64,000 bases of DNA, taken from an uncultured Spartobacteria bacterium (lineage in GTDB: Bacteria; Verrucomicrobiota; Verrucomicrobiia; Chthoniobacterales; Chthoniobacteraceae). The DNA lies in contig CAIURC010000005.1 in assembly GCA_903901425.1 (NCBI GenBank), forward strand, positions 62,001 through 126,000. The letters run 5' to 3'. Numbering within the stretch: the first letter of the stretch is position 1; the number at the start of each line of letters is the position of its first letter. The position numbers were made by a program, and so were the translations under genes. Under the pieces are notes generated by a model. That model did no database searches. It was not told where the DNA came from and saw only the letters and a program-made list of their open reading frames with translations. Of this stretch, positions 1 through 64,000 are shown in pieces.

Positions 1-2449
1 CCCGCCGGATCTCCGACACCTGCCCCAGCGGAACTGTGCCCCCCCCGGGCAGGCTCACCAAGAGGTCCCGGAACCGGGTGAGATCCTCGCGTTCACCGCG
101 CTCAAACCGGACCTGGATCGGATACCGTTCCCTGCCCGACACAACAGTGCCCACGGGCCGTCCCCCCAACCCCACCTCGACGGTTTCCAGAACGTCGGCC
201 GCACGCAACCCGTACCGACCCAGTGCCTCGCGATCCACGCGGATTTCCAAAAACGGTTTACTCAGTGTCCGGCCCGCCACCACCCCCACGGCACCGGGCA
301 CCTGTTTGAGCACCCGTTCCACCTCCAACGCTTGAGCCTGCAACACCCCCAAATCCGGCCCCAGAAGTTTCACCCCGAGCTGCGCCCGGATTCCCGTCGA
401 CGTCATCAGGATCCGGTTCTCAATCGGCTGCAGAAATCCCGGCACTGATCCGGGCACCTGCCGCATTTTTTCCGTCAACTCAGCCACCAGCTTTTCCCGG
501 GTCATCCCGGGCCGCCATTCCCTGCGCGGTCTCAATTCGAGGGTGGTTTCGATCATTTCCGTTGGGGCGGGATCCGTGGCGGTGTCGGCGCGGCCCAACT
601 TTCCGGCGACCGTTTTCACCTCGGGCACCTGGCTCAACACAGCGTCCTGCCACGCCATGACCCGCTTGACTTCGCTCAAAGCCGCCGCTGGCACAAACGT
701 CGGCATAAAGAGCAGGCTCCCCTCGTCCAGCGCCGGCATGAACTCCGATCCCAACCCCTCAAAAACCCCTGCCCGGCCCCCGGGCAAAATCTGTCTGAGA
801 CCCGCCGGCAGCCCAAACCCGACCAGCAGCGCGCCCACCAGCAGCACCGCGGCCCCGGCCATGAGGAATCTGCTCCGCCGCAATGCAAAATCCAAGACCG
901 GTTCATAGAGGCTCTGGAGACGGCGCATCACCCAGTTGCCCGACTCTGCCCGGTACGGGCCACGCACCAGCACCGTGCACAAGACCGGCACCAGGGTCAG
1001 GGCCAGCACGCCCGACACCGCCATTGCCAGCGTCTTGGTGAACGCCAGGGGATGAAACAATTTCCCCTCCCGGCCTTCCAAGGCGAACACCGGCAGAAAC
1101 GCCAACAGAATGATTGCAATCGAGAAAAACACGGGGCGCCCGACCTGCACCGAGGCCGCCCGGACCCGCTCCAGATGGGAACCCGGACCTGCCCCCTCCT
1201 CCATGCGCCTGAGCACGTTCTCCGTGATCACAATCCCGGCATCCACCAGAACCCCGATGGCAATTGCGATCCCCGAAAGGGACATCAGGTTGCTGCCCAC
1301 GCCCAGCGGCCGCATCAGGAGAAACGCCCCAAGGATCGACAATGGCAGTGGAAGCGTCACCACCAAGATGCTCCGGAAATGCGCCAGAAACACCACGTGC
1401 GCCACCGTCACCAGCAGGATCTCTTCCACCAACGCCCAGCGCAGCGTCCCGATGGTCCGTTCAATCAACTCGCTCCGGTCATAAAACGGCCGGATTTCAA
1501 CCCCGCGCGGAAGGCTGGTCCGGATCACCTCCAGCTTCGCTTTGACCCGGCGGATGACTTCCCGCGCGTTCTCCCCGGTGCGCATCACCACGATGCCGCC
1601 CACCACTTCGCGCCCTCCGACATCCAGAACCCCGCGCCGGTATTCCCCCCCCTGCTCCACCCGGGCCACGTCTCTGAGGCAAATCGGGACACCGCCCCGT
1701 TCCTCCACCACCACCGCCTCCAAATCCGCCCGACTGCGCACCAATCCAACGCCGCGCACCACAAACTCCATCCCGTTCTCCTCCACGGTCTTGCCACCCA
1801 CGTTCAGGTTGCTGCGCCGCACCGCTTCCAGCACCCGCTCCAGACTCAAGCCCAGCGTCTGCAGCTTTTGAGGGGAAACCTCCACCTGATACTGCCGCAC
1901 AAAGCCCCCGATACTCGCCACCTCCGCGACGCCGGGCACCGCACTGAGTTGGTAACGGATTGTCCAGTCCTGAAGCGCCCGCAACGCCCCCAAATCCGAC
2001 CCCGAACCGCCTGGGTCCAGATAATACTGGTACACCCATCCGAGCCCCGTCGCATCCGGGCCCAGCTTCACTTCCACGCCCTCGGGCAGGCCGCCCCGGA
2101 GAAAACTCAACCGCTCCAAAACCCGTTGCCGGGCAAGGTCCGACCCCACGCCATCCTCAAACACCACCGTCACCAGGGAGAACCCAAACATGGACCCGGC
2201 CCGGACTGCGCGCACCCCGCCCAAACCCTGCAGGTTGACCGAGAGCGGATAGGTGACCTGATCTTCCACCTCCTGCGGACCGCGGCCCGCCCATTCCGCC
2301 GCCACCAGAACCTGGTTTTCGCTCAGATCCGGCAACGCATCCACCGGCGTGTCCCGAACGGCCCGAATCCCCAACGCCACCAGCAGAACGGCCATGCAGC
2401 CCACCCAAAGCCGGTGGCCCAAGGCCCAGCCAATCACCCGTTCAATCAC
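1..2449 (-). CDS. cusA: Cu(I)/Ag(I) efflux RND pump CusA (3' end missing)
   Basis: Inner-membrane proton-driven RND pump of the heavy-metal (HME) type, working with CusB and an outer-membrane channel. About 816 codons are visible; the family runs to about 1040, so the C-terminal part lies beyond the left edge. The N-terminus carries the family signature TPVDALPDLSENQV and the TM4 motif IGVLVDAGIVITEN, with the proton-relay Asp near residue 403. Three methionines (about 582, 632 and 682, in LLFMPT, PTEMIETT and NRILMTST) match the Met triad of E. coli CusA (573, 623, 672), which favours Cu(I)/Ag(I) over divalent metals. The start is GTG in a GTGA overlap with the cusB stop, so translation is probably coupled. 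The frame was checked at several points and stays open to the edge. No outer-membrane partner gene is seen on this side. Confidence 0.93.
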   Translation of the reverse strand, partial: MIERVIGWALGHRLWVGCMAVLLVALGIRAVRDTPVDALPDLSENQVLVAAEWAGRGPQEVEDQVTYPLSVNLQGLGGVRAVRAGSMFGFSLVTVVFEDGVGSDLARQRVLERLSFLRGGLPEGVEVKLGPDATGLGWVYQYYLDPGGSGSDLGALRALQDWTIRYQLSAVPGVAEVASIGGFVRQYQVEVSPQKLQTLGLSLERVLEAVRRSNLNVGGKTVEENGMEFVVRGVGLVRSRADLEAVVVEERGGVPICLRDVARVEQGGEYRRGVLDVGGREVVGGIVVMRTGENAREVIRRVKAKLEVIRTSLPRGVEIRPFYDRSELIERTIGTLRWALVEEILLVTVAHVVFLAHFRSILVVTLPLPLSILGAFLLMRPLGVGSNLMSLSGIAIAIGVLVDAGIVITENVLRRMEEGAGPGSHLERVRAASVQVGRPVFFSIAIILLAFLPVFALEGREGKLFHPLAFTKTLAMAVSGVLALTLVPVLCTVLVRGPYRAESGNWVMRRLQSLYEPVLDFALRRSRFLMAGAAVLLVGALLVGFGLPAGLRQILPGGRAGVFEGLGSEFMPALDEGSLLFMPTFVPAAALSEVKRVMAWQDAVLSQVPEVKTVAGKLGRADTATDPAPTEMIETTLELRPRREWRPGMTREKLVAELTEKMRQVPGSVPGFLQPIENRILMTSTGIRAQLGVKLLGPDLGVLQAQALEVERVLKQVPGAVGVVAGRTLSKPFLEIRVDREALGRYGLRAADVLETVEVGLGGRPVGTVVSGRERYPIQVRFERGEREDLTRFRDLLVSLPGGGTVPLGQVSEIRR

Positions 2450-4041
2450 GGTTCACCCCGCTTTCCCGGCTTGCCTTTCAACGGCCCACCTCCAGCCGGG
2501 TCAGCCGCATCCTCCATATCCTTCTTTTCCGCATTCTTCTCAAGCGACTGCGCCGGAGGAGCCCCGGAATCCGGCTCCCCTGAGAAGTCGAGCTGGGCCT
2601 GGCTGTCCACGAGGAGATTGGACTCCACCACCACGCGTTCCCCCGCTTGGAGCCCGGCGCGAACCTCCCAGAAATGGTCCCCGGCCCGTCCCAACTCCAC
2701 CCCGCGCCGCTCGTACACACCCGGTTCTTTCTCGACGTATACCCGGGCCCCGGTGCCGGTCCAGAGCACGGCCTCGCGCGGAACTGCCAGTGCCTCCCCC
2801 CCCACCTCGATCCGGCCGCTGGCCACCGAGAGATGCAGGATCTCATGCCCCAGATGTTTCCCATCCTGTCCCACCGGATTCTCCAACTCGACCCGAACTT
2901 TGGCTGTCCGGGTTTGCGGATCCAGATTGGGGTTGATGAACCCTATCTCCGACCGGAACACCCGGCCGGGCAACGACGGCAGGCGGATCTCCACCGGAAG
3001 CCCCACCCGCACAAAAGGCAGATCCTGTTCCGGAAGCGCAAACTGGAGCCACATCCGGCTGAAATCGGCCAACTCAAAGAGCCGTGTCCCCTCGGCCACA
3101 TACTGCCCCTCGTACACGTGGCGGCGCGTCACTGTGCCCGTGCGCGGCGCCAGAATCTCAAATTCAAGACCCGTCCCCCCTTCCGTCTGCATCCTTTCAA
3201 TCTGCGCCTTGGACAGCCCCCGCTGGCGCAGCCGGTTTTCCGCCGCCGCAAGGAGTGCCGGACTTGCCGCGCCGCCCCGTGCTAGGGCCCGGTATTCCCC
3301 CACCACCCCGCCGAGGTCCGGACTGTAAAATGTCGCCAGTGGCTGGCCCTCCACCACCTCGGCCCCCTCCCAGTTGATGTGGAGCTTTTCGATCCGGCCA
3401 GGAACCGTCGCACTCAGAATCCGATGCCGGGAATCGTTGTCCTCCACCACGCCCGGCACCCGGATGGTGCGCAGAACCTCCCGGCGCGCCACGGGTTCGA
3501 CGCGGATCCCGGCCACACGCTGGCTCCCCACCCGGAGCAGGAATGTGCCCCCCGTTTCGCCAGAAGCAGCCCGGAGTTCCTCTCTCCCACCTTCCCCACC
3601 TTCCCCACCTTCCCCACCTTCCCCACCTTCCCCACCTTCCCGGCCTTCCCGGCCTCCACCGCCTCTCCCGGGTGTCGCCTGGGACGCATCCCCATGTCCC
3701 TCCCCAGCGTCGGGGTTCGGCAACGCATAGACCGGTACAAGGTCCATGCCGCAGACCGTGCATTTTCCAGGCTTGTGAGATTTCACCCAGGGATGCATCG
3801 GACTCTGGTAATAGAGCGGCACGCGTCCCCCTTCCTGCATGGAGGGCGCTCCAAAAAACGCTCTGAACATCCCCTTCACCCCTGGCGCTCCAAGATACCC
3901 GAGCACCAAAAAGACCAAGAAAACGGCCACCACCACCCGCCCGATCAGCCTCCGCATTTTGCCCGCCTCCTGCGGCCCCGGCTCACCCGTTCCGCTCTGA
4001 GTCTCGGCTGAACCGGACGACAACCCTTCAGGACCGTTCAT
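2446..4041 (-). CDS. cusB: Efflux periplasmic adaptor CusB with fused heavy-metal-binding domain
   Basis: Membrane-fusion (HlyD/CusB) subunit that links the CusA pump to an outer-membrane channel and receives metal in the periplasm; 531 residues. A membrane anchor spans about residues 33-50. A heavy-metal-binding domain (YYQSPMHPW...CTVCGMDLVPVY) covers about 77-105, followed by a Gly/Glu tract (126-153). The barrel-sandwich and beta-barrel domains follow, with SATVPGRIEKL and FYSPDLGG typical of CusB. The start ATG at 4041 is chosen because AAAGGAG lies 7 bases upstream and the anchor follows directly; an upstream ATG at 4128 has no such site. It is first in the cusBA operon and overlaps cusA by 4 bases. 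Confidence 0.92.
   Translation of the reverse strand: MNGPEGLSSGSAETQSGTGEPGPQEAGKMRRLIGRVVVAVFLVFLVLGYLGAPGVKGMFRAFFGAPSMQEGGRVPLYYQSPMHPWVKSHKPGKCTVCGMDLVPVYALPNPDAGEGHGDASQATPGRGGGGREGREGGEGGEGGEGGEGGEGGREELRAASGETGGTFLLRVGSQRVAGIRVEPVARREVLRTIRVPGVVEDNDSRHRILSATVPGRIEKLHINWEGAEVVEGQPLATFYSPDLGGVVGEYRALARGGAASPALLAAAENRLRQRGLSKAQIERMQTEGGTGLEFEILAPRTGTVTRRHVYEGQYVAEGTRLFELADFSRMWLQFALPEQDLPFVRVGLPVEIRLPSLPGRVFRSEIGFINPNLDPQTRTAKVRVELENPVGQDGKHLGHEILHLSVASGRIEVGGEALAVPREAVLWTGTGARVYVEKEPGVYERRGVELGRAGDHFWEVRAGLQAGERVVVESNLLVDSQAQLDFSGEPDSGAPPAQSLEKNAEKKDMEDAADPAGGGPLKGKPGKRGEP
3591..3653. repeat. 9-bp tandem repeat inside cusB
   Basis: Five perfect copies of CTTCCCCAC followed by two CTTCCCGGC variants. 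On the coding strand the unit gives Gly-Gly-Glu repeats, so copy-number change keeps the reading frame. It sits between the metal-binding domain and the barrel-sandwich part of CusB. Confidence 0.9.
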
Positions 4042-4770
4042 CCGCAGGCTCCTTTCCGGCATCTGTCCAGCGTCTGTCCGGAGGGATACCCCGCCGCAGA
4101 ACCTTGCCCCGTTCAGGCATCGCAGCATCCACCCCGCACAAGCCTCTCAGGAGCCGCAGTGCCGTCTTTCTGCGCCCCTCTCCTCTCGTGCAGTTTTCCC
4201 GTTCGGATTCCAATCCCCCCCCGTTTTTTGCGCACCCCGATCTGTTCATCCCTTCCCTCCTCCCTCCAGCTCCTTGCCTCCTCCCGCCCGAATTTCCGTT
4301 AAATGCCGGTTTCCTGACCTCGCCCTGAAAAATCGTCCCCCGCCAAAAAACAGTCGTCCCGAATTGGGAAAAGTCAACCGGCAGAGTTTGCTTGAAAAAC
4401 GAACCTTTGCGGAGTCGGGGCATGCATGGATTTTGGACAGCTCAACCCCGGATCCGTTCGGTTTTGAGACACGGTTTCTGAACTTTCACACGGAACCTTC
4501 GCGAGGCCGCTTCACCGACTCCGAGTGGACTGGCGACTCGCCGCTCGAACTTCAGCCGGAGTTGCGCAGGCAAATTTCCGGGCCCCTGCTCCAAACTCAG
4601 GAGTTCGCTGGATGCGCTCCAGCAGCCTGTCTCCCTGGGACTACGGACCGGGATGGAGACTCTCCGCAGGAAAACTTAGGCTGTTTATTTCCCAAACCCG
4701 CGCCGAAACTAGGGGGACCAATCAGTCTGGCAGTTGACACTGATCAAAAGATCCCGCGAGGATTGGGTTC
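4042..4770. other. Long intergenic region between cusB and a divergent oxidoreductase gene
   Basis: About 730 bases with no convincing gene; the open frames here look random and lack a ribosome site. It must hold the promoters of two divergent units. On the minus strand a TTGACT lies near 4370 and on the plus strand a TTGACA at 4734-4739, but neither has a good -10 partner. No metal-regulator operator was recognised. Confidence 0.5.
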
Positions 4771-6183
4771 ATGAAAAATCCTGAGTCCCCCCTGCTGAGC
4801 CGGCGTGATTTCATCCGGACAGCCTCCCAGACCGCCACCGTTTCCGCCCTTGCGGGCGTGGCGCTGCCCCATGTGCATGCAGCCGGCAGCGACTCCATCA
4901 ACATCGCCCTGATCGGCTGCGGCGGCCGCGGCACCGGTGCCGCCAAGAACGCCATGGACCAGAGCGGACCTCCGATCAATCTCGTGGCCATGGCTGACGT
5001 GTTCGAACACCGCCTCCAAGGCAGCCATGAAACCCTGAAACGGCACCTGCCCAATCAGGTTCAGGTGCCCGATGACCGCAAGTTCGTCGGGTTCGACAGT
5101 TACAAGGGCGCCATGGACAGCCTGAAAAAGGGCGATGTCGTCATCTGCACCACCCCCATGGCATTCCGCTGGGTTCATTTCCAGTACGCCATCGAGAAAG
5201 GGCTCAACGTTTTCATGGAAAAACCCGTGACCGCGGACGGCCCCTCCTCGCGCCGGATGCTCAAGCTCAACGAAGAAGCCGAGAAAAAGGGCCTGAAAGT
5301 CGGCGTCGGTCTCAACAGCCGGCACAGCAAAGCGCTCCAGGAACTCCACAAACGAATCGGCGACGGCGAAATCGGCGACATCCAGTTCATGCGCGGGTAC
5401 CGCATGGCCGGTCCGATCGGATCGGCATTCTCGGAAAAATACCCGGGCCCCAACAACGATCTTCCGGGCAAACCCAACGAACTGCTCTGGCAGATTTCAC
5501 GGTTCCACAGCTTCCTCTGGGCGAGCGGTGGCTGCTTCAGCGACTTCAACATCCACCACATCGACCACCTGTGCTGGATGAAGAACGCATGGCCGGTGAA
5601 GGCACAGGCCATTGGCGGCCGGCACTACCGCGGGAACAATGTGGACCAGAACTTCGACAGCTACGCCGTCGAGTATGTGTTCGAAGACGGTGCCCGGCTG
5701 TACATGGATGGCCGCTGCATGGTCGGCGCCAACCAGCAGTACTCCAGCTACGTGCACGGCACCAAAGGCATGGCCATCGCCTCCAAGAGCGGCGACGCCG
5801 GGCTCCCCTCCAGCACGTTCCGTGGACAGGCCCCCAGCCGGAGCAACATGATCTGGACCTCCGAGGTGCCGCCGCATCTGGCCCAGTCCCACTTCAACGA
5901 GTGGACCGCCCTCATCGACGCGATCCGTCAGGGAACCCCGTTCAACGAGGTCAAACGTGGCGTCGAAGCCAGCGTGGTCACCTCCATGGGCCGCATGGCG
6001 GCTCACACCGGCCAGGAAGTCACCTTCGATGAAATGCTCAACCACGAGCACGAGTACTGCCCCGATGCCGACAAGATGACCAAGGACAGCCCGGCTCCGC
6101 TCAAGGCCGGTCCCGATGGCAAGTACCCTGTCCCGACCCCCGGCGAGAAAAAAGGCCAGGTCTGGCGCGAATGGTACGACTAA
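4771..6183 (+). CDS. Tat-exported Gfo/Idh/MocA family oxidoreductase
   Basis: NAD(P)-dependent sugar or inositol dehydrogenase-like protein of 470 residues. A twin-arginine signal (SRRDFIR, residues 10-16) precedes a hydrophobic stretch ending near LPHVHA, so it is probably exported folded with its cofactor. The Rossmann motif ALIGCGGRGTG lies near 46-56 and the family FMEKP motif at 148-152. The C-terminal alpha/beta substrate domain follows (residues about 175-470). A GAGG ribosome site precedes the ATG by 9 bases. Exported members are abundant in Verrucomicrobiota and Planctomycetes and are thought to act on sugars in the periplasm. The substrate is not predictable here and no catabolic gene is next to it. 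Confidence 0.9.
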   Translation: MKNPESPLLSRRDFIRTASQTATVSALAGVALPHVHAAGSDSINIALIGCGGRGTGAAKNAMDQSGPPINLVAMADVFEHRLQGSHETLKRHLPNQVQVPDDRKFVGFDSYKGAMDSLKKGDVVICTTPMAFRWVHFQYAIEKGLNVFMEKPVTADGPSSRRMLKLNEEAEKKGLKVGVGLNSRHSKALQELHKRIGDGEIGDIQFMRGYRMAGPIGSAFSEKYPGPNNDLPGKPNELLWQISRFHSFLWASGGCFSDFNIHHIDHLCWMKNAWPVKAQAIGGRHYRGNNVDQNFDSYAVEYVFEDGARLYMDGRCMVGANQQYSSYVHGTKGMAIASKSGDAGLPSSTFRGQAPSRSNMIWTSEVPPHLAQSHFNEWTALIDAIRQGTPFNEVKRGVEASVVTSMGRMAAHTGQEVTFDEMLNHEHEYCPDADKMTKDSPAPLKAGPDGKYPVPTPGEKKGQVWREWYD

Positions 6184-6513
6184 GCCGCTGATTCCACGTC
6201 TCCACCCCGCAAGGGGTGGAGACGCTCCCTCCTCCCCCGCTCCCTCCAGCCCCGCGGGTATCCGCAGGGGAGCTCACCGAGCCCCCCACCTGCGCGCCCC
6301 TTCTGGCAGTGAAGCGCATCCCCCCAGCACTCCCAACGAGTAGGATACACGTCTCGGGCGTCCGGAGGTGCCGGAAGTAGAGACAGTCTTAACACCCCGC
6401 ACGCGCCCGCCCGCAGACGCCCAGCAAGCGCAGGGGCATCCCGGATTCACGGCGGGACGGGAGAGGAGCAGCCGAGTCACTGGCTGCTTCCCCTCAATGG
6501 TTGGCGGCTCTGT
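6184..6513. other. Intergenic region, 3' side of two convergent genes
   Basis: The stretch between the oxidoreductase stop and the cysNC stop. Apart from the hairpin at 6197-6224 nothing was recognised; no coding frame with a plausible start was found. Confidence 0.5.
6197..6224. terminator. Perfect 12-bp hairpin with GCAA loop, possible terminator
   Basis: CGTCTCCACCCC pairs with GGGGTGGAGACG around a GCAA (GNRA-type) tetraloop, 13 bases after the oxidoreductase stop. There is no T-run; a pyrimidine-rich CTCCCTCCTCCCCC follows. It may mark the 3' end of the transcript or protect it from nucleases. Confidence 0.6.
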
Positions 6514-8430
6514 TTAGATCTCCGGGAAGAACTCCGGCTTCACCCGGGGCCGGACCAACTCCAGCACCGCTGCCACGCTTTCCTCCAAGGTCCACTTGGC
6601 AGTTGGCACCACCAGTTCCGGATTTTCCGGTGCCTCGTAAGGGGCCGTGATCCCGGTGAACTCTTGGATCTCCCCAGCCCGAGCCTTCTTATAGAGGCTC
6701 TTGGGATCGCGCTGTTCGCAGAGTTCAAGCGGAGCGTCCACAAACACCTCCACGAAGTCGCAGCCGCCCTCCAAGGCGATCTGCCGCGCCCGGAGACGGT
6801 CTGCCCGGTAGGGCGAGATGAAGGCCGTCAGCACAATCAAACCCGCATCGGCCATGAGCCGCGCGACCTCCGCCACGCGGCGGATGTTTTCGACCCGGTC
6901 TTCAGGTGAAAAGCCGAGGTTGGAGTTCAACCCGTGCCGGACATTGTCCCCGTCCAGAATGCAGGGATGCATGCCCATGTTGAAAAGCTCGCGCTCGACT
7001 GCGCGGGACAGCGTGGATTTGCCCGAACCGCTCAGACCCGTCAGCCACACCACCGCCCCCTTGTGCCCGTTCCGCAGCGCCCGGTGCTGGGCTGTCACAT
7101 CGCCCTCGCTCCAGAAAATGTTCCTGGATTTCACCTGGGTCCGGTCGGTGTAGACGCCGCCCGAAAGGATCCCGCCGCCGCCCACCTGGCGGTTGTCGAC
7201 GATCACAAACCGGCCCAAGGTTGGGATCCGGTCATGGTTGTCCATCACCAGCGGTGAACGGGTCTGAAGCGTGATTTCCGCCACGTCGTTTTTCAGGAGC
7301 CGGTCGGAAGGCTGCTGGGCCACCTCGAGCGTGGAAGCGTCCACCACCCGGTCAATGGACACCAGTTCGCAGTCCACCTCCTGGGTGGTGAGCTTGAGCC
7401 GGTACCGTTCCCCGATCACCAGCGGGTTTTTGCCCATCCAGAACAGGTTCGCCTTGAACCGGTTGGACTCGATGGGCGCGTCTTTTTCGTGCGAGGCCAC
7501 ATGCCCGCGCTGCACAAAGATCTGTTCGGTGAGCGTGATTGCAACGCTCTGGCCGGCATAAGCCACCTCGGTCTTTGGCCCGTTCCAGTTCTCGATGGAG
7601 GCCACCACCGAGGTCTTGTTGTTGGGCGAAAACACGAGCTGATCCCCGACCCGAAGCGTACCCGTCTCGATACGGCCAGCAATGATCCGGCGTTCGTCGA
7701 ACCGGTATACGTCCTGCACCGGGAGACGCAGCGGCAGTTCGTTGAGCGGCTTGGGTGCCTCGAACTGGTCGAGCATGTCGAGCACGGTCGGCCCGGTGTA
7801 CCATGGCATCTCGGCCCGCGCCGGCAACGCCACGTTCAATCCATTCCGCGCGGACACCGGGACAAAGGTCCTGGCCTCCAACCCGATCTGGGAAAGGAAC
7901 GCACGGTACTCGGCCACCACGGATTCAAACACCTCCTGCGAAAACCCCACGAGATCCATTTTGTTCACCGCCACCACCACCTGCCGGATCCCGAGCAGGC
8001 TGAGCAGGTAGCCGTGACGCCGGGACTGCTCGCGCACTCCCTCGTTCGCGGCAATGAGCAGCACTGCCGCATCCGCGCTGGCAGCCCCTGTCACCATGTT
8101 CTTTAGGAACTCCTTGTGGCCCGGCGCGTCAATGATCACGTAGGGCCGGCGCGCCGTCTTGAACTGGATCTGCGTCGTGTCGATCGTGATGTTCTGCTCC
8201 TGCTCCTCGAGGAGCGAGTCGAGCAGGAAGGCGTACTCGAACTCCATCCCCTCCTTCCGGCAGGACTCCCGGATCTGGTCCACTTTGCCGTCCGGCAACG
8301 AATTGGTGTCGTAAAAAATCCGGCCCACCAGCGTGGATTTGCCGTGGTCCACGTGCCCCACAAAAACCACCCGCAGCCGCTGCTGGTCCTCCGTGGAGGC
8401 CACCGTCTTCTGGTCAATCGTCTGAGTCAT
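6514..8430 (-). CDS. cysNC: Bifunctional sulfate adenylyltransferase GTPase subunit / APS kinase (CysN-CysC)
   Basis: Fused enzyme of 638 residues. The N-terminal part is the GTPase subunit of ATP sulfurylase, which drives APS formation with CysD: G1 GHVDHGKST at 25-33, DAPGH at 101-105, NKMD at 156-159, then EF-Tu-like barrels. The C-terminal part (about 455-638) is APS kinase, with Walker [10 protein letters not shown] at 465-473, [10 protein letters not shown] and FISPYRADR; it phosphorylates APS to PAPS. The start at 8430 is preceded by GAGGAG, better than an upstream in-frame ATG. It is the last gene of cysH-cysD-cysNC and starts 29 bases after the cysD stop. The same fusion occurs in NodQ. 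Confidence 0.96.
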
Positions 8431-8459
8431 TGGTTGTCTCCTCTCTTCTGTTCCCGTCC

Positions 8460-9407
8460 TCACATGAACCCTTTGGCCCGCAGTTTCTGCATCGCGTTGC
8501 GCTCGTGGTGGTCCTGCGCCCGGCCCGCCCGCTCGCTCGTCTTGGTCACCGCCAACTCGTCGATGATCTTGTCAATCGTGTCCGCATCCGACTCCACAGG
8601 ACCCGAAATCGGCCAGCACCCCAAGGACCGGAACCGATACCGTTTTCCGTCCTTGCCCGTGCGGGCAAAGTACATTTTGGGAATCGGAATCCCCTCGCGC
8701 TGGATGTAGAGCCAGATGTCCCGCTCCGTCCAGTCCAGCAACGTCTGAATCCGCACGTGTTCCCCGGCCGCGCAGCTCGTGGTGAACTGGTTCCAGAACT
8801 CGGGCGGCTGGTCCGCGTAGTCCCACTCGAAATCTTTGTTCCGCGGACTGAAATACCGCTCCTTGGCCCGGGTCGAGTCCTCGTCCCGGCGGATCCCGGT
8901 GATCAGCGCATCCCAGCGGTGCTCCGCCATGACCTGCTGGAGCGCCGCCGTCTTCAACTCGTGCGTCACCGTCACCGGGTCCGCTGTGTCGTACCCCACC
9001 GGACCGCGCTCCGCATACGCGCCGCGCCCGGCCCGGGCGTCCTCGTTGATCTTGACGATCAGGTTGAGGTTGTGGTGCGCCACTGCCCAGTCCCGGTACT
9101 CGAGCATTTCAGGAAACTCGTACGTCGTGTCGATGTGCAGGAGCGGATACGGGATGTGCCCGCAGAACGCCTTCTTGGACAACCAGATCAGCACGTTGGA
9201 GTCTTTCCCCATCGACCACGGCATGCAGATGTTCTTGAAGTGATGGAACGCCTCCCGGATCAGGAAAATGCTCTGGGCCTCCAACGCGTCCAGGTGCGCA
9301 CAGTCCGCCCGGGAAATCTTTTCAGGAAAAAACGCCGGTTGCCCGTCCTCCGGGGCCGGATATTTCCCCGCATAAGCGGGATGCTCGGACATCGGTACTT
9401 TGCTCAT
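8460..9407 (-). CDS. cysD: Sulfate adenylyltransferase subunit 2 (CysD)
   Basis: Catalytic subunit of ATP sulfurylase; with CysN it makes APS from sulfate and ATP in the cytoplasm. The protein has 315 residues, the usual length. The PP-loop appears as [10 protein letters not shown] (residues 63-72), a known variant of SGGKDS. Other family blocks are [25 protein letters not shown] and [12 protein letters not shown], and the C-terminus is Lys/Arg-rich as usual. It lies 33 bases after cysH and 29 before cysNC, forming one operon. Confidence 0.96.
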
Positions 9408-9440
9408 AAAATCTCGTCTGCTGCTTGGTGGTTCCGTGTT

Positions 9441-10178
9441 TTAAATGCTCGCCCCCAGAAAGGTGTGGATGCCGCACTCGGCCTTGTCGAATCCCGTCCA
9501 GCGCCCCGCGCGCTCATGCTCGCCCGCCTTGGTTGCCCGCGTGCACGGCCAGCAGCCAATCGACCGGTAGCCCTGGTCCTGCAACGGGTTGTACGGGATC
9601 CCGTGCTGTTTCATGTGCTCCCACACTGCTTCCCGCGTCCAACCCGCCATCGGATTCAGCTTCAAAATGTACCGGTCCCGCAGAACGTCAAAATGGTAGA
9701 GCTCCAAAATCCCCACCCCGTCCCGCGTCTCCGACTGCTGACGACGCACTCCGGTCATCCACACCGCATGCTGCTCAAGCTTCCGCTGCAACGGCACCAC
9801 CTTCCTCAGCGTGCAGCACAGGTCCGGCTTGCTCTCCCACAGTTCCACCCCCAACTCCGCCGCCTGCTCTTCCGGAGTCTGGTCCGGCAACAGCATTTCA
9901 ATCTGGATCCCAAAAAACTCCTCCAACCGGCTCCGCAACTCGTAGGTCTCCGGAAACAACAACTGGGTGTCCAGGCTGAACACCCGGAAATTGAACCCTG
10001 CACGGACCGCATGGTGCAGCATCACCAGGCCCGCCCCCTGAAAACTGGTGCCAATCGCTGCCCGGGTCCCGAACCGTTCCCAGGTCCAGCGCAGGATCTC
10101 CTCGAGGGAAGCGGATTCAAAGCGCGCGGAGAGCGCGCGGACTTCCTCGGGCTGAATCTCATGGGGCAGAAGGGACAT
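9441..10178 (-). CDS. cysH: Assimilatory APS/PAPS reductase (CysH), iron-sulfur type
   Basis: Reduces adenylylsulfate to sulfite with electrons from thioredoxin or glutaredoxin; 245 residues. It has the PAPS-reductase fold (GTSFQGAG for the PP-loop, FSLDTQLLFPETY). It also carries the cysteine pairs CC at 121-122 and CxxC at 209-212, the [4Fe-4S] signature of plant/Pseudomonas-type APS reductases, plus the catalytic Cys in ECGIHTF (235). This suggests APS as the preferred substrate, although some such enzymes also take PAPS. It is the first gene of the operon. No clear Shine-Dalgarno precedes the ATG. No sulfite reductase gene is in the window. Confidence 0.93.
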   Translation of the reverse strand: MSLLPHEIQPEEVRALSARFESASLEEILRWTWERFGTRAAIGTSFQGAGLVMLHHAVRAGFNFRVFSLDTQLLFPETYELRSRLEEFFGIQIEMLLPDQTPEEQAAELGVELWESKPDLCCTLRKVVPLQRKLEQHAVWMTGVRRQQSETRDGVGILELYHFDVLRDRYILKLNPMAGWTREAVWEHMKQHGIPYNPLQDQGYRSIGCWPCTRATKAGEHERAGRWTGFDKAECGIHTFLGASI

Positions 10179-10302
10179 TGTCTATGGGATTAGTAGGAAA
10201 TATAAGGATCTCAGCTTTTTTTCCCCCTGCCAATCCCTTTTTTCCGCCCCCCAGTCTCCGCGTGACACCTCCCCCCGCCCGTGGCAATGCTTTCTACGCC
10301 TT

Positions 10303-10866
10303 ATGAAAACCCTGATTCTCTTCTCCCTCGCCTGCCTGCTCTCCCCTCTCGCCCAAGCCGAGGACGCCAAACAGGTGGCGCTTCTCAAAACCAACCTCGG
10401 CGAGATGGTTCTGGAGTTCTGGCCCGATGTCGCCCCCAAGCACGTCGAGAACTTCATCAAACTCTCCAAAGACGGCTTCTATGACGGCACCGCCTTCCAC
10501 CGGGTCATCAAAGATTTCATGATTCAGGGGGGTGACCCCTACACCAAGGACGCCTCCAAGGAAGCGCTTTGGGGCACGGGTGGTCCTGGCCACAAACTCA
10601 AGGCGGAGTTCAACAACCGCTCCCACACCCGCGGGGTGCTTTCCATGGCCCGCAGCAATGACCCGGATTCTGCTGGAAGCCAGTTTTTCATCTGCCACGG
10701 CAGCCCGACTTTCCTGGACGGCAAGTACACCGCCTTTGGGAAGCTGATCAAGGGGGACGATGTGCTCGAAAAAATCGCGACCACGCCCACCCAACCGGGC
10801 GACCGCCCCATCCAGCGGGTCACGCTTGAGAGCGTGAAAATTGTCCCTGCTGATTCGATCAAGTAA
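10303..10866 (+). CDS. Exported cyclophilin-type peptidyl-prolyl isomerase
   Basis: 187 residues with a Sec signal peptide (first 19 or so, ending AQAED), so a periplasmic folding factor. The cyclophilin core is intact: FHRVIKDFMIQGGD with the catalytic Arg, and GSQFFICHG. Length and layout match small bacterial cyclophilins such as PpiA. It stands alone between the divergent cys operon and a strong terminator. Confidence 0.94.
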   Translation: MKTLILFSLACLLSPLAQAEDAKQVALLKTNLGEMVLEFWPDVAPKHVENFIKLSKDGFYDGTAFHRVIKDFMIQGGDPYTKDASKEALWGTGGPGHKLKAEFNNRSHTRGVLSMARSNDPDSAGSQFFICHGSPTFLDGKYTAFGKLIKGDDVLEKIATTPTQPGDRPIQRVTLESVKIVPADSIK

Positions 10867-10881
10867 TCTTCCACTCGGTGT

Positions 10882-10913
10882 GCCGGGACCGGTTCAGGCC
10901 GGTCCCGGCTTTT
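10882..10913 (+). terminator. Rho-independent terminator
   Basis: GCCGGGACCGG pairs perfectly with CCGGTCCCGGC around a short loop, followed by TTTT. It lies 15 bases after the cyclophilin stop and separates this gene from the agu operon. Confidence 0.9.
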
Positions 10914-10960
10914 CCATAAGACCTGAACCGTTTGCCCCCCGGGACGCACTGTAAACTCCC

Positions 10961-11851
10961 ATGGCTTCCTCTCTATCCAAAGTCCGAATTGGCCTGCTCC
11001 AGATGCGTTGTTCCGCGGATCCGCGGGAGAACTTGGAAAAGGCGATGCAGCAGGCCCGCGAAGCGGCGGCACGCGGCGCGCAGGTGATCTGTTTTCAGGA
11101 ACTGTTTACCTCGCAGTATTTCTGCCAGATCGAAGACCACAAATACTTCAAGCTGGCCGAGGAAATTCCGGGGCCGACCACCCGGATTCTGGGGAATCTG
11201 GCGAAGGAATTGGAGGTCGTGCTCGTAGCCTCGCTGTTTGAGAAGCGGAGCGCCGGTCTCTACCACAACACCGCCGCCATTCTGGACGCAGACGGCACGT
11301 TTTTGGGCAAGTACCGCAAGATGCACATCCCGGATGACCCGGCGTTCTACGAAAAGTTCTATTTTACCCCGGGCGACCTCGGGTACCGCTCCTGGCAGAC
11401 CCGGTACGCGAAGATCGGGGTCTGCATCTGCTGGGACCAGTGGTATCCCGAGGCAGCCCGGCTCACGGCGCTCAGCGGCGCGCAGATCCTCTTCTACCCC
11501 ACCGCCATTGGCTGGCATCCCGCTGAAAAAGAACAGTACGGCGAACGCCAGCATTCTTCGTGGGAAACCATCCAGCGTGGACACGCGATTGCCAACGGCT
11601 GTTACGTGGCGGCCCCCAACCGGGTCGGCCATGAGGCGCCCGATGGCGGGCCAGGCCTCGAATTCTGGGGACGCAGCTTTGTGGCGGATCCCTCAGGCAC
11701 TTTGATTGCCAAAGCGTCCACCTCCGACGAGGAAATTCTGGTCACGGAACTCGACTTGGAGGCGCTCGACACGCAGCGCACCCACTGGCCGTTTCTCCGC
11801 GACCGGCGCATTGAAACCTACGGCGACCTCCAAAAACGTTTTCTCGACTGA
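10961..11851 (+). CDS. aguB: N-carbamoylputrescine amidase
   Basis: Nitrilase-superfamily hydrolase of 296 residues, converting N-carbamoylputrescine to putrescine, CO2 and ammonia. The catalytic triad is visible: Glu47 (FQELF), Lys120 (KYRKMHIP) and Cys157 (CICWDQW). The MHIPDDPAFYEKFYF block and the EKEQYGERQ region are typical of AguB rather than other nitrilases. The next gene is the preceding pathway enzyme, which supports the assignment. It heads a five-gene operon; no strong ribosome site is seen at the ATG. Confidence 0.94.
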   Translation: MASSLSKVRIGLLQMRCSADPRENLEKAMQQAREAAARGAQVICFQELFTSQYFCQIEDHKYFKLAEEIPGPTTRILGNLAKELEVVLVASLFEKRSAGLYHNTAAILDADGTFLGKYRKMHIPDDPAFYEKFYFTPGDLGYRSWQTRYAKIGVCICWDQWYPEAARLTALSGAQILFYPTAIGWHPAEKEQYGERQHSSWETIQRGHAIANGCYVAAPNRVGHEAPDGGPGLEFWGRSFVADPSGTLIAKASTSDEEILVTELDLEALDTQRTHWPFLRDRRIETYGDLQKRFLD

Positions 11852-11853
11852 TC

Positions 11854-12903
11854 ATGCCCGCTTTTTCTCCTGACTCCCCTGCCGCCCTCGGATACCGGAT
11901 GCCGGCCGAATGGGAACCGCACGCCGCCACGTGGCTCTCCTGGCCGCGCCGGGAAGGCATAAGTTTCCCGGGGGCATATGACCGGGTCCAGCCTGCCCTG
12001 GCCGCGATGGTGGACGCACTGGCGGACTCCGAACCCGTCCACATCAACGTCTGTGATGCCGCACAGGAAGCCGATGTGCGCGGGATTCTAGCCGGGGTAC
12101 GGACGGAGCATGTCCGTTTTTTTCACATCCCCACCAACGAACCTTGGTGCCGGGATCATGGCCCGATTTTCCTGACCCGCCCTGCCGACCCGCAGCCGCT
12201 GGTTCTGGACTGGGGGTACAACGCGTGGGGCGGAAAGTATCCTCCGTTTGACCGGGACGACGTGGTCCCCACCCGGGTCGCGGAAACCCTTGGGCTCAAT
12301 GTGCGCCTGCCCGGAATTGTGCTCGAGGGCGGTTCGATTGACGTGAACGGCCGGGGCACCCTGCTCACCACCTGCTCCTGTCTGCTCAACCCAAACCGCA
12401 ACCCGCACCTGAACCAGGCCCAGATCGAGGAAAAACTCCGGGATTACCTCGGGGTCAGCCACATTCTCTGGCTGGGAGACGGCATTGAAGGGGACGACAC
12501 CGATGGACACATCGACGATCTGACCCGGTTCGTCTCGGAAGACACCCTAGTCACTGTGGTGGAACCGGACCCAACGGACTCCAACCACGAACCTCTGAAG
12601 GAAAACCTCGCCCTGCTGCGCACCATGCGCACCGAGTCCGGCGCGCCGCTCCGGATCGTGGAATTGCCCATGCCTGCCGCAATTGTTCGGGAAGATCTCC
12701 GGTTGCCGGCCAGTTACGCCAACTTTTACATCGGCAACCGGGTGGTCCTGCTGCCGGTGTTTGGCGATCCCAACGACGCCGTTGCTGTCGAGACGCTGGA
12801 ACCCCTGTTCCCGGGCCGCCGCGTGGTGCCGATCAACTGCCGGGAACTCATCTGGGGACTCGGTGCGTTCCACTGTCTGACCCAGCAACAACCCGCCCCC
12901 TAA
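11854..12903 (+). CDS. aguA: Agmatine deiminase
   Basis: Peptidylarginine-deiminase-like enzyme of 349 residues that turns agmatine into N-carbamoylputrescine. Family motifs are HAATWLSWP, NEPWCRDHGP, VLEGGSIDVNG, GDDTDGHIDDL and the catalytic Cys341 in FHCLTQQQP near the C-terminus. It starts 2 bases after the aguB stop, so the two steps of putrescine synthesis are co-translated. Confidence 0.95.
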   Translation: MPAFSPDSPAALGYRMPAEWEPHAATWLSWPRREGISFPGAYDRVQPALAAMVDALADSEPVHINVCDAAQEADVRGILAGVRTEHVRFFHIPTNEPWCRDHGPIFLTRPADPQPLVLDWGYNAWGGKYPPFDRDDVVPTRVAETLGLNVRLPGIVLEGGSIDVNGRGTLLTTCSCLLNPNRNPHLNQAQIEEKLRDYLGVSHILWLGDGIEGDDTDGHIDDLTRFVSEDTLVTVVEPDPTDSNHEPLKENLALLRTMRTESGAPLRIVELPMPAAIVREDLRLPASYANFYIGNRVVLLPVFGDPNDAVAVETLEPLFPGRRVVPINCRELIWGLGAFHCLTQQQPAP

Positions 12904-12908
12904 ATCCC

Positions 12909-14201
12909 ATGATGCGCGTCCTCGCGGTCCAACTGTTCCTCTCCCTCCTGCTTTTCATTGCCCGGGAAGGCCGGGCTCAGGCGCTGGATCCCCTGCTGAA
13001 GCTTGAGCAGGCATGGTCGATTGGCCCCGAGGATTTCCGAAAAGCCGCCGCGGACCTCCCTTTCCAGTGGACGTCCAACGCAAAGGACTCCGCCCGCGCC
13101 GCCAAGCCCGGGATGACCCTGCTCAGCCTGCCCGTGGTGGAGTGCGTTGCCCGGTTTCAGAACGAAAAACTCACCGAACTGACGGCAGTTTTCTACGCCC
13201 GCGGGGATGCCGGCTCGATCTCGAAGGACACCTTCGACACCCTGGTCCGCCGGTGCGCCGAAACGTTCAATACCTTCACAAACCTCAAGTTCACGCCGCG
13301 CCCCAAGGAGTCCGGGGCCGCGGTCAAAGCCGATGGCATCTTCTGGCAGAACGACAAAGCCCGGTACGTCCTCGAGTACTCCGTCACCAAGGAGGTCAAA
13401 TCCCGCAACATTGATTTCCGGGCAGAATTTGTCCGGCTCACCGTGACTGCCCCCGAAAAGCGGGCCTCCATTCTCAACACAACCTCCTCCACGCGGCAGA
13501 AGTTTTCCGGCCCCGCCCATCTCAAGAAGGATGCCAAGACCGGGGAAGTGGTGATTCCGGATGTGCCCATGGTGGACCAGGGGCAGAAAGGCTACTGCGT
13601 GGTGGCAGCCACCGAACGCGTGCTCCGCTACTATTCGATCGACGTGGACGCGAACGAACTGGCTCAGGTCGCCAACTCCGATGCCGAACGCGGCACAAGC
13701 CTTGAGGGGATGTTTGCCGCACTCAAAAAGATCGCCACCCGGCTCCGGGTCCGTGTCCGGGAGATTGAAGGGATGGACGTGAAGGGCATCTTGGATCTGG
13801 TGAAGGACTACAACCGGGAAGCCAAGCGTTCCAAAAACGAGCTCATCCCGGATCCGGGCAACCGGATTGATGTGGGGGCGATTTACAACCGGATGCAGTT
13901 TGAGGTGCTCCGGGAAGCCAGGACCCGGAACAAATCAGACCTGACCCGGTTCCAGCGGACCCTGCAAGGGACGATTGACCAGGGCATCCCACTTCTATGG
14001 AGCGTGCAACTGGGGCTTTCGCCGGAACCGGGCATTCCCCAGAGTGCGGGCGGGCATATGCGTCTTTTGATTGGGTACAATCTGTCCACGCAGGAGGTGC
14101 TGTTCAGCGACTCCTGGGGTGCCGGCCATGAACTCAAACGGATGCCGATGGCGGATGCCTGGGCCATCACCACTGGACTGATGCTGGTCGAACCTCTCTG
14201 A
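12909..14201 (+). CDS. Exported C39-like cysteine peptidase
   Basis: 430 residues with an N-terminal Sec signal (to about GRAQA). The C-terminal half resembles papain-like peptidase C39: Gln and Cys in MVDQGQKGYCVVAATE (Cys230), His383 in GGHMRLLIGYN and Asp401 in LFSDSWG. The N-terminal half (about 25-200) is mixed alpha/beta and not recognised. It is probably periplasmic or on the outer surface. Its gene lies 5 bases after aguA and 5 before the cyclase, so all are likely one transcript, but no functional link to putrescine is known. C39 members that mature bacteriocins are fused to ABC transporters; this one is not. Confidence 0.8.
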   Translation: MMRVLAVQLFLSLLLFIAREGRAQALDPLLKLEQAWSIGPEDFRKAAADLPFQWTSNAKDSARAAKPGMTLLSLPVVECVARFQNEKLTELTAVFYARGDAGSISKDTFDTLVRRCAETFNTFTNLKFTPRPKESGAAVKADGIFWQNDKARYVLEYSVTKEVKSRNIDFRAEFVRLTVTAPEKRASILNTTSSTRQKFSGPAHLKKDAKTGEVVIPDVPMVDQGQKGYCVVAATERVLRYYSIDVDANELAQVANSDAERGTSLEGMFAALKKIATRLRVRVREIEGMDVKGILDLVKDYNREAKRSKNELIPDPGNRIDVGAIYNRMQFEVLREARTRNKSDLTRFQRTLQGTIDQGIPLLWSVQLGLSPEPGIPQSAGGHMRLLIGYNLSTQEVLFSDSWGAGHELKRMPMADAWAITTGLMLVEPL

Positions 14202-14206
14202 CTGCC

Positions 14207-16354
14207 ATGTTTTCCTCCAAACACCTGAGGATCGTGCTCCGGAAGGGCAGGGTGCCGTTCCTGCTTCTCTTCGCCATCGCCACCTATCTGGTTCCCTGGC
14301 TTTCTTTCCTTCCCGGAATCCAGGGCATGCAGCGGGTGGCGCAATCCTGGAACTTCCTCGCACAGGTCTTGACGGACTTGGAACAGAGGTGCATCGACTA
14401 CCATTTCCTGCTCCGGGGCCCAGTCCCCCAAAATCCGGGCGTGATGTTGCTCGGGGTCGAACGCACCGATTTTCAGGCCTCAGATTTTCGGGAGGAGGAT
14501 GTGGTAGCCTCCGAGGGGCTCCGGCTTCTTCTTGAAAAACCTTACCCGTGGAACCGGAAACTCTGGGCGCTTCTGGTGGACAAACTCGCCGCGGCAGGAG
14601 TCAAGGCCGTGGCCTTTGATTTTCTTTTCGAGCCCGACAACCCCGGGGACCCGGATTTCCGGGCTGCTTTGGACCGCCACCCTGGCTTGGTAATTCTGGG
14701 CGTCAGCACAGCCCAGACCGCAGACGGCAACGGGCTGCGTTTTCTCAAACCCAACCCGACATTGGTGCCGGACCAGGAATCGCCTCTGCACGGGTTCGTG
14801 GCCTACCATGCCGAACCGGGCGACAACGTGATCCGCCGGTACGACCTGCACACCTCGGAAATCCGTGAACTTCTCGATTCCAGCGATACCGCGCCCCAGT
14901 ACCGCTGCTTTGCGTCGTATGCGGCCAGCAAAGCCGGGGCGCCCCTGCCCAACCAGCCCTTCCGCAACCTCATCCCGTTTTCTGGCCCTGCCAAGACCAT
15001 CGTGCCCATTCCCGTCGAGGAACTCTTCATCGAGCGGATCTTCCAGTCCGATCCCCGCTTTGCGGGGGGCGCAGCCTTGAAGGATAAGATCGTGTTTGTG
15101 GGGCCCGTGGCCGAACTCTTCCGGGACGTCCACAACACTCCGTGGGGTGTCATGCCCGGCGTTGAAATCCATGCCCAACTCGCCTCCGCGCTCTTAAGCG
15201 GCCAAGGCATCCGCGACGCCACCGATCTGGAGAACCTCTGCCTCGGCATCGCTTTCGCCATGCTCCCGGCAATCATCATCCTGCTCATCCGCAGTGCCGC
15301 ATTTCAGGCCATCATGCTCGCAGGCCTCGCCACCCTGTTCCTCGCCGGATCCCACTTCGCATTTGTCCAGCATCAGGTACTGGTTCCAACCGTCCCGGCA
15401 TTCCTGAGCGTGGTATCCATCGGCACTTTTGGGATCGTTTACACCTTCCTCCTCGAACTGGTGGAACGCCGCCGGATCCGCTCCGTGCTGGACCGGCACG
15501 TCTCCAAAAACATCGCCAAAAAGGTCATCGAACAGGCCGACTCCTTTGAAAACGCCCTCCGCGGAGAACGCCGGATGGTCACCGCCCTCTTCTCCGATGT
15601 CCGCGGATTCACTTCCATCTTTGAATCCGCCGACGCGGAAACCCTCGTCACCCAGCTCAACGAATATTTTCACGACATGGTCGATGCCGTTGAAAAACAT
15701 GACGGCACGCTCCAGAAATTCATCGGCGACGCCATCATGGCCGTTTGGGGCGACACCCACACCGCAGGACCCGCCGCCGATTCCGCACGCGCCATCCGGT
15801 GCGCACTCCTGATGCGGGACGCTCTGGCGAACCTCAACGCCCGGTGGCGGACCCAGCCCGACCGGCTCCAACTCCAGATCGGTATCGGTATCAACCACGG
15901 CGAGGTCATTGTCGGCGAAATTGGCCATCCGCGCCGGATGGAGTTCACGGCGCTGGGCGATGCGGTCAATCTGGCCTCCCGCCTCGAAGGCGCCACCAAA
16001 CTCTACGGATGCGACATCCTGGTGGGCGAAAAAGCGTTTGAACTCACCCGGGCCGAATTTGTCTTCCGCCGCGTGGACCGGCTCCGGGTCAAGGGCAAGT
16101 CCAAACCCGTGGAGGTGTTTGCCCCGCTCAGTTCTGCGGCCATTGCGCCCCCTGCATGGCTGGCGCGCTACCATGAAGCGTTGGAACTCTACTACGCCAC
16201 CCGCTTCACGGAGGCCGCAGAGGGCTTCCGGGCAGTCCTCTTCGAGACCGGCGACGACTATCTCTGCTCGCTTTACCTCGACCGTTGCGCGGAGTTTATC
16301 AGCACCCCGCCGCCTCAGGGCTGGGACGGTGTCCACACCCTGACCTCCAAATGA
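14207..16354 (+). CDS. CHASE2-domain class III adenylate/guanylate cyclase
   Basis: 715-residue membrane sensor. An N-terminal membrane segment (about 18-36) is followed by a CHASE2 extracytoplasmic domain (about 50-335; KAVAFDFLFEPDN, KDKIVFVGPVAE). Three membrane helices come next (about 340-425), then a cytoplasmic cyclase domain from about residue 455. The cyclase keeps both metal-binding aspartates (LFSDVRGFT and KFIGDAIMAVWGD), the EFTALGDAVNLASRLE block and IGIGINHGEVIVGE, so it should be active. A C-terminal helical stretch after about 645 looks TPR-like. The signal sensed is unknown. Its place in the agu operon hints at a polyamine or envelope cue, which is inference only. Confidence 0.93.
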   Translation: MFSSKHLRIVLRKGRVPFLLLFAIATYLVPWLSFLPGIQGMQRVAQSWNFLAQVLTDLEQRCIDYHFLLRGPVPQNPGVMLLGVERTDFQASDFREEDVVASEGLRLLLEKPYPWNRKLWALLVDKLAAAGVKAVAFDFLFEPDNPGDPDFRAALDRHPGLVILGVSTAQTADGNGLRFLKPNPTLVPDQESPLHGFVAYHAEPGDNVIRRYDLHTSEIRELLDSSDTAPQYRCFASYAASKAGAPLPNQPFRNLIPFSGPAKTIVPIPVEELFIERIFQSDPRFAGGAALKDKIVFVGPVAELFRDVHNTPWGVMPGVEIHAQLASALLSGQGIRDATDLENLCLGIAFAMLPAIIILLIRSAAFQAIMLAGLATLFLAGSHFAFVQHQVLVPTVPAFLSVVSIGTFGIVYTFLLELVERRRIRSVLDRHVSKNIAKKVIEQADSFENALRGERRMVTALFSDVRGFTSIFESADAETLVTQLNEYFHDMVDAVEKHDGTLQKFIGDAIMAVWGDTHTAGPAADSARAIRCALLMRDALANLNARWRTQPDRLQLQIGIGINHGEVIVGEIGHPRRMEFTALGDAVNLASRLEGATKLYGCDILVGEKAFELTRAEFVFRRVDRLRVKGKSKPVEVFAPLSSAAIAPPAWLARYHEALELYYATRFTEAAEGFRAVLFETGDDYLCSLYLDRCAEFISTPPPQGWDGVHTLTSK

Positions 16355-16367
16355 TCACCCAAGTCTT

Positions 16368-17390
16368 GTGATTCCCAACAAACTTCCCCCAGGAATCCTC
16401 TTCCTACGCAACCTGTTCCACCGCCTGGTTTCCTCCGTCTTCGTGCTGGGCACCTTCGGATTCTTTGTCGCCCTGATGCTTCACTTGTCCGAAGCCCCAG
16501 AAACCAACACCTCCCTATGGACTGCCACCGAGGCACGCGTCGAAGCCTCTGACGTGGAGCGTGTTCCCGGGCAGGATCTCCTCCAGTTCCGTCCGGTTGT
16601 CCGCTACTCGTACCCATGGACCACGGCGGACCAACCCGCCAAGGTGCTGCACTCGGATCAAATCCAAATCCCCGGCTTGGTATTTGAGGATTACACCGCG
16701 GCATTTCTGGTCATCAAAGACCGTCTGCCGGGCGCCGCCGTCCGCGCCTATGTCAACCCTGCCAACCCGGCCGAGGCGGTGCTCCAACATGCGGTCACTT
16801 CCAAAAGGAGCCAATTCAGGACCCTGGCCACAATCATCGCCCTCGCCGGCACTGCTTTGTTTGTCAAAATCTGGCTCCCAGAAACTCCCCAGACAGCCCG
16901 CATCTGGGCTGTGTTGATTTGCCTCATCCTGACCGGAGTTGGGGCCTGGAGCACTTGGGTAATGGCTTCGCCGTTTTTTTCGTATTTCAAGTCGGGCCTG
17001 CTTTGGAGGGAGACGCCCTGCACCGTCTTGGACAGCCAAGTTCATCACCAGAGCCGGACGAATAAAGACGAGGTCCGGCACGAGTACAGGCCCCGGATTT
17101 TTTACGAGTACCGGTTCGGCGGAACCCTGTACCGGTCCACCCGGTACAGATTGGCGGACACCTACTCGCGCCAGCAGTCGGGAGCGGATTCCATTCTGGC
17201 CGTGTATCCCCCTGGCAAAACCACGGTTTGTTTCGTCAACCCCCAGCAACCCTGGGAATCCATGCTCCGATCCGGGATGGGCTGGAGCGGGCTGCAGATC
17301 CTCTTGCCCGTGCCTTTGGTCTTGGGCGGCGTCTTCTTTTTCTTTCGCAGCCTCTTCTATCCTTTCAGCAGATCAGTGCGGAGGACATAG
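16368..17390 (+). CDS. DUF3592 membrane protein with two copies of the domain
   Basis: 340 residues with an N-terminal membrane helix, a DUF3592-like extracytoplasmic domain (VRYSYPW, YVNPANPAEAVL), a central pair of helices (about 145-200), a second DUF3592-like domain (FYEYRFGG, VYPPGKTTVCFVNP) and a last helix. The start is GTG at 16368, which gives a complete first helix; an ATG further in would cut it. It lies 13 bases after the cyclase stop and probably closes the operon. No function is known for the family. Confidence 0.75.
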   Translation: MIPNKLPPGILFLRNLFHRLVSSVFVLGTFGFFVALMLHLSEAPETNTSLWTATEARVEASDVERVPGQDLLQFRPVVRYSYPWTTADQPAKVLHSDQIQIPGLVFEDYTAAFLVIKDRLPGAAVRAYVNPANPAEAVLQHAVTSKRSQFRTLATIIALAGTALFVKIWLPETPQTARIWAVLICLILTGVGAWSTWVMASPFFSYFKSGLLWRETPCTVLDSQVHHQSRTNKDEVRHEYRPRIFYEYRFGGTLYRSTRYRLADTYSRQQSGADSILAVYPPGKTTVCFVNPQQPWESMLRSGMGWSGLQILLPVPLVLGGVFFFFRSLFYPFSRSVRRT

Positions 17391-17454
17391 ACAACTCCGG
17401 TCCACAAATCCATTTTGGTTTGAACATTTCTCCAAAGGCTTCCGTCTTATTGTC

Positions 17455-17910
17455 ATGAAGCACATTCTCCGCCTCCTCCCAGCCCTGCTCCTCACCCTGC
17501 TCACGTCCGCCGCATTTGCCGCAAGCGGTTGGGAAGACGACTACGAAAAAGCCCTCGCCCAGGCAAAAGCCGAAAAGAAAATGGTTCTCCTCGACTTCAC
17601 CGGGTCCGACTGGTGCGGCTGGTGCATCAAACTCGACAAGGAGGTCTTCTCCAAAGCCGAGTTCAAGAAGTACGCAAAGGAAAACCTCGTACTCGTGGAG
17701 GTGGACTTTCCCCAAGGCAAATCCCAGAGCGCCAAGCTTAAAGCCCAGAATGCCAAGCTCAAAAACGAGCACGGAATTCGGGGCTTTCCCACAATCATCG
17801 TACTGGATTCCGAAGGCAAAAAGGTCGGCCAACTCGGCTACCAACCCGGCGGCCCCGAATCCTTCATTGCCAAACTCAACGAACTGAAGTCCGGCTCCGC
17901 GAAGCCCTGA
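17455..17910 (+). CDS. Exported thioredoxin-like protein
   Basis: 151 residues with a Sec signal (about 1-22) and a thioredoxin_7-type fold. The active site is SDWCGWCIKLD (Cys54, Cys57), and the cis-Pro loop is GIRGFPTIIV. It probably reduces or isomerises disulfides in the periplasm. A Lys/Gln-rich insert (QSAKLKAQNAKLKNEH) before the cis-Pro strand is typical of Verrucomicrobiota members. It is a single gene ending in a hairpin terminator. Confidence 0.93.
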   Translation: MKHILRLLPALLLTLLTSAAFAASGWEDDYEKALAQAKAEKKMVLLDFTGSDWCGWCIKLDKEVFSKAEFKKYAKENLVLVEVDFPQGKSQSAKLKAQNAKLKNEHGIRGFPTIIVLDSEGKKVGQLGYQPGGPESFIAKLNELKSGSAKP

Positions 17911-17942
17911 TCACAAAAACAATCCACAGCCCCCCCGTTTCC

Positions 17943-18800
17943 CTACGAACGGCCCGGCCCACGCCGGGCCGTTTTGCTTCCTCTCCCCACTTTTCCCGGC
18001 CCTTTCCCAGGCCTCCCAGACTCCTTTCCACGCCCCTTTTCCCGAGCTCCTGCCCGCCCCTTCCCGCCGCCGCCCGCTGCCTTCGCCCCCACCGCCCCAC
18101 TTCCCTCCTCCCCGGGTTCCAGCACGACTGGCTCCCCCACATAGATCCGGTGGGCCGCCCGTTTCGCACCCGGATACGTCTTGGCCTCATACGTGGTCAC
18201 TTTAAACCCGGCTCCGGCAAGCTTCTGGACAAACTCCGGCTCGTGTCCCGCCGACCAGTAGGCCACCACGCCCCCGGGCTTCAGCGCTTTGCCCACCAGC
18301 GAAAATCCGTTCCGCGCGTACAGCCGGACATTCGAGGCCTGCACCCACGAGGACGGCGTGTGGTCCGTGTCCAAAAGAATGGCGTCATACGCCCGCTCCC
18401 CGCGCGCTTCCCGGATCACCTTGAACACGTCCTCCACAAGCACCGTCACCCGGGGATCCTCCAGAAGACGGCCATTCACGTGCCCGAGAAGATCCCGGTT
18501 CCACGCCACCACCTCCGGCAACAACTCGGCGACGTCCACCTCGGCGTCCTCCCCGCAAAGCTCCAAGACGCGCCGCAGGGTAAATCCCAGCCCCAACCCC
18601 CCAATCAAGACGCGGGCTCCCGCTTTCTTCGGAATCCTGCGGCACCCGTAATCCCCCAACAACAACTCCGACTCGGTCGCAATCGTGCTCATGAGCTGAC
18701 GCCCGTTGTGTTTGATGTAGTACTCGCCGTCATGGGCGTGCAGCGTGATCCGGCCGCCATCCGGCGCCTGCGCTTTTCCGAGCGTTTCAAAAGGTTTCAT
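17943..18800 (-). CDS. Spermidine-synthase-like SAM-dependent protein with basic tail
   Basis: 285 residues. The core (about 40-215) is a Rossmann methyltransferase/spermidine-synthase fold: RVLIGGLGLGFTLRRVLEL for the nucleotide loop, VDVAELLPEVV for the acidic strand, and YDAILLDTDHTPSSWV in place of the aminopropyltransferase catalytic segment. That last motif differs from true SpeE, so polyamine synthesis is unlikely. The last 60 or so residues are a Gly/Lys/Arg-rich low-complexity tail, partly encoded by the neighbouring terminator. The start at 18800 is chosen because it leaves room for the promoter of the divergent gene at 18899; an ATG at 18905 would overlap that gene. Confidence 0.75.
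   Translation of the reverse strand: MKPFETLGKAQAPDGGRITLHAHDGEYYIKHNGRQLMSTIATESELLLGDYGCRRIPKKAGARVLIGGLGLGFTLRRVLELCGEDAEVDVAELLPEVVAWNRDLLGHVNGRLLEDPRVTVLVEDVFKVIREARGERAYDAILLDTDHTPSSWVQASNVRLYARNGFSLVGKALKPGGVVAYWSAGHEPEFVQKLAGAGFKVTTYEAKTYPGAKRAAHRIYVGEPVVLEPGEEGSGAVGAKAAGGGGKGRAGAREKGRGKESGRPGKGPGKVGRGSKTARRGPGRS
17948..17975 (+). terminator. Rho-independent terminator
   Basis: AACGGCCCGG pairs with CCGGGCCGTT around a 6-base loop, followed by TTG. It serves the thioredoxin-like gene. The same bases also encode the last residues of the convergent SAM-protein gene. Confidence 0.8.
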
Positions 18801-18898
18801 CCAGATCCACCATGGTGCGGTTCCCAAAAAAACACCAGTACCCAGAACCCGCACGACGCGGGCTGGCTCCAAACCGGGAAATGCGGCATCGTTCAGAA

Positions 18899-19705
18899 AT
18901 GCCACGTTTCCGCCTTGCTGCCATGGACCTCGACGACACCCTGCTCTGCCCTCAAAAGCGGATTAGCCCGGAAAACTGCGCCGCGGTCCGCCGGCTCCAG
19001 GACCTCGGCGTCCGGGTCCTGCTCGCCTCCGGCCGGCGCCACGAGAGCATGGTCCGTTTCCATCAGGAACTCGGACTCGACACCGTTCTGGTCTCCTGTC
19101 AGGGCGCGCTGGTCCGCGCGAAGGATTCCGAGCACGTGGTGCACCGGCAGAGCTTGGATCCGGCCAGTGCCGCGGAGTTGGTGGCCGAAGCCGCCCGGGA
19201 AAACGCGACCCTGGCCTACTACCATTCCGACGGCGTGTATGTGGCGCGCAAAAACGCTTTCACGGACATCTACCAGAGCCGGGGCGGCGAGCCCCTGATC
19301 GAATGCGGCGACCTCCAACGTCTGGACGGCGAGTCGCCTTTCAAAATCATCTGGATTGATCACCCGGCACAGACACGCCAACGGTTTCAGTCCGGCCTGA
19401 GCCGGTACCGCGGCAAGTTTGAACTGGTGATCACCTGCCCCGAGTACGTCGAATTCAACGCCTGCGGCGTCCACAAGGCGGCCGGCCTGGCTGCCGCTGC
19501 AGCCCATTACGGCGTTCCTCCTGAGGAGGTCCTCGCCTTTGGCGACGGCGACAACGATGTTTCGATGCTCGAATGGGCCGGGTTCAGCGTGGCCATGACC
19601 GTCTCCACCCCGGCCGCACGCAAAGCCGCCAAGGCCGTGGCTCCCGCCGGCCCCTGCCCCTCCAGCCTCGCGCGGGCCGTGGATCTTGCCCTCGACCCAG
19701 CCTGA
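18899..19705 (+). CDS. Cof-type HAD-IIB hydrolase
   Basis: 268-residue phosphatase of the HAD superfamily, IIB (Cof/YidA) subgroup. Motif I is AMDLDDTLL, motif II LASGRR, motif III Lys in VHKAAGL, and motif IV FGDGDNDVSML. Likely substrates are small sugar phosphates or nucleotide-like phosphates. The start at 18899 gives the family N-terminus (MPRFRLAAMDLDD); upstream in-frame ATGs add a sequence without similarity. Confidence 0.93.
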   Translation: MPRFRLAAMDLDDTLLCPQKRISPENCAAVRRLQDLGVRVLLASGRRHESMVRFHQELGLDTVLVSCQGALVRAKDSEHVVHRQSLDPASAAELVAEAARENATLAYYHSDGVYVARKNAFTDIYQSRGGEPLIECGDLQRLDGESPFKIIWIDHPAQTRQRFQSGLSRYRGKFELVITCPEYVEFNACGVHKAAGLAAAAAHYGVPPEEVLAFGDGDNDVSMLEWAGFSVAMTVSTPAARKAAKAVAPAGPCPSSLARAVDLALDPA

Positions 19706-19767
19706 TATGAGCGCGCAAGCCTCGTGACCGGAATCTCCGAGGAGCCGGCCCTGCCCCTAGGGGACTG

Positions 19768-19962
19768 ATCTTGATAATTGGCGTTTTCCCTTTGCCTCAC
19801 GGGAAATCTTCATCCCCCTCGCGTCCCTTTTTGCTTTTCGTCTCCCGCCTTTTCGCAGGCTGCTGAGGGCAGCCCCAATCTGTTGGATCCCGGATGACCG
19901 GGGTGGCCGGTCAATGGGTGCCGCCCGAGAGATTGAGACGGACCACACGGGCGAGGATGGCT
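19768..19962. repeat. Direct repeat copy A flanking VapBC
   Basis: About 195 bases that align, with small gaps, to 20763-20958 in the same orientation. The best blocks are a tract around GCGTCCCTTTTTGC and CGTCTCCCGCCTTTTC, and a 52-base end block in which 46 positions match by hand alignment. The two copies bracket the toxin-antitoxin pair. Confidence 0.8.
19911..19961 (-). pseudogene. Fragment of an SMR transporter gene (last 16 codons)
   Basis: On the minus strand this reads AILARVVRLNLSGGTH then stop. The intact SMR gene ends AILAGVVSLNLSGGTH with its stop at 20906. Only the tail is present; upstream of it the similarity ends. It is a remnant produced by duplication of the SMR 3' end. 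Confidence 0.75.
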
Positions 19963-20055
19963 GCTCCCGGCGCGAACTCGCCAACCGGATCGGTGTGGGG
20001 CGAAAGAGCCAGCCTTTGGCTTGAGATTGCCAGTGGCATCCATTATGGTTGCGTT

Positions 20056-20295
20056 ATGGCTACGATCACGTTGAAGAACATCCCTGCGCCACTTCATGAG
20101 GCCCTCAAAAGACGGGCACTCTCCCATCGCCGGAGTCTGAACAGCGAAGCCATCGAGTGTCTCGAGCGAGTTCTTCTGGGCAAGCCCATGGATGTGCCCG
20201 CTTACCTCACCCAGGTCCGGAGCCTCCGGGCTGCCACCCCCGGCCAATTAAGCGAGGATTTGATCCGCGAAGCCCGCGAAACCGGGCGGCCATGA
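20056..20295 (+). CDS. vapB: VapB/FitA-type antitoxin
   Basis: 79 residues. The N-terminal ribbon-helix-helix DNA-binding motif (ATITLKNIPAPLHEALKRRA, then SLNSEAIECLERVL) resembles FitA. The C-terminal part should wrap the toxin. Its stop overlaps the vapC start in ATGA. Such antitoxins repress their own operon together with the toxin; no operator palindrome was recognised. The start at 20056 gives the exact domain start. Confidence 0.88.
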   Translation: MATITLKNIPAPLHEALKRRALSHRRSLNSEAIECLERVLLGKPMDVPAYLTQVRSLRAATPGQLSEDLIREARETGRP

Positions 20296-20699
20296 TTGTC
20301 GCGGACTCCAACCTGATTGCTTATCTCCATTTGCCTGGGCCCAAAGCGGAAGTCGCCGATGCCGTCCTGGTCACAGACAGCGAGTGGTGGGTTCCGCCCC
20401 TTTGGAAATCCGAGTTTCGGAGCATTCTTTTTGCCTACATGCGGACGCGGGGCATGGACGGATCGACGGCAGAGGCGCATTGGGTACAGGCGCTGGATCA
20501 CCTGAATTCCACTCAGAAGGAACCCGACCCTGCCAGCGTGCTTGCCATGGCTCGCAAGTCGAGCTTGAGCGCCTACGATGCCGAGTTTGTCGTTTTGGCC
20601 GAGGAACTCGGTGTCCCCCTTTTGACTTCCGATGCACAAATCCTCCGGGCCTTTCCAAAACTCGCGCTCAGCCCGGAAGATTTTCTGATGTCCCACTGA
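20292..20699 (+). CDS. vapC: VapC/FitB-type PIN-domain toxin
   Basis: 135-residue PIN-domain ribonuclease, probably cleaving tRNA or rRNA when free of VapB. Acidic metal-binding residues are visible: Asp5 (VADSN), Glu in LWKSEFRS, Asp in LSAYDAEFV and Asp in LTSDAQ. The set is complete, so it should be active. It overlaps vapB by 4 bases. The pair sits between direct repeats, which suggests it is an acquired unit. Confidence 0.9.
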   Translation: MIVADSNLIAYLHLPGPKAEVADAVLVTDSEWWVPPLWKSEFRSILFAYMRTRGMDGSTAEAHWVQALDHLNSTQKEPDPASVLAMARKSSLSAYDAEFVVLAEELGVPLLTSDAQILRAFPKLALSPEDFLMSH

Positions 20700-20762
20700 A
20701 TTCCTCGGACGGACTAGCAGAGCGGTGCGACCCCGATTGGGTGCGTTCGGCTTTAGAGCCAC

Positions 20763-20958
20763 ATCTTGACCGTTGACTTTTCCTTTGCCTCCTCACGGTA
20801 ACTTTTGTCCCGGCAGCGTCCCTTTTTGCGTCTCGTCTCCCGCCTTTTCTCCGCCTGCTCGCGGTAGCCACAAGTTGTTCCCTCCCTGCTGGCTGTGGAA
20901 GCCGGTCAATGGGTGCCGCCGGACAGATTGAGACTGACCACTCCGGCCAGGATCGCAA
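20763..20958. repeat. Direct repeat copy B flanking VapBC
   Basis: This copy contains the true 3' end of the SMR gene and about 140 bases downstream of it. It is about 995 bases from copy A at 19768-19962, in the same orientation. Confidence 0.8.
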
Positions 20959-21229
20959 ACAATCCGAAGAGCTTGAGCGGCGTGAGCGTTTCCTGGAACC
21001 AGACCAGACCGATGAGGGAGACGAGCGCGGTGCCCAGCCCGCTCCAGATCGCGTAGGCTATGCTAACCTGGATTTTTTGAATCGCGAGGGTTAGGAACCC
21101 GAAACAGGCAAGGTAGGAAACCACCATGCCAATGGCGGGCGCTGTGCGGGAAAAACCGGCGGCGAGTTTCATGCAGGTGGTGCCCACAACTTCGAACCCG
21201 ATCGCCAAGAGCAAATAAATCCAGTGCAT
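20906..21229 (-). CDS. Small multidrug resistance (SMR/EmrE family) transporter
   Basis: 107 residues in four membrane helices, the normal SMR size. The N-terminus MHWIYLLLAIGFEVVGTT holds the essential helix-1 Glu (Glu13, equal to EmrE Glu14). SIAYAIWSGLGTA and the later LNLSGG end are also typical. It exports cationic drugs or, in the Gdx subgroup, guanidinium; which of these is not decidable here. The start at 21229 is set by the family N-terminus. No good ribosome site is present. A 9-bp tandem repeat begins 22 bases upstream. Confidence 0.9.
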   Translation of the reverse strand: MHWIYLLLAIGFEVVGTTCMKLAAGFSRTAPAIGMVVSYLACFGFLTLAIQKIQVSIAYAIWSGLGTALVSLIGLVWFQETLTPLKLFGLFAILAGVVSLNLSGGTH

Positions 21230-21250
21230 AGAAGGTGATCTGCGCCCGCG

Positions 21251-21304
21251 CAGTCCATACAGTCCATACAGTCCATACAGTCCATACAGTCCATACAGTC
21301 CATT
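21251..21304. repeat. Six-copy 9-bp tandem repeat in the SMR leader
   Basis: CAGTCCATA repeated six times, the last copy with one change. On the SMR strand the unit contains ATG (ATGGACTGT), giving an upstream Met-Asp-Cys repeat frame. In the frame of SMR itself it reads Gly-Leu-Tyr without a stop. Copy number could vary and alter expression. Confidence 0.92.
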
Positions 21305-21411
21305 GCAGTGCAGCCAGACCAAGGTGCCGGCATCCGCCGGGCGGTGAAAGCCCGGAAAGCATTCCCTGCCGGCTCGCAAGCCGGGAGGAAACCGTGTAGG
21401 AACCTCAGCCG

Positions 21412-22080
21412 ATGTCCCCAAAACCCGAGCGCGCCCCTGCCCTTCTTTGGGTGGGCACCTGCATTGTGTTGGCAGCGCTGGCGGTTTCCGGGATCCGGCC
21501 CTACGACAGGCTGACGTGGTGGCTGGAGGTCGCGCCGGTGTTGGTCCTGCTTCCTGTTCTCTGGCGAACCAAAACCCGGTTTCCACTGACCCCTCTGCTT
21601 CTCAGTCTGGTTTTTCTCCATGCGCTGGTGCTGATCCTAGGCGGGGCATACACCTATGCCCGGGTGCCGCTGGGATTCGAGATTGCCCGCTGGCTGGACC
21701 TCGCCCGCAATCCGTACGACCGGATCGGGCATTTTTTCCAAGGGCTAGTTCCCGCGCTTGCGGCGCGAGAGATTCTGATCCGCGGAGCGTACGTCCGTCG
21801 GGGCGCAATGCTCGGGTTCCTCGTGGTGTGCGTGGCGCTGGGGGTGAGCGCAACGTACGAACTGGTGGAATGGGCGTCGGCGCTGCTGCTGGACGCCGGG
21901 GCAACCGAGTTTCTAGGCACCCAGGGGGATCCTTGGGACACCCAGTCGGACATGTTCTGCGCCCTACTGGGGGCATCCACCACCCTGCTCGCGTTCTCGC
22001 GGGTCCACGATCGGCAAATCGATCAGACCCCGTCGGGGTCCGCTTTGACGCTTGACCCCGGCGGTGCATCCCAGCGTTGA
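21412..22080 (+). CDS. YjdF/DUF2238 family membrane protein
   Basis: 222-residue inner-membrane protein with about five or six helices. Family blocks are GGAYTYARVPLG, NPYDRIGHFFQGLVPALAAREIL and EFLGTQGDPWDTQSDM. The role of the family is unknown. It is followed 13 bases later by the sulfatase and probably shares its transcript. Confidence 0.88.
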   Translation: MSPKPERAPALLWVGTCIVLAALAVSGIRPYDRLTWWLEVAPVLVLLPVLWRTKTRFPLTPLLLSLVFLHALVLILGGAYTYARVPLGFEIARWLDLARNPYDRIGHFFQGLVPALAAREILIRGAYVRRGAMLGFLVVCVALGVSATYELVEWASALLLDAGATEFLGTQGDPWDTQSDMFCALLGASTTLLAFSRVHDRQIDQTPSGSALTLDPGGASQR

Positions 22081-22093
22081 TGCCCTCCCCCCG

Positions 22094-23617
22094 ATGAAAC
22101 TTCGACTCCTTCTTGCTCTCGCCCTCTGCGTCGGCCCGTCCATGGTTGCGGCGGAGAAACGCCCATTGAACGTCCTGTTCCTGATTGCGGACGACCTGAA
22201 CAATCTCCTGGGCTGTTACGGGGATCCACTGGCCAAAACGCCGAACCTCGACCGGCTTGCGGAACGCGGCATGCGTTTTGACCGGGCGTACTGCGCGTTT
22301 CCGCTGTGCGGTCCGAGCCGGAACTCGCTGCTGACGGGGCTGTACCCCAACTCCACCGGGATCCAGGCCAACTCGCAGATTTTCCGGCAGACGATCCCGC
22401 AGGCGGTGAGCCTGCCGCAGGCGTTCCGGCAGCAGGGGTACTATGCGGGCCGGATTGGGAAGCTGTACCATTTCAACGTGCCGAACTCGATTGGGACAGA
22501 CGGGCATGATGATCCGGCCTCGTGGGAGTTCCAGATCAACCCGGCCGGAGTGGATCGGACCAAGGAACATCCCCATATTTTCTCTCTCACACCGGGTTCT
22601 TTTGGAGGAACCCTGAGTTGGCTGGCCTCCCAGTACCCAGACGCCCAGCATACGGATGCGAAGGTTGCATCAGAAGCCGAGTGGGTTCTGGAACGCTGCG
22701 CCCGCCAGAAGGACCAGCCGTTCTTTCTAGCCGTGGGATTTTTCCGGCCACACACCCCTTACGTGGCGCCCAAGGAACCGTATTTCGGGCATTATCCGGT
22801 GGAAAAAATGCCGGTGGTGACGGGCGTGGAGGAAGACAAGAAAGACATCCCGGCCGCGGCTCTGGCCAGCTACAAGAAAGAACAGGACAAGCTGACTGAC
22901 GACCTGCGGCGCGAAGCGCTGCAGGCTTACTACGCGAGCATCAGCTTTATGGACGCCCAGGTGGGCAAAATTCTCGATGCGCTGGACCGGAACGGCCTCA
23001 CGTCCAACACAATCCTGGTCTTCACCAGCGACCACGGCTACCACACGGGCCAGCACGGGCTCTGGCAGAAGCAGAGCCTGTTTGAGGAAAGCGCCCGGGT
23101 CCCCCTTCTGATGGTGGTTCCTGGCGTGACCCAACCCCGGACCATCTCCAAAACGCCGGTCAGCCATGTGGACCTCTTTCCCACGCTGGCCAAGGCCGCC
23201 GGGATCGAAGCGCCTGCCAATCTGCAGGGCCAGGATCTCTCCCCCATCCTCAGGGACCCGTCAGCCATCGGCCGCGGCTGGGCACTGAGCCAAGTGGTCC
23301 GGGGCGGCAACATCAAACGTTACGGAGCCAGCCCGGCCGTGGGCGACCAAGGCCGGAAATTCTTCGGATACAGCCTGCGCACCGACCGCTGGCGGTACAC
23401 CGAGTGGGACGAGGGCAAACAGGGGCGCGAACTCTACGACCATGACAAGGATCCCGGCGAACTGCACAACCTTGCCGAAGATCCCTCGTCCGCTCAAACC
23501 CTCGGAAAACTCTCCGCCCAACTCCGCGCCGCGGTCCAGGAGTCGCTTCCAAAAGATGGAAAAATACCGGAACTCCGCGGAGGACCGGAATCGTGGCCCC
23601 CGCAGTTTATTGACTAA
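22094..23617 (+). CDS. Exported type I sulfatase (iduronate-2-sulfatase-like, S1_7)
   Basis: 507 residues with a Sec signal (1-20). The formylglycine motif is LCGPSRNSLLTG, with Cys72 as the residue to be modified. The metal site includes IADDLNN near the N-terminus and FTSDHGYHTGQHG. The layout matches iduronate-2-sulfatase-like enzymes that remove sulfate esters from polysaccharides. Cys-type sulfatases need a formylglycine-generating enzyme or anSME, and neither is in the window. The stop overlaps the next start (TAATG), so carrier and sulfatase are co-expressed. Confidence 0.93.
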   Translation: MKLRLLLALALCVGPSMVAAEKRPLNVLFLIADDLNNLLGCYGDPLAKTPNLDRLAERGMRFDRAYCAFPLCGPSRNSLLTGLYPNSTGIQANSQIFRQTIPQAVSLPQAFRQQGYYAGRIGKLYHFNVPNSIGTDGHDDPASWEFQINPAGVDRTKEHPHIFSLTPGSFGGTLSWLASQYPDAQHTDAKVASEAEWVLERCARQKDQPFFLAVGFFRPHTPYVAPKEPYFGHYPVEKMPVVTGVEEDKKDIPAAALASYKKEQDKLTDDLRREALQAYYASISFMDAQVGKILDALDRNGLTSNTILVFTSDHGYHTGQHGLWQKQSLFEESARVPLLMVVPGVTQPRTISKTPVSHVDLFPTLAKAAGIEAPANLQGQDLSPILRDPSAIGRGWALSQVVRGGNIKRYGASPAVGDQGRKFFGYSLRTDRWRYTEWDEGKQGRELYDHDKDPGELHNLAEDPSSAQTLGKLSAQLRAAVQESLPKDGKIPELRGGPESWPPQFID

Positions 23618-24945
23618 TGAATGAGTCCGCGTCTTTTCTGAGCCGGGAAGCCACGGTGGCACCGGCGGGGTTCAACCGCTGGCTGCTGCCGCCTGCGGCA
23701 ATAGCGGTGCACATGTGCATCGGGCAGGTGTACGGGTTCAGCGTATTCAACAAGCCTCTGGCAGCAGAACTGGCCACGGAAGTGCCCAAGGTGCAGTTTG
23801 CCTACCAGATCGCACTGATGATGCTGGGGCTTTCTGCCGCTGTTTTTGGCAAGTGGGTGGAACGCAGCGGCCCGCGCAAGACAATGGTGGCATCCTGGCT
23901 GTGCTTCTGCGGCGGGCTCCTGCTCTCGGCATGGGCGGTCAAAATTCATTCCCTGCCGCTGCTGCTCGGCGGGTACGGTTTCCTCGGCGGCATCGGGCTC
24001 GGCCTCGGCTACATTGCACCGGTATCAACCTTGGTAAAATGGTTCCCGGACCGGCCAGGGATGGCAACCGGGATGGCAATCATGGGATTCGGCGGGGGAG
24101 CACTCCTCGGATCGCCGCTCGCCCAGGAACTCATGAAGTTTTTCGGCCAGCAAAATGGCGGCACCGGAGCGGCTCAGGCACTACTGACCATGGCCGCCGG
24201 CTACACCTTCTTCATGCTGTTTGGCGCCGGCCTTGTCCGGGTGCCGGCCAAGGACTGGAAACCCGAGGGCTGGGAGCCGGCTCAGAAGAAAAGCGCGGAC
24301 CCGTCGGTCCAGACGCCAAATGTGTCGGTGGAGACGGCATGGAAAACGCCGCAGTTCTGGCTGTTGTGGGTGGTGCTGTGCATGAACGTGAGTGCGGGAA
24401 TCGGGATCCTTGGCCGCGCAGCGGACATGTGTCAGGACATGTTTGGCGTTTCGGCGGCGATCGGAGCTGGGTTCACCGGGTTGCTTAGCATCTTCAACAT
24501 GGGCGGCCGGTTCGCATGGTCCTCTCTCTCGGATCTGACGGGCCGCAAGACGGTGTACTCGCTCTATTTCCTTCTGGGGATCGGATTGTACGCCATCCTG
24601 CCCTACACCCAGCAGACCCAGAACCGGACCCTGTTCGTCCTCTGCACGGCCCTCATCATTTCGATGTACGGCGGGGGATTTGCCACCATTCCCGCCTATC
24701 TGCGCGACCTGTTTGGAACCCATCAGGTGGGCGCCATCCACGGACGCCTCATCACGGCATGGAGCATGGCAGCGGTCATCGGGCCCGCACTCATCAACGG
24801 CCTCTCCGAAAGCCGGATCCGGGCCGGCATCCCGAAAGCCCAGGCGTACAACGGGACATTCACCCTGATGTGCATCCTGCTGGGAGTCGGCCTGATCGCC
24901 AACCTGCTGGTCCGGCCCGTCCACCCCAAACACCACCTTCCATGA
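23617..24945 (+). CDS. OFA (oxalate/formate antiporter) family MFS transporter
   Basis: 442-residue carrier with 12 predicted helices. The N-terminal pattern HMCIGQVYGFSVFNKPL, the loop GKWVERSGPRKTM and KWFPDRPGMATGMAIMGFGGGALLG are typical of OFA carriers (OxlT, YhjX, L-lactate carriers). The substrate is probably a small carboxylate. It overlaps the sulfatase by 1 base and a tiny downstream gene by 4. Confidence 0.92.
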   Translation: MNESASFLSREATVAPAGFNRWLLPPAAIAVHMCIGQVYGFSVFNKPLAAELATEVPKVQFAYQIALMMLGLSAAVFGKWVERSGPRKTMVASWLCFCGGLLLSAWAVKIHSLPLLLGGYGFLGGIGLGLGYIAPVSTLVKWFPDRPGMATGMAIMGFGGGALLGSPLAQELMKFFGQQNGGTGAAQALLTMAAGYTFFMLFGAGLVRVPAKDWKPEGWEPAQKKSADPSVQTPNVSVETAWKTPQFWLLWVVLCMNVSAGIGILGRAADMCQDMFGVSAAIGAGFTGLLSIFNMGGRFAWSSLSDLTGRKTVYSLYFLLGIGLYAILPYTQQTQNRTLFVLCTALIISMYGGGFATIPAYLRDLFGTHQVGAIHGRLITAWSMAAVIGPALINGLSESRIRAGIPKAQAYNGTFTLMCILLGVGLIANLLVRPVHPKHHLP

Positions 24946-25058
24946 AAACACTCCTGTGCTGGCTGATCGTCGCCCTCCCGCTGGGCTGGGGAGTCACGCA
25001 GTCCGTGAAAAAAGCGGGGCCGCTTTTTGCTCAGGAACGGACTCCGGAATCGCGCTGA
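24942..25058 (+). CDS. Small membrane companion of the OFA carrier
   Basis: 38 residues: one membrane helix (MKTLLCWLIVALPLGWGV) and a short polar tail. The ATG overlaps the carrier stop in ATGA. A family of MFS transporter small subunits of about this size, with the PLGWGV pattern, is known beside OFA carriers; recognition here is from memory of that pattern. It probably stabilises or modifies the carrier. Confidence 0.75.
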   Translation: MKTLLCWLIVALPLGWGVTQSVKKAGPLFAQERTPESR

Positions 25059-25197
25059 CCCTTGCAGGGAACATCTCTGGCCTGGCACCGCACGGCTTTC
25101 CACCCAAGACAAATCCGGCATTTTAGATGCCCAAGTCCGACTGGCACCCGTCTCTGGGCGCGACAGCGCCCGGGATGGCGCAGAGTGCAGGGGGGAC

Positions 25198-26550
25198 TCA
25201 GACGACAGTGAGCGGACCGACTGAATCCCCGAAACGTTCCTCGCGGATTCCCATCGCATTGAGCATCCGCACGTACAGGTTGCTCATCGGGGTCTGCGGC
25301 CCCGCATCCACGTGACGTCCAGGAGTAAACCCCGCCCCGCGACCACCGGCGAGGATGACGGGCAGGTTCTCGTGCTGGTGCTTGTCTCCGTCAGCGAGTC
25401 CGCTGCAGTACACCAGCATCGTGTGGTCCAACATCGTCCCCTGCCCTTCCTTGACCTCCCGCATCCGGCCCAGCACATACGCAAGTTGCGCAACGTAAAA
25501 CTCGTCAATCCGCGCGATCTTTTCGAGGTTCTCCGCCTTGTTCTGATGATGGGACAGGTTGTGGTGCCCGTCCGTCACCCCGATCTCAGGAAAGTTCCGG
25601 TTGCTGCCGTCGTGCGCCAGCAGGAAGCTCGTCACCCGGGTGCTGTCCGTCCGGAAAGCCAGCACCATCAGGTCCAGCATGAGACGCACATGCTCCTGAT
25701 AACTTACCGGGATGCCAGCCGGCGCGTCTACGCCAGGATCCGGCAGCGGGCCAAACCGTTCCGCCCCCTCAATCCGGCGTTCGAGTTCCCGGACCGAAGT
25801 TAGGTACTCGTCGAGTTTCATCTGGTCGTTCCGGCCAAGTTCCTTGTGCAACGCGCGGGCCTCCTCCAACACAAAATCCAAAAGCGATTTCTCACGGGCC
25901 TGCCGCATCAAATACCCCTTCTGGCGCTCCGCTCCTTTCCCGCTCCCAAACAACCGCTCAAACAAAAGCCGCGGATTGGACTCGGGTGCCACCGGCATCG
26001 TTTCCGACCGCCAGGAAAGATTGAACTGGTACGCACACGAGTATCCGGAATCACACTGCCCAGATTTCCGGACCCCGTCACACGAAAGCTCCAGAGACGG
26101 GATCCGGGTCAAATGCCCGATCCGTTCGGCCGCGAGTTGGTCCACCGAAATCCCGGCCCGGATATCCGAACCGGCCGTCTTTTTGGGGCGCACTGCCGTC
26201 AGCATGGTAGCCGTGGCCCGGGCATGGTCCCCGGCACCATCCGGACCCGCGGTGCCGCTTTTGTGCCCCAGGCCACGCACCACCTGAAAACCGTCCCGGA
26301 AAGGCTCAAGGGCCTTCATGGAGGGACCCATCTGATAATCACTGCCGAACCCCTTTGGAAACCAGCGATCCACGTTGACCCCGTTTGGCACGTAAACGAA
26401 CGCCATCCGCAACGGACGCCCGTCCGGCGTCACGGCCAGACCCGGAACCCCTGATTTTGTGGCGCCCAGAAGCGGCTGCACCGACTCCAGAAAAGGCAGG
26501 CCGACACCAACACCGAGTCCGCGGAGAAAGTTACGCCGGTTCATGTTCAT
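25198..26550 (-). CDS. Tat-exported DUF1552 protein
   Basis: 450 residues with a Tat signal (NRRNFLRGLGVGVGLP). DUF1552 blocks are FVYVPNGVNVDRWFP, SLELSCDG, TSFLLAHDGSNRNFPEIG and HHNLSHHQN. The family is abundant in Planctomycetes and Verrucomicrobiota and resembles DUF1501/sulfatase-like folds, but its activity is unknown. It is usually paired with a DUF1592-type cytochrome gene; no such gene is next to it here. The start at 26550 is set by the Tat motif; no ribosome site is visible. Confidence 0.88.
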   Translation of the reverse strand: MNMNRRNFLRGLGVGVGLPFLESVQPLLGATKSGVPGLAVTPDGRPLRMAFVYVPNGVNVDRWFPKGFGSDYQMGPSMKALEPFRDGFQVVRGLGHKSGTAGPDGAGDHARATATMLTAVRPKKTAGSDIRAGISVDQLAAERIGHLTRIPSLELSCDGVRKSGQCDSGYSCAYQFNLSWRSETMPVAPESNPRLLFERLFGSGKGAERQKGYLMRQAREKSLLDFVLEEARALHKELGRNDQMKLDEYLTSVRELERRIEGAERFGPLPDPGVDAPAGIPVSYQEHVRLMLDLMVLAFRTDSTRVTSFLLAHDGSNRNFPEIGVTDGHHNLSHHQNKAENLEKIARIDEFYVAQLAYVLGRMREVKEGQGTMLDHTMLVYCSGLADGDKHQHENLPVILAGGRGAGFTPGRHVDAGPQTPMSNLYVRMLNAMGIREERFGDSVGPLTVV

Positions 26551-26802
26551 GGGAGGGAGGAGTATCAGAATAAGGGCCCAAACCGGTTTTCTCCCAGCCC
26601 AAATTGTCACCCGAACGAGGGTGGTTTGGCGGAGCTTCTATTGAAGCCAACTCAGCGACCGCCCCAATCCAAGGGCCTGCTGCCAAAGCGCAATGCTCCC
26701 ACTCAAGGACTTCGATTCCACAGCCGCCCAGCCCCGGTGTTTGACCTCTCTAGTCGCCGTGGTACGTAGTCATTCCGGTCGCCGACGAATGCCCGAAGAA
26801 CC

Positions 26803-27480
26803 ATGAACGCCCCTAGGAGAACCGCCTCTCGCGTCGAGGAAGTGTGCGAACGCCTTTGCACCATCATCCGGAACGCACCCGAAAACGGGGATTTCTGGCT
26901 GTCCCCCGAACGGACGCTTGCTGAAGAGCTCGGCGTCAGCCGGACGGTCGTACGCGAGGCCACCAAACGCCTTGAACAGCGCGGCCTCCTTCGGGTCCTG
27001 CATGGCGCAGGAATCCGGGTAGTGCGCAACTTTCACCAACCCCTGAGCGACTCGCTTTCCCTCCTGATTTCCGACGTTCCGGAACGGCTGCGGCAGCTCA
27101 CCCAAACACGCCTTGCGATCGAGCCGGAATCCGCCCGGCTCGCGGCTGTCCACGCCAGTCCCGCCCATCTCCGTGCCCTTGAAACCGCCCACCAGAGACT
27201 GGCGGACGCCAGTTCTGGGACCGACTCCATTGAAGCCGACGTCCTCTGGCACCGCGCGGTGGCCGAGGCCAGCGGCAACCAGATTTTCAGGCTCATCCTT
27301 GATTCGCTGGGCGACCTCGGAAGGGAAAGCCGCCTCCGTTCCATCGGCCGACTTGGAAAAGGACCGGCCCTCGAACAGCATGGGCGCGTGATGGAGGCAC
27401 TCCTCAAACGCGATCCCGATGCCGCCGCGGCCGCAATGAAAGACCACATCCTTGCCGCCGGCCGCGACATCCAGCCCTGA
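26803..27480 (+). CDS. GntR-family regulator, FadR/FCD subgroup
   Basis: 225 residues. An N-terminal winged helix (about 8-75; LAEELGVSRTVVREATKRLE, then HGAGIRVV) is followed by an all-helical FCD ligand-binding domain (DVLWHRAVAEASGN with metal-type His, and a late HGRVMEALLKRD). FCD regulators respond to sugar acids, short carboxylates or acyl-CoA. It stands alone between two minus-strand genes, so its target cannot be read from context. Confidence 0.93.
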   Translation: MNAPRRTASRVEEVCERLCTIIRNAPENGDFWLSPERTLAEELGVSRTVVREATKRLEQRGLLRVLHGAGIRVVRNFHQPLSDSLSLLISDVPERLRQLTQTRLAIEPESARLAAVHASPAHLRALETAHQRLADASSGTDSIEADVLWHRAVAEASGNQIFRLILDSLGDLGRESRLRSIGRLGKGPALEQHGRVMEALLKRDPDAAAAAMKDHILAAGRDIQP

Positions 27481-27594
27481 TCGGCCGGAGTCCCCCAGAA
27501 CGCCGCCGGGCCACCCACACACGCCGGGCCATCGGACGTTTCACGCCCACGGGCGTACAGATGCTCTGGCCCTGCTGACATGGCGCAGAACCGC

Positions 27595-28650
27595 CTAACG
27601 GACGGCGTTTAACACCCCTTCAAGCCGCTCGTGGTCGTACACATGCACATGGGTGACCCGCATTTCCTCCAGCCCGCTGCGGGGATCCACATACCCTGCC
27701 ACCTGATCCACCAGTTGTGCGCGGGTCAAACGCCAGACCACTTTCCCAGCCGGGTCCACCTCCGCCAACACATCCTCCCCCTCCTCCGCTGCCTTCAAAT
27801 GGTAATCCCCGCACGCCACCACCAGATTCCCGTTCTCCAGTTTCTGCGTCCCGAGAAGATACCGGCACTTCAACCCCAACTCCCCGGCAGTCAACACCCG
27901 TTCCACCCCATCCCCGAGCTTCACCAACTGCCGCCCCGTGGAGGTTGCCACCCACATCGATCCACCCGGGATCACCACCGAACTGAATACCGGCCCTGAC
28001 ACCTCGGGCTTCAAGAGCTCCCCCAAATCCCGGCTCTCCAGCACCTTGCCGGTCCCTTCCTCCACCTTGAGCAGGGTTTTGCGGCTGTACTGAGCCACCC
28101 AGTACGCCCGCTCACCCAAAACCGCCCGGATTGTCCGGTACCGCGCATGGGTGGGCAACTCCTCCAGCACGGGCAGCGGCGTCTCCCTAACCACCGCGCC
28201 GCTCCGGTCCACCACCCGGATTTGGTTCACCCCAGCGTCCACCATTGCGAACCGGGCGCCGCCATCCAGAACGGCGCACCCGTTAGCCTCAGTCCCCTTG
28301 GATCCGGCACGCGCCGGATGGGCCACCACCAGATTCTTGTGCGCATCAAACACGGCGAGTCCTTTGGAATGCGCATAGGCAATTCCGCCATCGGGAAGAC
28401 GCCAGACGTCGTAGATCCCGCCATGGCCCTTGCCGGCAATCAGGTCGGTGACCCTGCCAGCCCGGTTGATCTCCACCACTTGGTTGTCAGCGGCCAGGAG
28501 CAGGCGTTCCTCGGCCTGAACCGGGGTCCCTGCGGGCCAGAGGCCCGACAACAGCATCCAGACCCCCCGCCAGACAGTCCTGCGCCATTTCCTGACGGGG
28601 CTCTGCGGAACACTGGAGGCTGAAACCGGGGTGAACGAAATCGTATTCAT
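27595..28650 (-). CDS. Secreted beta-propeller protein
   Basis: 351 residues with a basic N-terminus and a hydrophobic segment ending near TPVQAEE, taken as a signal peptide. Repeated blades of about 45 residues follow (LLAADNQVVEINRAG, GIYDVWRLPDGGIAYA, NGCAVLDGGARFAMVD, KLENGNLVVACGDY), as in PQQ- or NHL-type propellers. No cofactor residues were recognised. An AT-rich segment (28651-28700) upstream is likely its promoter. Confidence 0.75.
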   Translation of the reverse strand: MNTISFTPVSASSVPQSPVRKWRRTVWRGVWMLLSGLWPAGTPVQAEERLLLAADNQVVEINRAGRVTDLIAGKGHGGIYDVWRLPDGGIAYAHSKGLAVFDAHKNLVVAHPARAGSKGTEANGCAVLDGGARFAMVDAGVNQIRVVDRSGAVVRETPLPVLEELPTHARYRTIRAVLGERAYWVAQYSRKTLLKVEEGTGKVLESRDLGELLKPEVSGPVFSSVVIPGGSMWVATSTGRQLVKLGDGVERVLTAGELGLKCRYLLGTQKLENGNLVVACGDYHLKAAEEGEDVLAEVDPAGKVVWRLTRAQLVDQVAGYVDPRSGLEEMRVTHVHVYDHERLEGVLNAVR

Positions 28651-29010
28651 TCAATTATCTGTATATGATTTATTTACCCATTCATAGTTTTTTGCAATTC
28701 CCAAACCCGCTTGCGGGGCGCAAAGCGCCCCTCCCCCAACACACTCCCCCTGCTGAAGCGTGCGAATATTCCCCGGATTCCCGTCCCGAAAAACTCCGGC
28801 CGGGGCCCGCCATTCCGCCGAACGCCCACCCGGCAATACGCCGATGCCAGAAAAGACGGGCGCGTTCATGGGACTCAGCGGGCCACCCACTGCCCCCCGC
28901 GTGGGAGAGTCGACTCCGGGCGGGCCACCGAGTTTTGCCTCGCCTCAACCCCTGTGGATCTCTATTGGCATTGGGGTTTTACCGGCGCCCTGCCCTGATT
29001 TTTACGCTCC
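28651..29010. other. Divergent promoter region before the multiheme gene
   Basis: The first 50 bases are unusually AT-rich for this window and should hold the promoter of the minus-strand propeller gene. A perfect hairpin, GGGGCGC/GCGCCCC with an AAA loop, lies at 28715-28731. The rest is GC-rich with no convincing gene. Confidence 0.5.
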
Positions 29011-32000
29011 ATGAAACTGCGTCTCTCTTTTCTGGCTCTCCTCTGCGGCCTCCTGACCGGAGCGTTCTTCGCGTTAAAGGCTGAGGACAAGGCCTCGCCG
29101 CGGCTCACTCTGCCGGTTTTGACCCCGGACAAAGAAACGCCCGCGACCACCACCGCGCCGCCGCCCCTGCCGGAAACGCCTTCCCCGGCTCCGGAAACCA
29201 AACTGGAACTGATTCCGAACTCCACAGGTCAAGGTCCGGCCACCTCCCTTCCTCTCCCCCCGCCCCCGACCCGGTCGGGGGTCCAGCGCAACTGGATCGA
29301 CCAGACCCCGGAACAGGCCGCTTCCAAAAGCGTGGGCTGCATCGAGTGCCATAAGTCCACCGATGCCCACACCATGCACGCCTCGCCCAACGTCATCCTG
29401 GGCTGCGTGGATTGCCACGGCGGCAACCCAAAAAAAGGCCTGAAAATCCAGGAAGCCCACGTGGCTCCGCTCAACCCCGAGTTCTGGCGCAATTCCTCCA
29501 ATCCGGGCAATTCCACCGTCCTTCTCAACCACGAGTCCCCGGAATTCATCCGGTTCATCAACCCAGGTGATCTGCGGGCCGCTGAAAAAGCGTGTGGCCT
29601 CTGCCACGGCGACATCGTCAACCATGTCAACCACTCCATGATGAACCATGGCGGCATGCTGTGGAACGCCGCCGCCTACAACAACGGCAGCTTTGACCTC
29701 AAAAACCCAGTCGTTGGTCAGGCGTACGGCCCGGAAGGTCAGTCTCTCAAACTCGTGAACCCCTTTCCGCCCACCGCCGAACAAACCCGCACTCAGGGCA
29801 TCCTCCCCTACCTCATCCCGCTTCCCCGGTTCAACCGAACCATGCCCGGCAATGTGTTCCGGATCTTCGAAAAGGGCGGCTCACCCCAGCTTTCCCTCGG
29901 TTCGCCCACCGTGGATGAACCCCCGGGCAAACCCGAGCGCCGCCTCTCCGAACGTGGAATGGGCACCCTGAACCGCACCGACCCCATATTCCTCAGCGCT
30001 CACAAAACCCGGCTCCATGATCCGCTTCTGGGCTTCATGGGTTCCAATGACCGTGCCGGCGACTACCGGTCCAGCGGGTGTTCCGCCTGCCACGTGGTGT
30101 ACGCGAACGACCGCTCCCCGACCAACTCCGGGTGGTGGCACAAGTATGGCCATCAGGGGCTCAGCTTTTCCAAGGACCCCACCATCCCCAAAAACGAGCG
30201 GGGCCACCCAATCCTCCACCAGTTCACCCGGGCGATTCCCTCCTCCCAGTGCATGAACTGCCACATGCACCAAGGCAACCTCTTCGTGAACCCGTTCCTC
30301 GGCTACACTTGGTGGGATCAGGAGACCGATGCCGAGTTCATGTACCCCAAAGAGCAGCACGACCCCACCGACGACGAACTGGTCCGCTCCACCGTTTCCA
30401 ACCCCGAGGCTGCCGCCGCCCGCGGGCTCTGGGGCAAACTCGATTTCCTTGAAAAAGTTGCGGAACTCAACCCCAAGCTGAAGCACACCCAGTTTGCGGA
30501 TTACCACGGCCACGGCTGGGTCTTCCGCGCCATCTTCAAGCAGGACCGCAAAGGCAACCGGCTCGACCTAGACGACAACATCGTCCCGCACAACGATTTC
30601 AAAAAGACCGTCCACCTCAATGACATCCACATCGCCAAGGGGATGCAGTGCGTCGACTGCCATTTCGAGGTCGAGGTCCACGGCAACGGCCTGCTCTACG
30701 GCGAACCGCGCAATGCCACCACCATCATGTGCATCGACTGCCATGGCACTGTGAACAAGCGCCCCACCCTCGTCACCTCGGGCGCCAGCGGCCGCTGGGA
30801 TCCCAAGACCAACAAGATCTCCCCCATCGACCTCTCCCGGAGCGCCACCCCGTGGAAACCCCGCTTTGAATGGGAAGGCACCCGCCTTTTCCAGAACTCC
30901 ACGATGTCCCCGGACATCCGCTGGGAAGTGCCTCAGACCGTCGACATCGTCGATCCCAACTCCCACAACTACAACGCCAAGGCCCGGTACGCCAAAACCC
31001 TCCAGCGCGACGGCACCACCTGGGGCGCCGTTCCGGATTCCCCGGAAAAATGCAAATCCGACCTGGCCCACAGCAACGACTCGATGGACTGCCAGATCTG
31101 CCACACCTCCTGGGCCACCAGCTGTTTTGGCTGCCACATCCCGATGAAAGCCAACCAGCGCGTTGCCCAAAACAAGTTCGAAGGCGCTACCGAACGCAAC
31201 TTCTCCACTTATAACCCTCAGGTCGTCCGGGACGACGTCTTCATGCTCGGCATCGATGGCACCGTCAAAAAACACCGGATGGCCGTGCTCCGGTCCTCCA
31301 GCGCCATGGTTGTGAGCTCCCAGAGCTCGAACCGGGAATGGTTCTATTCCCAGGCCCAGACCGTCAGCGGCGACGGCTACAGCGGCCAGGCGTTCAACCC
31401 CCACTTCGCCCACACCACCAGCGGACGCGGCACCACCAAGAACTGCACCGACTGCCACCTGTCCAAGGCCGAGGACAACAACGCCTGGATCACCTCGCTG
31501 CTCGGGTTCGGAACCGGCACGGTCAATTTCTTTGGCCGGTACGCCTGGGTCGGTGGCGAACACGAACTCCACGGGGTGGTCTGGACCGAACCCGAGGAAC
31601 CCCAGTCGCCCATTGGCAGCTCTTTCCATAAGCACGCCTATCCCCGCCATTTCGCCCAGCACCTCGACAACAAGCGGGTGCTCAAGGAGGGCTACGATCA
31701 TCACGCCAGTTCCATCCACGACCTGACGCTCCACGGCGAGTACCTCTACACCGCCAACGGCAAAGCCGGGTTCGAGGTGTTCGATGTCGCCAACATCGAC
31801 CAGAAAGGCTTCTCCGAACGCTTCCTGACCGCGCCTGTCTCCCCGCTCGGCCAGCGCACCTACGTCCGGACCAAGTTCGCCACCTCGGCCGCCTTGGCGA
31901 GCACCCTGATCAATGATCCCACCCGGATCCAAAACCCGGCCAATGAGGAACAACCCATCCATCCCATCTACGGCCACGCCTTCATCACCGACCTGGAGGA

Positions 32001-33129
32001 AGGCCTCGTGATCGTCGACATCTCCCCGCTCTACGATGGCAACCCGGAAAACAACTTCCTGCGCCGGACCAAGTTCAAGGACGACAAAGGCGGCCCGACC
32101 ACCGACCACTTCAATCCCGATGGTAAACTCACTGGTGCAACCTACGGCGTCTGTGCAGGACACCGCGTTTACATCACCACCCCGCGCGGCCTTGCCGTCG
32201 TCGATGTCAACAATCCCGCCCAACCCCGGCTCGCCGGTGAACTCACCGGTGGGTTCCTGAAAAATCCGCGCGCCGTTGCCATCCAGTTCCGGTACGCGTT
32301 CGTCACGGACGAGGAAGGGCTCAAAGTCGTCGACATCTCTGATCCGGTCCACCCCAAGCCCGTGCCGGGCGCCGTGGTGAAACTGCGCAACGCCCAGAAA
32401 CTCTACGTGGCGCGCACCTACGCCTACGTGGCCAACGGCAGCGACGGCCTCGCCATTGTGGATGTCATCAACCCGGAACGTCCTGTTCTGGATCAGATGT
32501 TTAACGCAAATGGCCAACTCAACGACACCCGCGCCGTCCAGATCGGATCCGTGTCCGCCTCCATGTACGCCCTGGTCGCCGACGGCCATAACGGACTGCG
32601 CGTCGTCCAGATGATCTCGCCCGACACCGTCGAGGGTGCCTCCGGGTTCAGCCCGCGCCCCGCGCCGCGCCTGATCGCCTCATACCCCACCAAACACCCG
32701 ATGCTCGCTGTCTCCCGCGGCCTCGACCGGGACCGCGTCACGGACGAAACCGGGGGCCAGACCGTGGTGTTCGGCCGCCGCGGCGCCCGGCCCTTCCACT
32801 TGGACGAAATGCGCCCCTTCCTCCGCCACAAGGACGGCGCATACTACAAAGTCGAGGATGTCCTCCTTAAAACCGTCACCGAGGAACGCGAAGTCGAGCC
32901 CGGCAAAAAAGCGAAGGTCTCCCGGACCGCCCTCATGACCCGGGCTGGCCGCGAAATTCCGGCGCCCGAACCGCCTCCGGCCAAGATCGGGCCGGACGGC
33001 AAGCCGGTCGAACCCGCGCTTCCGCAGGGGAACCCCTCCAAGCTGGCACCGGACTTCGACCTTCTGCGCGTGGTTCCGCTCCAGCCCGCCATCCCCAAGG
33101 ATTCTAAGGAAGCGCCCAAGAAGCCTTAA
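29011..33129 (+). CDS. Ten-heme c-type cytochrome fused to an LVIVD beta-propeller
   Basis: 1372 residues with an N-terminal signal (about 1-24) and a Pro-rich linker. Ten CxxCH heme sites are seen, at about residues 110, 132, 195, 357, 414, 547, 574, 694, 705 and 812. The C-terminal third (about 905-1220) has at least five LVIVD-type blades (GLVIVDIS, GLAVVDVNNP, GLKVVDISDP, GLAIVDVINP, GLRVVQM). A charged Pro/Lys-rich tail ends the protein. It should sit in the periplasm or on the outer surface and carry electrons, with the propeller as a binding scaffold. No other cytochrome, porin or maturation gene is beside it. It is much larger than ordinary multiheme cytochromes. Confidence 0.92.
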   Translation: MKLRLSFLALLCGLLTGAFFALKAEDKASPRLTLPVLTPDKETPATTTAPPPLPETPSPAPETKLELIPNSTGQGPATSLPLPPPPTRSGVQRNWIDQTPEQAASKSVGCIECHKSTDAHTMHASPNVILGCVDCHGGNPKKGLKIQEAHVAPLNPEFWRNSSNPGNSTVLLNHESPEFIRFINPGDLRAAEKACGLCHGDIVNHVNHSMMNHGGMLWNAAAYNNGSFDLKNPVVGQAYGPEGQSLKLVNPFPPTAEQTRTQGILPYLIPLPRFNRTMPGNVFRIFEKGGSPQLSLGSPTVDEPPGKPERRLSERGMGTLNRTDPIFLSAHKTRLHDPLLGFMGSNDRAGDYRSSGCSACHVVYANDRSPTNSGWWHKYGHQGLSFSKDPTIPKNERGHPILHQFTRAIPSSQCMNCHMHQGNLFVNPFLGYTWWDQETDAEFMYPKEQHDPTDDELVRSTVSNPEAAAARGLWGKLDFLEKVAELNPKLKHTQFADYHGHGWVFRAIFKQDRKGNRLDLDDNIVPHNDFKKTVHLNDIHIAKGMQCVDCHFEVEVHGNGLLYGEPRNATTIMCIDCHGTVNKRPTLVTSGASGRWDPKTNKISPIDLSRSATPWKPRFEWEGTRLFQNSTMSPDIRWEVPQTVDIVDPNSHNYNAKARYAKTLQRDGTTWGAVPDSPEKCKSDLAHSNDSMDCQICHTSWATSCFGCHIPMKANQRVAQNKFEGATERNFSTYNPQVVRDDVFMLGIDGTVKKHRMAVLRSSSAMVVSSQSSNREWFYSQAQTVSGDGYSGQAFNPHFAHTTSGRGTTKNCTDCHLSKAEDNNAWITSLLGFGTGTVNFFGRYAWVGGEHELHGVVWTEPEEPQSPIGSSFHKHAYPRHFAQHLDNKRVLKEGYDHHASSIHDLTLHGEYLYTANGKAGFEVFDVANIDQKGFSERFLTAPVSPLGQRTYVRTKFATSAALASTLINDPTRIQNPANEEQPIHPIYGHAFITDLEEGLVIVDISPLYDGNPENNFLRRTKFKDDKGGPTTDHFNPDGKLTGATYGVCAGHRVYITTPRGLAVVDVNNPAQPRLAGELTGGFLKNPRAVAIQFRYAFVTDEEGLKVVDISDPVHPKPVPGAVVKLRNAQKLYVARTYAYVANGSDGLAIVDVINPERPVLDQMFNANGQLNDTRAVQIGSVSASMYALVADGHNGLRVVQMISPDTVEGASGFSPRPAPRLIASYPTKHPMLAVSRGLDRDRVTDETGGQTVVFGRRGARPFHLDEMRPFLRHKDGAYYKVEDVLLKTVTEEREVEPGKKAKVSRTALMTRAGREIPAPEPPPAKIGPDGKPVEPALPQGNPSKLAPDFDLLRVVPLQPAIPKDSKEAPKKP

Positions 33130-33146
33130 CCGGGAAGTCAGTCGCG

Positions 33147-33215
33147 AAAAAGAGGGTCCTGGGTCTGAACGCGGTCTGCCCCTGTTTTGCCCCGGACCGG
33201 AGAGGCCCTCTTTTT
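33147..33215. repeat. Inverted repeat at the left edge of the RAYT unit, possible terminator
   Basis: AAAAAGAGGG at 33147-33156 pairs with CCCTCTTTTT at 33206-33215. The large loop contains GGTCTGCCCC, related to the GGTCTGTCCCC repeats right of the transposase. The T-rich right arm could also end transcription of the cytochrome gene. Confidence 0.55.
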
Positions 33216-33323
33216 CTTTGTTTCAAAAGGCGTTGCCCCGCTCTGATCGGCAGGAAATCGGCAGGGAAAATTGGGAGGCCTCGGCCCGGTTGTCCCGCCT
33301 GCGGCTCCCCATGAAGGTGGGGC

Positions 33324-34388
33324 ATGCGAATGACTCGATTCGGCGCAAAAGCAGGGGCGAATGGCACATTTCATGTCACCTCGCGGGTCGTGGACAAGGA
33401 TTACAAGTTCGGCCCGGAGGACAAAGACAGCATTGTGGAGCGCCTTCGCCAATACGGGGAGTTCTGCGGGGTCGAGGTGCTCACCCACTCCATCATGTGC
33501 AACCATTTCCATCTCACCGTCCGTATCCCGGCGGCTCCAGGACCGGAGCTCGATGACGCCGAGATTGTTCGTCTGGCCGCCGTGGGGAAAATCTCGTACG
33601 GCGCCAAGCGGTTGGAACGCGAACTGGCCCAGGCACGCAAGGACGGAGACGAGGAAGCCATCAAGCGGCTCAGGAACAAGGTGCTTTCCCGAAGGCTGAA
33701 CTTGGCGAAGTTCATGCAGGCATTCAAACAGGCCATCACTCAGGATTACAATCGGCGCCATGGCCGGGAGGGTACGCTCTGGGAGGGGCGTTACCGGAGC
33801 GTGCAACTGGAGAACACCGAGCGGGTGGTCCCGTTGGTTTCCGCCTATGTGGACCTGAACCCGGTCCGTGCTGGGATGGTGGAGGATCCCGGGGACTATC
33901 AGTGGTCGGGGTACGGGGCGGCGATGCGCGGCGGTGTGCAGGCGTTGGAGGGAATCAGAAAGATCGTGATGGAGTGTCTGGATTCGCCCCGTTCTGGGGA
34001 AACGCCCGAACAGGAGATGCACCGGGCATTGGAGCGGTACCGGATGTATTTGTTCGAGAAGGGGGAGGCGAGGGAGGCGTCGGAGGATGGGACGGGCGGT
34101 CGTTTGGGGATTGATCCGGAACGGGTTGAGGAGGTGCTTCGCAAGGGAGGCAAGCTGAGTGCGTTTGAGGCGTCCCGGTGCCGGAACCTGTATTTTACGG
34201 AGGGCCTGGCAGTGGGGAGCGAGGATTTTGTGGAGGAAGTGTTTGAGAGGTACCGAGGGCAATTTGGAGCGCGCCGCAAGAAAGGGGCGCTGAAGCCTGT
34301 GGGTGTGGATCTGCCTGGCATTGCGGTGCTCGGGCCAGTGCGGAAACAGGCGATCACGGTTCCGGAACCGTTTTCCCGGAAGAAGTAA
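33324..34388 (+). CDS. REP-associated tyrosine transposase (Y1_Tnp family)
   Basis: 354 residues. The N-terminal HUH nuclease domain has GTFHVTSRVV, the metal-binding pair in MCNHFHLTV (His61, His63) and the nucleophile Tyr142 in AITQDYNRRHG, followed by GTLWEGRYRS and AYVDLNPVRAGMV. The C-terminal 170 residues are an extra helical region that is longer than in short RAYTs. The enzyme cuts single-stranded DNA at REP hairpins. All key residues are kept, so it may be active. A terminator follows at 34421. Confidence 0.93.
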   Translation: MRMTRFGAKAGANGTFHVTSRVVDKDYKFGPEDKDSIVERLRQYGEFCGVEVLTHSIMCNHFHLTVRIPAAPGPELDDAEIVRLAAVGKISYGAKRLERELAQARKDGDEEAIKRLRNKVLSRRLNLAKFMQAFKQAITQDYNRRHGREGTLWEGRYRSVQLENTERVVPLVSAYVDLNPVRAGMVEDPGDYQWSGYGAAMRGGVQALEGIRKIVMECLDSPRSGETPEQEMHRALERYRMYLFEKGEAREASEDGTGGRLGIDPERVEEVLRKGGKLSAFEASRCRNLYFTEGLAVGSEDFVEEVFERYRGQFGARRKKGALKPVGVDLPGIAVLGPVRKQAITVPEPFSRKK

Positions 34389-34420
34389 ACCGGCGGCTGG
34401 CGGGTAAAGAAAAAATGAGA

Positions 34421-34445
34421 AAGGCGAACGCTCGTTCGCCTTTTT
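34421..34445 (+). terminator. Rho-independent terminator after the transposase
   Basis: AAGGCGAAC pairs with GTTCGCCTT around GCTC, followed by TTT. It lies about 32 bases after the transposase stop. Confidence 0.85.
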
Positions 34446-34648
34446 GTGCTGCCCAGATATGGGCTGGCAAGCCTCAGTCAGCAGCTCCTGACGGTCGATG
34501 GGCGCCGGTTTGAGAGGCATCGGTGTTACCGGTTCTGCGTGTGTTGCGCGCGTTCCATGGAAAACCAAGCGGACGGACAGGTCGCTTCGATCGTGCGCTT
34601 GAAAACCGCTCCCAACAGACTCAGAACGCCCACCTCTGTAAAAACGGA

Positions 34649-34721
34649 GGTCTGTCCCCCGTGAAAAACAAGGTCTGTCCCCGCGAAATAGGGCCAGTGA
34701 GAAATACGGAGGTCTGTCCCC
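34649..34721. repeat. Three copies of GGTCTGTCCCC
   Basis: Exact 11-base copies start at 34649, 34672 and 34711, each preceded by an A/G-rich stretch (ACGGA or ACAA). A fourth, degenerate copy is at 33173 on the other side of the transposase. Confidence 0.75.
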
Positions 34722-34823
34722 GGACGAGCACCGTGAATGCGGGTGTTTAGGAAAAGGCCTCGGAATCCGGCGGGACCCGGTTAGTGTTTGGGGTAGGTCT
34801 CGTTGATTCCTTTTCTCCCCCCG

Positions 34824-36512
34824 ATGAACTTCTCAAGAACTCTGTTGTTTCCGCTTTTGGCTGGGCTGCCGTTGTTTGCCGAGGTGACGACCGTTCATGT
34901 GCCGATGCGCGACGGTGTGCAGTTGGCTGCCGATATTTACCGGGAGGCCGGGGCGGCAAGCGGTCCGGTGGTCTTGACCCGGACGCCTTACGACAGGCGG
35001 AAGCAGAAAGCGACCGGGGAGCGGTGGGCAAAGGCCGGGTACACGTTCGTTGCCCAGGATTGCCGCGGAAAGTTCGGTTCGGAAGGCGAGTTTGCGCCCT
35101 ACAACAACGAGGGGCAGGATGGGTACGACACGCTGGAATGGATTATGCAGCAGCCGTGGTGTGGCGGCCGGGTGGGGATGGTGGGGGCCTCGTATGTGGG
35201 GGCGGTGCAGTGGCAGGCGGCGGTGGAACGTCCGCCGGGCTTGGTGGCGATTGCGCCGCAGGCGACCTGGAGCAGTTTTTACCGGAACCTTTACCTAGGC
35301 GGGTGCGTGCGATTGTCGCTGATTGCGGGCTGGCTGAGTGGAAACTCTCCGAGGCCGAAGGACGTGGTCGTGAACGACTTTAGCAGGGCATGGCTCCAAC
35401 TACCCCTGAACGAAGTGGACCGAGCCATGGGCTGGGAAATGCCGTGGCTGGACGCGTTTCTGACTCATCCCCGGCCAGACGGGTTCTGGACCCGACTGGA
35501 TCTGAGTGCGCGTCTGCCCGAACTCGAGCTTCCCGTGCTCCATGTGGTGGGGTACTACGACTATTTTTCCCGCGAGTCGGTCGATAATTTTGTCCGGATG
35601 CAGAAACAGGCCAGAGATCCGGAAACGCGCCGTGAACAGCGTCTCATCCTTGGCCCATGGGATCATGGCACGATTGGAAAAAGCACGGTGGGCGAGGTGG
35701 ATTTCGGCGCGGGGGCGGTTCTGGACACCCAGGCTCTTCAGGTCGAATGGTTTAACCGGCAGCTCAAAAAGGAGTCTGCCGCGCCATTCGTTCCGGTCCG
35801 CTATTTTTCGATGGGCGACAACGAGTGGCACGAGGCGCAGACTTGGCCGCCGGAAGGTTTTACTGAGACAGCCTTCTATTTGCAGTCAGGAGGAAGAGCG
35901 AACACCGATGGCGGGGACGGCCGGCTGAGCCGGGAGGCGCCTGCCGGGAGTCAGCCGGCCGACCGTTTCAAGGCGGATCCGGCGGACCCCGTGCCTTCCT
36001 CTCCCGTAACGGAGCAACGGCCGCTGAAGGGGGCGGTGTGGGGGCCGGTGGATCAAGCCCCCACGGAAAAGCGCGGAGACGTTTTGGTGTACACGAGTGA
36101 ACCTCTGGCTACGCCGCTGGAGTTTGCGGGCACCGCGGAGGCGGTGCTCCATGTTTCCACGGACACTCCGGATGCGGACTGGGCGGTAAAGCTTGTGGAT
36201 GTGCATCCCGGAGGTTTTGCGCAAAACATTGCGCGTGGGATCCTGCGGGGTCGGTACCGGAGTTCGCTGCTCAAGCCGGAACTGATGGAGGCCGGGGTGG
36301 TTTACGAAATCCGGGTGGATCTGGGGCCCGTGGCAGCCCGGCTTGAGGCGGGGCACCGACTTCGGGTCGACATCAGCGGGGCGGATTTTCCGCTGTATGA
36401 CCGGAACCCAAACACGGCGGCCGGGATTTTTGGATCGGAAACGGTGGTGGCAACGGAGGCGGTGCACCACGCCCCTGAGGCGCTTTCGAGGATTGTGCTG
36501 CCGGTGCGGTAA
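34824..36512 (+). CDS. Exported CocE/NonD family hydrolase
   Basis: 562 residues with a short signal (MNFSRTLLFPLLAGLPLFAE). The N-terminal alpha/beta-hydrolase domain has the nucleophile Ser123 (GMVGASYVG), an acid near HVVGYYDYFS and His in LGPWDHG. The C-terminal jelly-roll domain (about 360-560) is that of X-Pro dipeptidyl-peptidase S15 and cocaine esterase. It probably cleaves acyl or peptide bonds of small molecules. The start at 34824 is chosen for the signal peptide. The gene ends 10 bases from a convergent gene. Confidence 0.9.
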   Translation: MNFSRTLLFPLLAGLPLFAEVTTVHVPMRDGVQLAADIYREAGAASGPVVLTRTPYDRRKQKATGERWAKAGYTFVAQDCRGKFGSEGEFAPYNNEGQDGYDTLEWIMQQPWCGGRVGMVGASYVGAVQWQAAVERPPGLVAIAPQATWSSFYRNLYLGGCVRLSLIAGWLSGNSPRPKDVVVNDFSRAWLQLPLNEVDRAMGWEMPWLDAFLTHPRPDGFWTRLDLSARLPELELPVLHVVGYYDYFSRESVDNFVRMQKQARDPETRREQRLILGPWDHGTIGKSTVGEVDFGAGAVLDTQALQVEWFNRQLKKESAAPFVPVRYFSMGDNEWHEAQTWPPEGFTETAFYLQSGGRANTDGGDGRLSREAPAGSQPADRFKADPADPVPSSPVTEQRPLKGAVWGPVDQAPTEKRGDVLVYTSEPLATPLEFAGTAEAVLHVSTDTPDADWAVKLVDVHPGGFAQNIARGILRGRYRSSLLKPELMEAGVVYEIRVDLGPVAARLEAGHRLRVDISGADFPLYDRNPNTAAGIFGSETVVATEAVHHAPEALSRIVLPVR

Positions 36513-36522
36513 ACCGTCCGGG

Positions 36523-37776
36523 TCATTTGGGTTTTTGCGGCGGGGCGAGTTCGTATTCGCCGGCTTCGAACGCCATCATGTTAGCCAGTTTGCGGACCCT
36601 GAACTCTTCGACGACTGCGCCATCGCTCTGGAAGATGCGGAGCGCCTTGGATCCATCCGAGACCATGCTGGCCCATTTGAGATAGGGCGTGGCAGTGAGG
36701 CCGCAGAGGATGAGGCCGGTGGAATCCATGAGGACCGTGCCCTCCCGGTCGGACCCCAGTTTCACGGAGATTTCTTGGAGGGCATCCTTGAACAGGGGGT
36801 TGGCCAGAAGGCGGACTTTGAACTTGGATTCGGATACCAGCGGTTTCCCGCCGCCGAGCCTTGCAGCAACGGCTGCAAACGTCTCGCTCAGTTCGATGGC
36901 GCGGGAGAGAAACACAGACGGTTTTTCCTCCGGATTCGGAGCGTCAGGGAACTCGATACCCCGGACCCTGGAGAGCGTCTTAGACCGTTCGAGAAGGTAG
37001 ACGACAGAACCTTCCAGTGGTGCAATAATTTGGACGGGTTGGGGTTCAGACGCGGGTATTTTGAGGGAGCGCAGGAGAGTGGTATCTGCGGCGTACTGGC
37101 GCAATTCGCTGCCCTCGTCCGTGGCGGCGACGACCCAGAGGCGGCCGTCCTTGCAGCGTGATGCGGCCACAGGTTTTTCGAGGTTTGGGAGGCTGGGAAG
37201 CGGTTGGCCTTCCGGTTCACGGAACCCGGAGTTTTCGCGGATCCAAGGTTCGCGTGCGCGGAGTAGGCTTTTGGCGGTGGAAGTGGTGACGGATTCCTGA
37301 ATGGGCTGGAGGCCGCCTTCCTTGGCGCGGCGGAGGAACACGGTCTTGTCCTGGGCGAGTTTGGCGCGGAGGACGAGGTCGCCTTCGGGAGCGAGATGGA
37401 TTTCCGAGACGTCGCGGATCCGGGGTGCGTTTTCATCCAGGGCCCATTCGTTGAGATGGAATGCGACGCCCTCGACTTCGATTTCGCCGACGCTTAAGCC
37501 GCGCGCAAAATATTTGCCCGGGGGGGCAGGTTGCCCGGCGTCATCCTTGCCATCCCACTGGGTGATGAATCCGTTGAGTCCGACGGTGAAATCTTTGTCG
37601 GAAGCCTCTTTGAACAGGGTGCGTACGAGGGAACCGGACTTGTTGTAGATGCCGAGGCTGATGGTGCCTTCGTGGGGGGGGGGGAGGAAGGTGAGGCTGA
37701 CCTGTGCCCCTGCGACCGAGGCGTAAAGTGCCACGGCGGCGCCGAGCAATCGGGACTGGTGGAGGAAACGCGGCAT
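36523..37776 (-). CDS. Exported protein with FlgD-like Ig domain
   Basis: 417 residues with a signal peptide (to about ASVAGAQ). Residues about 30-100 match the FlgD Ig-like fold (GTISLGIYNKSGSLVRTL, then QWDGKDDAGQPAPPGKY). The rest has weak propeller-like repeats and is not recognised. It follows the GH57 gene by 24 bases and is probably on its transcript. No enzymatic motif was seen. Confidence 0.7.
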   Translation of the reverse strand: MPRFLHQSRLLGAAVALYASVAGAQVSLTFLPPPHEGTISLGIYNKSGSLVRTLFKEASDKDFTVGLNGFITQWDGKDDAGQPAPPGKYFARGLSVGEIEVEGVAFHLNEWALDENAPRIRDVSEIHLAPEGDLVLRAKLAQDKTVFLRRAKEGGLQPIQESVTTSTAKSLLRAREPWIRENSGFREPEGQPLPSLPNLEKPVAASRCKDGRLWVVAATDEGSELRQYAADTTLLRSLKIPASEPQPVQIIAPLEGSVVYLLERSKTLSRVRGIEFPDAPNPEEKPSVFLSRAIELSETFAAVAARLGGGKPLVSESKFKVRLLANPLFKDALQEISVKLGSDREGTVLMDSTGLILCGLTATPYLKWASMVSDGSKALRIFQSDGAVVEEFRVRKLANMMAFEAGEYELAPPQKPK

Positions 37777-37800
37777 CTGGGGTCGTGGGATCACGGGGTG

Positions 37801-39387
37801 CTAGAGATAGTGTTTCCAGTCGAGATTGGGAAAGAGATTATCCCGCCACTCGCAGTTGGTCAAAAACGGTTCTTCCACGTTTTGAGCGTGGAGTTGATCA
37901 AACAACCGATTGAATCGGAGCAGGTGGTCGTTTGTCCGTTTGGTGGCGTAGGAGCGGGCGGTCCCGGTTTTCATGAGGAACGCCCAGTCGCTGGCTTGAG
38001 CGAGAAGAAGTTCGCGGGCCATCTGGCGCAGGGTGCGTTCGGTGAGCGGAGACGAGGTGCCGGCATGTGCGCGGGCGGACTGGGTCATGCGGCGCGCGGC
38101 AGCATGGAGATGCGGGTAGATCCAGGAGTTGCAGTCGTCGAGCCAGACCTCCCAGTAGCCTTTGTGGCCCCAGCTGGAGGAAGAGGGCGCCACGAGTTGA
38201 AGGGTGTTCTGTCCGGCCAGATATTCGGACGGCGTGGTGAGCCGGTACTCTTTCTGGTCGTACACGGATTTCCGGAGAAACCAGTCGAGGAATTCGGGCC
38301 CCTCGAACCACCAGTGCCCGAACAGCTCGGCGTCAAAGGGGCTAAGCACAATCGGCGGAACGTTCATGTGCGTCCGGAGATTGGCGATCTGCGCCGCCCG
38401 GCTGGCCATGAAATGTCCGGCATGATGGTCCGCGGCCCCCATGGCCCAGCCGCGCCGGTACCAGTCCTTTTCTTGGCCACGTCCGGTCACCCGGTGGTAT
38501 TTGAGCCCGGTGAACCGGCGTGAACCGTCCGTGGGCAGGAAATCGCGGAGATACTCGGCGGAGAGTTCGAGGCCGATGTCGCGGTAGAAATCGCGGTAGG
38601 CGGGGTCGCCCGGGTAACCTTCCTCGGCGCTCCAGACTTGGCGGCTGGAGTCGCGGTCCCTGGCAAATGCGGCGGGTCCGGCCGGGGTGAAACACGGGGC
38701 ATAGATGGCATACCGCGGGCGCGGGGAACCGAACATGAGGCCGTGGGAATCCACCACGAACCAGCGGAGATTGGCGTCCCGGAGAACGTCGTCGAGGCTG
38801 GAGACGTAAGCGCACTCGGGCAGCCAGATGCCGCGCGGGGCGCGTCCGAACATTTCCTGGTAATGGTCGCAGGCGATCCGGATCTGGGCGCGGACGGCCT
38901 CGGGCTGGTGTTCGAGCAGGGGGAGAAACCCGTGGGTGGCGGCGCAGGTGATGATTTCAAGGAAACCGGCGTCTTGGAGTTGGGCGAAGGCGGAGACAAG
39001 GTCACGTTTCCAGCGCAGTTCGTAGGCGGAGCGCAGGTGTTCGAGTCTGCGGAGGTAAAACCGGGTGGTGTCCTCGAGGGGATCTTGGCCGCGGGTGCGT
39101 TCGCATTCGCGGGCGGCGAGGGCGATGGAGCGGTGGAGGTATCTGGCGTAACGATCCTGGAGGAGGGGATCCCTCAGCATGTGGCAGAGGGTGGGGGTGA
39201 GCGAGAGGGTGACCCGGAACGGGACGGCTTCGTCTGCCAGTTTCCAGAAGATGTCGAGGAGGGGCAGGTAGGTTTCCGTGATCGCCTCGTAGAGCCAGTC
39301 TTCCTCCAAGAACTCGTCGTGTTCGGGGTGGCGCACATACGGGAGATGTGCGTGGAGCAGGAGGGCAAGATATCCGTGATCGACCAT
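37801..39387 (-). CDS. GH57 1,4-alpha-glucan branching enzyme
   Basis: 528 residues, the normal length for GH57 branching enzymes. Family motifs are LLLHAHLPYVRHPE at the N-terminus, the catalytic nucleophile Glu191 in GIWLPECAY, and the acid/base Asp352 in LSPFDAELFGHWWFEG, close to the published positions in Thermus and Thermococcus enzymes. A C-terminal helical DUF1957-type domain follows (WEVWLDDCN, then AQASDWAFLMKTGTA). It makes alpha-1,6 branches in glycogen. No other glycogen gene is nearby. The start at 39387 is set by the family N-terminus. Confidence 0.94.
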   Translation of the reverse strand: MVDHGYLALLLHAHLPYVRHPEHDEFLEEDWLYEAITETYLPLLDIFWKLADEAVPFRVTLSLTPTLCHMLRDPLLQDRYARYLHRSIALAARECERTRGQDPLEDTTRFYLRRLEHLRSAYELRWKRDLVSAFAQLQDAGFLEIITCAATHGFLPLLEHQPEAVRAQIRIACDHYQEMFGRAPRGIWLPECAYVSSLDDVLRDANLRWFVVDSHGLMFGSPRPRYAIYAPCFTPAGPAAFARDRDSSRQVWSAEEGYPGDPAYRDFYRDIGLELSAEYLRDFLPTDGSRRFTGLKYHRVTGRGQEKDWYRRGWAMGAADHHAGHFMASRAAQIANLRTHMNVPPIVLSPFDAELFGHWWFEGPEFLDWFLRKSVYDQKEYRLTTPSEYLAGQNTLQLVAPSSSSWGHKGYWEVWLDDCNSWIYPHLHAAARRMTQSARAHAGTSSPLTERTLRQMARELLLAQASDWAFLMKTGTARSYATKRTNDHLLRFNRLFDQLHAQNVEEPFLTNCEWRDNLFPNLDWKHYL

Positions 39388-39542
39388 TCTTGGGTGCCGT
39401 GGCACCCTACCAATGCGACCTGCCGGGACAAGCTGAACTTGAGTTTTCCGTGGGGTTGGGGGTGGATCCCGAACCGTGTGGGAATCAATTCCCAGCCTTG
39501 CCCCGGGGAATCGTTTTCGGAGAGGATCCTGGATATCCCGCC

Positions 39543-41003
39543 ATGGAACCCAACCCTCATCCCTTCATTTTTGGAGCTGCCACAGCCTACACCTCCGGCC
39601 CGGCGTTAAGATTCCCCGGCGCTCTGGGTGGCGCGCGCGCGGCGATCCTTCTTGCTGCCATGGCTTTGGTTCTCGCGGGGGCGCAGACGGTTGAGGCCGC
39701 AAAAAAGTCCGCGGCGCCCAAGGCTGCGAAGGCGGTATCCGCGCCCCAATCGAGTGGGACGAATGGGGTGGGGGATTCATCCAAAGGCGCCCAGGAGGTG
39801 CAGATTGAGGTGGAGTCCAAGTTCCTGAGCCTAACGCCCGAGGGTTTGAAGAAGATTCCGGGCTCAGCGGTGGCTGGAGAGTCCGGGGGTGCGGTCTTGG
39901 GGGTGTTTTCCGAAGGGCAATGGGCGAAGCTTCTCGAAGAGATGGGGCAGGGAAACGGTGCCGATCTGCTCTCCAGCCCCCGGGTAACGGTGCGGTCCGG
40001 GCAGAAAGCGATGGTGGAGGTGGTTCGGGACTTCCGGTATCCGACCAACTGGGCGAAGAGCGCGAAGAAGGGGGGCTGGGAACCGAAATCGTTCGCCAAC
40101 CAGCCTGTGGGCATCCGGCTGGGGGTTCTGGCCACCCAGGGTCAGGACGGGATGCTGGCAATCGATTTGGAGCCGGAGTTTAACACGTTCGAGGGCTGGA
40201 TCGATCTGGAGGACAAGACCCGGGTGGCGCCCGCGGGTGCCGATTCCAGCCTTCCCAAGCTGGATCAAATCCTGAGTGAAATCCCGCCGCCCGGCGATGC
40301 ACTTGGCAAACGGTTGCAGCCGGTTTTTTCCCGGCGCAAGGAGTCGGTGCAGTTGAACGTGGTGGGTGGCCAGACGGTGCTGATGATCCTTGCCGCCAAG
40401 GAACCGGGCGAGTCCCCGGTGCTTGTGGCGGTGACGTCCCGGGTTCTCAAGCCCACAACCGAGGTCGCGGCGCTGGCGGTGAGGGCCGATTCGATTGCGT
40501 ACGACGCCGAAAAAGGGGTGGTGACGGCGGAGGGGAACGTGGAGGTGGAGACCCCGCAGGCAATTTTGCGTTCTGACCGGGTCGAGATGAAAGCGAGGAA
40601 ACCCGTGTCCGCACCGGGTGTGGAGAATGCGCCCAAGTCTGCCGAAAAACCGGTGGATGTTCCGGCGGGAACGGCTTTCAAGCTTGCGGGTGCGGCGGCC
40701 GAAAAGATTTCGGTGATTCTGGCGGGGCCGGTGAACTGGAAAGGGAAACCGCTGGGGGAGGTTCTGGCGTTTTTGTACCGGGTGAGCGTGGAGCGGGATC
40801 CGGCGCAGACGGAGCCGGAGTCCAAGGGCGTGCACTTTGTGTTGGAGTTGCCCGATGGCGCGCCGGAACCGGCTGTGACGTTGGAACTGGAAAACCCGAC
40901 TTTGCTGGAGTTGGTGGAAGAAGTGGCCCGGGTGGCTGGGCTGCGTGTGACTGCGGAACCGGCCGGGTTTCATTTGGGGGCGCCCCGTTCGGCCGCCCCG
41001 TGA
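39543..41003 (+). CDS. Secretin-like protein with LptA-like and STN-like segments
   Basis: 486 residues with a signal anchor (about 33-52). Residues about 85-300 resemble the secretin core found in PilQ/GspD (DLLSSPRVTVRSGQKAMVEV, then DFRYPTNW). Residues about 308-354 resemble one LptA/OstA repeat (ADSIAYDAEKGVVTAEGN, then AILRSDRVEM). Residues about 390-480 resemble a secretin/TonB short N-terminal (STN) domain (PLGEVLAFLYRVS, TLLELVEEVARVAGLRV). The order is unusual, because STN normally precedes the core. No pilus or type II secretion genes are nearby. It could be an isolated envelope scaffold. Domain calls are by eye. Confidence 0.65.
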   Translation: MEPNPHPFIFGAATAYTSGPALRFPGALGGARAAILLAAMALVLAGAQTVEAAKKSAAPKAAKAVSAPQSSGTNGVGDSSKGAQEVQIEVESKFLSLTPEGLKKIPGSAVAGESGGAVLGVFSEGQWAKLLEEMGQGNGADLLSSPRVTVRSGQKAMVEVVRDFRYPTNWAKSAKKGGWEPKSFANQPVGIRLGVLATQGQDGMLAIDLEPEFNTFEGWIDLEDKTRVAPAGADSSLPKLDQILSEIPPPGDALGKRLQPVFSRRKESVQLNVVGGQTVLMILAAKEPGESPVLVAVTSRVLKPTTEVAALAVRADSIAYDAEKGVVTAEGNVEVETPQAILRSDRVEMKARKPVSAPGVENAPKSAEKPVDVPAGTAFKLAGAAAEKISVILAGPVNWKGKPLGEVLAFLYRVSVERDPAQTEPESKGVHFVLELPDGAPEPAVTLELENPTLLELVEEVARVAGLRVTAEPAGFHLGAPRSAAP

Positions 41004-41070
41004 GTGTTCTGAACGCCGGGCTGGGATTTGGGCTGGCGGGTTGTGGAACAGGCTGCGAGAAGGTTGGGGG

Positions 41071-43095
41071 ATGAAGACTCCCCTCCTTCGTTGGGCATTG
41101 CTGGTGCAGTTGGCCGGGCCAGTTTTGGCAGACGGCCCCAAGGACAACCTCCCGGATTCCGTCCGACGAATTCCGCCGGAAGGCGTGGCGATCGGTGCGT
41201 CCGAACGGGTGGAATTGGAGGCAAAGGTGGCGGAATTGGGGGCGGAAATCGGGCGTGTGCGGCAGGCGTTGGCGAAGAAGCCGGACTTGCTGCAGTTGCT
41301 GCCGGACGTGGAGGTGTTGCACAAGGCGGTGGACTGGCCGTTGCGGTACAACGAGTTTTACAAGCCGCAGGAGTTGAACGCGGCCCGGGATTTGTTGAAG
41401 GAAGGCTTTGAGCGGGCAGCAGCTTTGAAGGCGGGGACCGCCCCGTGGCTGAACCAGACGGGCTTGGTGGTCCGGGGGTACCGCTCGGATTTGGACGGCT
41501 CGGTGCAGCCGTTTGGGCTGGTGGTGCCCAAGGGCGCGGTGAATGGGGCGCAGGTGCGCTTGGATTTTTGGTGTCATGGCCGGGGTGAGACGTTGACAGA
41601 GCTCGCATTTCTGGATCAGAGGCGGAAAACGGTCGGTCAGATTGCGCCCGAGGGTGCGCTGGTTGTTCATCTCTACGGGCGTTACTGCTGTGCCAACAAG
41701 TTTGCGGGCGAGGTGGACCTGTTCGAGGCTCTGGCCAAGGTGCGCCGGGATTACCGGATCGATCCCAACCGGCTTTTCATCCGCGGGTTTTCCATGGGGG
41801 GCGCCGCAGCATGGCATTTTGCGGTCCATTACCCAAGTCTCTGGGCTGGGGCGGCTCCTGGGGCGGGCTTCAGTGAGACACCAGAATTTCTCAAAGTTTT
41901 TCAGGACGAAAAACTCGAGCCCGCGTGGTACGAGCGCAGGCTTTGGCACTGGTACGACGCGACAGATTATGCAGCGAATCTAGGGAATTTTCCCACGGTG
42001 GCGTACAGCGGGGAGACCGACCGTCAAAAGCAGGCGGCTGACATCATGGAGACGGCACTCGCGGCTGAGGGAATGGCGCTTACCCACCTGATCGGGCCTG
42101 GAACTGCGCATGCGTATCATCCGGACTCGGCCCGCGAAATTGCGCGTCGGCTGGATTCCGTGGCGGTTCGTGGGCGGGATCCGGTGCCAAAGACGGTCCG
42201 GTTTACGACGTGGACCCTGCGGTACCCTGAATGTTTCTGGGTTCGTCTGGAGGGGCTGGGCCGGCACTGGGAAAGGGCGCGGGTGGAGGGTGTGCTGGAG
42301 CCTTGGGGGGTGCGTCTGAGCGCCTCGAATGTCACAGCACTGAGTCTGAACTTCGATTCTGGTCTGAGTCCGTTTGACGGGAAACTGCCGGTCAAGGCGG
42401 TGGTGGATGGCGAGGAGGTGTTGCTGGGTAAACCCGGGAGTGACCGGTCATTTCACGCGCGTTTGGAGCGGAGGAACGGCCGCTGGTCTGCCGTGGACGG
42501 GAGGGCGGTCGAGGCGTCTGGTGTTCTGGCAAAGCGTCCGGGGCTCCAGGGGCCGCTGGACGACGCATTCCTGAGCCGGTTTGTGATGGTGGGGCCGTCC
42601 CGGGCGCCGCTCAATGCCGCCGTGGGGAACTGGGTGACACGCGAGTTTGCTCATGCCCGGGACCACTGGCGGCTTCAATTCCGGGGAGAAGCGCCTGTGA
42701 GAGACGAGGTGAGTGACGCGGATCTGGCGGATGCGAACCTGATTCTCTGGGGCGATCCTCAAAGCAATCCATGGATTGCGAAGGTGCTTGAAAAGCTTCC
42801 GTTCAAGTGGGGGCCAGATGGTTTGGAGTTTGGGGGTCAACGCTACGATACGGCGCAGCATGTGCCGGTGCTGGTCTTTCCGAACCCGCTCAATCCGCGA
42901 CGGTACGTGGTATTGAACAGCGGATTCACCTACCGCGAGTACGACTATCTGAACAACGCGCGGCAGGTGCCAAAACTTCCCGATTATGCCGTGCTTGACG
43001 TTCGTCAGCCTGCGAATTCCCGGTTGCCAGGTGGGGTGGTGCGTGCGGGATTTTTCGGCGAGAACTGGGAGTTTTTGGAAGGGGACGGCCAGTAG
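41071..43095 (+). CDS. Large exported alpha/beta hydrolase (prolyl oligopeptidase or PHB-depolymerase-like)
   Basis: 674 residues with a signal (MKTPLLRWALLVQLAGPVLA). The central domain (about 135-375) has the nucleophile elbow IRGFSMGGAAAWHFA, an acid in VAYSGETDRQ and His in GPGTAHAYHPDSA. The N- and C-terminal parts are not recognised; the C-terminus (about 500-674) looks like the domain that follows such esterases in Verrucomicrobiota and Planctomycetes. The start at 41071 follows AGGTTGGGGG. It is probably co-transcribed with the secretin-like gene 67 bases upstream. Confidence 0.82.
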   Translation: MKTPLLRWALLVQLAGPVLADGPKDNLPDSVRRIPPEGVAIGASERVELEAKVAELGAEIGRVRQALAKKPDLLQLLPDVEVLHKAVDWPLRYNEFYKPQELNAARDLLKEGFERAAALKAGTAPWLNQTGLVVRGYRSDLDGSVQPFGLVVPKGAVNGAQVRLDFWCHGRGETLTELAFLDQRRKTVGQIAPEGALVVHLYGRYCCANKFAGEVDLFEALAKVRRDYRIDPNRLFIRGFSMGGAAAWHFAVHYPSLWAGAAPGAGFSETPEFLKVFQDEKLEPAWYERRLWHWYDATDYAANLGNFPTVAYSGETDRQKQAADIMETALAAEGMALTHLIGPGTAHAYHPDSAREIARRLDSVAVRGRDPVPKTVRFTTWTLRYPECFWVRLEGLGRHWERARVEGVLEPWGVRLSASNVTALSLNFDSGLSPFDGKLPVKAVVDGEEVLLGKPGSDRSFHARLERRNGRWSAVDGRAVEASGVLAKRPGLQGPLDDAFLSRFVMVGPSRAPLNAAVGNWVTREFAHARDHWRLQFRGEAPVRDEVSDADLADANLILWGDPQSNPWIAKVLEKLPFKWGPDGLEFGGQRYDTAQHVPVLVFPNPLNPRRYVVLNSGFTYREYDYLNNARQVPKLPDYAVLDVRQPANSRLPGGVVRAGFFGENWEFLEGDGQ

Positions 43096-43121
43096 GGAGG
43101 GGTGGCTGGCCGGCGGCGGAA

Positions 43122-44009
43122 TCAGAGCACGATCTCGAGTCCCTCCCGGGCGAGTTGGATTTCCGGGCCGCCTGGGGGGAGGTTGTTCCGGGCAAGGGCT
43201 TCGGCCAGTGCAGCTTCCAGATCATCGTCGGAACGCGTGGGTTCGTGGTGGGTGCAGAACACCTTTTTTGCGCCGGCCCGGACGCCGAGTTGGATGGAGC
43301 TGTCGAAGGTTCCGTGACCCCAGCCTTTGCGGCGCGGGTATTCGGCAGCAGTGTAAGCGGAATCGGCGATGAGAACGTCGACGCCTTGGATGATTTTGAG
43401 GATGGCAGCCTGTTTTTCGTCGATGAGTGCCTGATAATCGGAGTACTCGGCGTCCGTAGGGTCGTAGATGTTGGCGTGCGGTTCGTGGTCGCCTGTGAAG
43501 AAGAGAGACTTGCCGTTGCAATCGATCCTGTAGCCGAGGTTGACCACGGCGTGGTTGAGCATCACGGCGGTGATTGTGGCGTCCCCGATGGCAAAGGGGC
43601 TTTCTGGGGGGATGGTGGTATAGCGGATGTCCGCCTTCATTTCCGCTTCGCGGACGGGGAAATAGCTGTACTGGAGTTGGACTTGGAGAGCTTTTTCCAC
43701 GCCGGTGCCGGTAACCACGTCGTGCGGGCCGAGGAGGTGGACGGAATTGTTGGGGACAAACAGGGGGGTAAAGAACGGCAGTCCCTGGATGTGGTCCCAG
43801 TGGGTGTGCGAGAGGAGCACATGGGTCTGGAGAGGCATCTCCCGCAGAAGAGTCTGGGCGAGTTGGAAGATGCCCGTGCCGGCGTCCAGAACGAGGAGCG
43901 TGTTGTTGTCCGTGCGGACTTCGATGCAGGTGGTGTTGCCTCCGTACCGGACCGTGCGCGGGCTGGGGGAGGGGATGGAGCCGCGGACGCCCCAGAATCG
44001 GATTTTCAT
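43122..44009 (-). CDS. MBL-fold metal hydrolase (cyclic phosphodiesterase-like)
   Basis: 295 residues. The metallo-beta-lactamase motif is LSHTHWDHIQG (His68, His70, Asp72, His73), and further metal ligands are in FTGDHEP and CTHHEP. The start MKIRFWGVRGSIPSP is typical of the PhnP/phosphoribosyl cyclic phosphodiesterase branch, whose members act on cyclic nucleotides or phosphates. It overlaps the HDOD gene by 4 bases (ATGA), so the two are made together, which suggests signalling. Confidence 0.9.
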   Translation of the reverse strand: MKIRFWGVRGSIPSPSPRTVRYGGNTTCIEVRTDNNTLLVLDAGTGIFQLAQTLLREMPLQTHVLLSHTHWDHIQGLPFFTPLFVPNNSVHLLGPHDVVTGTGVEKALQVQLQYSYFPVREAEMKADIRYTTIPPESPFAIGDATITAVMLNHAVVNLGYRIDCNGKSLFFTGDHEPHANIYDPTDAEYSDYQALIDEKQAAILKIIQGVDVLIADSAYTAAEYPRRKGWGHGTFDSSIQLGVRAGAKKVFCTHHEPTRSDDDLEAALAEALARNNLPPGGPEIQLAREGLEIVL

Positions 44010-44875
44010 CCTGCGGCCCCCAGTTGCGCGAATGTCTGCGCATCAGCGACGATTTTGTCGATGTCGCCTAGGTTCTCGATGATGACGTCGAAGCTCTCGC
44101 CGAACCGGCCGGGTGCAGCCACCGGTTCGGTGTCGGTCCAGCGGCTGCCGCTTTTGCCGAGGCCAAGTTTTCTCGAGACCTGATTGGCGACCCGCACACA
44201 GTCCATCATGGCGTTGGGCGGGAAGTCGGGGGAATGGTGGTTCCGGATGCACTCGACCATGGGGTCAGGGAACTTGAGTTTCGCGACCAGCAATCCGCCG
44301 ACAAAAGCGTGGTCGGCCCCGAGTATTTCGGTTTCTGCGATGTGGAGCGGGGTGCCGTTTTGAGAGGACTCGTGGAGGGCGCGGCTGAATTCCTCGGGCA
44401 TGAATTGCGCGAAAACCGCCTTTCCAAAATCGTGGAGGAGACCTGCGATGTAACAGTCGCCGGGATCCACCTCGCCCTTGGCGTAGGCAGCGACGAACTG
44501 GCGGGCGATTCCGGCCGTGGTGAGGGAGTGGAGGAGGTACTCCTGCATGTCGAAACCATCGGAGCTGAATCTGGGGAGCATGCCGACGGCGGCGAATGTC
44601 AGGGCCAGGTTTTTAACGGTGTTCAGGCCCAGATAAACAACAGACTGCCCGACGGAATGGATCCGGGAGGGCATGTTGTAATAGGCCGAATTGATGACCT
44701 GCAGGATTTTGACGGTCATCACGGGATCTTTCTCGATCACCGAGACGAGTTCCTTTGGGGCGCAGTTGATGTCCCGGGTGAGTTCCAGAATCCGTTGCAC
44801 GCTCTTGGGGAAGGCAGGCATGCGTTCCACGGCAGAAGCCAGTTTCCGCTCTGTTTCCGTGGCGATCGTGGTCAT
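44006..44875 (-). CDS. HDOD-domain signalling protein
   Basis: 289 residues. An HDOD domain covers about 10-225 (AFPKSVQRILELTRD, VIEKDPVMTVKILQVINSAY, GLLHDFGKAVFAQFMPEEF, DHAFVGGLLVAKL). HDOD is related to HD phosphohydrolases but normally lacks their activity and works as a scaffold in chemotaxis or motility signalling. The start at 44875 leaves a short N-terminus; upstream in-frame ATGs add unlikely sequence. Confidence 0.9.
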   Translation of the reverse strand: MTTIATETERKLASAVERMPAFPKSVQRILELTRDINCAPKELVSVIEKDPVMTVKILQVINSAYYNMPSRIHSVGQSVVYLGLNTVKNLALTFAAVGMLPRFSSDGFDMQEYLLHSLTTAGIARQFVAAYAKGEVDPGDCYIAGLLHDFGKAVFAQFMPEEFSRALHESSQNGTPLHIAETEILGADHAFVGGLLVAKLKFPDPMVECIRNHHSPDFPPNAMMDCVRVANQVSRKLGLGKSGSRWTDTEPVAAPGRFGESFDVIIENLGDIDKIVADAQTFAQLGAAG

Positions 44876-44944
44876 TTTGGGTCCGTCGTGCACTGCGGCC
44901 TCTTGAAGGCTAGAGGCTTCCCGGTCTTTAAGCAACCTTCAGCC

Positions 44945-46255
44945 TCAGTTTTTGTTTGCAGCCTTCGGAAAATCGGACTCGGACTCCGGGATGGGCTGGC
45001 TGGTGTCGATGGCCAGCCAGCAGCCAAGGGAAAGCAGGTAGCCTGCGGCAGTACTGAGGATCGGCAGGTGCCATGCCGCCCATGGGTTTGTCTGTGCCAG
45101 AGCTTGGACGCAGTGTCCAACAACCACCGGGCTGAGGGCGCCCCCCAGGTTCCCGAACATGTTCATGGCGCCGCTGACCACCCCGGCGTTTCTGCCACCC
45201 AGATCCAAGGTTGCCGCCCAGGCGGAGGCCACCGAAAGCGAGGCCAGACCGGCTGCGGCGGCGAGAAGGCCGGCAGCCTGTTCACCCGAGCCCGCCCGTG
45301 TGGCGAGCACCGCGCACAACGCCGCCAGCGGCAGCGAAACCAGTCCGGTTGCCCGGCGCCCCAGTCTCCGGCCAAGGCGCAGGCAGAGGGCGTCGCTGAG
45401 GTAGCCACCGGCGCACACGGCTGCCGCCATGGAAAGAAGCGGGAGAGCCGAAAAATTCGCGGCGCGCTGCGGGCTGAAACCGTGGGCGCGCTGGAGGTAG
45501 TCCGGCATCCATGTCAGGTAAAAGTACCAGCCATAGATGATGCCAAAATACACGGTGCAGAGCGCCCAGAGGCTTTTGCTGGAAACCATGTTTTTCCACG
45601 GGACGGAGGCCCGCTTTTCCCCCGAATCGAGGCTGCCGAGGAGTTTGAGTTCTGCGGGGTTGACCCCGGGATGTTTGGCCGGATCGTCCCGGAACCATGT
45701 GTACCATGCAGCAGCCCAGAGGATGCCGACTCCGCCGAATAGCGGGAAGGTGAGGCGCCATTCCATTCGTTCGAGCAGCCAGACCACGGCGCGCTGGGTG
45801 GCGGCACCTGAGATGAGGGCGGCGGTGATTGAGCCGCCAAAGACGGCGGCATGCGAACGGGCCGGAACCCAGTGGGCAAAGGCCCGTGCGAGGCCTGGGA
45901 ACATCCCCGCCTCGCCGGCGCCAAAGAGCATTCGGATGAGGAAAAGGGACAGGAATCCCGAGGCGGCGCCGGTGAGCGCGGTGAGCAGGGACCACGCCAC
46001 GACGATCCGGGTGATCATGAGGCGCGGGCCGAAACGGTCGGCGAGCCAGCCGCTGGGGATTTCAAAGAGCGCGTAGGCGAAGGTGAACGCGCTGAACACG
46101 TAGCCCATCTGGGAGTCGGTGAGTTGGAGCGCGGTCTTGATGGCGGGTTTTGCGGCGGAGATGCAAACCCGGTCGAGGTAGGCGATGGCGGTGAGCGAAA
46201 GGACGAATCCGAGCAGGATGCTGCGCGCCTGTGTGGGACGTTCCGGAGGTTGCAT
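44945..46255 (-). CDS. MFS transporter, ACS (anion:cation symporter) family
   Basis: 436 residues in 12 helices. The N-terminal pattern is LTAIAYLDRVCISAAKPAI, followed by SGWLADRFGPRLMITR and LIRMLFGAGEAGMFPG, typical of ACS carriers that take up sugar acids or other organic anions. The start at 46255 begins right before the first helix; the preceding 60 codons are without similarity. It lies 69 bases upstream of the HDOD gene on the same strand. Confidence 0.9.
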   Translation of the reverse strand: MQPPERPTQARSILLGFVLSLTAIAYLDRVCISAAKPAIKTALQLTDSQMGYVFSAFTFAYALFEIPSGWLADRFGPRLMITRIVVAWSLLTALTGAASGFLSLFLIRMLFGAGEAGMFPGLARAFAHWVPARSHAAVFGGSITAALISGAATQRAVVWLLERMEWRLTFPLFGGVGILWAAAWYTWFRDDPAKHPGVNPAELKLLGSLDSGEKRASVPWKNMVSSKSLWALCTVYFGIIYGWYFYLTWMPDYLQRAHGFSPQRAANFSALPLLSMAAAVCAGGYLSDALCLRLGRRLGRRATGLVSLPLAALCAVLATRAGSGEQAAGLLAAAAGLASLSVASAWAATLDLGGRNAGVVSGAMNMFGNLGGALSPVVVGHCVQALAQTNPWAAWHLPILSTAAGYLLSLGCWLAIDTSQPIPESESDFPKAANKN

Positions 46256-46470
46256 TGCGGCACATCGTGCGGATCGGTGCGTGGGATGCAAACCCGAAAC
46301 CCCGGGGCCGAGGTTCCCCCCATAAGGGGGGGTGGCGGCAGCTTGCCGGAAAAGGGCCGAGTCCCCTAGGGTACGGCGTGCGGATTTGAGTGGGCCCCCC
46401 GGCGCCTGAGCCCTTCCGACGCCCCTCTGATTCCGAGCCAACAACCCCGAACGCCCGAGTTTAAACCATT

Positions 46471-47814
46471 ATGAACGCCAAGACCCTGTCCATCCCGACC
46501 CTTGTGGCCACTGCGCTTTTGACTGCCGGCGCGCATGCTGAGGAACTGCCGGTGCAACCCGGGGGCAAGCTTCCCAAGCCCGCTGCGATCAAACTGGTGA
46601 AGGTGGCGGACGGCCTGGTGGATCCCGGGCATGTGGCGTCACCGAAGGACGGTTCGGGCCGGTTGTTTGTGTGCGAACGGAACGGTCTGGTGCGGATCAT
46701 CAAGGACGGGAAACTGCTCGCCAAGCCGTTCCTCGACATCAAGGACAAGACGCTGAGTTCCTTTTTGGAGGAAGGCCTGTACGCAATCGAGTTCCACCCG
46801 AAGTTCAAGGAGAACGGCCTGTTTTATGTGAGCTACTCCGACCTCTGGTTCAACGGCGCCACGATGTTGGTGGAGTACAAGGTGTCCTCGAAAAACCCGG
46901 ACAAGGCTGACCCGGACAGCGCCCGGGTGATCATGCAGATCGACTACCCGTACTGCAACCATCACGGTGGCAAGATGGCGTTTGGCCCGGACGGGTATCT
47001 GTACGTCGGGGTGGGGGACGGCGGCTGGGAAGGGGACGTGATCAGCGCTGGTCAGGACCTGCACACGTGGCTGGGCAAGATGCTGCGGATCGATGTGAAC
47101 ACAAGTTCCTCCGACCGTGCCTACGGCATTCCGGCCAGCAACCCGTTCATCACCCCGCTGCAGCAGATGACGCTCTTCGGGGTCTCGGAGCTTCAGTTCT
47201 CGAAAATCCATCCCAAGGCGAAGCCGGAGATCTGGGCGTACGGTCTGCGCAACCCGTGGACGTTCAGCTTCGACCGGAAGACCGGCGATCTGTACATTGG
47301 GGACGTCGGACAGAACCACTGGGAGGAAATCGATTTCCAGCCCGCTGGGAGCAAGGGCGGCGAGAACTACGGCTGGAAGTTCATGTGCGGCAGTCACACG
47401 TTCCCGATTGAGTTGGAGAAGCAGGGGGCTCCCCGGGTGGGAGTGCTGCCAATTGCGGAATACAGCCATGTGGACCAGGGGATCTGCGTGGTGAACCTCG
47501 GGATTTACCGGGGAACCGAGTACCCGAGTCTGGAAGGAACCTATTTTACGGCGGACTGGGGTTCGGGAAAGATCTGGGGGATGCAGAAGGATGGGGCAGG
47601 CAAGTGGCAGATGCAGGAACTGCTGGATCTGGACACGCCGATCCGGCCGACCGGTGGAGGCGAGGATGAGGCGGGCAACATTTACGTCACGCATGCGAGC
47701 GCCAACTACGGCGGACCGGTGGATCCCGCGACGGGCGAACCGGGCGCGGTGTGGAAGATTGTCGCGGCGGACAAGGTGCCCGCCGGGGCTGAGACGGCGC
47801 CTGTCCAGAAGTGA
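46471..47814 (+). CDS. Exported PQQ-dependent sugar dehydrogenase-like protein
   Basis: 447 residues with a Sec signal (to about AHAEE). The fold is the soluble glucose/sorbosone dehydrogenase propeller: NHHGGKMAFGPDGYLYVGVG with the catalytic His region, EIWAYGLRNPWTFSFD, GDVGQNHWEEID and NYGWKFMCG. It would oxidise an aldose or other hydroxyl substrate in the periplasm if PQQ binds. Some family members lack PQQ. The next gene is a blue-copper-like protein, a plausible electron acceptor. Confidence 0.9.
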   Translation: MNAKTLSIPTLVATALLTAGAHAEELPVQPGGKLPKPAAIKLVKVADGLVDPGHVASPKDGSGRLFVCERNGLVRIIKDGKLLAKPFLDIKDKTLSSFLEEGLYAIEFHPKFKENGLFYVSYSDLWFNGATMLVEYKVSSKNPDKADPDSARVIMQIDYPYCNHHGGKMAFGPDGYLYVGVGDGGWEGDVISAGQDLHTWLGKMLRIDVNTSSSDRAYGIPASNPFITPLQQMTLFGVSELQFSKIHPKAKPEIWAYGLRNPWTFSFDRKTGDLYIGDVGQNHWEEIDFQPAGSKGGENYGWKFMCGSHTFPIELEKQGAPRVGVLPIAEYSHVDQGICVVNLGIYRGTEYPSLEGTYFTADWGSGKIWGMQKDGAGKWQMQELLDLDTPIRPTGGGEDEAGNIYVTHASANYGGPVDPATGEPGAVWKIVAADKVPAGAETAPVQK

Positions 47815-47837
47815 AGTGTATTGATCCATTGAAACCT

Positions 47838-48449
47838 ATGAATTTTCGAAACATCCATGGGACGGTTGTTGCGGCTTGGCTGGCTGGCGCGTGCTTGGCG
47901 TCGGCGCAGCAGCCTGCTCCGCCGGCCGGACATGCGGGTGCCCATGAGGGAATGGGCCTCAAGAAAGAATTGATCGAGGGGATCACGCCCGCCGACTTCC
48001 TGCGGTTCTCGTCCAAGCCGAAGACGGTGCAGATCACGGCGATTGCGGCGTTTACTCCGGACAATTACGGGATGAACTTCAACGGACAATCCCATGGGCG
48101 CGCCACTTACGTGGTGCCGGTGGGCTGGACGGTGGAGGTGACCTTCATCAATCCGAGTCCGGTGCCGCACAGCGCCGTGATTGTGGAGCGCGAGCAGGTG
48201 AAGAAACTTCAGGTGGGCGAACCGGCGTTCAAAGGTGCCGCAAGCGCCAGCGCGACGGTGGGGATCAGTGGCAACAAGTCGGCCTTCAGCTTTGTGGCGG
48301 ACGAGGCGGGCGATTATGCGCTGGCCTGCGGCTTTCCTTCGCATGCGTTGGCCGGCCACTGGGTGGCTTTTGAGGTCAGTGCCGAGGCCAAGACACCCAC
48401 GCTGAAAGCTGGGGACGCCAAACCTGTGGAGGCCTCGCCCGCGCGGTAG
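47838..48449 (+). CDS. Sulfocyanin-like cupredoxin
   Basis: 203 residues with a signal (to about CLASAQQ). The cupredoxin fold follows (MNFNGQSHGRATYVVPVGWT, TFINPSPVPHSAVIV). Copper ligands are His111, Cys164 and His169 in ACGFPSHALAGHW. At the axial position, where sulfocyanins have Met, this protein has His174. The Cys-x4-His-x4 spacing fits a type 1 site. It follows the sugar dehydrogenase by 23 bases and may carry its electrons. The start at 47838 is chosen for the signal peptide. Confidence 0.82.
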   Translation: MNFRNIHGTVVAAWLAGACLASAQQPAPPAGHAGAHEGMGLKKELIEGITPADFLRFSSKPKTVQITAIAAFTPDNYGMNFNGQSHGRATYVVPVGWTVEVTFINPSPVPHSAVIVEREQVKKLQVGEPAFKGAASASATVGISGNKSAFSFVADEAGDYALACGFPSHALAGHWVAFEVSAEAKTPTLKAGDAKPVEASPAR

Positions 48450-48469
48450 GCGTGCGGACGAGCAGACAC

Positions 48470-49330
48470 ATGCCGCAGGCGCCGGTGGCCGTGGTGGCGG
48501 TGGACAGGGTGAGCGGTTCCCAAGTCCAGGCGCGCACCGAGGACGTTGTGGCGGTGGAGGAACCTCTTGGGATTGCCCTCGGGTACACCGACGCCCACGG
48601 CCGGCAGCAGCGGGACTGGGTTGTGACCATGCGCACCCCGGGTGGCGATCTGGAACTGGTGCTCGGTTTTCTGTTTGCCGAGGGCGTCATCCAGTCGGCC
48701 GCAGATATTACCTCGATCCGGCACTGTGATTCCGGGTCAGACCTGGAGTCTCAGGGCAACCGTGTTCGTGTGGAATTGTCTGATTTCGTCCGGGTTCCGC
48801 CCCATGTGTTCCGACGCCAGAATCCCCTGAACTCGAGTTGTGGGGTCTGCGGGAAAGCGACGCTGGAGGATCTGCGGGTTCGTTGCGAGCCGGTACCGGT
48901 GCAGGCAGGGTTTGAAGTCGCGGCAGAGGTTTTGCGGAGTCTGCCGGAGGCGGTTCGGCAGCGGCAACCGGTGTTTGGCGCGACGGGCGGGTTGCACGCG
49001 GTGGCTTGGTTTGAGCGGACCGGGGCATTTGTGGATCTGGCGGAGGATGTGGGTCGGCACAACGCGATGGACAAGCTGGTGGGTCGCGCCCTCGGAGCCG
49101 GGCGGGTGCCGCTCCGGGAGGCCGTCCTTTTCTTCAGTGGCCGCGCGAGTTTTGAAATGATGCAGAAGGCGGCGAGGGCGGGTGTGCCGGTGGTGGCGGC
49201 GGTCGGGGCGCCCTCGAGTATGGCTGTGGAATGCGCGGAAGCTTTTGGGATCACGCTGGCCGGGTTTTTGAGGTCGGACCGGTTCAACATTTACGCGGGT
49301 GCGTCCCGCATTGGAGGCACGGAAGGCTGA
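48470..49330 (+). CDS. fdhD: Formate dehydrogenase accessory sulfurtransferase FdhD
   Basis: 286 residues. FdhD passes sulfur from a cysteine desulfurase to the molybdenum cofactor of formate dehydrogenase-type enzymes. The sulfur-carrying CGVC pair (Cys124, Cys127) is in NSSCGVCGKA. Other blocks are AEDVGRHNAMDK, FFSGRASFEMMQKAARAG and AVGAPSSMAVE. The adjacent molybdoenzyme is its likely client. A GTG 18 bases upstream is an alternative start. Confidence 0.95.
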   Translation: MPQAPVAVVAVDRVSGSQVQARTEDVVAVEEPLGIALGYTDAHGRQQRDWVVTMRTPGGDLELVLGFLFAEGVIQSAADITSIRHCDSGSDLESQGNRVRVELSDFVRVPPHVFRRQNPLNSSCGVCGKATLEDLRVRCEPVPVQAGFEVAAEVLRSLPEAVRQRQPVFGATGGLHAVAWFERTGAFVDLAEDVGRHNAMDKLVGRALGAGRVPLREAVLFFSGRASFEMMQKAARAGVPVVAAVGAPSSMAVECAEAFGITLAGFLRSDRFNIYAGASRIGGTEG

Positions 49331-49378
49331 GAGCTGCGCCCGTGACTCCGTCTGATTTTTAGATTCAACCCCGCACGC

Positions 49379-51721
49379 ATGGAACCCACATCCCCTTCAA
49401 AAACCGGTCCTGACGATTTGTTGCAGTCTCCCGAGGTGCCCAACCCTGAGAATCCGGAGCGTTTCACCGGGATCCGGTTGGGTAAGATCCATACTGCGGC
49501 GGCTGGGATTCCAGCTGTGGTAAGCAGCATGCGGCATGTGTTTGGGGCGATGGACGTTTCCCGGGGGGCGAACGCGTTGCTGCAGCTCAATCAGAAGAAC
49601 GGGTATGATTGTCCCGGATGCGCATGGCCGGATCCCGACGATGAACGGTCCGGGATTGCCGAGTACTGCGAGAACGGGGCAAAGGCGATTGCCGAGGAAG
49701 CGACCACCCGGAAGCTGACCCCGGATTTTTTTGCGGCACACTCGGTGGCGGAACTTGCGCGGCTGGACGATTACGAGATTGGCAAAAAGGGGCGCGTGGC
49801 GCAGCCGATGCACCTTCCCCCTGGTGCCACGCATTACCAGCCCATCTCGTGGGCGGCGGCGTTTGACTTGGTGGGCCGGCATCTGAACGGGGTGCGGACG
49901 CCGGACGAGGCGGTTTTCTACACCTCAGGCCGGACGAGCAACGAGGCGGCATTTCTCTACCAGTTGTTTGTGCGGGAGTACGGGACAAACAACCTGCCTG
50001 ACTGTTCCAACATGTGCCATGAATCGAGCGGGGTGGCGTTGACGGACTCTCTGGGGCTGGGCAAGGGGTCGGTGACCCTTGAGGATTTTTCCAAGGCGGA
50101 ACTCATCCTGATCCTGGGCCAGAATCCCGGCACGAATCATCCCCGGATGCTTTCGGCCCTCAAGAAGGCCAAGGCAAACGGGGCCCGGATTGTCTCGATC
50201 AATCCGTTGCCGGAGACGGGGTTGATGGGGTTCCAGAATCCGCAGGAGGTGGGGGGCGCGCTGGGGATCACGGCGCATCTGACTGATCTGTTCCTGCCCG
50301 TCCGGATCAACGGGGATCTGGCCCTGCTCAAGGGCGTTCTCAAGCGGTTGCTGGAGGCTGAGCGCCGGGCGCCGGGAACGGTTTTCGACCAGGAGTTCAT
50401 CCGGGAAAAGACCGTGGGATTTGAGGCGTTTGTGGCCGGGTTGGAGGGGGTTTCCGAGGAGGCGATTTTGGAGGGTTCTGGGATTGGGGCCGCCCAGATC
50501 CAGCAACTGGCGGACTGGGTGGCGGGCAGCCAGCGGATCATTGCCTGCTGGGCGATGGGACTCACCCAGCAGCGGAACGCGGTGGCGACGATTCAGGAGG
50601 TCGTCAATCTTCTGCTGGTGCGGGGCAGCATCGGAAAGCCGGGAGCAGGCACCTGCCCGGTCCGCGGGCACAGCAACGTGCAGGGCGACCGGACCATGGG
50701 GATCTACGAGAAGCCCAAGCCTGCGTTTCTGGACCGGTTGCGGGAGGTGTTCGGATTCGAGCCGCCGCGGGAGCACGGGTATGATGTGGTGGACGCGATC
50801 CGCGCGATGCACGGTGGGAAAGCGCGGGTGTTCATCGCAATGGGCGGGAACTTTCTTTCGGCGACACCGGACACGCTGTACACGGCGGAGGCGTTGCGCC
50901 GGTGCGACTTGACTGTGCATGTCTCCACCAAGCTGAACCGGAGTCACTTGGTTCACGGACGCGAGGCGTTGATTTTGCCGACGCTGGGTCGGAGCGACGT
51001 GGATGAGTTGGGCGGGGAACGGCAGTTTGTGACCTGCGAGAATTCGATGGGGGTGGTGCAGGCCTCGCGCGGGGTGTTGCGGCCTGTTTCCGGGGATCTG
51101 CTCAGCGAGCCGGTGATTGTGGTGCGGATGGCGCAGGCCACCTTGGGGGCGCGGAGTGTAGTGAACTGGGAGCAGTACGCCACCCATTACGACCGGATTC
51201 GGGATTCCATCGAGCAGGTGATTCCGGGGTTTGCCAAGTACAACGCCCGGGCCCGGATTCCTGGTGGCTTTTATCTTCCGAACGCGAACCGGGAGGGGCG
51301 GTTTGACACGCCCGGCGGGCTTGCGCAGTTCCATGCGTCTCCGCTGACGTATCCGAGGACTGCGGCGGGCGAGTATTTGATGATGACGATCCGCAGTCAT
51401 GATCAGTTCAACACGACCATCTATGGGCTCGATGACCGGTACCGTGGGATTTACAACGAACGGCGGGTGGTGCTGATGAGTTCCGGGGACCTCCGGCGCG
51501 CCGGTTTGGCGGCGGGCGCTGTGGTGGACCTGACCAACCGGGAAGGCGGTGTGGAGCGGGTGGCGCGGCGGTTTTTGGTGGTTGAATACCCGATTCCGGA
51601 CGGCTGTCTGGCCACGTATTTTCCCGAGACAAACGTGCTGGTGCCGATCACCAGCGTGGCGGAGCGAAGCAACACGCCGGTGTCGAAGGCGGTGGTGGTG
51701 ACGCTGCGGAAGTCGGCCTAG
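49379..51721 (+). CDS. YdeP/FdhA-like molybdopterin oxidoreductase
   Basis: 780 residues, cytoplasmic (no signal peptide). The sequence matches the YdeP branch of formate-dehydrogenase-like enzymes: GYDCPGCAWPDPD at the N-terminus, YQPISWAAAFDLV, VRGHSNVQGDRTMG, and a C-terminal dinucleotide-binding domain (MMTIRSHDQFNTTIYGLDD). Cys213 in SNMCHESSGVA is the likely Mo ligand. Near the N-terminus only three cysteines (78, 81, 97) stand where an iron-sulfur cluster would sit, so a normal [4Fe-4S] cluster is doubtful. E. coli YdeP is linked to acid resistance. The substrate is unknown. Confidence 0.93.
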   Translation: MEPTSPSKTGPDDLLQSPEVPNPENPERFTGIRLGKIHTAAAGIPAVVSSMRHVFGAMDVSRGANALLQLNQKNGYDCPGCAWPDPDDERSGIAEYCENGAKAIAEEATTRKLTPDFFAAHSVAELARLDDYEIGKKGRVAQPMHLPPGATHYQPISWAAAFDLVGRHLNGVRTPDEAVFYTSGRTSNEAAFLYQLFVREYGTNNLPDCSNMCHESSGVALTDSLGLGKGSVTLEDFSKAELILILGQNPGTNHPRMLSALKKAKANGARIVSINPLPETGLMGFQNPQEVGGALGITAHLTDLFLPVRINGDLALLKGVLKRLLEAERRAPGTVFDQEFIREKTVGFEAFVAGLEGVSEEAILEGSGIGAAQIQQLADWVAGSQRIIACWAMGLTQQRNAVATIQEVVNLLLVRGSIGKPGAGTCPVRGHSNVQGDRTMGIYEKPKPAFLDRLREVFGFEPPREHGYDVVDAIRAMHGGKARVFIAMGGNFLSATPDTLYTAEALRRCDLTVHVSTKLNRSHLVHGREALILPTLGRSDVDELGGERQFVTCENSMGVVQASRGVLRPVSGDLLSEPVIVVRMAQATLGARSVVNWEQYATHYDRIRDSIEQVIPGFAKYNARARIPGGFYLPNANREGRFDTPGGLAQFHASPLTYPRTAAGEYLMMTIRSHDQFNTTIYGLDDRYRGIYNERRVVLMSSGDLRRAGLAAGAVVDLTNREGGVERVARRFLVVEYPIPDGCLATYFPETNVLVPITSVAERSNTPVSKAVVVTLRKSA

Positions 51722-51770
51722 CCGGGGGTGCCGGATGGAGTGCCGGGACCTTGTCGACGCCGGATGGAAA

Positions 51771-52928
51771 TCAATCCAGCGTGGCCTTGGGCGGGGCGAT
51801 GGTGACCGTGGGAGCTGGACCACCCGGTGGGGGGGGGGCTGCAGCGGGCGTGACGTTTACAACGTACTCGTCGGAGATCCATCGTGTGATGTTGGAGGTC
51901 CCGGAGAGTTCCCAACCGGCGGGTAGGCCGAGCTGATCTGTGACCTCGCGTGCGGCGTGGTAGGTGTCTATGGAGTCCTTGTAGACCATGAACCACACGA
52001 CCGCCTTGGGGTCCGCCTTGAGTTTCCGGAGCAGGTTCTGAAACCCGGAGGTAAACATGCGCACCCGTTCGATTTCCTCCCCTGCGTTGGGCAGCGGCGT
52101 GGTGCGCATTTGGATCCGGTTGGAATTGGGCACCTGAAGGACTTCAAACGCGATCTCCCGGTTGCTGAGGCGGCGGCGTGTGAAATAATCGGTGAGTTTT
52201 TTAAGGTCGTAGGTGGTTCGCCGTTTCGGGGAGAGGCGGCCGGATTTTTCCCGTTGCATGACGGGTTTTCCGTCGGGCCCCTTGACGGTTTCGTGGCTGA
52301 CGGCGATGAAAGAGTCAGCGCGTTTGAGTTCCTGCTCGAGGAACTCGAAGTTGTCCTCTTCGTTGAAGAAAAACACGCGTTTGTTGGCGACGAGGAACCT
52401 GTAGAGCTGGGCTTGGTCCGGCATGGGCCGGGGGTTCGGAAGTTTGACAACAGCAGGCGGAGGGGGGGTGAACACCGGGGTTTGATCGAGGCGCGCCTTG
52501 AGTTTGTCGACGTCGGTCAGGAGTTTGGCGACGGTTTCTTTGATTTGGTCGCGTTGTTTGCGTTTTTCCTCGAGTTGTTTCTGGATGGCGTCGAAGTCGA
52601 CCACCCGGATGTTTTGCTTCTCCTTGGAGGCGTCGAGGGCCGCGAGTTCCTCGGCGGATTTTTTGAGTTCCTTTTCGAGCTTGGCCAGTTCCTCCTCGAG
52701 TTTTTTGGGGTCCTCTTTGACCGACGCGTCGTCCACCTGTTTCTTGAGCTTTTCATGTTCCTCCACCGTGACGGGTGGGAGGTCGGAGAGGATTTTTTTG
52801 ACGGAACTTGCGAGGCCGATCCCGACAAAGACGAGGACGATGATGAGCACCCCCACGACGTTGGTCATGGTGTCCATGAGGGCGACAAACGGGAGTTCCT
52901 CCTCGTGATGGGGTTTGCGGCGGGACAT
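51771..52928 (-). CDS. ExbD/TolR-like motor subunit with coiled coil, type 2
   Basis: 385 residues. One N-terminal membrane helix (about 14-40) has the conserved Asp19 (FVALMDTMTN) expected to carry protons. A long charged coiled coil (about 52-150) follows, then a Pro-rich linker and a periplasmic domain (about 165-365; RFLVANKRVFFFNEED, VVWFMVYKDSIDTYH) that is not recognised, and a Pro-rich end. It is larger than ordinary ExbD (about 140 residues). It is the last gene of the three-gene operon, 5 bases after its sister. Confidence 0.75.
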   Translation of the reverse strand: MSRRKPHHEEELPFVALMDTMTNVVGVLIIVLVFVGIGLASSVKKILSDLPPVTVEEHEKLKKQVDDASVKEDPKKLEEELAKLEKELKKSAEELAALDASKEKQNIRVVDFDAIQKQLEEKRKQRDQIKETVAKLLTDVDKLKARLDQTPVFTPPPPAVVKLPNPRPMPDQAQLYRFLVANKRVFFFNEEDNFEFLEQELKRADSFIAVSHETVKGPDGKPVMQREKSGRLSPKRRTTYDLKKLTDYFTRRRLSNREIAFEVLQVPNSNRIQMRTTPLPNAGEEIERVRMFTSGFQNLLRKLKADPKAVVWFMVYKDSIDTYHAAREVTDQLGLPAGWELSGTSNITRWISDEYVVNVTPAAAPPPPGGPAPTVTIAPPKATLD

Positions 52929-52933
52929 GGTGT

Positions 52934-53935
52934 TTAGCCGGGTTTAGGCGGATTGGCAGTCGGTGGGGTGGCCGGTGCGGGAGGAGTTCCAGGCGGGGCT
53001 GCAGGTTTTGGCGGAGTTGCGGGAGCGGCGGGTTGTGCCGGAGCGGGGGCCGGTGGGGCCGGGGGTTTTTCGGGTTTAGGCGGGGCAGGGATGGAGCCGA
53101 GGAAGTCGTTGAACATGCGGAGGTCGATTTCGCCCCGGCCTGGGATGAGGAGTTTGGTGACTTGGCTGACCTGGAATCCGTGGTTGGCCTGAGCCCATCC
53201 GGCGCCGTTGTTGTAGGCGCCCATACCGTCATCCCGGAGGAGGAAGAGGAGTTTGCTGCCCTCCACAGCCTTCACGGAGGTTAGGTATTTATTAAAAGGT
53301 TCGTCGTTGGCGAGCACGTCCGGGGCGGCGCTGACTGTGCCCTTGTTTTGTGCGTTGTAGTAGAAGGTGAGGCGGCCGCCGGTGGCTTCCACGCAGAAGA
53401 CCTTGGAACCCTTGGCCATGCCGGAGCCGCCGGGTTGGACGACGACGGAGGGGGCTTTGTTCTCCGGGGGTTTGCGTTTCTGGATCTCGAGGTTGAGAGC
53501 GGCGATTTCCTTCTGGAGGGGATCGGGCTGGGTTTTGAGGCCGTTGATCTCGAGGGAGAGTTGGTCGAGTTCCTTGAGCAGCTTCATTTCGCGCTCGGAT
53601 TCCTGCTGTTGGATTTCCTTGGAGTTGGAAAGCAGGGTCCGGAGCTTGGCTTTGCGCTCCTCCTGTTCGGCCAGTTTGGGTTTGAGCTTTTCGAGCGCCT
53701 CGACTTTGGGGCGGGTGTCGGTGTTGAGTTTCTGGTTTTCCTTGAGCTTTTTGAGGAGCCTCAGGTGTTCCTCGGCGCGGCTGATTTCCTCCTCGGTGCG
53801 GCCATTGACGCGCTGCATCTGGGTGACGCAGAGGGTGACGATGATGAGGATGAGGACGCCGATGAGGGAGCAGAGGATGTCCAGGAACGGAACCATCATC
53901 AGTTCCTCTGGCGGCCGGTGTCTGCGTTTGCCCAT
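52934..53935 (-). CDS. ExbD/TolR-like motor subunit with coiled coil, type 1
   Basis: 333 residues. A basic cytoplasmic start is followed by one membrane helix (about 13-38) with Asp19 (MVPFLDILCSL), a coiled coil (about 46-155), a small domain (about 165-280; KVFCVEATGGRLTFYYN, LLFLLRDDG) and a Pro/Ala-rich tail. It shares the layout and the Asp19 position of the next gene but is clearly different in sequence, so the two may form a heterodimer. It starts 30 bases after the channel gene. Confidence 0.78.
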   Translation of the reverse strand: MGKRRHRPPEELMMVPFLDILCSLIGVLILIIVTLCVTQMQRVNGRTEEEISRAEEHLRLLKKLKENQKLNTDTRPKVEALEKLKPKLAEQEERKAKLRTLLSNSKEIQQQESEREMKLLKELDQLSLEINGLKTQPDPLQKEIAALNLEIQKRKPPENKAPSVVVQPGGSGMAKGSKVFCVEATGGRLTFYYNAQNKGTVSAAPDVLANDEPFNKYLTSVKAVEGSKLLFLLRDDGMGAYNNGAGWAQANHGFQVSQVTKLLIPGRGEIDLRMFNDFLGSIPAPPKPEKPPAPPAPAPAQPAAPATPPKPAAPPGTPPAPATPPTANPPKPG

Positions 53936-53965
53936 GGGATCTGCGGAGCCTTGTTTGGGCGGGGA

Positions 53966-55330
53966 TTAGTCGCGGCTGAACCAGCCCTTTTTCTTGACCT
54001 GCTGGATGACCACCTGTTTTTCGCCGAGATCCTTGAGGACGTGGTTGAGGGACTGGATCCCGGCATCGAGGCTGGCGAGGTGCTGGGAGGCCATCTGGTT
54101 GGACTGGCTGAGGTGATCGTAAGTCTGGCGGATGGATTCACCGAGCAGATGTTCAACCTCGGCGCGGAGTGTGGCCATGTGGGTCGAGAACTCCTGGAGT
54201 GCGACCTGCTGATGCTCTTGGGTTCGCTGGTCGAGGTTGTCGGAGTAGTCAAGCATCCGTGCGGAGAGCGCGTTCAGGTCGGTGAGGAACTGTCCTTGGG
54301 CAGAGGTGATGGCGCGGACCATGGAGTCAGCCAGGGCATCGGCCTCGCCGCCGGCGGCACCGCTGCCATCGTTGAGACGCGGCAGGAGGACTTCGTTGCA
54401 GAAGGCGTCGATGTCATTGAGGGCCTCGTCTTCTTCCTTGGAGAGGTGGTTGAGCGGGAAGTTCAGGGTGACGGCGAGGACGAGGCCCAGAAGCGTGGCG
54501 TTGAAGGCGGTGCCGAGGCCGCCGATGACTCCGCCCAGGGAGTTCATTGTTTTCTGCATCTCTCCCACGGAGAGGTCGATGGCGGAAAGGGCATGGGAAA
54601 GACCGATGACAGTGCCGATGAATCCCAGGAGCGGGATGGCCCAGAGGAAGGCGCGGACGATGATGTAACTGCCGCTGATCCGTGAGCCGTCCACTCCGGA
54701 CTGGCTGGACATGAGGGAAATGACGTCGCTGGAATTCTGGCGGGCCTCGAAGAATTCGAGGGCTTTCCGGATCCGGTTGACCATGAGGCTGTCCCGGAGC
54801 CGTTCCGGGAGGCGGTAGACGTGGTCAATGAATGTGCCGACGTTGCCGGCGTTGATTTCCTTGCCCAATTCCATGGGGAGCACATCGAGGAGCATGGCGT
54901 CCATCTGGCGTTTGAGCTTGCGGTGCTTGAGGAAAAGGATGGAAGCGCCCCAGCAGAAAAAGAGGACGTTGGTGAAGCTGATTGTGAAGTGTTCGTAGAA
55001 GAGGTTTGCGAACACTTCGCCTCCGGAAAACATGCTGGCCGGTTTGCCCGCAGGCGCTTTAAACGGGAGTACGGCCAGGAACCAGAGTACGGAGATTCCG
55101 AGGCCGGAGGCGAAACTCAGTTTCGCGTTGGGGTTGGTGGGGTCCTCTTCCTTCCATGGGTTTCTGTTGTTCTGAGCCACGCCATTGCCCTGAGTGCGTG
55201 TTTGGGTTTCGGGCGCGGAAAATGCCGGGATCTGGAACTTGATGTTGCACCCCGGGCACTGGACGACCTTCCCGGCCATGGCAGGCTCGGCCATCAGACT
55301 CATGTTACAGGAAGGGCAATTGAATTTCAT
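53966..55330 (-). CDS. TolQ/ExbB/MotA-like proton channel with zinc ribbon and coiled coil
   Basis: 454 residues. A zinc ribbon (CPSC at 5-8, CPGC at 25-28) lies at the cytoplasmic N-terminus. Four membrane helices follow (about 72-91, 117-135, 222-245, 263-292). The last two carry the TolQ/ExbB/MotA pattern (AIPLLGFIGTVIGLSHAL and GGLGTAFNATLLGLVLAV). A cytoplasmic helical domain lies between helices 2 and 3. A C-terminal coiled coil (about 330-445) ends in a Lys-rich stretch. Four helices match MotA rather than TolQ. It is the first gene of the operon. No tonB, pal or peptidoglycan-binding gene is beside it. Confidence 0.85.
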   Translation of the reverse strand: MKFNCPSCNMSLMAEPAMAGKVVQCPGCNIKFQIPAFSAPETQTRTQGNGVAQNNRNPWKEEDPTNPNAKLSFASGLGISVLWFLAVLPFKAPAGKPASMFSGGEVFANLFYEHFTISFTNVLFFCWGASILFLKHRKLKRQMDAMLLDVLPMELGKEINAGNVGTFIDHVYRLPERLRDSLMVNRIRKALEFFEARQNSSDVISLMSSQSGVDGSRISGSYIIVRAFLWAIPLLGFIGTVIGLSHALSAIDLSVGEMQKTMNSLGGVIGGLGTAFNATLLGLVLAVTLNFPLNHLSKEEDEALNDIDAFCNEVLLPRLNDGSGAAGGEADALADSMVRAITSAQGQFLTDLNALSARMLDYSDNLDQRTQEHQQVALQEFSTHMATLRAEVEHLLGESIRQTYDHLSQSNQMASQHLASLDAGIQSLNHVLKDLGEKQVVIQQVKKKGWFSRD

Positions 55331-55491
55331 GCGGTGGTGCGGGTTAACAGTTCACTACGGAAGGATCGGAAAAACTCGTGAAAGGTTTAACCCTTTCGCT
55401 GGATCGAACCCAAGGGTTTTTTCTTTCGCAGGGACCGAAGATTCCCGGACCGGTGTTGACTGGGCGTCGGCGGGGCCGTTTTTGTGGGGTG

Positions 55492-56628
55492 ATGAAAGAG
55501 GTTCATGTGCGAGCAGCCGAGGCCGTGTGCGCCCTGGGTGGGGATCTCGGGAGCTGCATGGAGGCCATCCGCGCCCGGCGGACCGCGTTGCGGCCTCTCC
55601 GGGAATTTCCGGGGGGCGATTTTGGGAGGGGCGACCTGCTGGCAGGCTGGATTCGGGACCGTGGGGTGTTCAGGGGGCGGCGGTACGGGGAGGCGAGCAA
55701 CCTTGCAGTGCATGTGGCGCGTCTGGCGGTGGAACGGGCGGGGTTGGGAGCGGAGGAACTGAGCCGGGCTGCGCTGTGGGTGGGGAGCAGCCGGGGCAAT
55801 CTTGGGGAGTTTGCGGGAGGCGTCCGGGGACGTCGGCCGCCCGGGGTTTTCCGTGCGAGCAACCAGTTGCACAGCGAGATTGCGGCGGCGGTGAGCGTGG
55901 AGCTGGGGGTGCGGGGCCCATGGCAGCTGCTTTCCAACGGGTGCGCCTCGGGTCTGGATGCGCTGGGGTTTGCGGTGAACGATTTGAGGATGGGCAGACG
56001 GCGGATTGCGCTGGTGGTGGCGGTGGATTTGCCTCTGGTGGAGGTGTTGCTGGATGCGTTTGAGGAGACCGGAGCTCTGGGGCTGGGGGACGGGAATGAT
56101 CCTTACTCTCCTGCGGCCCGGGGGTTCCTGCCGGGGGAAGGGGCTGCGGCACTGGTTCTGGACACCGAGGAGGCAGGGGCGCTGTGTGGCTTGGGGCAGT
56201 ACGGTGTTGGCACGGATGCGTTTGATTCGGTGGCGGTGCCTGAGGATGGCGGGGGGTTGGGAGCGGCGTTGGAGGAGGCTGCGGAAGGGGAGCGGGTGGT
56301 GGCAGTGGTGCCGCACGCGAACGGGACCCGCGCGGGGGGGGGGGCGGAGCAGGCGGCTCTTGGGGCGTTTGGGGCGTTTGGTCGGGGACCGCTGGGGGGC
56401 GTTTTATTGAAACCTTACCTTGGACATGCGCTTGGGGCGAGTGGACTGCTCGAGGCGGCGCTGCTGGCGGGGTTTCTCCGGGAGGGCCGGCTCCCGCCGA
56501 ACCTGGCTGGATTGACTGGCGGGGTGCTGGCCTTGGACCGGGAGCATGTGGAGCCGGGGGAGGTGGTTTTGAAAATCAGCACGGCGATGGGGGGGCATCA
56601 CGCCGTTGTGGCGTTCCGGGCCCATTGA
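55492..56628 (+). CDS. Beta-ketoacyl synthase, KAS II-like
   Basis: 378 residues. The condensing-enzyme triad is present: Cys151 in LSNGCASGLDAL, His in PHANGT and His in KPYLGHALGASG. It is shorter than FabF (about 410) and lacks part of the N-terminal region, so it may be a lineage-specific branch. No acyl carrier protein or other fatty-acid gene is adjacent. It is divergent from the motor operon, with about 160 bases between the starts. The start at 55492 gives the usual first strand; an ATG at 55378 would add unlikely sequence. Confidence 0.85.
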   Translation: MKEVHVRAAEAVCALGGDLGSCMEAIRARRTALRPLREFPGGDFGRGDLLAGWIRDRGVFRGRRYGEASNLAVHVARLAVERAGLGAEELSRAALWVGSSRGNLGEFAGGVRGRRPPGVFRASNQLHSEIAAAVSVELGVRGPWQLLSNGCASGLDALGFAVNDLRMGRRRIALVVAVDLPLVEVLLDAFEETGALGLGDGNDPYSPAARGFLPGEGAAALVLDTEEAGALCGLGQYGVGTDAFDSVAVPEDGGGLGAALEEAAEGERVVAVVPHANGTRAGGGAEQAALGAFGAFGRGPLGGVLLKPYLGHALGASGLLEAALLAGFLREGRLPPNLAGLTGGVLALDREHVEPGEVVLKISTAMGGHHAVVAFRAH

Positions 56629-56639
56629 GGCGCTGCGGT

Positions 56640-58097
56640 TTAGGAGCCGGGCTGGAGGGCGAGGGTGAGCTCCAAGCCGGATGGAGAAAGGTTCCGCGCA
56701 CGCACGGTTCCCCCGCAACTCTGGATGCAACTGCGGACAATTGCCAGCCCCAGACCGGTTCCGCCGGAGGCGCGGTCCCTGTCGGGTTCGAGCCTGTAAA
56801 AGGGTTCAAAAAGATGGGGAATGCATTCCTCGGGAACGCCTGGGCCTGAGTCGGTCACTTGGATTTCGACGGCTGCCCAGGCCGGTGCGGCGGTCACCAG
56901 AATGGGGCCGGCGTGTGAGGCGTACCGAAGCGCGTTCCTGATCAGGTTGCAGAGGGCGCGCTGGAGGAGCGCGGGATCGGCCCGGACAACAAGGTCCGAG
57001 GCGAGTTCGATCTTGAGGGCGTTGGGCGGCGGGTTCTCGATCTGAATGGCGCACGCCACCGCATCAGCGACCCGGACCGGCTGGAGCTGGGGTTTGGGGC
57101 CGATTTCGGACTTGGTGAAGGAAAGCAGTTCGTTGAGGAGGTTGGACATGTGGCGGACCTCCTCCCGGACATCCTGAAGATAGCTGGCGTTGGTGGCTTC
57201 ACCGCGCTGTTCGAGGATGCCAAGCGCCAGCTCCATCCGGGCCAGCGGGGAGCACAACTCGTGGGCGATGTCGCCGAGGAACCTTTTCTGGCCCGACACG
57301 AGGGTGTCGAGTCTTGAGGCCATGTGATTGATCGAGGCGCCGAGCCGGCCGAGATCGTCGGAGCGTTTCTCCTCCACGCGGACTTTGAACCGGCCCAGGG
57401 CAATTTGAGCGGCTGCGTCGGTCATCTGGTGGATGGAGCGAGCGATTCCGCGAACCAGCGGTGTCCAAAACAACACCGAGCACCCGGTGACGGCCAGGAC
57501 CGAGCCCACCCATGGGGTCCAATCAAACAGAAACCCGCTCCGGAATAGCGACCTGCAGGAGAAGAGAAGAAAAACCGGTTCGCCTCCGGTATCGGCGGGT
57601 TGGGAAGGAGGAATCCGCACCCCGACCCAAGTCCGTTCCGGGGTGCCTGCACGGAGCAGAAAACGGTGCGCGCAGCCCTGCTCCTCGAATCCCAATCCGT
57701 CTCCAGTCGCGGGGCCGCAGCACCGGCTCAGCCCGAGCATGCGGTCGCGTACCGCGGGAGGGATGGGAAACGGCCCGCCAGCTAGGATCCTGCCATCGGC
57801 ATGGAGCAGGACGGTTTGAAGATCGTTGTACTCCGAAAAGCAGCTCAGGAGCGAGTTCCAGTCGCTCTTGGGGGTGTGTTGGAGCTCCGAGGCAATCATG
57901 GCCCCGGTCCGTTCGAGTCGTTCGCCCATCCGGCCTTCAAGAAGGGACTCAGGCCCAAAATGAAACTGGAACAGCGCAAAAGCCGCCACCGCCAGTCCCA
58001 GAAGAGCAAAGTTGGCCAGCAGCCAGCCCAGGATCTTGATGCAGATCGGAAAATACCGGCGGCCAACCGGCGCATGGGGTGTGCCGCGGTCAGGCAT
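56640..58097 (-). CDS. Sensor histidine kinase
   Basis: 485 residues. Two membrane helices (about 18-43 and 192-212) enclose a periplasmic domain with several cysteines (LLSCFSEY, LSRCCGPA, EEQGCAHRF). A HAMP domain, the HisKA domain with phospho-acceptor His279 (DIAHELCSPLAR) and an HATPase domain (NLIRNALRY, DSGPGVP, GGTGLGLAIV) follow, all intact. The gene overlaps its response regulator by 8 bases. The layout is that of CpxA-type envelope-stress kinases; the cysteines may sense metal or redox state. Confidence 0.93.
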   Translation of the reverse strand: MPDRGTPHAPVGRRYFPICIKILGWLLANFALLGLAVAAFALFQFHFGPESLLEGRMGERLERTGAMIASELQHTPKSDWNSLLSCFSEYNDLQTVLLHADGRILAGGPFPIPPAVRDRMLGLSRCCGPATGDGLGFEEQGCAHRFLLRAGTPERTWVGVRIPPSQPADTGGEPVFLLFSCRSLFRSGFLFDWTPWVGSVLAVTGCSVLFWTPLVRGIARSIHQMTDAAAQIALGRFKVRVEEKRSDDLGRLGASINHMASRLDTLVSGQKRFLGDIAHELCSPLARMELALGILEQRGEATNASYLQDVREEVRHMSNLLNELLSFTKSEIGPKPQLQPVRVADAVACAIQIENPPPNALKIELASDLVVRADPALLQRALCNLIRNALRYASHAGPILVTAAPAWAAVEIQVTDSGPGVPEECIPHLFEPFYRLEPDRDRASGGTGLGLAIVRSCIQSCGGTVRARNLSPSGLELTLALQPGS

Positions 58098-58821
58098 GCG
58101 CGGCCTCGGGGTTGATCAGCAAATACCCCGCCGAGCGGACCGTCCGTATGAAACGCGGCGCCTTCGGGTCGTCTCCCAGCTTCCTGCGCAGCGCCGAAAT
58201 ATGCACATCGATCGAACGGTCAAACACCTCGTAGTCCCGGGCACGGATTTCCTCGAAAAGCTGTTCACGGGTCTTGACCCGGCCCTTGGACCGGGCAAGC
58301 GACAGAAGGAGGTCGTATTCCACCGGGGTCAGATGGAGCGGTTGGTCCTGTAGCCATGCGGAGCGGGCTTCCGGTTGAATCCGGAGCGGCCCAACTTCCA
58401 CAGGCTCTTCATCGGCCTCCCCACAGGGTTCAGGCTTGGAACGGCGGACCACGGCCCGCAGCCGGGCCAGCAGTTCCCGCGGCGAAAATGTTTTCGGGAG
58501 ATAGTCGTCCGCTCCCAGATCCAGCCCCTCTATCCGGTCGGTTTCGTCTCCACGCGCCGTGAGCATCAAAACCGGGACCCGGCTTTTGGAGCGGAGCCTG
58601 CGGAGCACTTCGAAGCCGTCGAGTTCGGGGAGCATCAGGTCCAAAATCACGGCCTGCCAGCCACCTTCGATGGCTCGCTCGAGTCCTGCAGGTCCGGAGT
58701 GCTCCGAGGAAACCGCAAAGCCAAACGGCGCGAGGTAATCGGAGATGAGCCGGCAGAGTTTGCGGTCGTCATCAATCATGAGCACCGACACGGAACTGCT
58801 GGCGGAGGAAGGCGCTGTCAT
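58090..58821 (-). CDS. OmpR-family response regulator
   Basis: 243 residues. The receiver domain has the acidic pocket (LMIDDDRK), phospho-acceptor Asp61 (VILDLMLPELDG) and a conserved Lys (LPKTFSPREL). The C-terminal winged helix (DYEVFDRSIDVHISALRRKL, then IRTVRSAGYLL) binds DNA. It is the partner of the adjacent kinase, on the same transcript. The gene is divergent from the EF-hand gene, with about 130 bases between the starts, a possible target promoter. Confidence 0.95.
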   Translation of the reverse strand: MTAPSSASSSVSVLMIDDDRKLCRLISDYLAPFGFAVSSEHSGPAGLERAIEGGWQAVILDLMLPELDGFEVLRRLRSKSRVPVLMLTARGDETDRIEGLDLGADDYLPKTFSPRELLARLRAVVRRSKPEPCGEADEEPVEVGPLRIQPEARSAWLQDQPLHLTPVEYDLLLSLARSKGRVKTREQLFEEIRARDYEVFDRSIDVHISALRRKLGDDPKAPRFIRTVRSAGYLLINPEAAHA

Positions 58822-58949
58822 TAGGGGATGCAATTAAGAGAGGTGCAGGGGCGCGGGGAAGCAATTTACAATTGCTTCACAAGATTGGCTGCCCACCCAG
58901 AAACACCCCTGACACTCTAAGCCTCATTCTTTCCCGTCGCTCATGCCGC

Positions 58950-59633
58950 ATGAAAACTCTTCCCTTTCCTCAGTCCTTTCTCCTCGGCTTTTTCCTCTTG
59001 GCGAATGCCAGTTTTGCGGCCGATACCTCCGCTCCGTCCGAAAGCCAACGGGAACACCGACCTGAAACATCTCGGCACCGAAATTTCTCGATGCGCCGGG
59101 CCCCGCTTTTCCGGGCTTTGGACACGGACCGGGACGGGGTGCTGAGTCCAGCCGAACTGGACGGAGCTGCGGGTGCTTTAAAGCGCTTAGATCGGAACGG
59201 GGACGGGAAGGTGGAAGCTCGCGAGTTGGGGGGGATGTCTGCGGAAGACGGGCCTGCTGGCCCCGGGCAGGAACTGGGCCGCAGGAAGTGCCCGGAGCCG
59301 GGTGCGAGGAGTTTCCGTCACCGCCCCCGCGGGCGCGGGTTTCACGGGCCGATGCCCGGACCGCATGGGGAGGGGCGCGGATTTCACGGGCCGATGCCCG
59401 GGCCGCATGGGGAGGGGCGCGGGTTTCACGGACCGATGCCCGGGCCGCACGGGGAAGGGCGTGGGTTTCACGGTCCGATGCCCGGGCCGCACGGGGAAGG
59501 ACGTGGGTTTCACGGACCGATGCCCGGGCCGCATGGGGAAGGACGCGGGTTTCACGGACCGATGCCCGGGCCGCATGGGGAAGGACGCGGGTTTCACGGA
59601 CCTGATCCGGAGCGCCAGCGTGCTCGGGAGTAA
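58950..59633 (+). CDS. Exported EF-hand protein with His/Gly/Pro repeats
   Basis: 227 residues with a Sec signal (to about SFAAD). Two EF-hand loops (DTDRDGVLSPAEL at about 58-70, DRNGDGKVEARELG at about 81-94) should bind calcium. From residue 128 the unit GRGFHGPMPGPHGE occurs six times in full and once in part, giving a His-, Gly- and Pro-rich tail likely to bind transition metals. The arrangement, opposite a two-component system, recalls the small periplasmic CpxP/Spy proteins next to cpxRA, but there is no sequence similarity to them. The start at 58950 is chosen for the signal peptide. Confidence 0.8.
   Translation: MKTLPFPQSFLLGFFLLANASFAADTSAPSESQREHRPETSRHRNFSMRRAPLFRALDTDRDGVLSPAELDGAAGALKRLDRNGDGKVEARELGGMSAEDGPAGPGQELGRRKCPEPGARSFRHRPRGRGFHGPMPGPHGEGRGFHGPMPGPHGEGRGFHGPMPGPHGEGRGFHGPMPGPHGEGRGFHGPMPGPHGEGRGFHGPMPGPHGEGRGFHGPDPERQRARE
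59331..59603. repeat. 42-bp tandem repeat in the EF-hand gene
   Basis: Six full and one partial copies of a 42-base unit encoding GRGFHGPMPGPHGE. Copies differ mostly at third positions, yet the protein unit is unchanged, which suggests selection on the protein. Confidence 0.95.
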
Positions 59634-59772
59634 ATTTTCGGGCTTGGCAGAATGGGAGTACTGCGAAGCGCGCCGGGTTTAGTCAGGCGATCGGTTTTGA
59701 GGGTTGGCGTTTCCGGTAATTTTTGTAACCGCTCCGCAGGTGGGTGCGTCTAGGAGGCTGAATCCGCACACC

Positions 59773-60903
59773 ATGAGAAAACTGTTATTGATCTCGCTTT
59801 CGGCCATGGCTTGCGGCAGCGCGTGGGCGGTGCCGCAGAAGGTGTTGTTTTCGCCGAGCAGCACGGACCCGGCAATCACGCAGTTCAACAGCAACCACTA
59901 CTCGGTGGTGGACCCCGGCGTGCCCAGTTGTGGGCGTCTGGTTCTTTTCCTGCCAGGTACTGGGGCAACACCCTCCATGTACCGGGCGTTTCCTGACACT
60001 GCGGCCAGCCTTGGCTTTCATGCGCTTGCCCTGACCTACCCAAATCCATCGCCGATCAACGATCTTTGCGCCCAGTTCGCCCCCCTCAATCCAGATGCGG
60101 CCGGGGACGCCCGGTTGGAGGTGATCGATGGAACGGACCGGGTCAGTTTTGTGACGGTGGACAGTGTGAACTGCATTCAGGGTCGTTTGTTGAAGGCCCT
60201 GCAGTACCTCCATGCGACCTACCCTGGACGGGGCTGGGGACAGTATTTCAGCGGCAATACGCTGCTCTGGAGCAAAATGGTGGTCAGCGGTCATTCCCAA
60301 GGGTCAGGGATGGCGGCCATGCTGGCCAAGACCCGGGTCGTGGACCGCTGCGTCCTGTTTGCCAGCATGGATTGGTGGGAGGCGGGGAGAAGGCCCTACA
60401 ACTGGATGTCCACCCTGCCTCAAACGTCCGTGGAGAGGTGGTACCTGCTCGCCCACGAACGGGATCAGTTCCTCGATTTCGGGGAGATGCAGGTTTGTGC
60501 CGGTGCTCTCGATCTGAGCCGGTATGGGGCATTCCTGAGGGTTGAAGCCGCCGTGCCGGGGAACTACCTGCGCCGGCATTTCCTGTCGACCAACCTTGAC
60601 CCTTCGCCGGTGCAGGCCGACAGCTACCATGGATGCCCGGTGGTGGATGCCGCAACGCCCAAGCTGGCGGACGGGGTGACGCCGGTGTTCGAGCCGGTCT
60701 GGAAGTACATGCTCCTCAATGAAACCCTCCCGATTTCCCTCGAGCCGCAGGCAAATTCCGTGCGGATTGTTTTCTCACCCGGGGTTTTGGAGCAGTCCGA
60801 GGATTTTCTGGGCTGGAGTCCAGTTCCCTCGGCGGCCAGTCCGCTGACGGTGCCGCTCGATGGGCTTCAGCCCCGCCGTTTTTACCGTCTGACCCAGCCA
60901 TGA
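59773..60903 (+). CDS. Exported alpha/beta hydrolase
   Basis: 376 residues with a signal (to about SAWAVP). The nucleophile elbow is VVSGHSQGSGMAAML; the region LFLPGTGATPSMYRAF forms the oxyanion side, and DSYHGCP may hold the catalytic His. It resembles the BPSS1187-like hydrolase group. The last 45 residues (WSPVPSAASPLTVPLDG, RRFYRL) form a C-terminal segment common in secreted Verrucomicrobiota proteins. The substrate is unknown. Confidence 0.8.
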   Translation: MRKLLLISLSAMACGSAWAVPQKVLFSPSSTDPAITQFNSNHYSVVDPGVPSCGRLVLFLPGTGATPSMYRAFPDTAASLGFHALALTYPNPSPINDLCAQFAPLNPDAAGDARLEVIDGTDRVSFVTVDSVNCIQGRLLKALQYLHATYPGRGWGQYFSGNTLLWSKMVVSGHSQGSGMAAMLAKTRVVDRCVLFASMDWWEAGRRPYNWMSTLPQTSVERWYLLAHERDQFLDFGEMQVCAGALDLSRYGAFLRVEAAVPGNYLRRHFLSTNLDPSPVQADSYHGCPVVDAATPKLADGVTPVFEPVWKYMLLNETLPISLEPQANSVRIVFSPGVLEQSEDFLGWSPVPSAASPLTVPLDGLQPRRFYRLTQP

Positions 60904-61089
60904 CCGCCTTCATCTTCTTTTCAGGTGGACTGGGGCAGGATTCCCGTGTGATCCGCCCGATTTTCCCGATTTCACCGGCAGAATACGCTGCCGGGCGATT
61001 CCGGGCACGGATGATGCTCCTAGTAGGGGCTTGGCATGCTTTTTCGGCGCGAATTTCCGATGCTTGAGCGAATTGAAAAGAAACGGTAC

Positions 61090-62148
61090 ATGAAACAATT
61101 TATGAGAATCTCCCCGATGCCCCGCTGCTGGAGCGCCCTGCTCGCGGCGGGCTTGATGTTCGCCGCCTCAGGAACCAGTTCTTATGCTCAGACCACGGTG
61201 ACGACCGTGCCTGTGGGTTTCATCCGGGTCCAAGTGACGCCCGCTCAAAACGCCGCCAGCCCGGCTCTGACCGCGGTTTCGGTGCCGTTTTACGGAGCGG
61301 CTCTCTATGCGGGAGCAGCGGCTTCCCTGGCCTCAACCCAATCGATCAATGTGACCGGTGCGGCATGGACGCCCAATCAGTTTGTTTCGCCCCCGACTTT
61401 CTGCCGGATCAAGAGCGGTGCGGGCACAGGCGCGTTTTTCCCGGTGGCCTCCAACACGGCGACGCAACTGACGCTCAACACAGGGGGAGCGACTCTGGTG
61501 AGCGGCACGCCCACCACCCCGCAGCAGGTTCAGGTTCTGGCAGGGGACAAAATTGAGATTGTGCCGGCCACCACTCTGGGTGGCCTCTTTGGTGCCACCT
61601 CGGTGCCCTTCCAGACCGGGGCTGGTCCGGCCACGGCGGACAATATTTTGTTGTTCAACGGCACGGGCTGGAACGTTTTTTACCACAATGGAACCGCGTG
61701 GCAGAGTCCGGGAGCGGCGGGGGACCAGGCCGGTGCGGTGATTCCCCCGGATGGCGCGTTTTTCGTGGTGCGGCGTTCCACCGCTCCTCTCTCTGTGTAC
61801 GTCGCTGGAACGGTTCCCAGCACTCAGGAGGTCCTGTACTTTCCAGTGGCAGCCTCCCGGTTTGTCGGGAGCCGTTTTCCGGCAGACACCACGCTGGCCG
61901 GGCTCGGGTTGCATCTGAATCCCAACTGGAGGAAGGGGCCCTCGGCGGCGCAGGCCGACAGCCTTCTGGTTTGGACCGGTGCCACTTGGCAGAGCTTCTA
62001 CCACAACGGCGCTCAGTGGCGACGCGCGGGCAGTTTCCAGAACTTTGATGCGCTCCCGGTCCCTGCGGGGTCTGGAGTCTTTGTGGCTCGAAAGCCCGGA
62101 GGAACGGGCGACGCCTTGGTTTCCCTGCAGTTGCCCTACACCTTTTGA
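61090..62148 (+). CDS. TIGR02597-type secreted protein
   Basis: 352 residues with a signal (to about SSYAQ). Repeated pieces such as LLFNGTGWNVFYHNGTAW and LLVWTGATWQSFYHNGAQW, with VPVGFIRV near the start, match a family (TIGR02597) that I recall as mostly Verrucomicrobiota. No function is known; it may be a surface or cell-envelope protein. The start at 61090 gives the signal peptide; an ATG at 61036 is possible. The MBG-repeat gene starts 6 bases after its stop. Confidence 0.78.
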   Translation: MKQFMRISPMPRCWSALLAAGLMFAASGTSSYAQTTVTTVPVGFIRVQVTPAQNAASPALTAVSVPFYGAALYAGAAASLASTQSINVTGAAWTPNQFVSPPTFCRIKSGAGTGAFFPVASNTATQLTLNTGGATLVSGTPTTPQQVQVLAGDKIEIVPATTLGGLFGATSVPFQTGAGPATADNILLFNGTGWNVFYHNGTAWQSPGAAGDQAGAVIPPDGAFFVVRRSTAPLSVYVAGTVPSTQEVLYFPVAASRFVGSRFPADTTLAGLGLHLNPNWRKGPSAAQADSLLVWTGATWQSFYHNGAQWRRAGSFQNFDALPVPAGSGVFVARKPGGTGDALVSLQLPYTF

Positions 62149-62154
62149 TTCCCC

Positions 62155-64000
62155 ATGAAATCTGAACAAACCTCTCCTGTTGTGCGGCAGCAAACCGCGG
62201 CTTCCCTCGGGGCTGTGCGGGTTTCCTGGCAGCTTCTCTGGGTTTTTGCAGTCTGGCTGGTCGGAGTGGCCGGTGCGTGGGCTCAGCAAACCACTGTGGC
62301 ATTCGACACGGGTAATTTGACTCTCAAGAATGAGAGTGGCGGGGTGTTGTCAGCGGGCACCAACGCTCCGGGAGATGGTTGCCGGGTGGAGCTGGGCTGG
62401 TACCAGAATGCGACTCCTCAGAACAAGTTTGCGGGAAACTGGGTTCCGATGACGGGTGCGGGCAGTCCGAACACGGCGTTCCAGTCCACGTCGGTCGGGG
62501 ACGCCCCAGAGGAGGGAGCAGGGGATGGGCAGGTGGCCCTGAGCCTGACATTCGTCGCGGGAAGCGCCACCAGCGGCGCCAACCTGCCACCTCCCGGCCA
62601 AGTCTTGGCCCTGCGCTTTTACAACGCTCCAGGAGCTTCTGGATCCGCCCGGTTCAATGCGGTTTCCAACTCCGCCTGGATCTGGCAGGCGCCTGGTGCA
62701 TCGCCAACCAACCCAATCCTGACCTTTTCCCTGAACGATTTGGGCATCGAATGGCAGGGTGTGCCCGAAAGAACCAGCCTGACCCAGGGGCCGCAACCCG
62801 TCAGCCTCACCTGGGCTGATCCGGCTCCGATTGTCTACGGCCAGGCGCTTACGGCCACCCAGTTGAACGCGGCTGCCGCCTCCGGGTCGACTCCGGTTGC
62901 CGGGAGTTTTGACTACCGCCTTGGATCGAACAACTTTCCTGCGGGTGGCGCCCTTCTTGGTGCGGGTTCAAATCAATTGCTCAACGTGATCTTCACCCCG
63001 GCCGACCCCACGGCTTTCCAGTCGGCCACGGCCGTGGTCCGGATCAGCGTCAACAAGGCGGCGGTCACGGTGCGTGCTTTGGATCGGGCCCGCACGGTGG
63101 GAAGCCCGAACCCGTTTTTTGACGCGCAGATCACGGGGTTGGTGAACAACGAGAGCCCGCAGACGGTTGGATTGACGGTTTCTTTTTCCACGACCGCAAC
63201 AGGCCAGAGTCCGGCCGGCACGTACCCCATCGTTCCTTCCGGGCCTGCGACCCTCCCAAATTATGAGGTCACCTATCTGCCCGGGACCCTGACGGTGTCG
63301 GACAGGCAGGTCCCGCAGGTGATCTGGCCGGTGCCCGCACCCATCACCTACGGTCAACCCCTCGGATCCCAACAACTCAATGCCTCCGTGGAGGGGGTTC
63401 CAGGGACTTTTGTGTACAACCCTGACCCAGGCACCGTCCTGCAGGCAGGAACTGCGCGTTCCCTTTCAGTGACCTTCAATCCCGCGGACCCAACGCAGTT
63501 TGCTCCGGCCACGCGCACCGTTGCACTGGACGTGCTCAAACGGGCGCTGACGGTGAAAGCGAATGACAAGACCCGGTCGGTCGGCGCTCAGAACCCGAGC
63601 TTCGACGGATTGTTCACCGGCTTGGTCAATGGCGACCAACCCGGAACACTCGATCTGCAGGTCACCTACAGCACCACAGCCAACCCGGACAGCGCGGCTG
63701 GAAGTTACCCCATCACCGCCGCCGGGGCTGCGAGCCTCCCAAATTATGAGGTCACCTATCTGCCCGGGACCCTGTCGGTGACCAGCAAGATCATCCCCTC
63801 CATCACTTGGGCAACACCGGCTGAAATCCAGTACGGCACCCCACTTACGCCGAACCAGTTGAACGCTACCGCTTCGATTGGAAACGGAGCCCCGGTAGCC
63901 GGGACTTTCGTGTATACCCCGACCCCGGGGACCTTCTTGAGAGCAGGCGCTTCCCAGACGCTTTCTGTGACATTCACCCCAGCGGATTCCGCCACCTACG
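62155..64000 (+). CDS. Secreted MBG/Ig-like repeat protein (3' end missing)
   Basis: 615 codons are visible, and the gene runs off the window. A signal segment (about 24-43) is followed by a unique domain (about 45-220), possibly cohesin-like (AFDTGNLTL, LALRFYNAPGA). Two kinds of repeat then alternate: Ig-like units (ITYGQPLGSQQLNASVEG, GTFVYNPDPG, VTFNPADP) and MBG units (KANDKTRSVGAQNPSF, PNYEVTYLPGTL). Such proteins are large surface or secreted adhesins. It is probably co-transcribed with the TIGR02597 gene. Confidence 0.88.
   Translation, partial: MKSEQTSPVVRQQTAASLGAVRVSWQLLWVFAVWLVGVAGAWAQQTTVAFDTGNLTLKNESGGVLSAGTNAPGDGCRVELGWYQNATPQNKFAGNWVPMTGAGSPNTAFQSTSVGDAPEEGAGDGQVALSLTFVAGSATSGANLPPPGQVLALRFYNAPGASGSARFNAVSNSAWIWQAPGASPTNPILTFSLNDLGIEWQGVPERTSLTQGPQPVSLTWADPAPIVYGQALTATQLNAAAASGSTPVAGSFDYRLGSNNFPAGGALLGAGSNQLLNVIFTPADPTAFQSATAVVRISVNKAAVTVRALDRARTVGSPNPFFDAQITGLVNNESPQTVGLTVSFSTTATGQSPAGTYPIVPSGPATLPNYEVTYLPGTLTVSDRQVPQVIWPVPAPITYGQPLGSQQLNASVEGVPGTFVYNPDPGTVLQAGTARSLSVTFNPADPTQFAPATRTVALDVLKRALTVKANDKTRSVGAQNPSFDGLFTGLVNGDQPGTLDLQVTYSTTANPDSAAGSYPITAAGAASLPNYEVTYLPGTLSVTSKIIPSITWATPAEIQYGTPLTPNQLNATASIGNGAPVAGTFVYTPTPGTFLRAGASQTLSVTFTPADSATY
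63252..63774. repeat. Identical 40-bp segments in successive MBG units
   Basis: The bases at 63252-63291 recur exactly at 63735-63774, a period of 483 bases (161 codons), which equals one Ig-like plus one MBG unit. They encode LPNYEVTYLPGTL. The flanking repeat sequence is far less alike. Confidence 0.9.

Follow-up and report, generated by a model that had tools for sequence, protein, structure and literature searches.

The window, by which we mean the whole stretch of 64,000 nucleotides analysed here from an uncultured Spartobacteria bacterium, encodes a protein in which a ten-heme cytochrome is fused to an LVIVD beta-propeller, and this protein is probably the outermost, surface-facing component of an electron conduit crossing the cell envelope. 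Across genomes its gene travels with those of an outer-membrane barrel, an inner-membrane decaheme and a b-type cytochrome. Of the two functions suggested in the initial annotation, a link between respiration and a surface-bound partner is therefore the better supported, whereas that of an enzyme using the propeller as a platform found no support. The protein is organised as follows:

29011..33129, plus strand: decaheme cytochrome–LVIVD propeller fusion of 1372 amino acids (open reading frame; Pfam LVIVD and Cytochrome_C7; full-length orthologs)
29011..29082, plus strand: residues 1-24, a Sec-type signal peptide whose cleavage was placed by eye behind LKA (read from the sequence)
29083..29325, plus strand: proline-rich, poorly conserved linker, residues 25-105 (ortholog alignment)
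29338..31458, plus strand: heme region with ten CxxCH motifs, residues 110-816 (motif scan, ortholog alignment)
31720..32730, plus strand: LVIVD beta-propeller, residues ~904-1240, with six clear blade motifs (Pfam PF08309, motif scan, modelled strands, Foldseek)
32878..33126, plus strand: unconserved C-terminal tail rich in proline and lysine (ortholog alignment)

The succession of ten CxxCH motifs and a propeller in a single protein, as first described, was confirmed. The motifs start at residues 110, 132, 195, 357, 414, 547, 574, 694, 705 and 812, whereas 5000 shuffles of the protein's own residues gave an average of 0.012 and never more than 2. Of the 44 orthologs aligned, 43 retain all ten, and the last, cut by the contig start, has nine. 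The C-terminal part is an LVIVD propeller by its match to PF08309 (87 bits for a gathering cut-off of 20.2, in four stretches), and the motif scan counted six blade motifs (residues 920, 998, 1060, 1103, 1146 and 1195) where at least five had been announced. MtrC and OmcA carry their ten hemes within roughly 670-740 residues, a density much the same as the one observed here, so that the heme spacing unlike MtrC/OmcA put forward earlier is unsupported. No MtrC/MtrF domain is found among the Pfam matches of the protein up to E 1. MtrC and OmcA also have a lipobox, whereas none is found at a plausible place in our protein; lipobox-like strings occur in 6 of 78 orthologs, always inside the hydrophobic stretch, so that anchoring and sidedness are not given by the sequence, a point that counts against the conduit.

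The lysine-ligated CxxCK motif that marks the active heme in the octaheme/pentaheme nitrite reductase group occurs in none of the 44 aligned rows, a criterion that leaves HAO itself unaffected, HAO-type hemes being CxxCH. Sixteen histidines outside the CxxCH motifs are conserved in at least 90% of the 44 rows, one of them (897) lying outside the heme region, and histidine 120 is also conserved in the 20 rows having letters there. Judging from the alignment, these spare histidines would suffice for bis-His ligation of all ten hemes. With no CxxCK and enough histidines to act as second ligands, the protein looks like an electron carrier; a reductase in which a site is left open is less likely.

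By sequence, the only solved structures found were 6lod, a multiheme subunit of 226 amino acids (E 0.0016), and, with the family profile, the eight-heme nitrite reductases and NrfB taken up below. An AlphaFold2 model of residues 69-1268, built from 44 sequences, has a mean pLDDT of 55.8 and is usable only for the propeller (~838-1238); the pLDDT is below 50 over much of the heme region, which also counts against the conduit. The best Foldseek match of the propeller is BtuG2 (8ptf). BtuG, one of the closest propellers of known structure, lies at the cell surface, and its structure was determined as a complex with a barrel, BtuB. By analogy, our propeller may dock the cytochrome onto its barrel partner.

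The fusion was found in 22 of 57 near genomes, as a fragment only in G033; the sole match of G031 (E 6.7e-4, residues 1058-1168, propeller only) was left out, hence 22 and not 23. It occurs in 9 of 288 genomes sampled evenly over the phylum, and in 497 stretches from a scan of one genome per species over 84,980 species. The best 80 of these 497 are labelled Verrucomicrobiota except L094 (Proteobacteria) and L105 (labelled just "bacterium"). At a coverage of at least 80%, the cytochrome is also carried by 13 plasmids of Sphingobium and Sphingopyxis, with 41-45% identity over 98% of residues 69-1268, and four further plasmid records match the propeller part only. With its presence in both the near genomes and the 13 plasmids, the fusion is conserved and no accident of assembly.

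Among the best 80 of the 497 loci, 63 have a barrel gene directly upstream of the cytochrome gene on the same strand, the gap having a median of 3 bases and never exceeding 723. Two of the loci counted as barrel-less, L127 and L129, have no cytochrome ORF under the ORF choice used, and in 5 of the 15 others the cytochrome starts less than 820 bases from the end of the stretch. The barrel protein has about 800 residues and belongs to no Pfam family, L036 and L037 being without any match up to E 1 and L029 having only two below the cut-off; a comparison by sequence with solved structures gave nothing better than chance. Its AlphaFold model (43 sequences, mean pLDDT 66.8, the first 186 residues mostly of low confidence) shows 18 strands, with every long loop on the same side. 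Among solved folds it comes closest to the alginate exporter AlgE (Z 29.7, rmsd 2.8, 359 residues aligned by VIA-align), in agreement with Foldseek, and the predicted model thus has the 18-stranded AlgE-type fold. All 63 proteins end in Y or F, as is usual in outer-membrane barrels. On the basis of this model, the partner is an outer-membrane barrel of 18 predicted strands, like AlgE in its fold and unlike it in having only 14% identity over the aligned part and a cytochrome as its partner. An outer-membrane barrel is encoded with a multiheme c-type cytochrome in 63 of these 80 loci and in 13 of 13 plasmids. The MtrB_PioB family (PF11854) has no match at E 0.001 or better in five genomes, that of the window included, and MtrB is absent among the 50 matches listed for the barrel by Foldseek and VIA-align, lists which exclude nothing. 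MtrB has 26 strands, and the modelled barrel, narrower with its 18, may not accommodate a heme chain.

Other genes recur around this pair. In IMCC26134 (L139) and others, the neighbourhood holds a decaheme of ~570 residues, in which a membrane anchor was identified by eye. It also holds a c554-like protein with three hemes, a small membrane protein, and FAD/2Fe-2S and cNMP-binding 4Fe-4S proteins. A double HbpS-like protein adjoins the barrel in other loci, and is near it in 38 of the best 80. The small membrane protein encoded on the Sphingobium herbicidovorans plasmid pMSHV matches cytochrome b561 (E 1.4e-4, below the curated cut-off) and probably binds a b-type heme. The set includes ten hemes in the outer cytochrome, ten in the inner decaheme and 3-4 in the c554-like protein, and no ORF with eight hemes is found in the best 80 loci.

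The seven families so defined (cytochrome, barrel, inner-membrane decaheme, cytochrome b, tri-heme c554, double HbpS and cNMP/4Fe-4S protein) are present or absent together. All seven are found in 20 of the 57 near genomes, none in 33 and a part in only 4 (G001, G029, G031 and G033, of 86, 84, 86 and 76% completeness). Taken singly, the cytochrome is present in 22 genomes, the barrel in 23, the decaheme and the tri-heme protein in 24 each, and HbpS, cytochrome b and the cNMP/FeS protein in 23 each; apart from the partial genomes, the set with the HbpS-like pair matches that with the cytochrome. When presence was shuffled within genera, the agreement between cytochrome and barrel was equalled in 207 of 20,000 trials. 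The significance reaches only about 1 in 100 because few genera are mixed, namely g4 (six genomes with seven families, three with none) and g9 (one with five, four with none), and by this shuffling alone the linkage beyond kinship is real but modest. In the phylum sample, cytochrome and barrel are found in the identical 9 of 288 genomes, which lie within the 14 having a decaheme match; the five extra genomes match only query residues 12-257 and may hold another protein.

The strongest single argument for one system despite scattered genes comes from the plasmids, where the 13 with the cytochrome are the same 13 with the barrel. On pMSHV the order is tri-heme-like protein (four motifs), HbpS, barrel and cytochrome, followed slightly further and on the opposite strand by the decaheme, cytochrome b and a cNMP/4Fe-4S protein that also has a pyridine-nucleotide domain. 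In strain MH, the barrel and decaheme genes carry the locus tags B6S01_RS18420 and B6S01_RS18425. The same seven parts are found on pTomTYG74a, each of these two plasmids having all of them in one locus. On pMC4 of Sphingopyxis indica, the tri-heme-like protein, HbpS, barrel and cytochrome are present, and no decaheme, cytochrome b or cNMP/4Fe-4S protein is annotated within 15 kb. Conjugative typing was obtained for 3 of the 17 plasmid records with any match, pMSHV and pMC4 included. On this ground, the genes dispersed over several contigs in the window's genome probably make up one system. In that genome, the barrel gene lies on contig C51 (18970-21381), the decaheme, cytochrome b and tri-heme genes are together on C42, while C146 carries HbpS and C154 the cNMP/FeS protein. 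The absence of a porin or quinol-oxidising gene nearby, noted at first, is thus true of the window but not of the genome; the barrel on C51 was invisible to the initial annotation, and its inference from the missing porin was wrong because the partners sit on other contigs. Where genes are scattered in this way, a conduit can be missed.

We propose that electrons from NAD(P)H or another cytosolic donor, and/or from quinol, would enter through the cNMP-binding 4Fe-4S protein and the small b-type membrane cytochrome, and would then pass to the inner-membrane-anchored decaheme and to the periplasmic tri-heme c554-like protein. They would cross the outer membrane through or along the 18-stranded AlgE-like barrel and arrive at the decaheme–LVIVD cytochrome, whose propeller would bind the barrel or an external partner; the HbpS-like pair may also have a part in the system. 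Outward flow is our first reading, and its direction is less sure than the conduit itself. Sphingobium being aerobic, a purely anaerobic respiration fits poorly.

The flow could also be inward, the surface decaheme taking electrons from Fe(II), reduced humics or another cell and passing them to a respiratory chain ending in oxygen. The aerobic habit of the Sphingobium carriers would suit this direction, as would the genes that come directly after the set in IMCC26134, one for an oxidase fusing COX1 and FixO and one FixG-like. We nevertheless consider it unlikely, since the oxidase adjacency is seen in one locus, and both the pyridine-nucleotide domain of the pMSHV cNMP/4Fe-4S protein and an NQR-F-like gene adjoining the set in IMCC26134 suggest an NAD(P)H-linked inner end. 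Iron acquisition, in which the cytochrome would be a surface ferric or heme reductase acting on extracellular Fe(III) or heme, draws on the frequency of the HbpS-like pair, in near genomes and near the barrel, HbpS-like proteins being able to bind heme; it appears improbable, as no TonB receptor or siderophore gene was recognised among the 14 families, some of them unnamed, found in at least six of the best 80 loci, and as seven redox proteins would exceed the usual needs of assimilation. A multiheme enzyme held on the propeller, such as a reductase of nitrogen or sulfur oxyanions, with the barrel as substrate channel, is improbable as well: the AlgE and Occ barrels in the fold lists do conduct small molecules or polymers and the family profile touches the eight-heme nitrite reductases (E 7e-4) and, weakly, NrfB, but the nitrite reductase match covers only ~50 of 1284 profile positions, and the missing CxxCK and the surplus of more than ten conserved histidines argue against it.

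The electron conduit we favour belongs to a kind already known, that of the porin-cytochrome conduits. It resembles MtrCAB, PioAB and MtoAB in combining a barrel with a decaheme of a heme density near that of MtrC, and differs from them by the absence of an MtrB_PioB match in the five genomes, by the added propeller and by the lack of a lipobox. With OetABI, Omb-Oma-Omc and Ext it shares, as far as the source's main text describes them, the gene-cluster logic of a barrel with outer and periplasmic multiheme cytochromes, and the words "propeller" and "LVIVD" are absent from that main text (PMC10553843). The profile of the ExtM cytochrome of selenite/tellurite operons (NF040943) reached 70.1 bits for a cut-off of 800. 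Multiheme cytochromes beside 6-7-bladed propellers are also described in the DFE_0448-0465 island of Desulfovibrio ferrophilus, where, by those accounts, the propellers are separate genes, two of them under the name NHL, and a porin conduit is not evident (PMC8322314, PMC9769857); here, in contrast, an LVIVD propeller is fused to the cytochrome.

A close precedent is the novel porin-multiheme system proposed by He et al. (2017) in freshwater Verrucomicrobia, with IMCC26134 and Udaeobacter named, and described there as eight-heme-site periplasmic cytochromes and barrels of 20 or more transmembrane motifs (PMC5615132). IMCC26134 and a Udaeobacter (L078) are among the best 80 of our 497 loci. In both systems, Verrucomicrobia encode multiheme cytochromes next to a barrel. 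Compared by description and not by sequence, they differ in heme numbers, here 10, 10 and 3-4, and in the barrel, which has 18 strands in our model; the main text, at least, of He et al. mentions neither the propeller nor HbpS nor the cNMP protein (PMC5615132). If both are the same system, the present finding refines it. In searches of the open-licence literature, we recognised no account of a decaheme joined to an LVIVD propeller, of the association with HbpS or of the plasmid-borne locus in sphingomonads. We suggest, with some hesitation, that these parts could form their own class of extracellular conduit, having a narrow AlgE-type barrel, a propeller-fused outer decaheme, an HbpS heme-binding pair and a cyclic-nucleotide-controlled inner end, which would act as one functional unit across Verrucomicrobiota even with scattered genes and would have moved as a cassette onto plasmids, some typed as conjugative, of aerobic sphingomonads. 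If this is true, an 18-stranded barrel can serve an extracellular electron conduit, and many freshwater and soil Verrucomicrobiota as well as aerobic pesticide-degrading sphingomonads could use humics, minerals or other cells as partners for electron exchange; Sphingobium herbicidovorans MH and IMCC26134 would then be culturable test cases with all parts known.

Within the window itself, the neighbours of the cytochrome gene encode a sulfatase, an MFS protein, a DUF1552 protein, a GntR/FCD protein, an S15 peptidase and a GH57 protein. They were set aside as partners; the sulfatase alone among the clustered ORFs was seen again, at a single other locus.

An NHL-repeat propeller gene lies downstream of the decaheme-LVIVD cytochrome gene in 24 of the 80 best loci among the 497 carrying cytochrome orthologs, the NHL-repeat assignment being based on the Pfam match of one member. 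This propeller is a second one linked to the proposed conduit system, besides LVIVD. The other features noted in these genomes and plasmids are as follows.

Window 33324-34388, + strand: IS200-type Y1 transposase-like gene (PF01797, 24.7 bits, cut-off 23)
G000 (genome of the window), C97:365-781: barrel fragment, 90% identity to barrel residues 2-140
L139 (IMCC26134), 5905-7617: inner-membrane decaheme, cysteine-rich N-terminal head
L139, 14721-19240: fused COX1/FixO oxidase and FixG-like gene
L184 (Sphingobium plasmid pMSHV), 21811-23610: inner-membrane decaheme, FHA/YscD-like N-terminal head
L184, 2458-10611, and L185 (second Sphingobium plasmid), 1005-8509: two-partner-secretion-like gene and very large hypothetical protein (plasmid annotation)

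In the window, the transposase-like gene comes immediately 3' of the cytochrome gene, and the scattering of the conduit partner genes could perhaps be connected with it. The additional barrel piece on a second contig of the same genome is either an incomplete copy of the gene or an artefact of the assembly.

The inner-membrane decaheme carries unlike N-terminal heads in pMSHV and IMCC26134. In the IMCC26134 locus, the cytochrome is followed by the oxidase and FixG-like genes. On both Sphingobium plasmids, the secretion-like gene, annotated as ShlB/FhaC/HecB on one and as heme:hemopexin-binding protein on the other, and the very large hypothetical protein immediately precede the conduit genes.

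Follow-up and report, generated by a model that had tools for sequence, protein, structure and literature searches.

A three-gene candidate ion-driven motor of Verrucomicrobiota with two unlike ExbD-like subunits and two residue states

In models of 5:2 ion-driven motors, the axle consists of two identical helices, each bearing an Asp, that alternate within a ring. The locus described here raises the question of what is built when one ring protein is encoded together with two unlike axle proteins, and whether these two proteins share a single axle. The window, meaning the whole stretch of 64,000 nucleotides that was analysed, is part of a 5.1 Mb Verrucomicrobiota genome. Three open reading frames were found on its minus strand in the order A-B-C, separated by gaps of 30 and 5 bases, which confirmed the positions and spacing proposed by an earlier sequence-only reading. 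Gene A (53966..55330, minus strand, 454 aa) encodes a MotA/TolQ/ExbB-type channel subunit. Gene B (52934..53935, minus strand, 333 aa) and gene C (51771..52928, minus strand, 385 aa) encode the putative first and second axle subunits. Ten MotA_ExbB and eleven ExbD matches (Pfam) were present in the window's genome. Two other clusters of this genome (G000:C5:53855-55419 and G000:C149:502-1793) each held one MotA_ExbB and two canonical ExbD matches, so one-to-two ratios of ExbB to ExbD genes are not rare there. Elsewhere in the window, in an open frame at 58872-59633 (plus strand), a unit of about 14 residues is repeated several times in tandem, the copies being near-identical (GPMPGPHGEGRGFH).

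The product of gene A matched Pfam MotA_ExbB (PF01618) above the gathering score (46.1 bits, cut-off 22.9, E 5.1e-12, residues 189-306). Four hydropathy regions were located at about residues 71-94, 116-134, 218-255 and 268-293. A zinc-ribbon segment of the form CPSC-x16-CPGC occupies residues 5-28 (55247..55318, minus strand), and its cysteines (C5, C8, C25 and C28) are shared by 30 of the 31 relatives aligned; the other row is truncated. The C-terminus forms a cytoplasmic helical tail with the conserved end LGEKQVVIQQVKKKGWFS. These features bear out the earlier description of A as a four-helix channel with an N-terminal ribbon. Across 109 rows, the TM3 motif PxxGxxGTxxG (P233, G236, G239, T240, G243) and T279 of TM4 were invariant or nearly so; A275 was invariant, like T279.

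B and C each have a single hydrophobic helix with Asp19 at its N-terminal end (residues 20-38 in B, PFLDILCSLIGVL; residues 24-42 in C, ELPFVALMDTMTNVVGVL). B has a proline-rich C-terminal end. Against Pfam ExbD (PF02472), B scored 16.1 bits, under the cut-off of 25.4, and C gave no match. As the family cut-off was not reached, the label ExbD-like rests on architecture, on fold and on the similarity of the B and C profiles, which were related along their length (hhalign 98%). Such relatedness is as expected of partners in one dimer. Sequence searches of solved structures returned coiled-coil and weak MotB matches only (best MotB E 0.011, for B), and the PHROGs search returned nothing beyond weak matches of coiled-coil type. 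Plasmids searched with C of the type-2 state described below gave one weak Anabaena match and nothing useful. In many Verrucomicrobiaceae (L038, L043, L045, L047, L049, L053 and others), C is longer, at about 512 aa, with some 130 residues inserted into its periplasmic domain.

Single chains of B and C were modelled with AlphaFold at modest confidence (pLDDT 77 and 76, pTM 0.37 and 0.50, respectively). The B model comprised a helix at residues 15-43, helices at 48-135 and 137-154, and an alpha/beta domain at 178-274. The C model comprised a helix at 14-48, helices between 55 and 148, and a domain at 174-357. Asp19 in both proteins and a long helix in each, as first proposed, were thus found in the sequences and the models, respectively. 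A TolR-like periplasmic domain was predicted at about residues 171-279 of B, and a TolR/ExbD-like domain, split by an insertion, at about residues 155-343 of C. Foldseek returned nothing with E <0.001 for either model. With VIA-align, E. coli TolR (5by4) was the top match of both B (Z 7.6, rmsd 3.5, 87 residues aligned) and C (Z 8.6, rmsd 3.6, 94 residues aligned), at Z values that are moderate and within the range that chance alone can give. The second match of C was the ExbD periplasmic domain 8pek (Z 6.7). TolR headed both lists by one to two and a half units over unrelated rows. Pfam gave no OmpA match in B or C, and the missing OmpA in fold lists headed by TolR proves nothing. The two periplasmic domains, previously called different, are indeed unlike in sequence, yet both find their closest structural match in TolR. 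With moderate confidence, B and C are each predicted to consist of a single N-terminal TM helix with an Asp and a TolR-like periplasmic domain.

Genome searches were centred on the phylum Verrucomicrobiota. An initial scan gave 29 named loci, with A, B and C in every locus long enough, and the named relatives were Chthoniobacter-, Verrucomicrobium- and Prosthecobacter-type organisms. The number of loci with all three genes rose to 121 on wider sampling (110 with distinct A), and the order A-B-C on one strand was kept in every one of the 121. This recurrence and the constant presence of C Asp19 argue that the arrangement is not due to chance. Of 68 genomes from the Verrucomicrobium/Prosthecobacter-type family, 64 held C, as did 63 of 195 from a second family and 22 of 197 from the window's order; C was also scattered through other classes. 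A search for B in the four genomes of the first family without C found none. Among the genomes that were checked, neither axle gene was absent where its partner was found, which upholds the expected co-occurrence. The pair was merely unlinked in G318 and G178, where A and B lie elsewhere in the genome; in G318, C is on a separate contig from A-B (L280, G318:C40; L282, G318:C5).

A fourth conserved gene was sought by all-against-all comparison of neighbours at 47 loci, and only lineage synteny was returned (plsY-gpsA and ribBA-ribH-nusB-ftsY). Eighteen sampled neighbours were ordinary, unrelated genes. The A-B-C module seems to be self-contained. No gene for TonB, TolA, TolB or Pal was present in the window flanks or conserved beside the module in relatives, in agreement with the absence of TonB and Pal noted at the outset. 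A same-strand PD40 beta-propeller gene lies downstream of C in L113 only, and a TPR gene lies downstream of C in L117 only.

Residue states were read at B19, C15, C19 and A114, A121, A240, A278 and A279 in 110 rows, and all rows except one fell into two types. Type 1 (53 rows, the window included) has Asp19 in B, Val15 and Asp19 in C, and His114, Asn121, Thr240, Ala278 and Thr279 in A, two of these rows being unaligned at A114/121. Type 2 (56 rows) has Ser19 in B, Asp15 and Asp19 in C, and Arg114, Glu or Leu121, Thr240, Thr278 and Thr279 in A. Position A278 is diagnostic, being Ala in 53 of 53 type-1 rows and Thr in 56 of 56 type-2 rows. The membrane helices of B and C together contain two acidic residues in type 1 and two in type 2. 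The remaining row, L263 (G744:C3:688100-693800), combines Asp in B (PFLDIIASVIG) with NLDALLD in C and a type-2 A, giving three acids in the axle helices.

The axle Asp is therefore missing from B in 56 rows, a condition that the sequence-only reading had named as refuting, yet Asp19 of C is present in all aligned relatives; the axle would be asymmetric, and the idea of a heterodimer stands. In type-2 B, the TM core is free of acids in all 56 rows. With no acid for carrying ions, a type-2 B:B dimer could not work as an axle under the mechanism known for such motors. B would then either pair with C or not belong to the axle, and a B:C hetero-axle is the simplest of these readings. The mixed central dimer suggested by the sequence-only reading is strengthened by the replacement of Asp by Ser in type-2 B and by the joint change of state in A, B and C. 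The asymmetry recurs in more distant unlike pairs of the phylum (L309, L310, L312, L313, L315). In these five loci, which belong to other families, an Asp-less helix SSFMxILIM is paired with LDSFLD (LDSFLDIxxCLVG). In L307 and L314, also of other families, a SLFSFQD helix (FQD) is paired with LLLDTMCNTFGG (LLLDTMCNTFG).

A tree of A was rooted on the most distant row. On this tree, Ser at B19 (type 2) is ancestral, and a minimum of three changes is needed at this position: a gain of Asp at the base of type 1, a return to Ser in L104 and a gain of Asp in L263. The reversal in L104 may not be real, as a type-1 clade without L104 was not rejected in the AU test (p-AU 0.43). The covariation of A, B and C is a clear pattern, yet it rests on one to three events, and with so few independent events shared descent explains much of it. 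All three proteins of G318 are type 1 with C unlinked, which fits a functional match and not linkage alone.

The position that separates the two types was compared with the ion site of PomA by motif-spacing alignment. P233, G236, T240 and G243 of A correspond to P151, G154, T158 and G161 of PomA, and A275, residue 278 and T279 of A correspond to A182, T185 and T186. The codons of residues 278-279 (54494..54499, minus strand), equivalent to PomA T185-T186, encode Ala-Thr in type 1 and Thr-Thr in type 2. All three Thr (T240, T278 and T279) are thus present in type-2 A, and type-1 A has Ala at the PomA T185 position. Ala-Thr is also found at the position of PomA T185-T186 in the H+-driven proteins ExbB and TolQ. 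In PomAB, three Thr (T158, T185 and T186) form the Na+ site and are conserved in Na+-driven stators, and two H+-driven stators have Ala at T158 and T185 (PMC10374538). Because residue 278 falls at a Na+-site residue of PomA, a possible and fair hypothesis is that type 1 and type 2 differ in the use of H+ and Na+.

From the observed gene set, gene order and residue states, and from the predicted folds, we infer an ion-driven envelope motor (A5:B1:C1), to which a probability of roughly 0.6 is assigned; its stoichiometry, ion flow, rotation and wall binding would be as follows. A pentamer of A would form a ring-shaped ion channel, and one B and one C would form a central two-helix axle inside it. 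Passage of ions between the Thr240/Thr279 sites of the ring and Asp19 on the axle would rotate one against the other, with acidic residues on both B and C in type 1 and on C only in type 2. The long helices of B and C, with about 100 residues and a straight length of roughly 15 nm, would build a stalk in the periplasm; the two TolR-type domains on it may attach to the cell wall or to a partner in the envelope. The ribbon and helical tail of A would sit in the cytoplasm. The pairing of B with C is favoured by the homology of the two proteins, by the ExbD-like start of the B helix and by the Asp of type-1 B. Nearly all genomes of the Verrucomicrobium/Prosthecobacter-type family keep the module, and for this reason general envelope upkeep is guessed to be the most likely driven process, at somewhat under even odds.

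A more specific form of the B:C motor was also considered and is judged doubtful. Type 2 would be an asymmetric rotary motor in which only the C helix (Asp15, Asp19) handles ions beside a Ser partner, with five ion steps per turn and not ten, and with a Na+-type ring site (Thr240/278/279). Type 1 would have arisen by a single concerted change of all three proteins, which gave it two Asp in the axle and a ring of H+ type (Ala278). L263, with Asp in B alongside type-2 A and C, runs against a coordinated switch.

The mixed axle of B and C has to be weighed against an axle made of two C subunits. B would then be an accessory membrane subunit beside the ring, comparable to TonB or TolA, contributing a stalk and a domain and carrying no ions. 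The universal Asp19 of C alone would suit such an arrangement, as would Ser19 of B in 56 rows, in 13 of which Lys or Arg is added within the TM segment. B nevertheless keeps the ExbD-type start P-F-x-[D/S], with Asp in type 1 and in L263. Its TM core (F17, I20, L21, L24, I25, G26 and L28) is as invariant as an axle helix, and it is homologous to C lengthwise. A C:C axle is accordingly considered unlikely, and the B:C axle is retained.

Two alternative homodimeric motors, A5B2 and A5C2, could also share the common ring protein. The presence of Asp in both B and C of type 1 would allow this, and for AglRQS the choice between homo- and heterodimer is likewise open, with a separate channel for each axle protein being conceivable (PMC9389320). 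In type 2, however, A5B2 would have no Asp at all, though every one of the 56 rows keeps Ser19, and the proposal is regarded as still less probable than a C:C axle. A Zorya-like or other defence motor, in which a ring with a cytoplasmic tail activates an effector, is very improbable: A matches PADLOC ZorA models (best 6e-10) and has a cytoplasmic helical tail, but its NCBIfam ZorA score is far below the cut-off (18.9 against 100), no neighbour is conserved across the 47 loci compared, the 18 sampled neighbours are unrelated genes, and the module is near-universal in one family, unlike a defence-island gene.

Among known systems, Zorya ZorAB resembles the module in its ring protein with a cytoplasmic helical tail. 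A-B-C differs from it in a core, not island, distribution and in having no ZorC/D/E-like neighbours. Membership of Zorya was rejected on this absence and on the ZorA_2 and ZorB1 scores (18.9 against 100 bits and 13 against 400, respectively). PomAB and MotAB share a four-TM ring subunit, and T240, T278 and T279 of type-2 A equal PomA T158, T185 and T186 (PMC10374538); they differ in that the A-B-C axle comes from two unlike genes with domains whose best structural match is TolR. TolQR and ExbBD share the ring motif, the Pfam MotA_ExbB match and the predicted TolR/ExbD-like periplasmic fold, whereas A-B-C has two unlike axle proteins with helices of about 100 residues, and its ring protein A is distinguished by four TM helices, by a zinc ribbon and by the length of its tail. 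Membership of the Ton or Tol-Pal systems was rejected on cut-offs and neighbours, with TonB, TolA, TolB and Pal not encoded alongside.

There are precedents for unlike ExbD/TolR subunits that occur in pairs. The precedents offered in the sequence-only reading were incomplete in this respect, as it gave none for such pairs, which have been published (PMC3169522, PMC9389320, PMC12204202). A 2025 survey of PVC bacteria describes TolQ with a heterologous TolR pair and with TPR and vWA transducer genes (PMC12204202). The likeness lies in the same bacterial group and in one TolQ-like gene with two unlike TolR-like genes; an Asp-less partner is not mentioned in the section consulted. A-B-C differs in having no vWA or conserved TPR neighbour (47 loci compared; among 18 sampled neighbours no vWA, and TPR in L117 only). 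In a literature search that covered few subscription journals, no report was found of an Asp-less axle partner or of a concerted switch. In the AglR-AglQ-AglS gliding motor of Myxococcus xanthus, one TolQ/MotA-type ring protein is combined with two unlike ExbD/TolR-type proteins (PMC3169522, PMC9389320), and A-B-C likewise encodes one ring gene together with two unlike TolR-type genes. AglQ and AglS differ from B and C in that each is described as having a mid-membrane Asp, is short (162 and 194 aa) and matches Pfam ExbD, and AglRQS works with Glt proteins (PMC3169522, PMC9389320). Should the A-B-C axle prove to combine one helix with Asp and one with Ser, the motor would reveal if both acids are required for alternation. 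Native proteins could serve for such a test, since the module occurs naturally both as B Asp, C Val-Asp and A Ala278 and as B Ser, C Asp-Asp and A Thr278. The finding also bears on whether AglQ and AglS pair as heterodimers, for which homo- or heterodimer has been stated to be open (PMC9389320).
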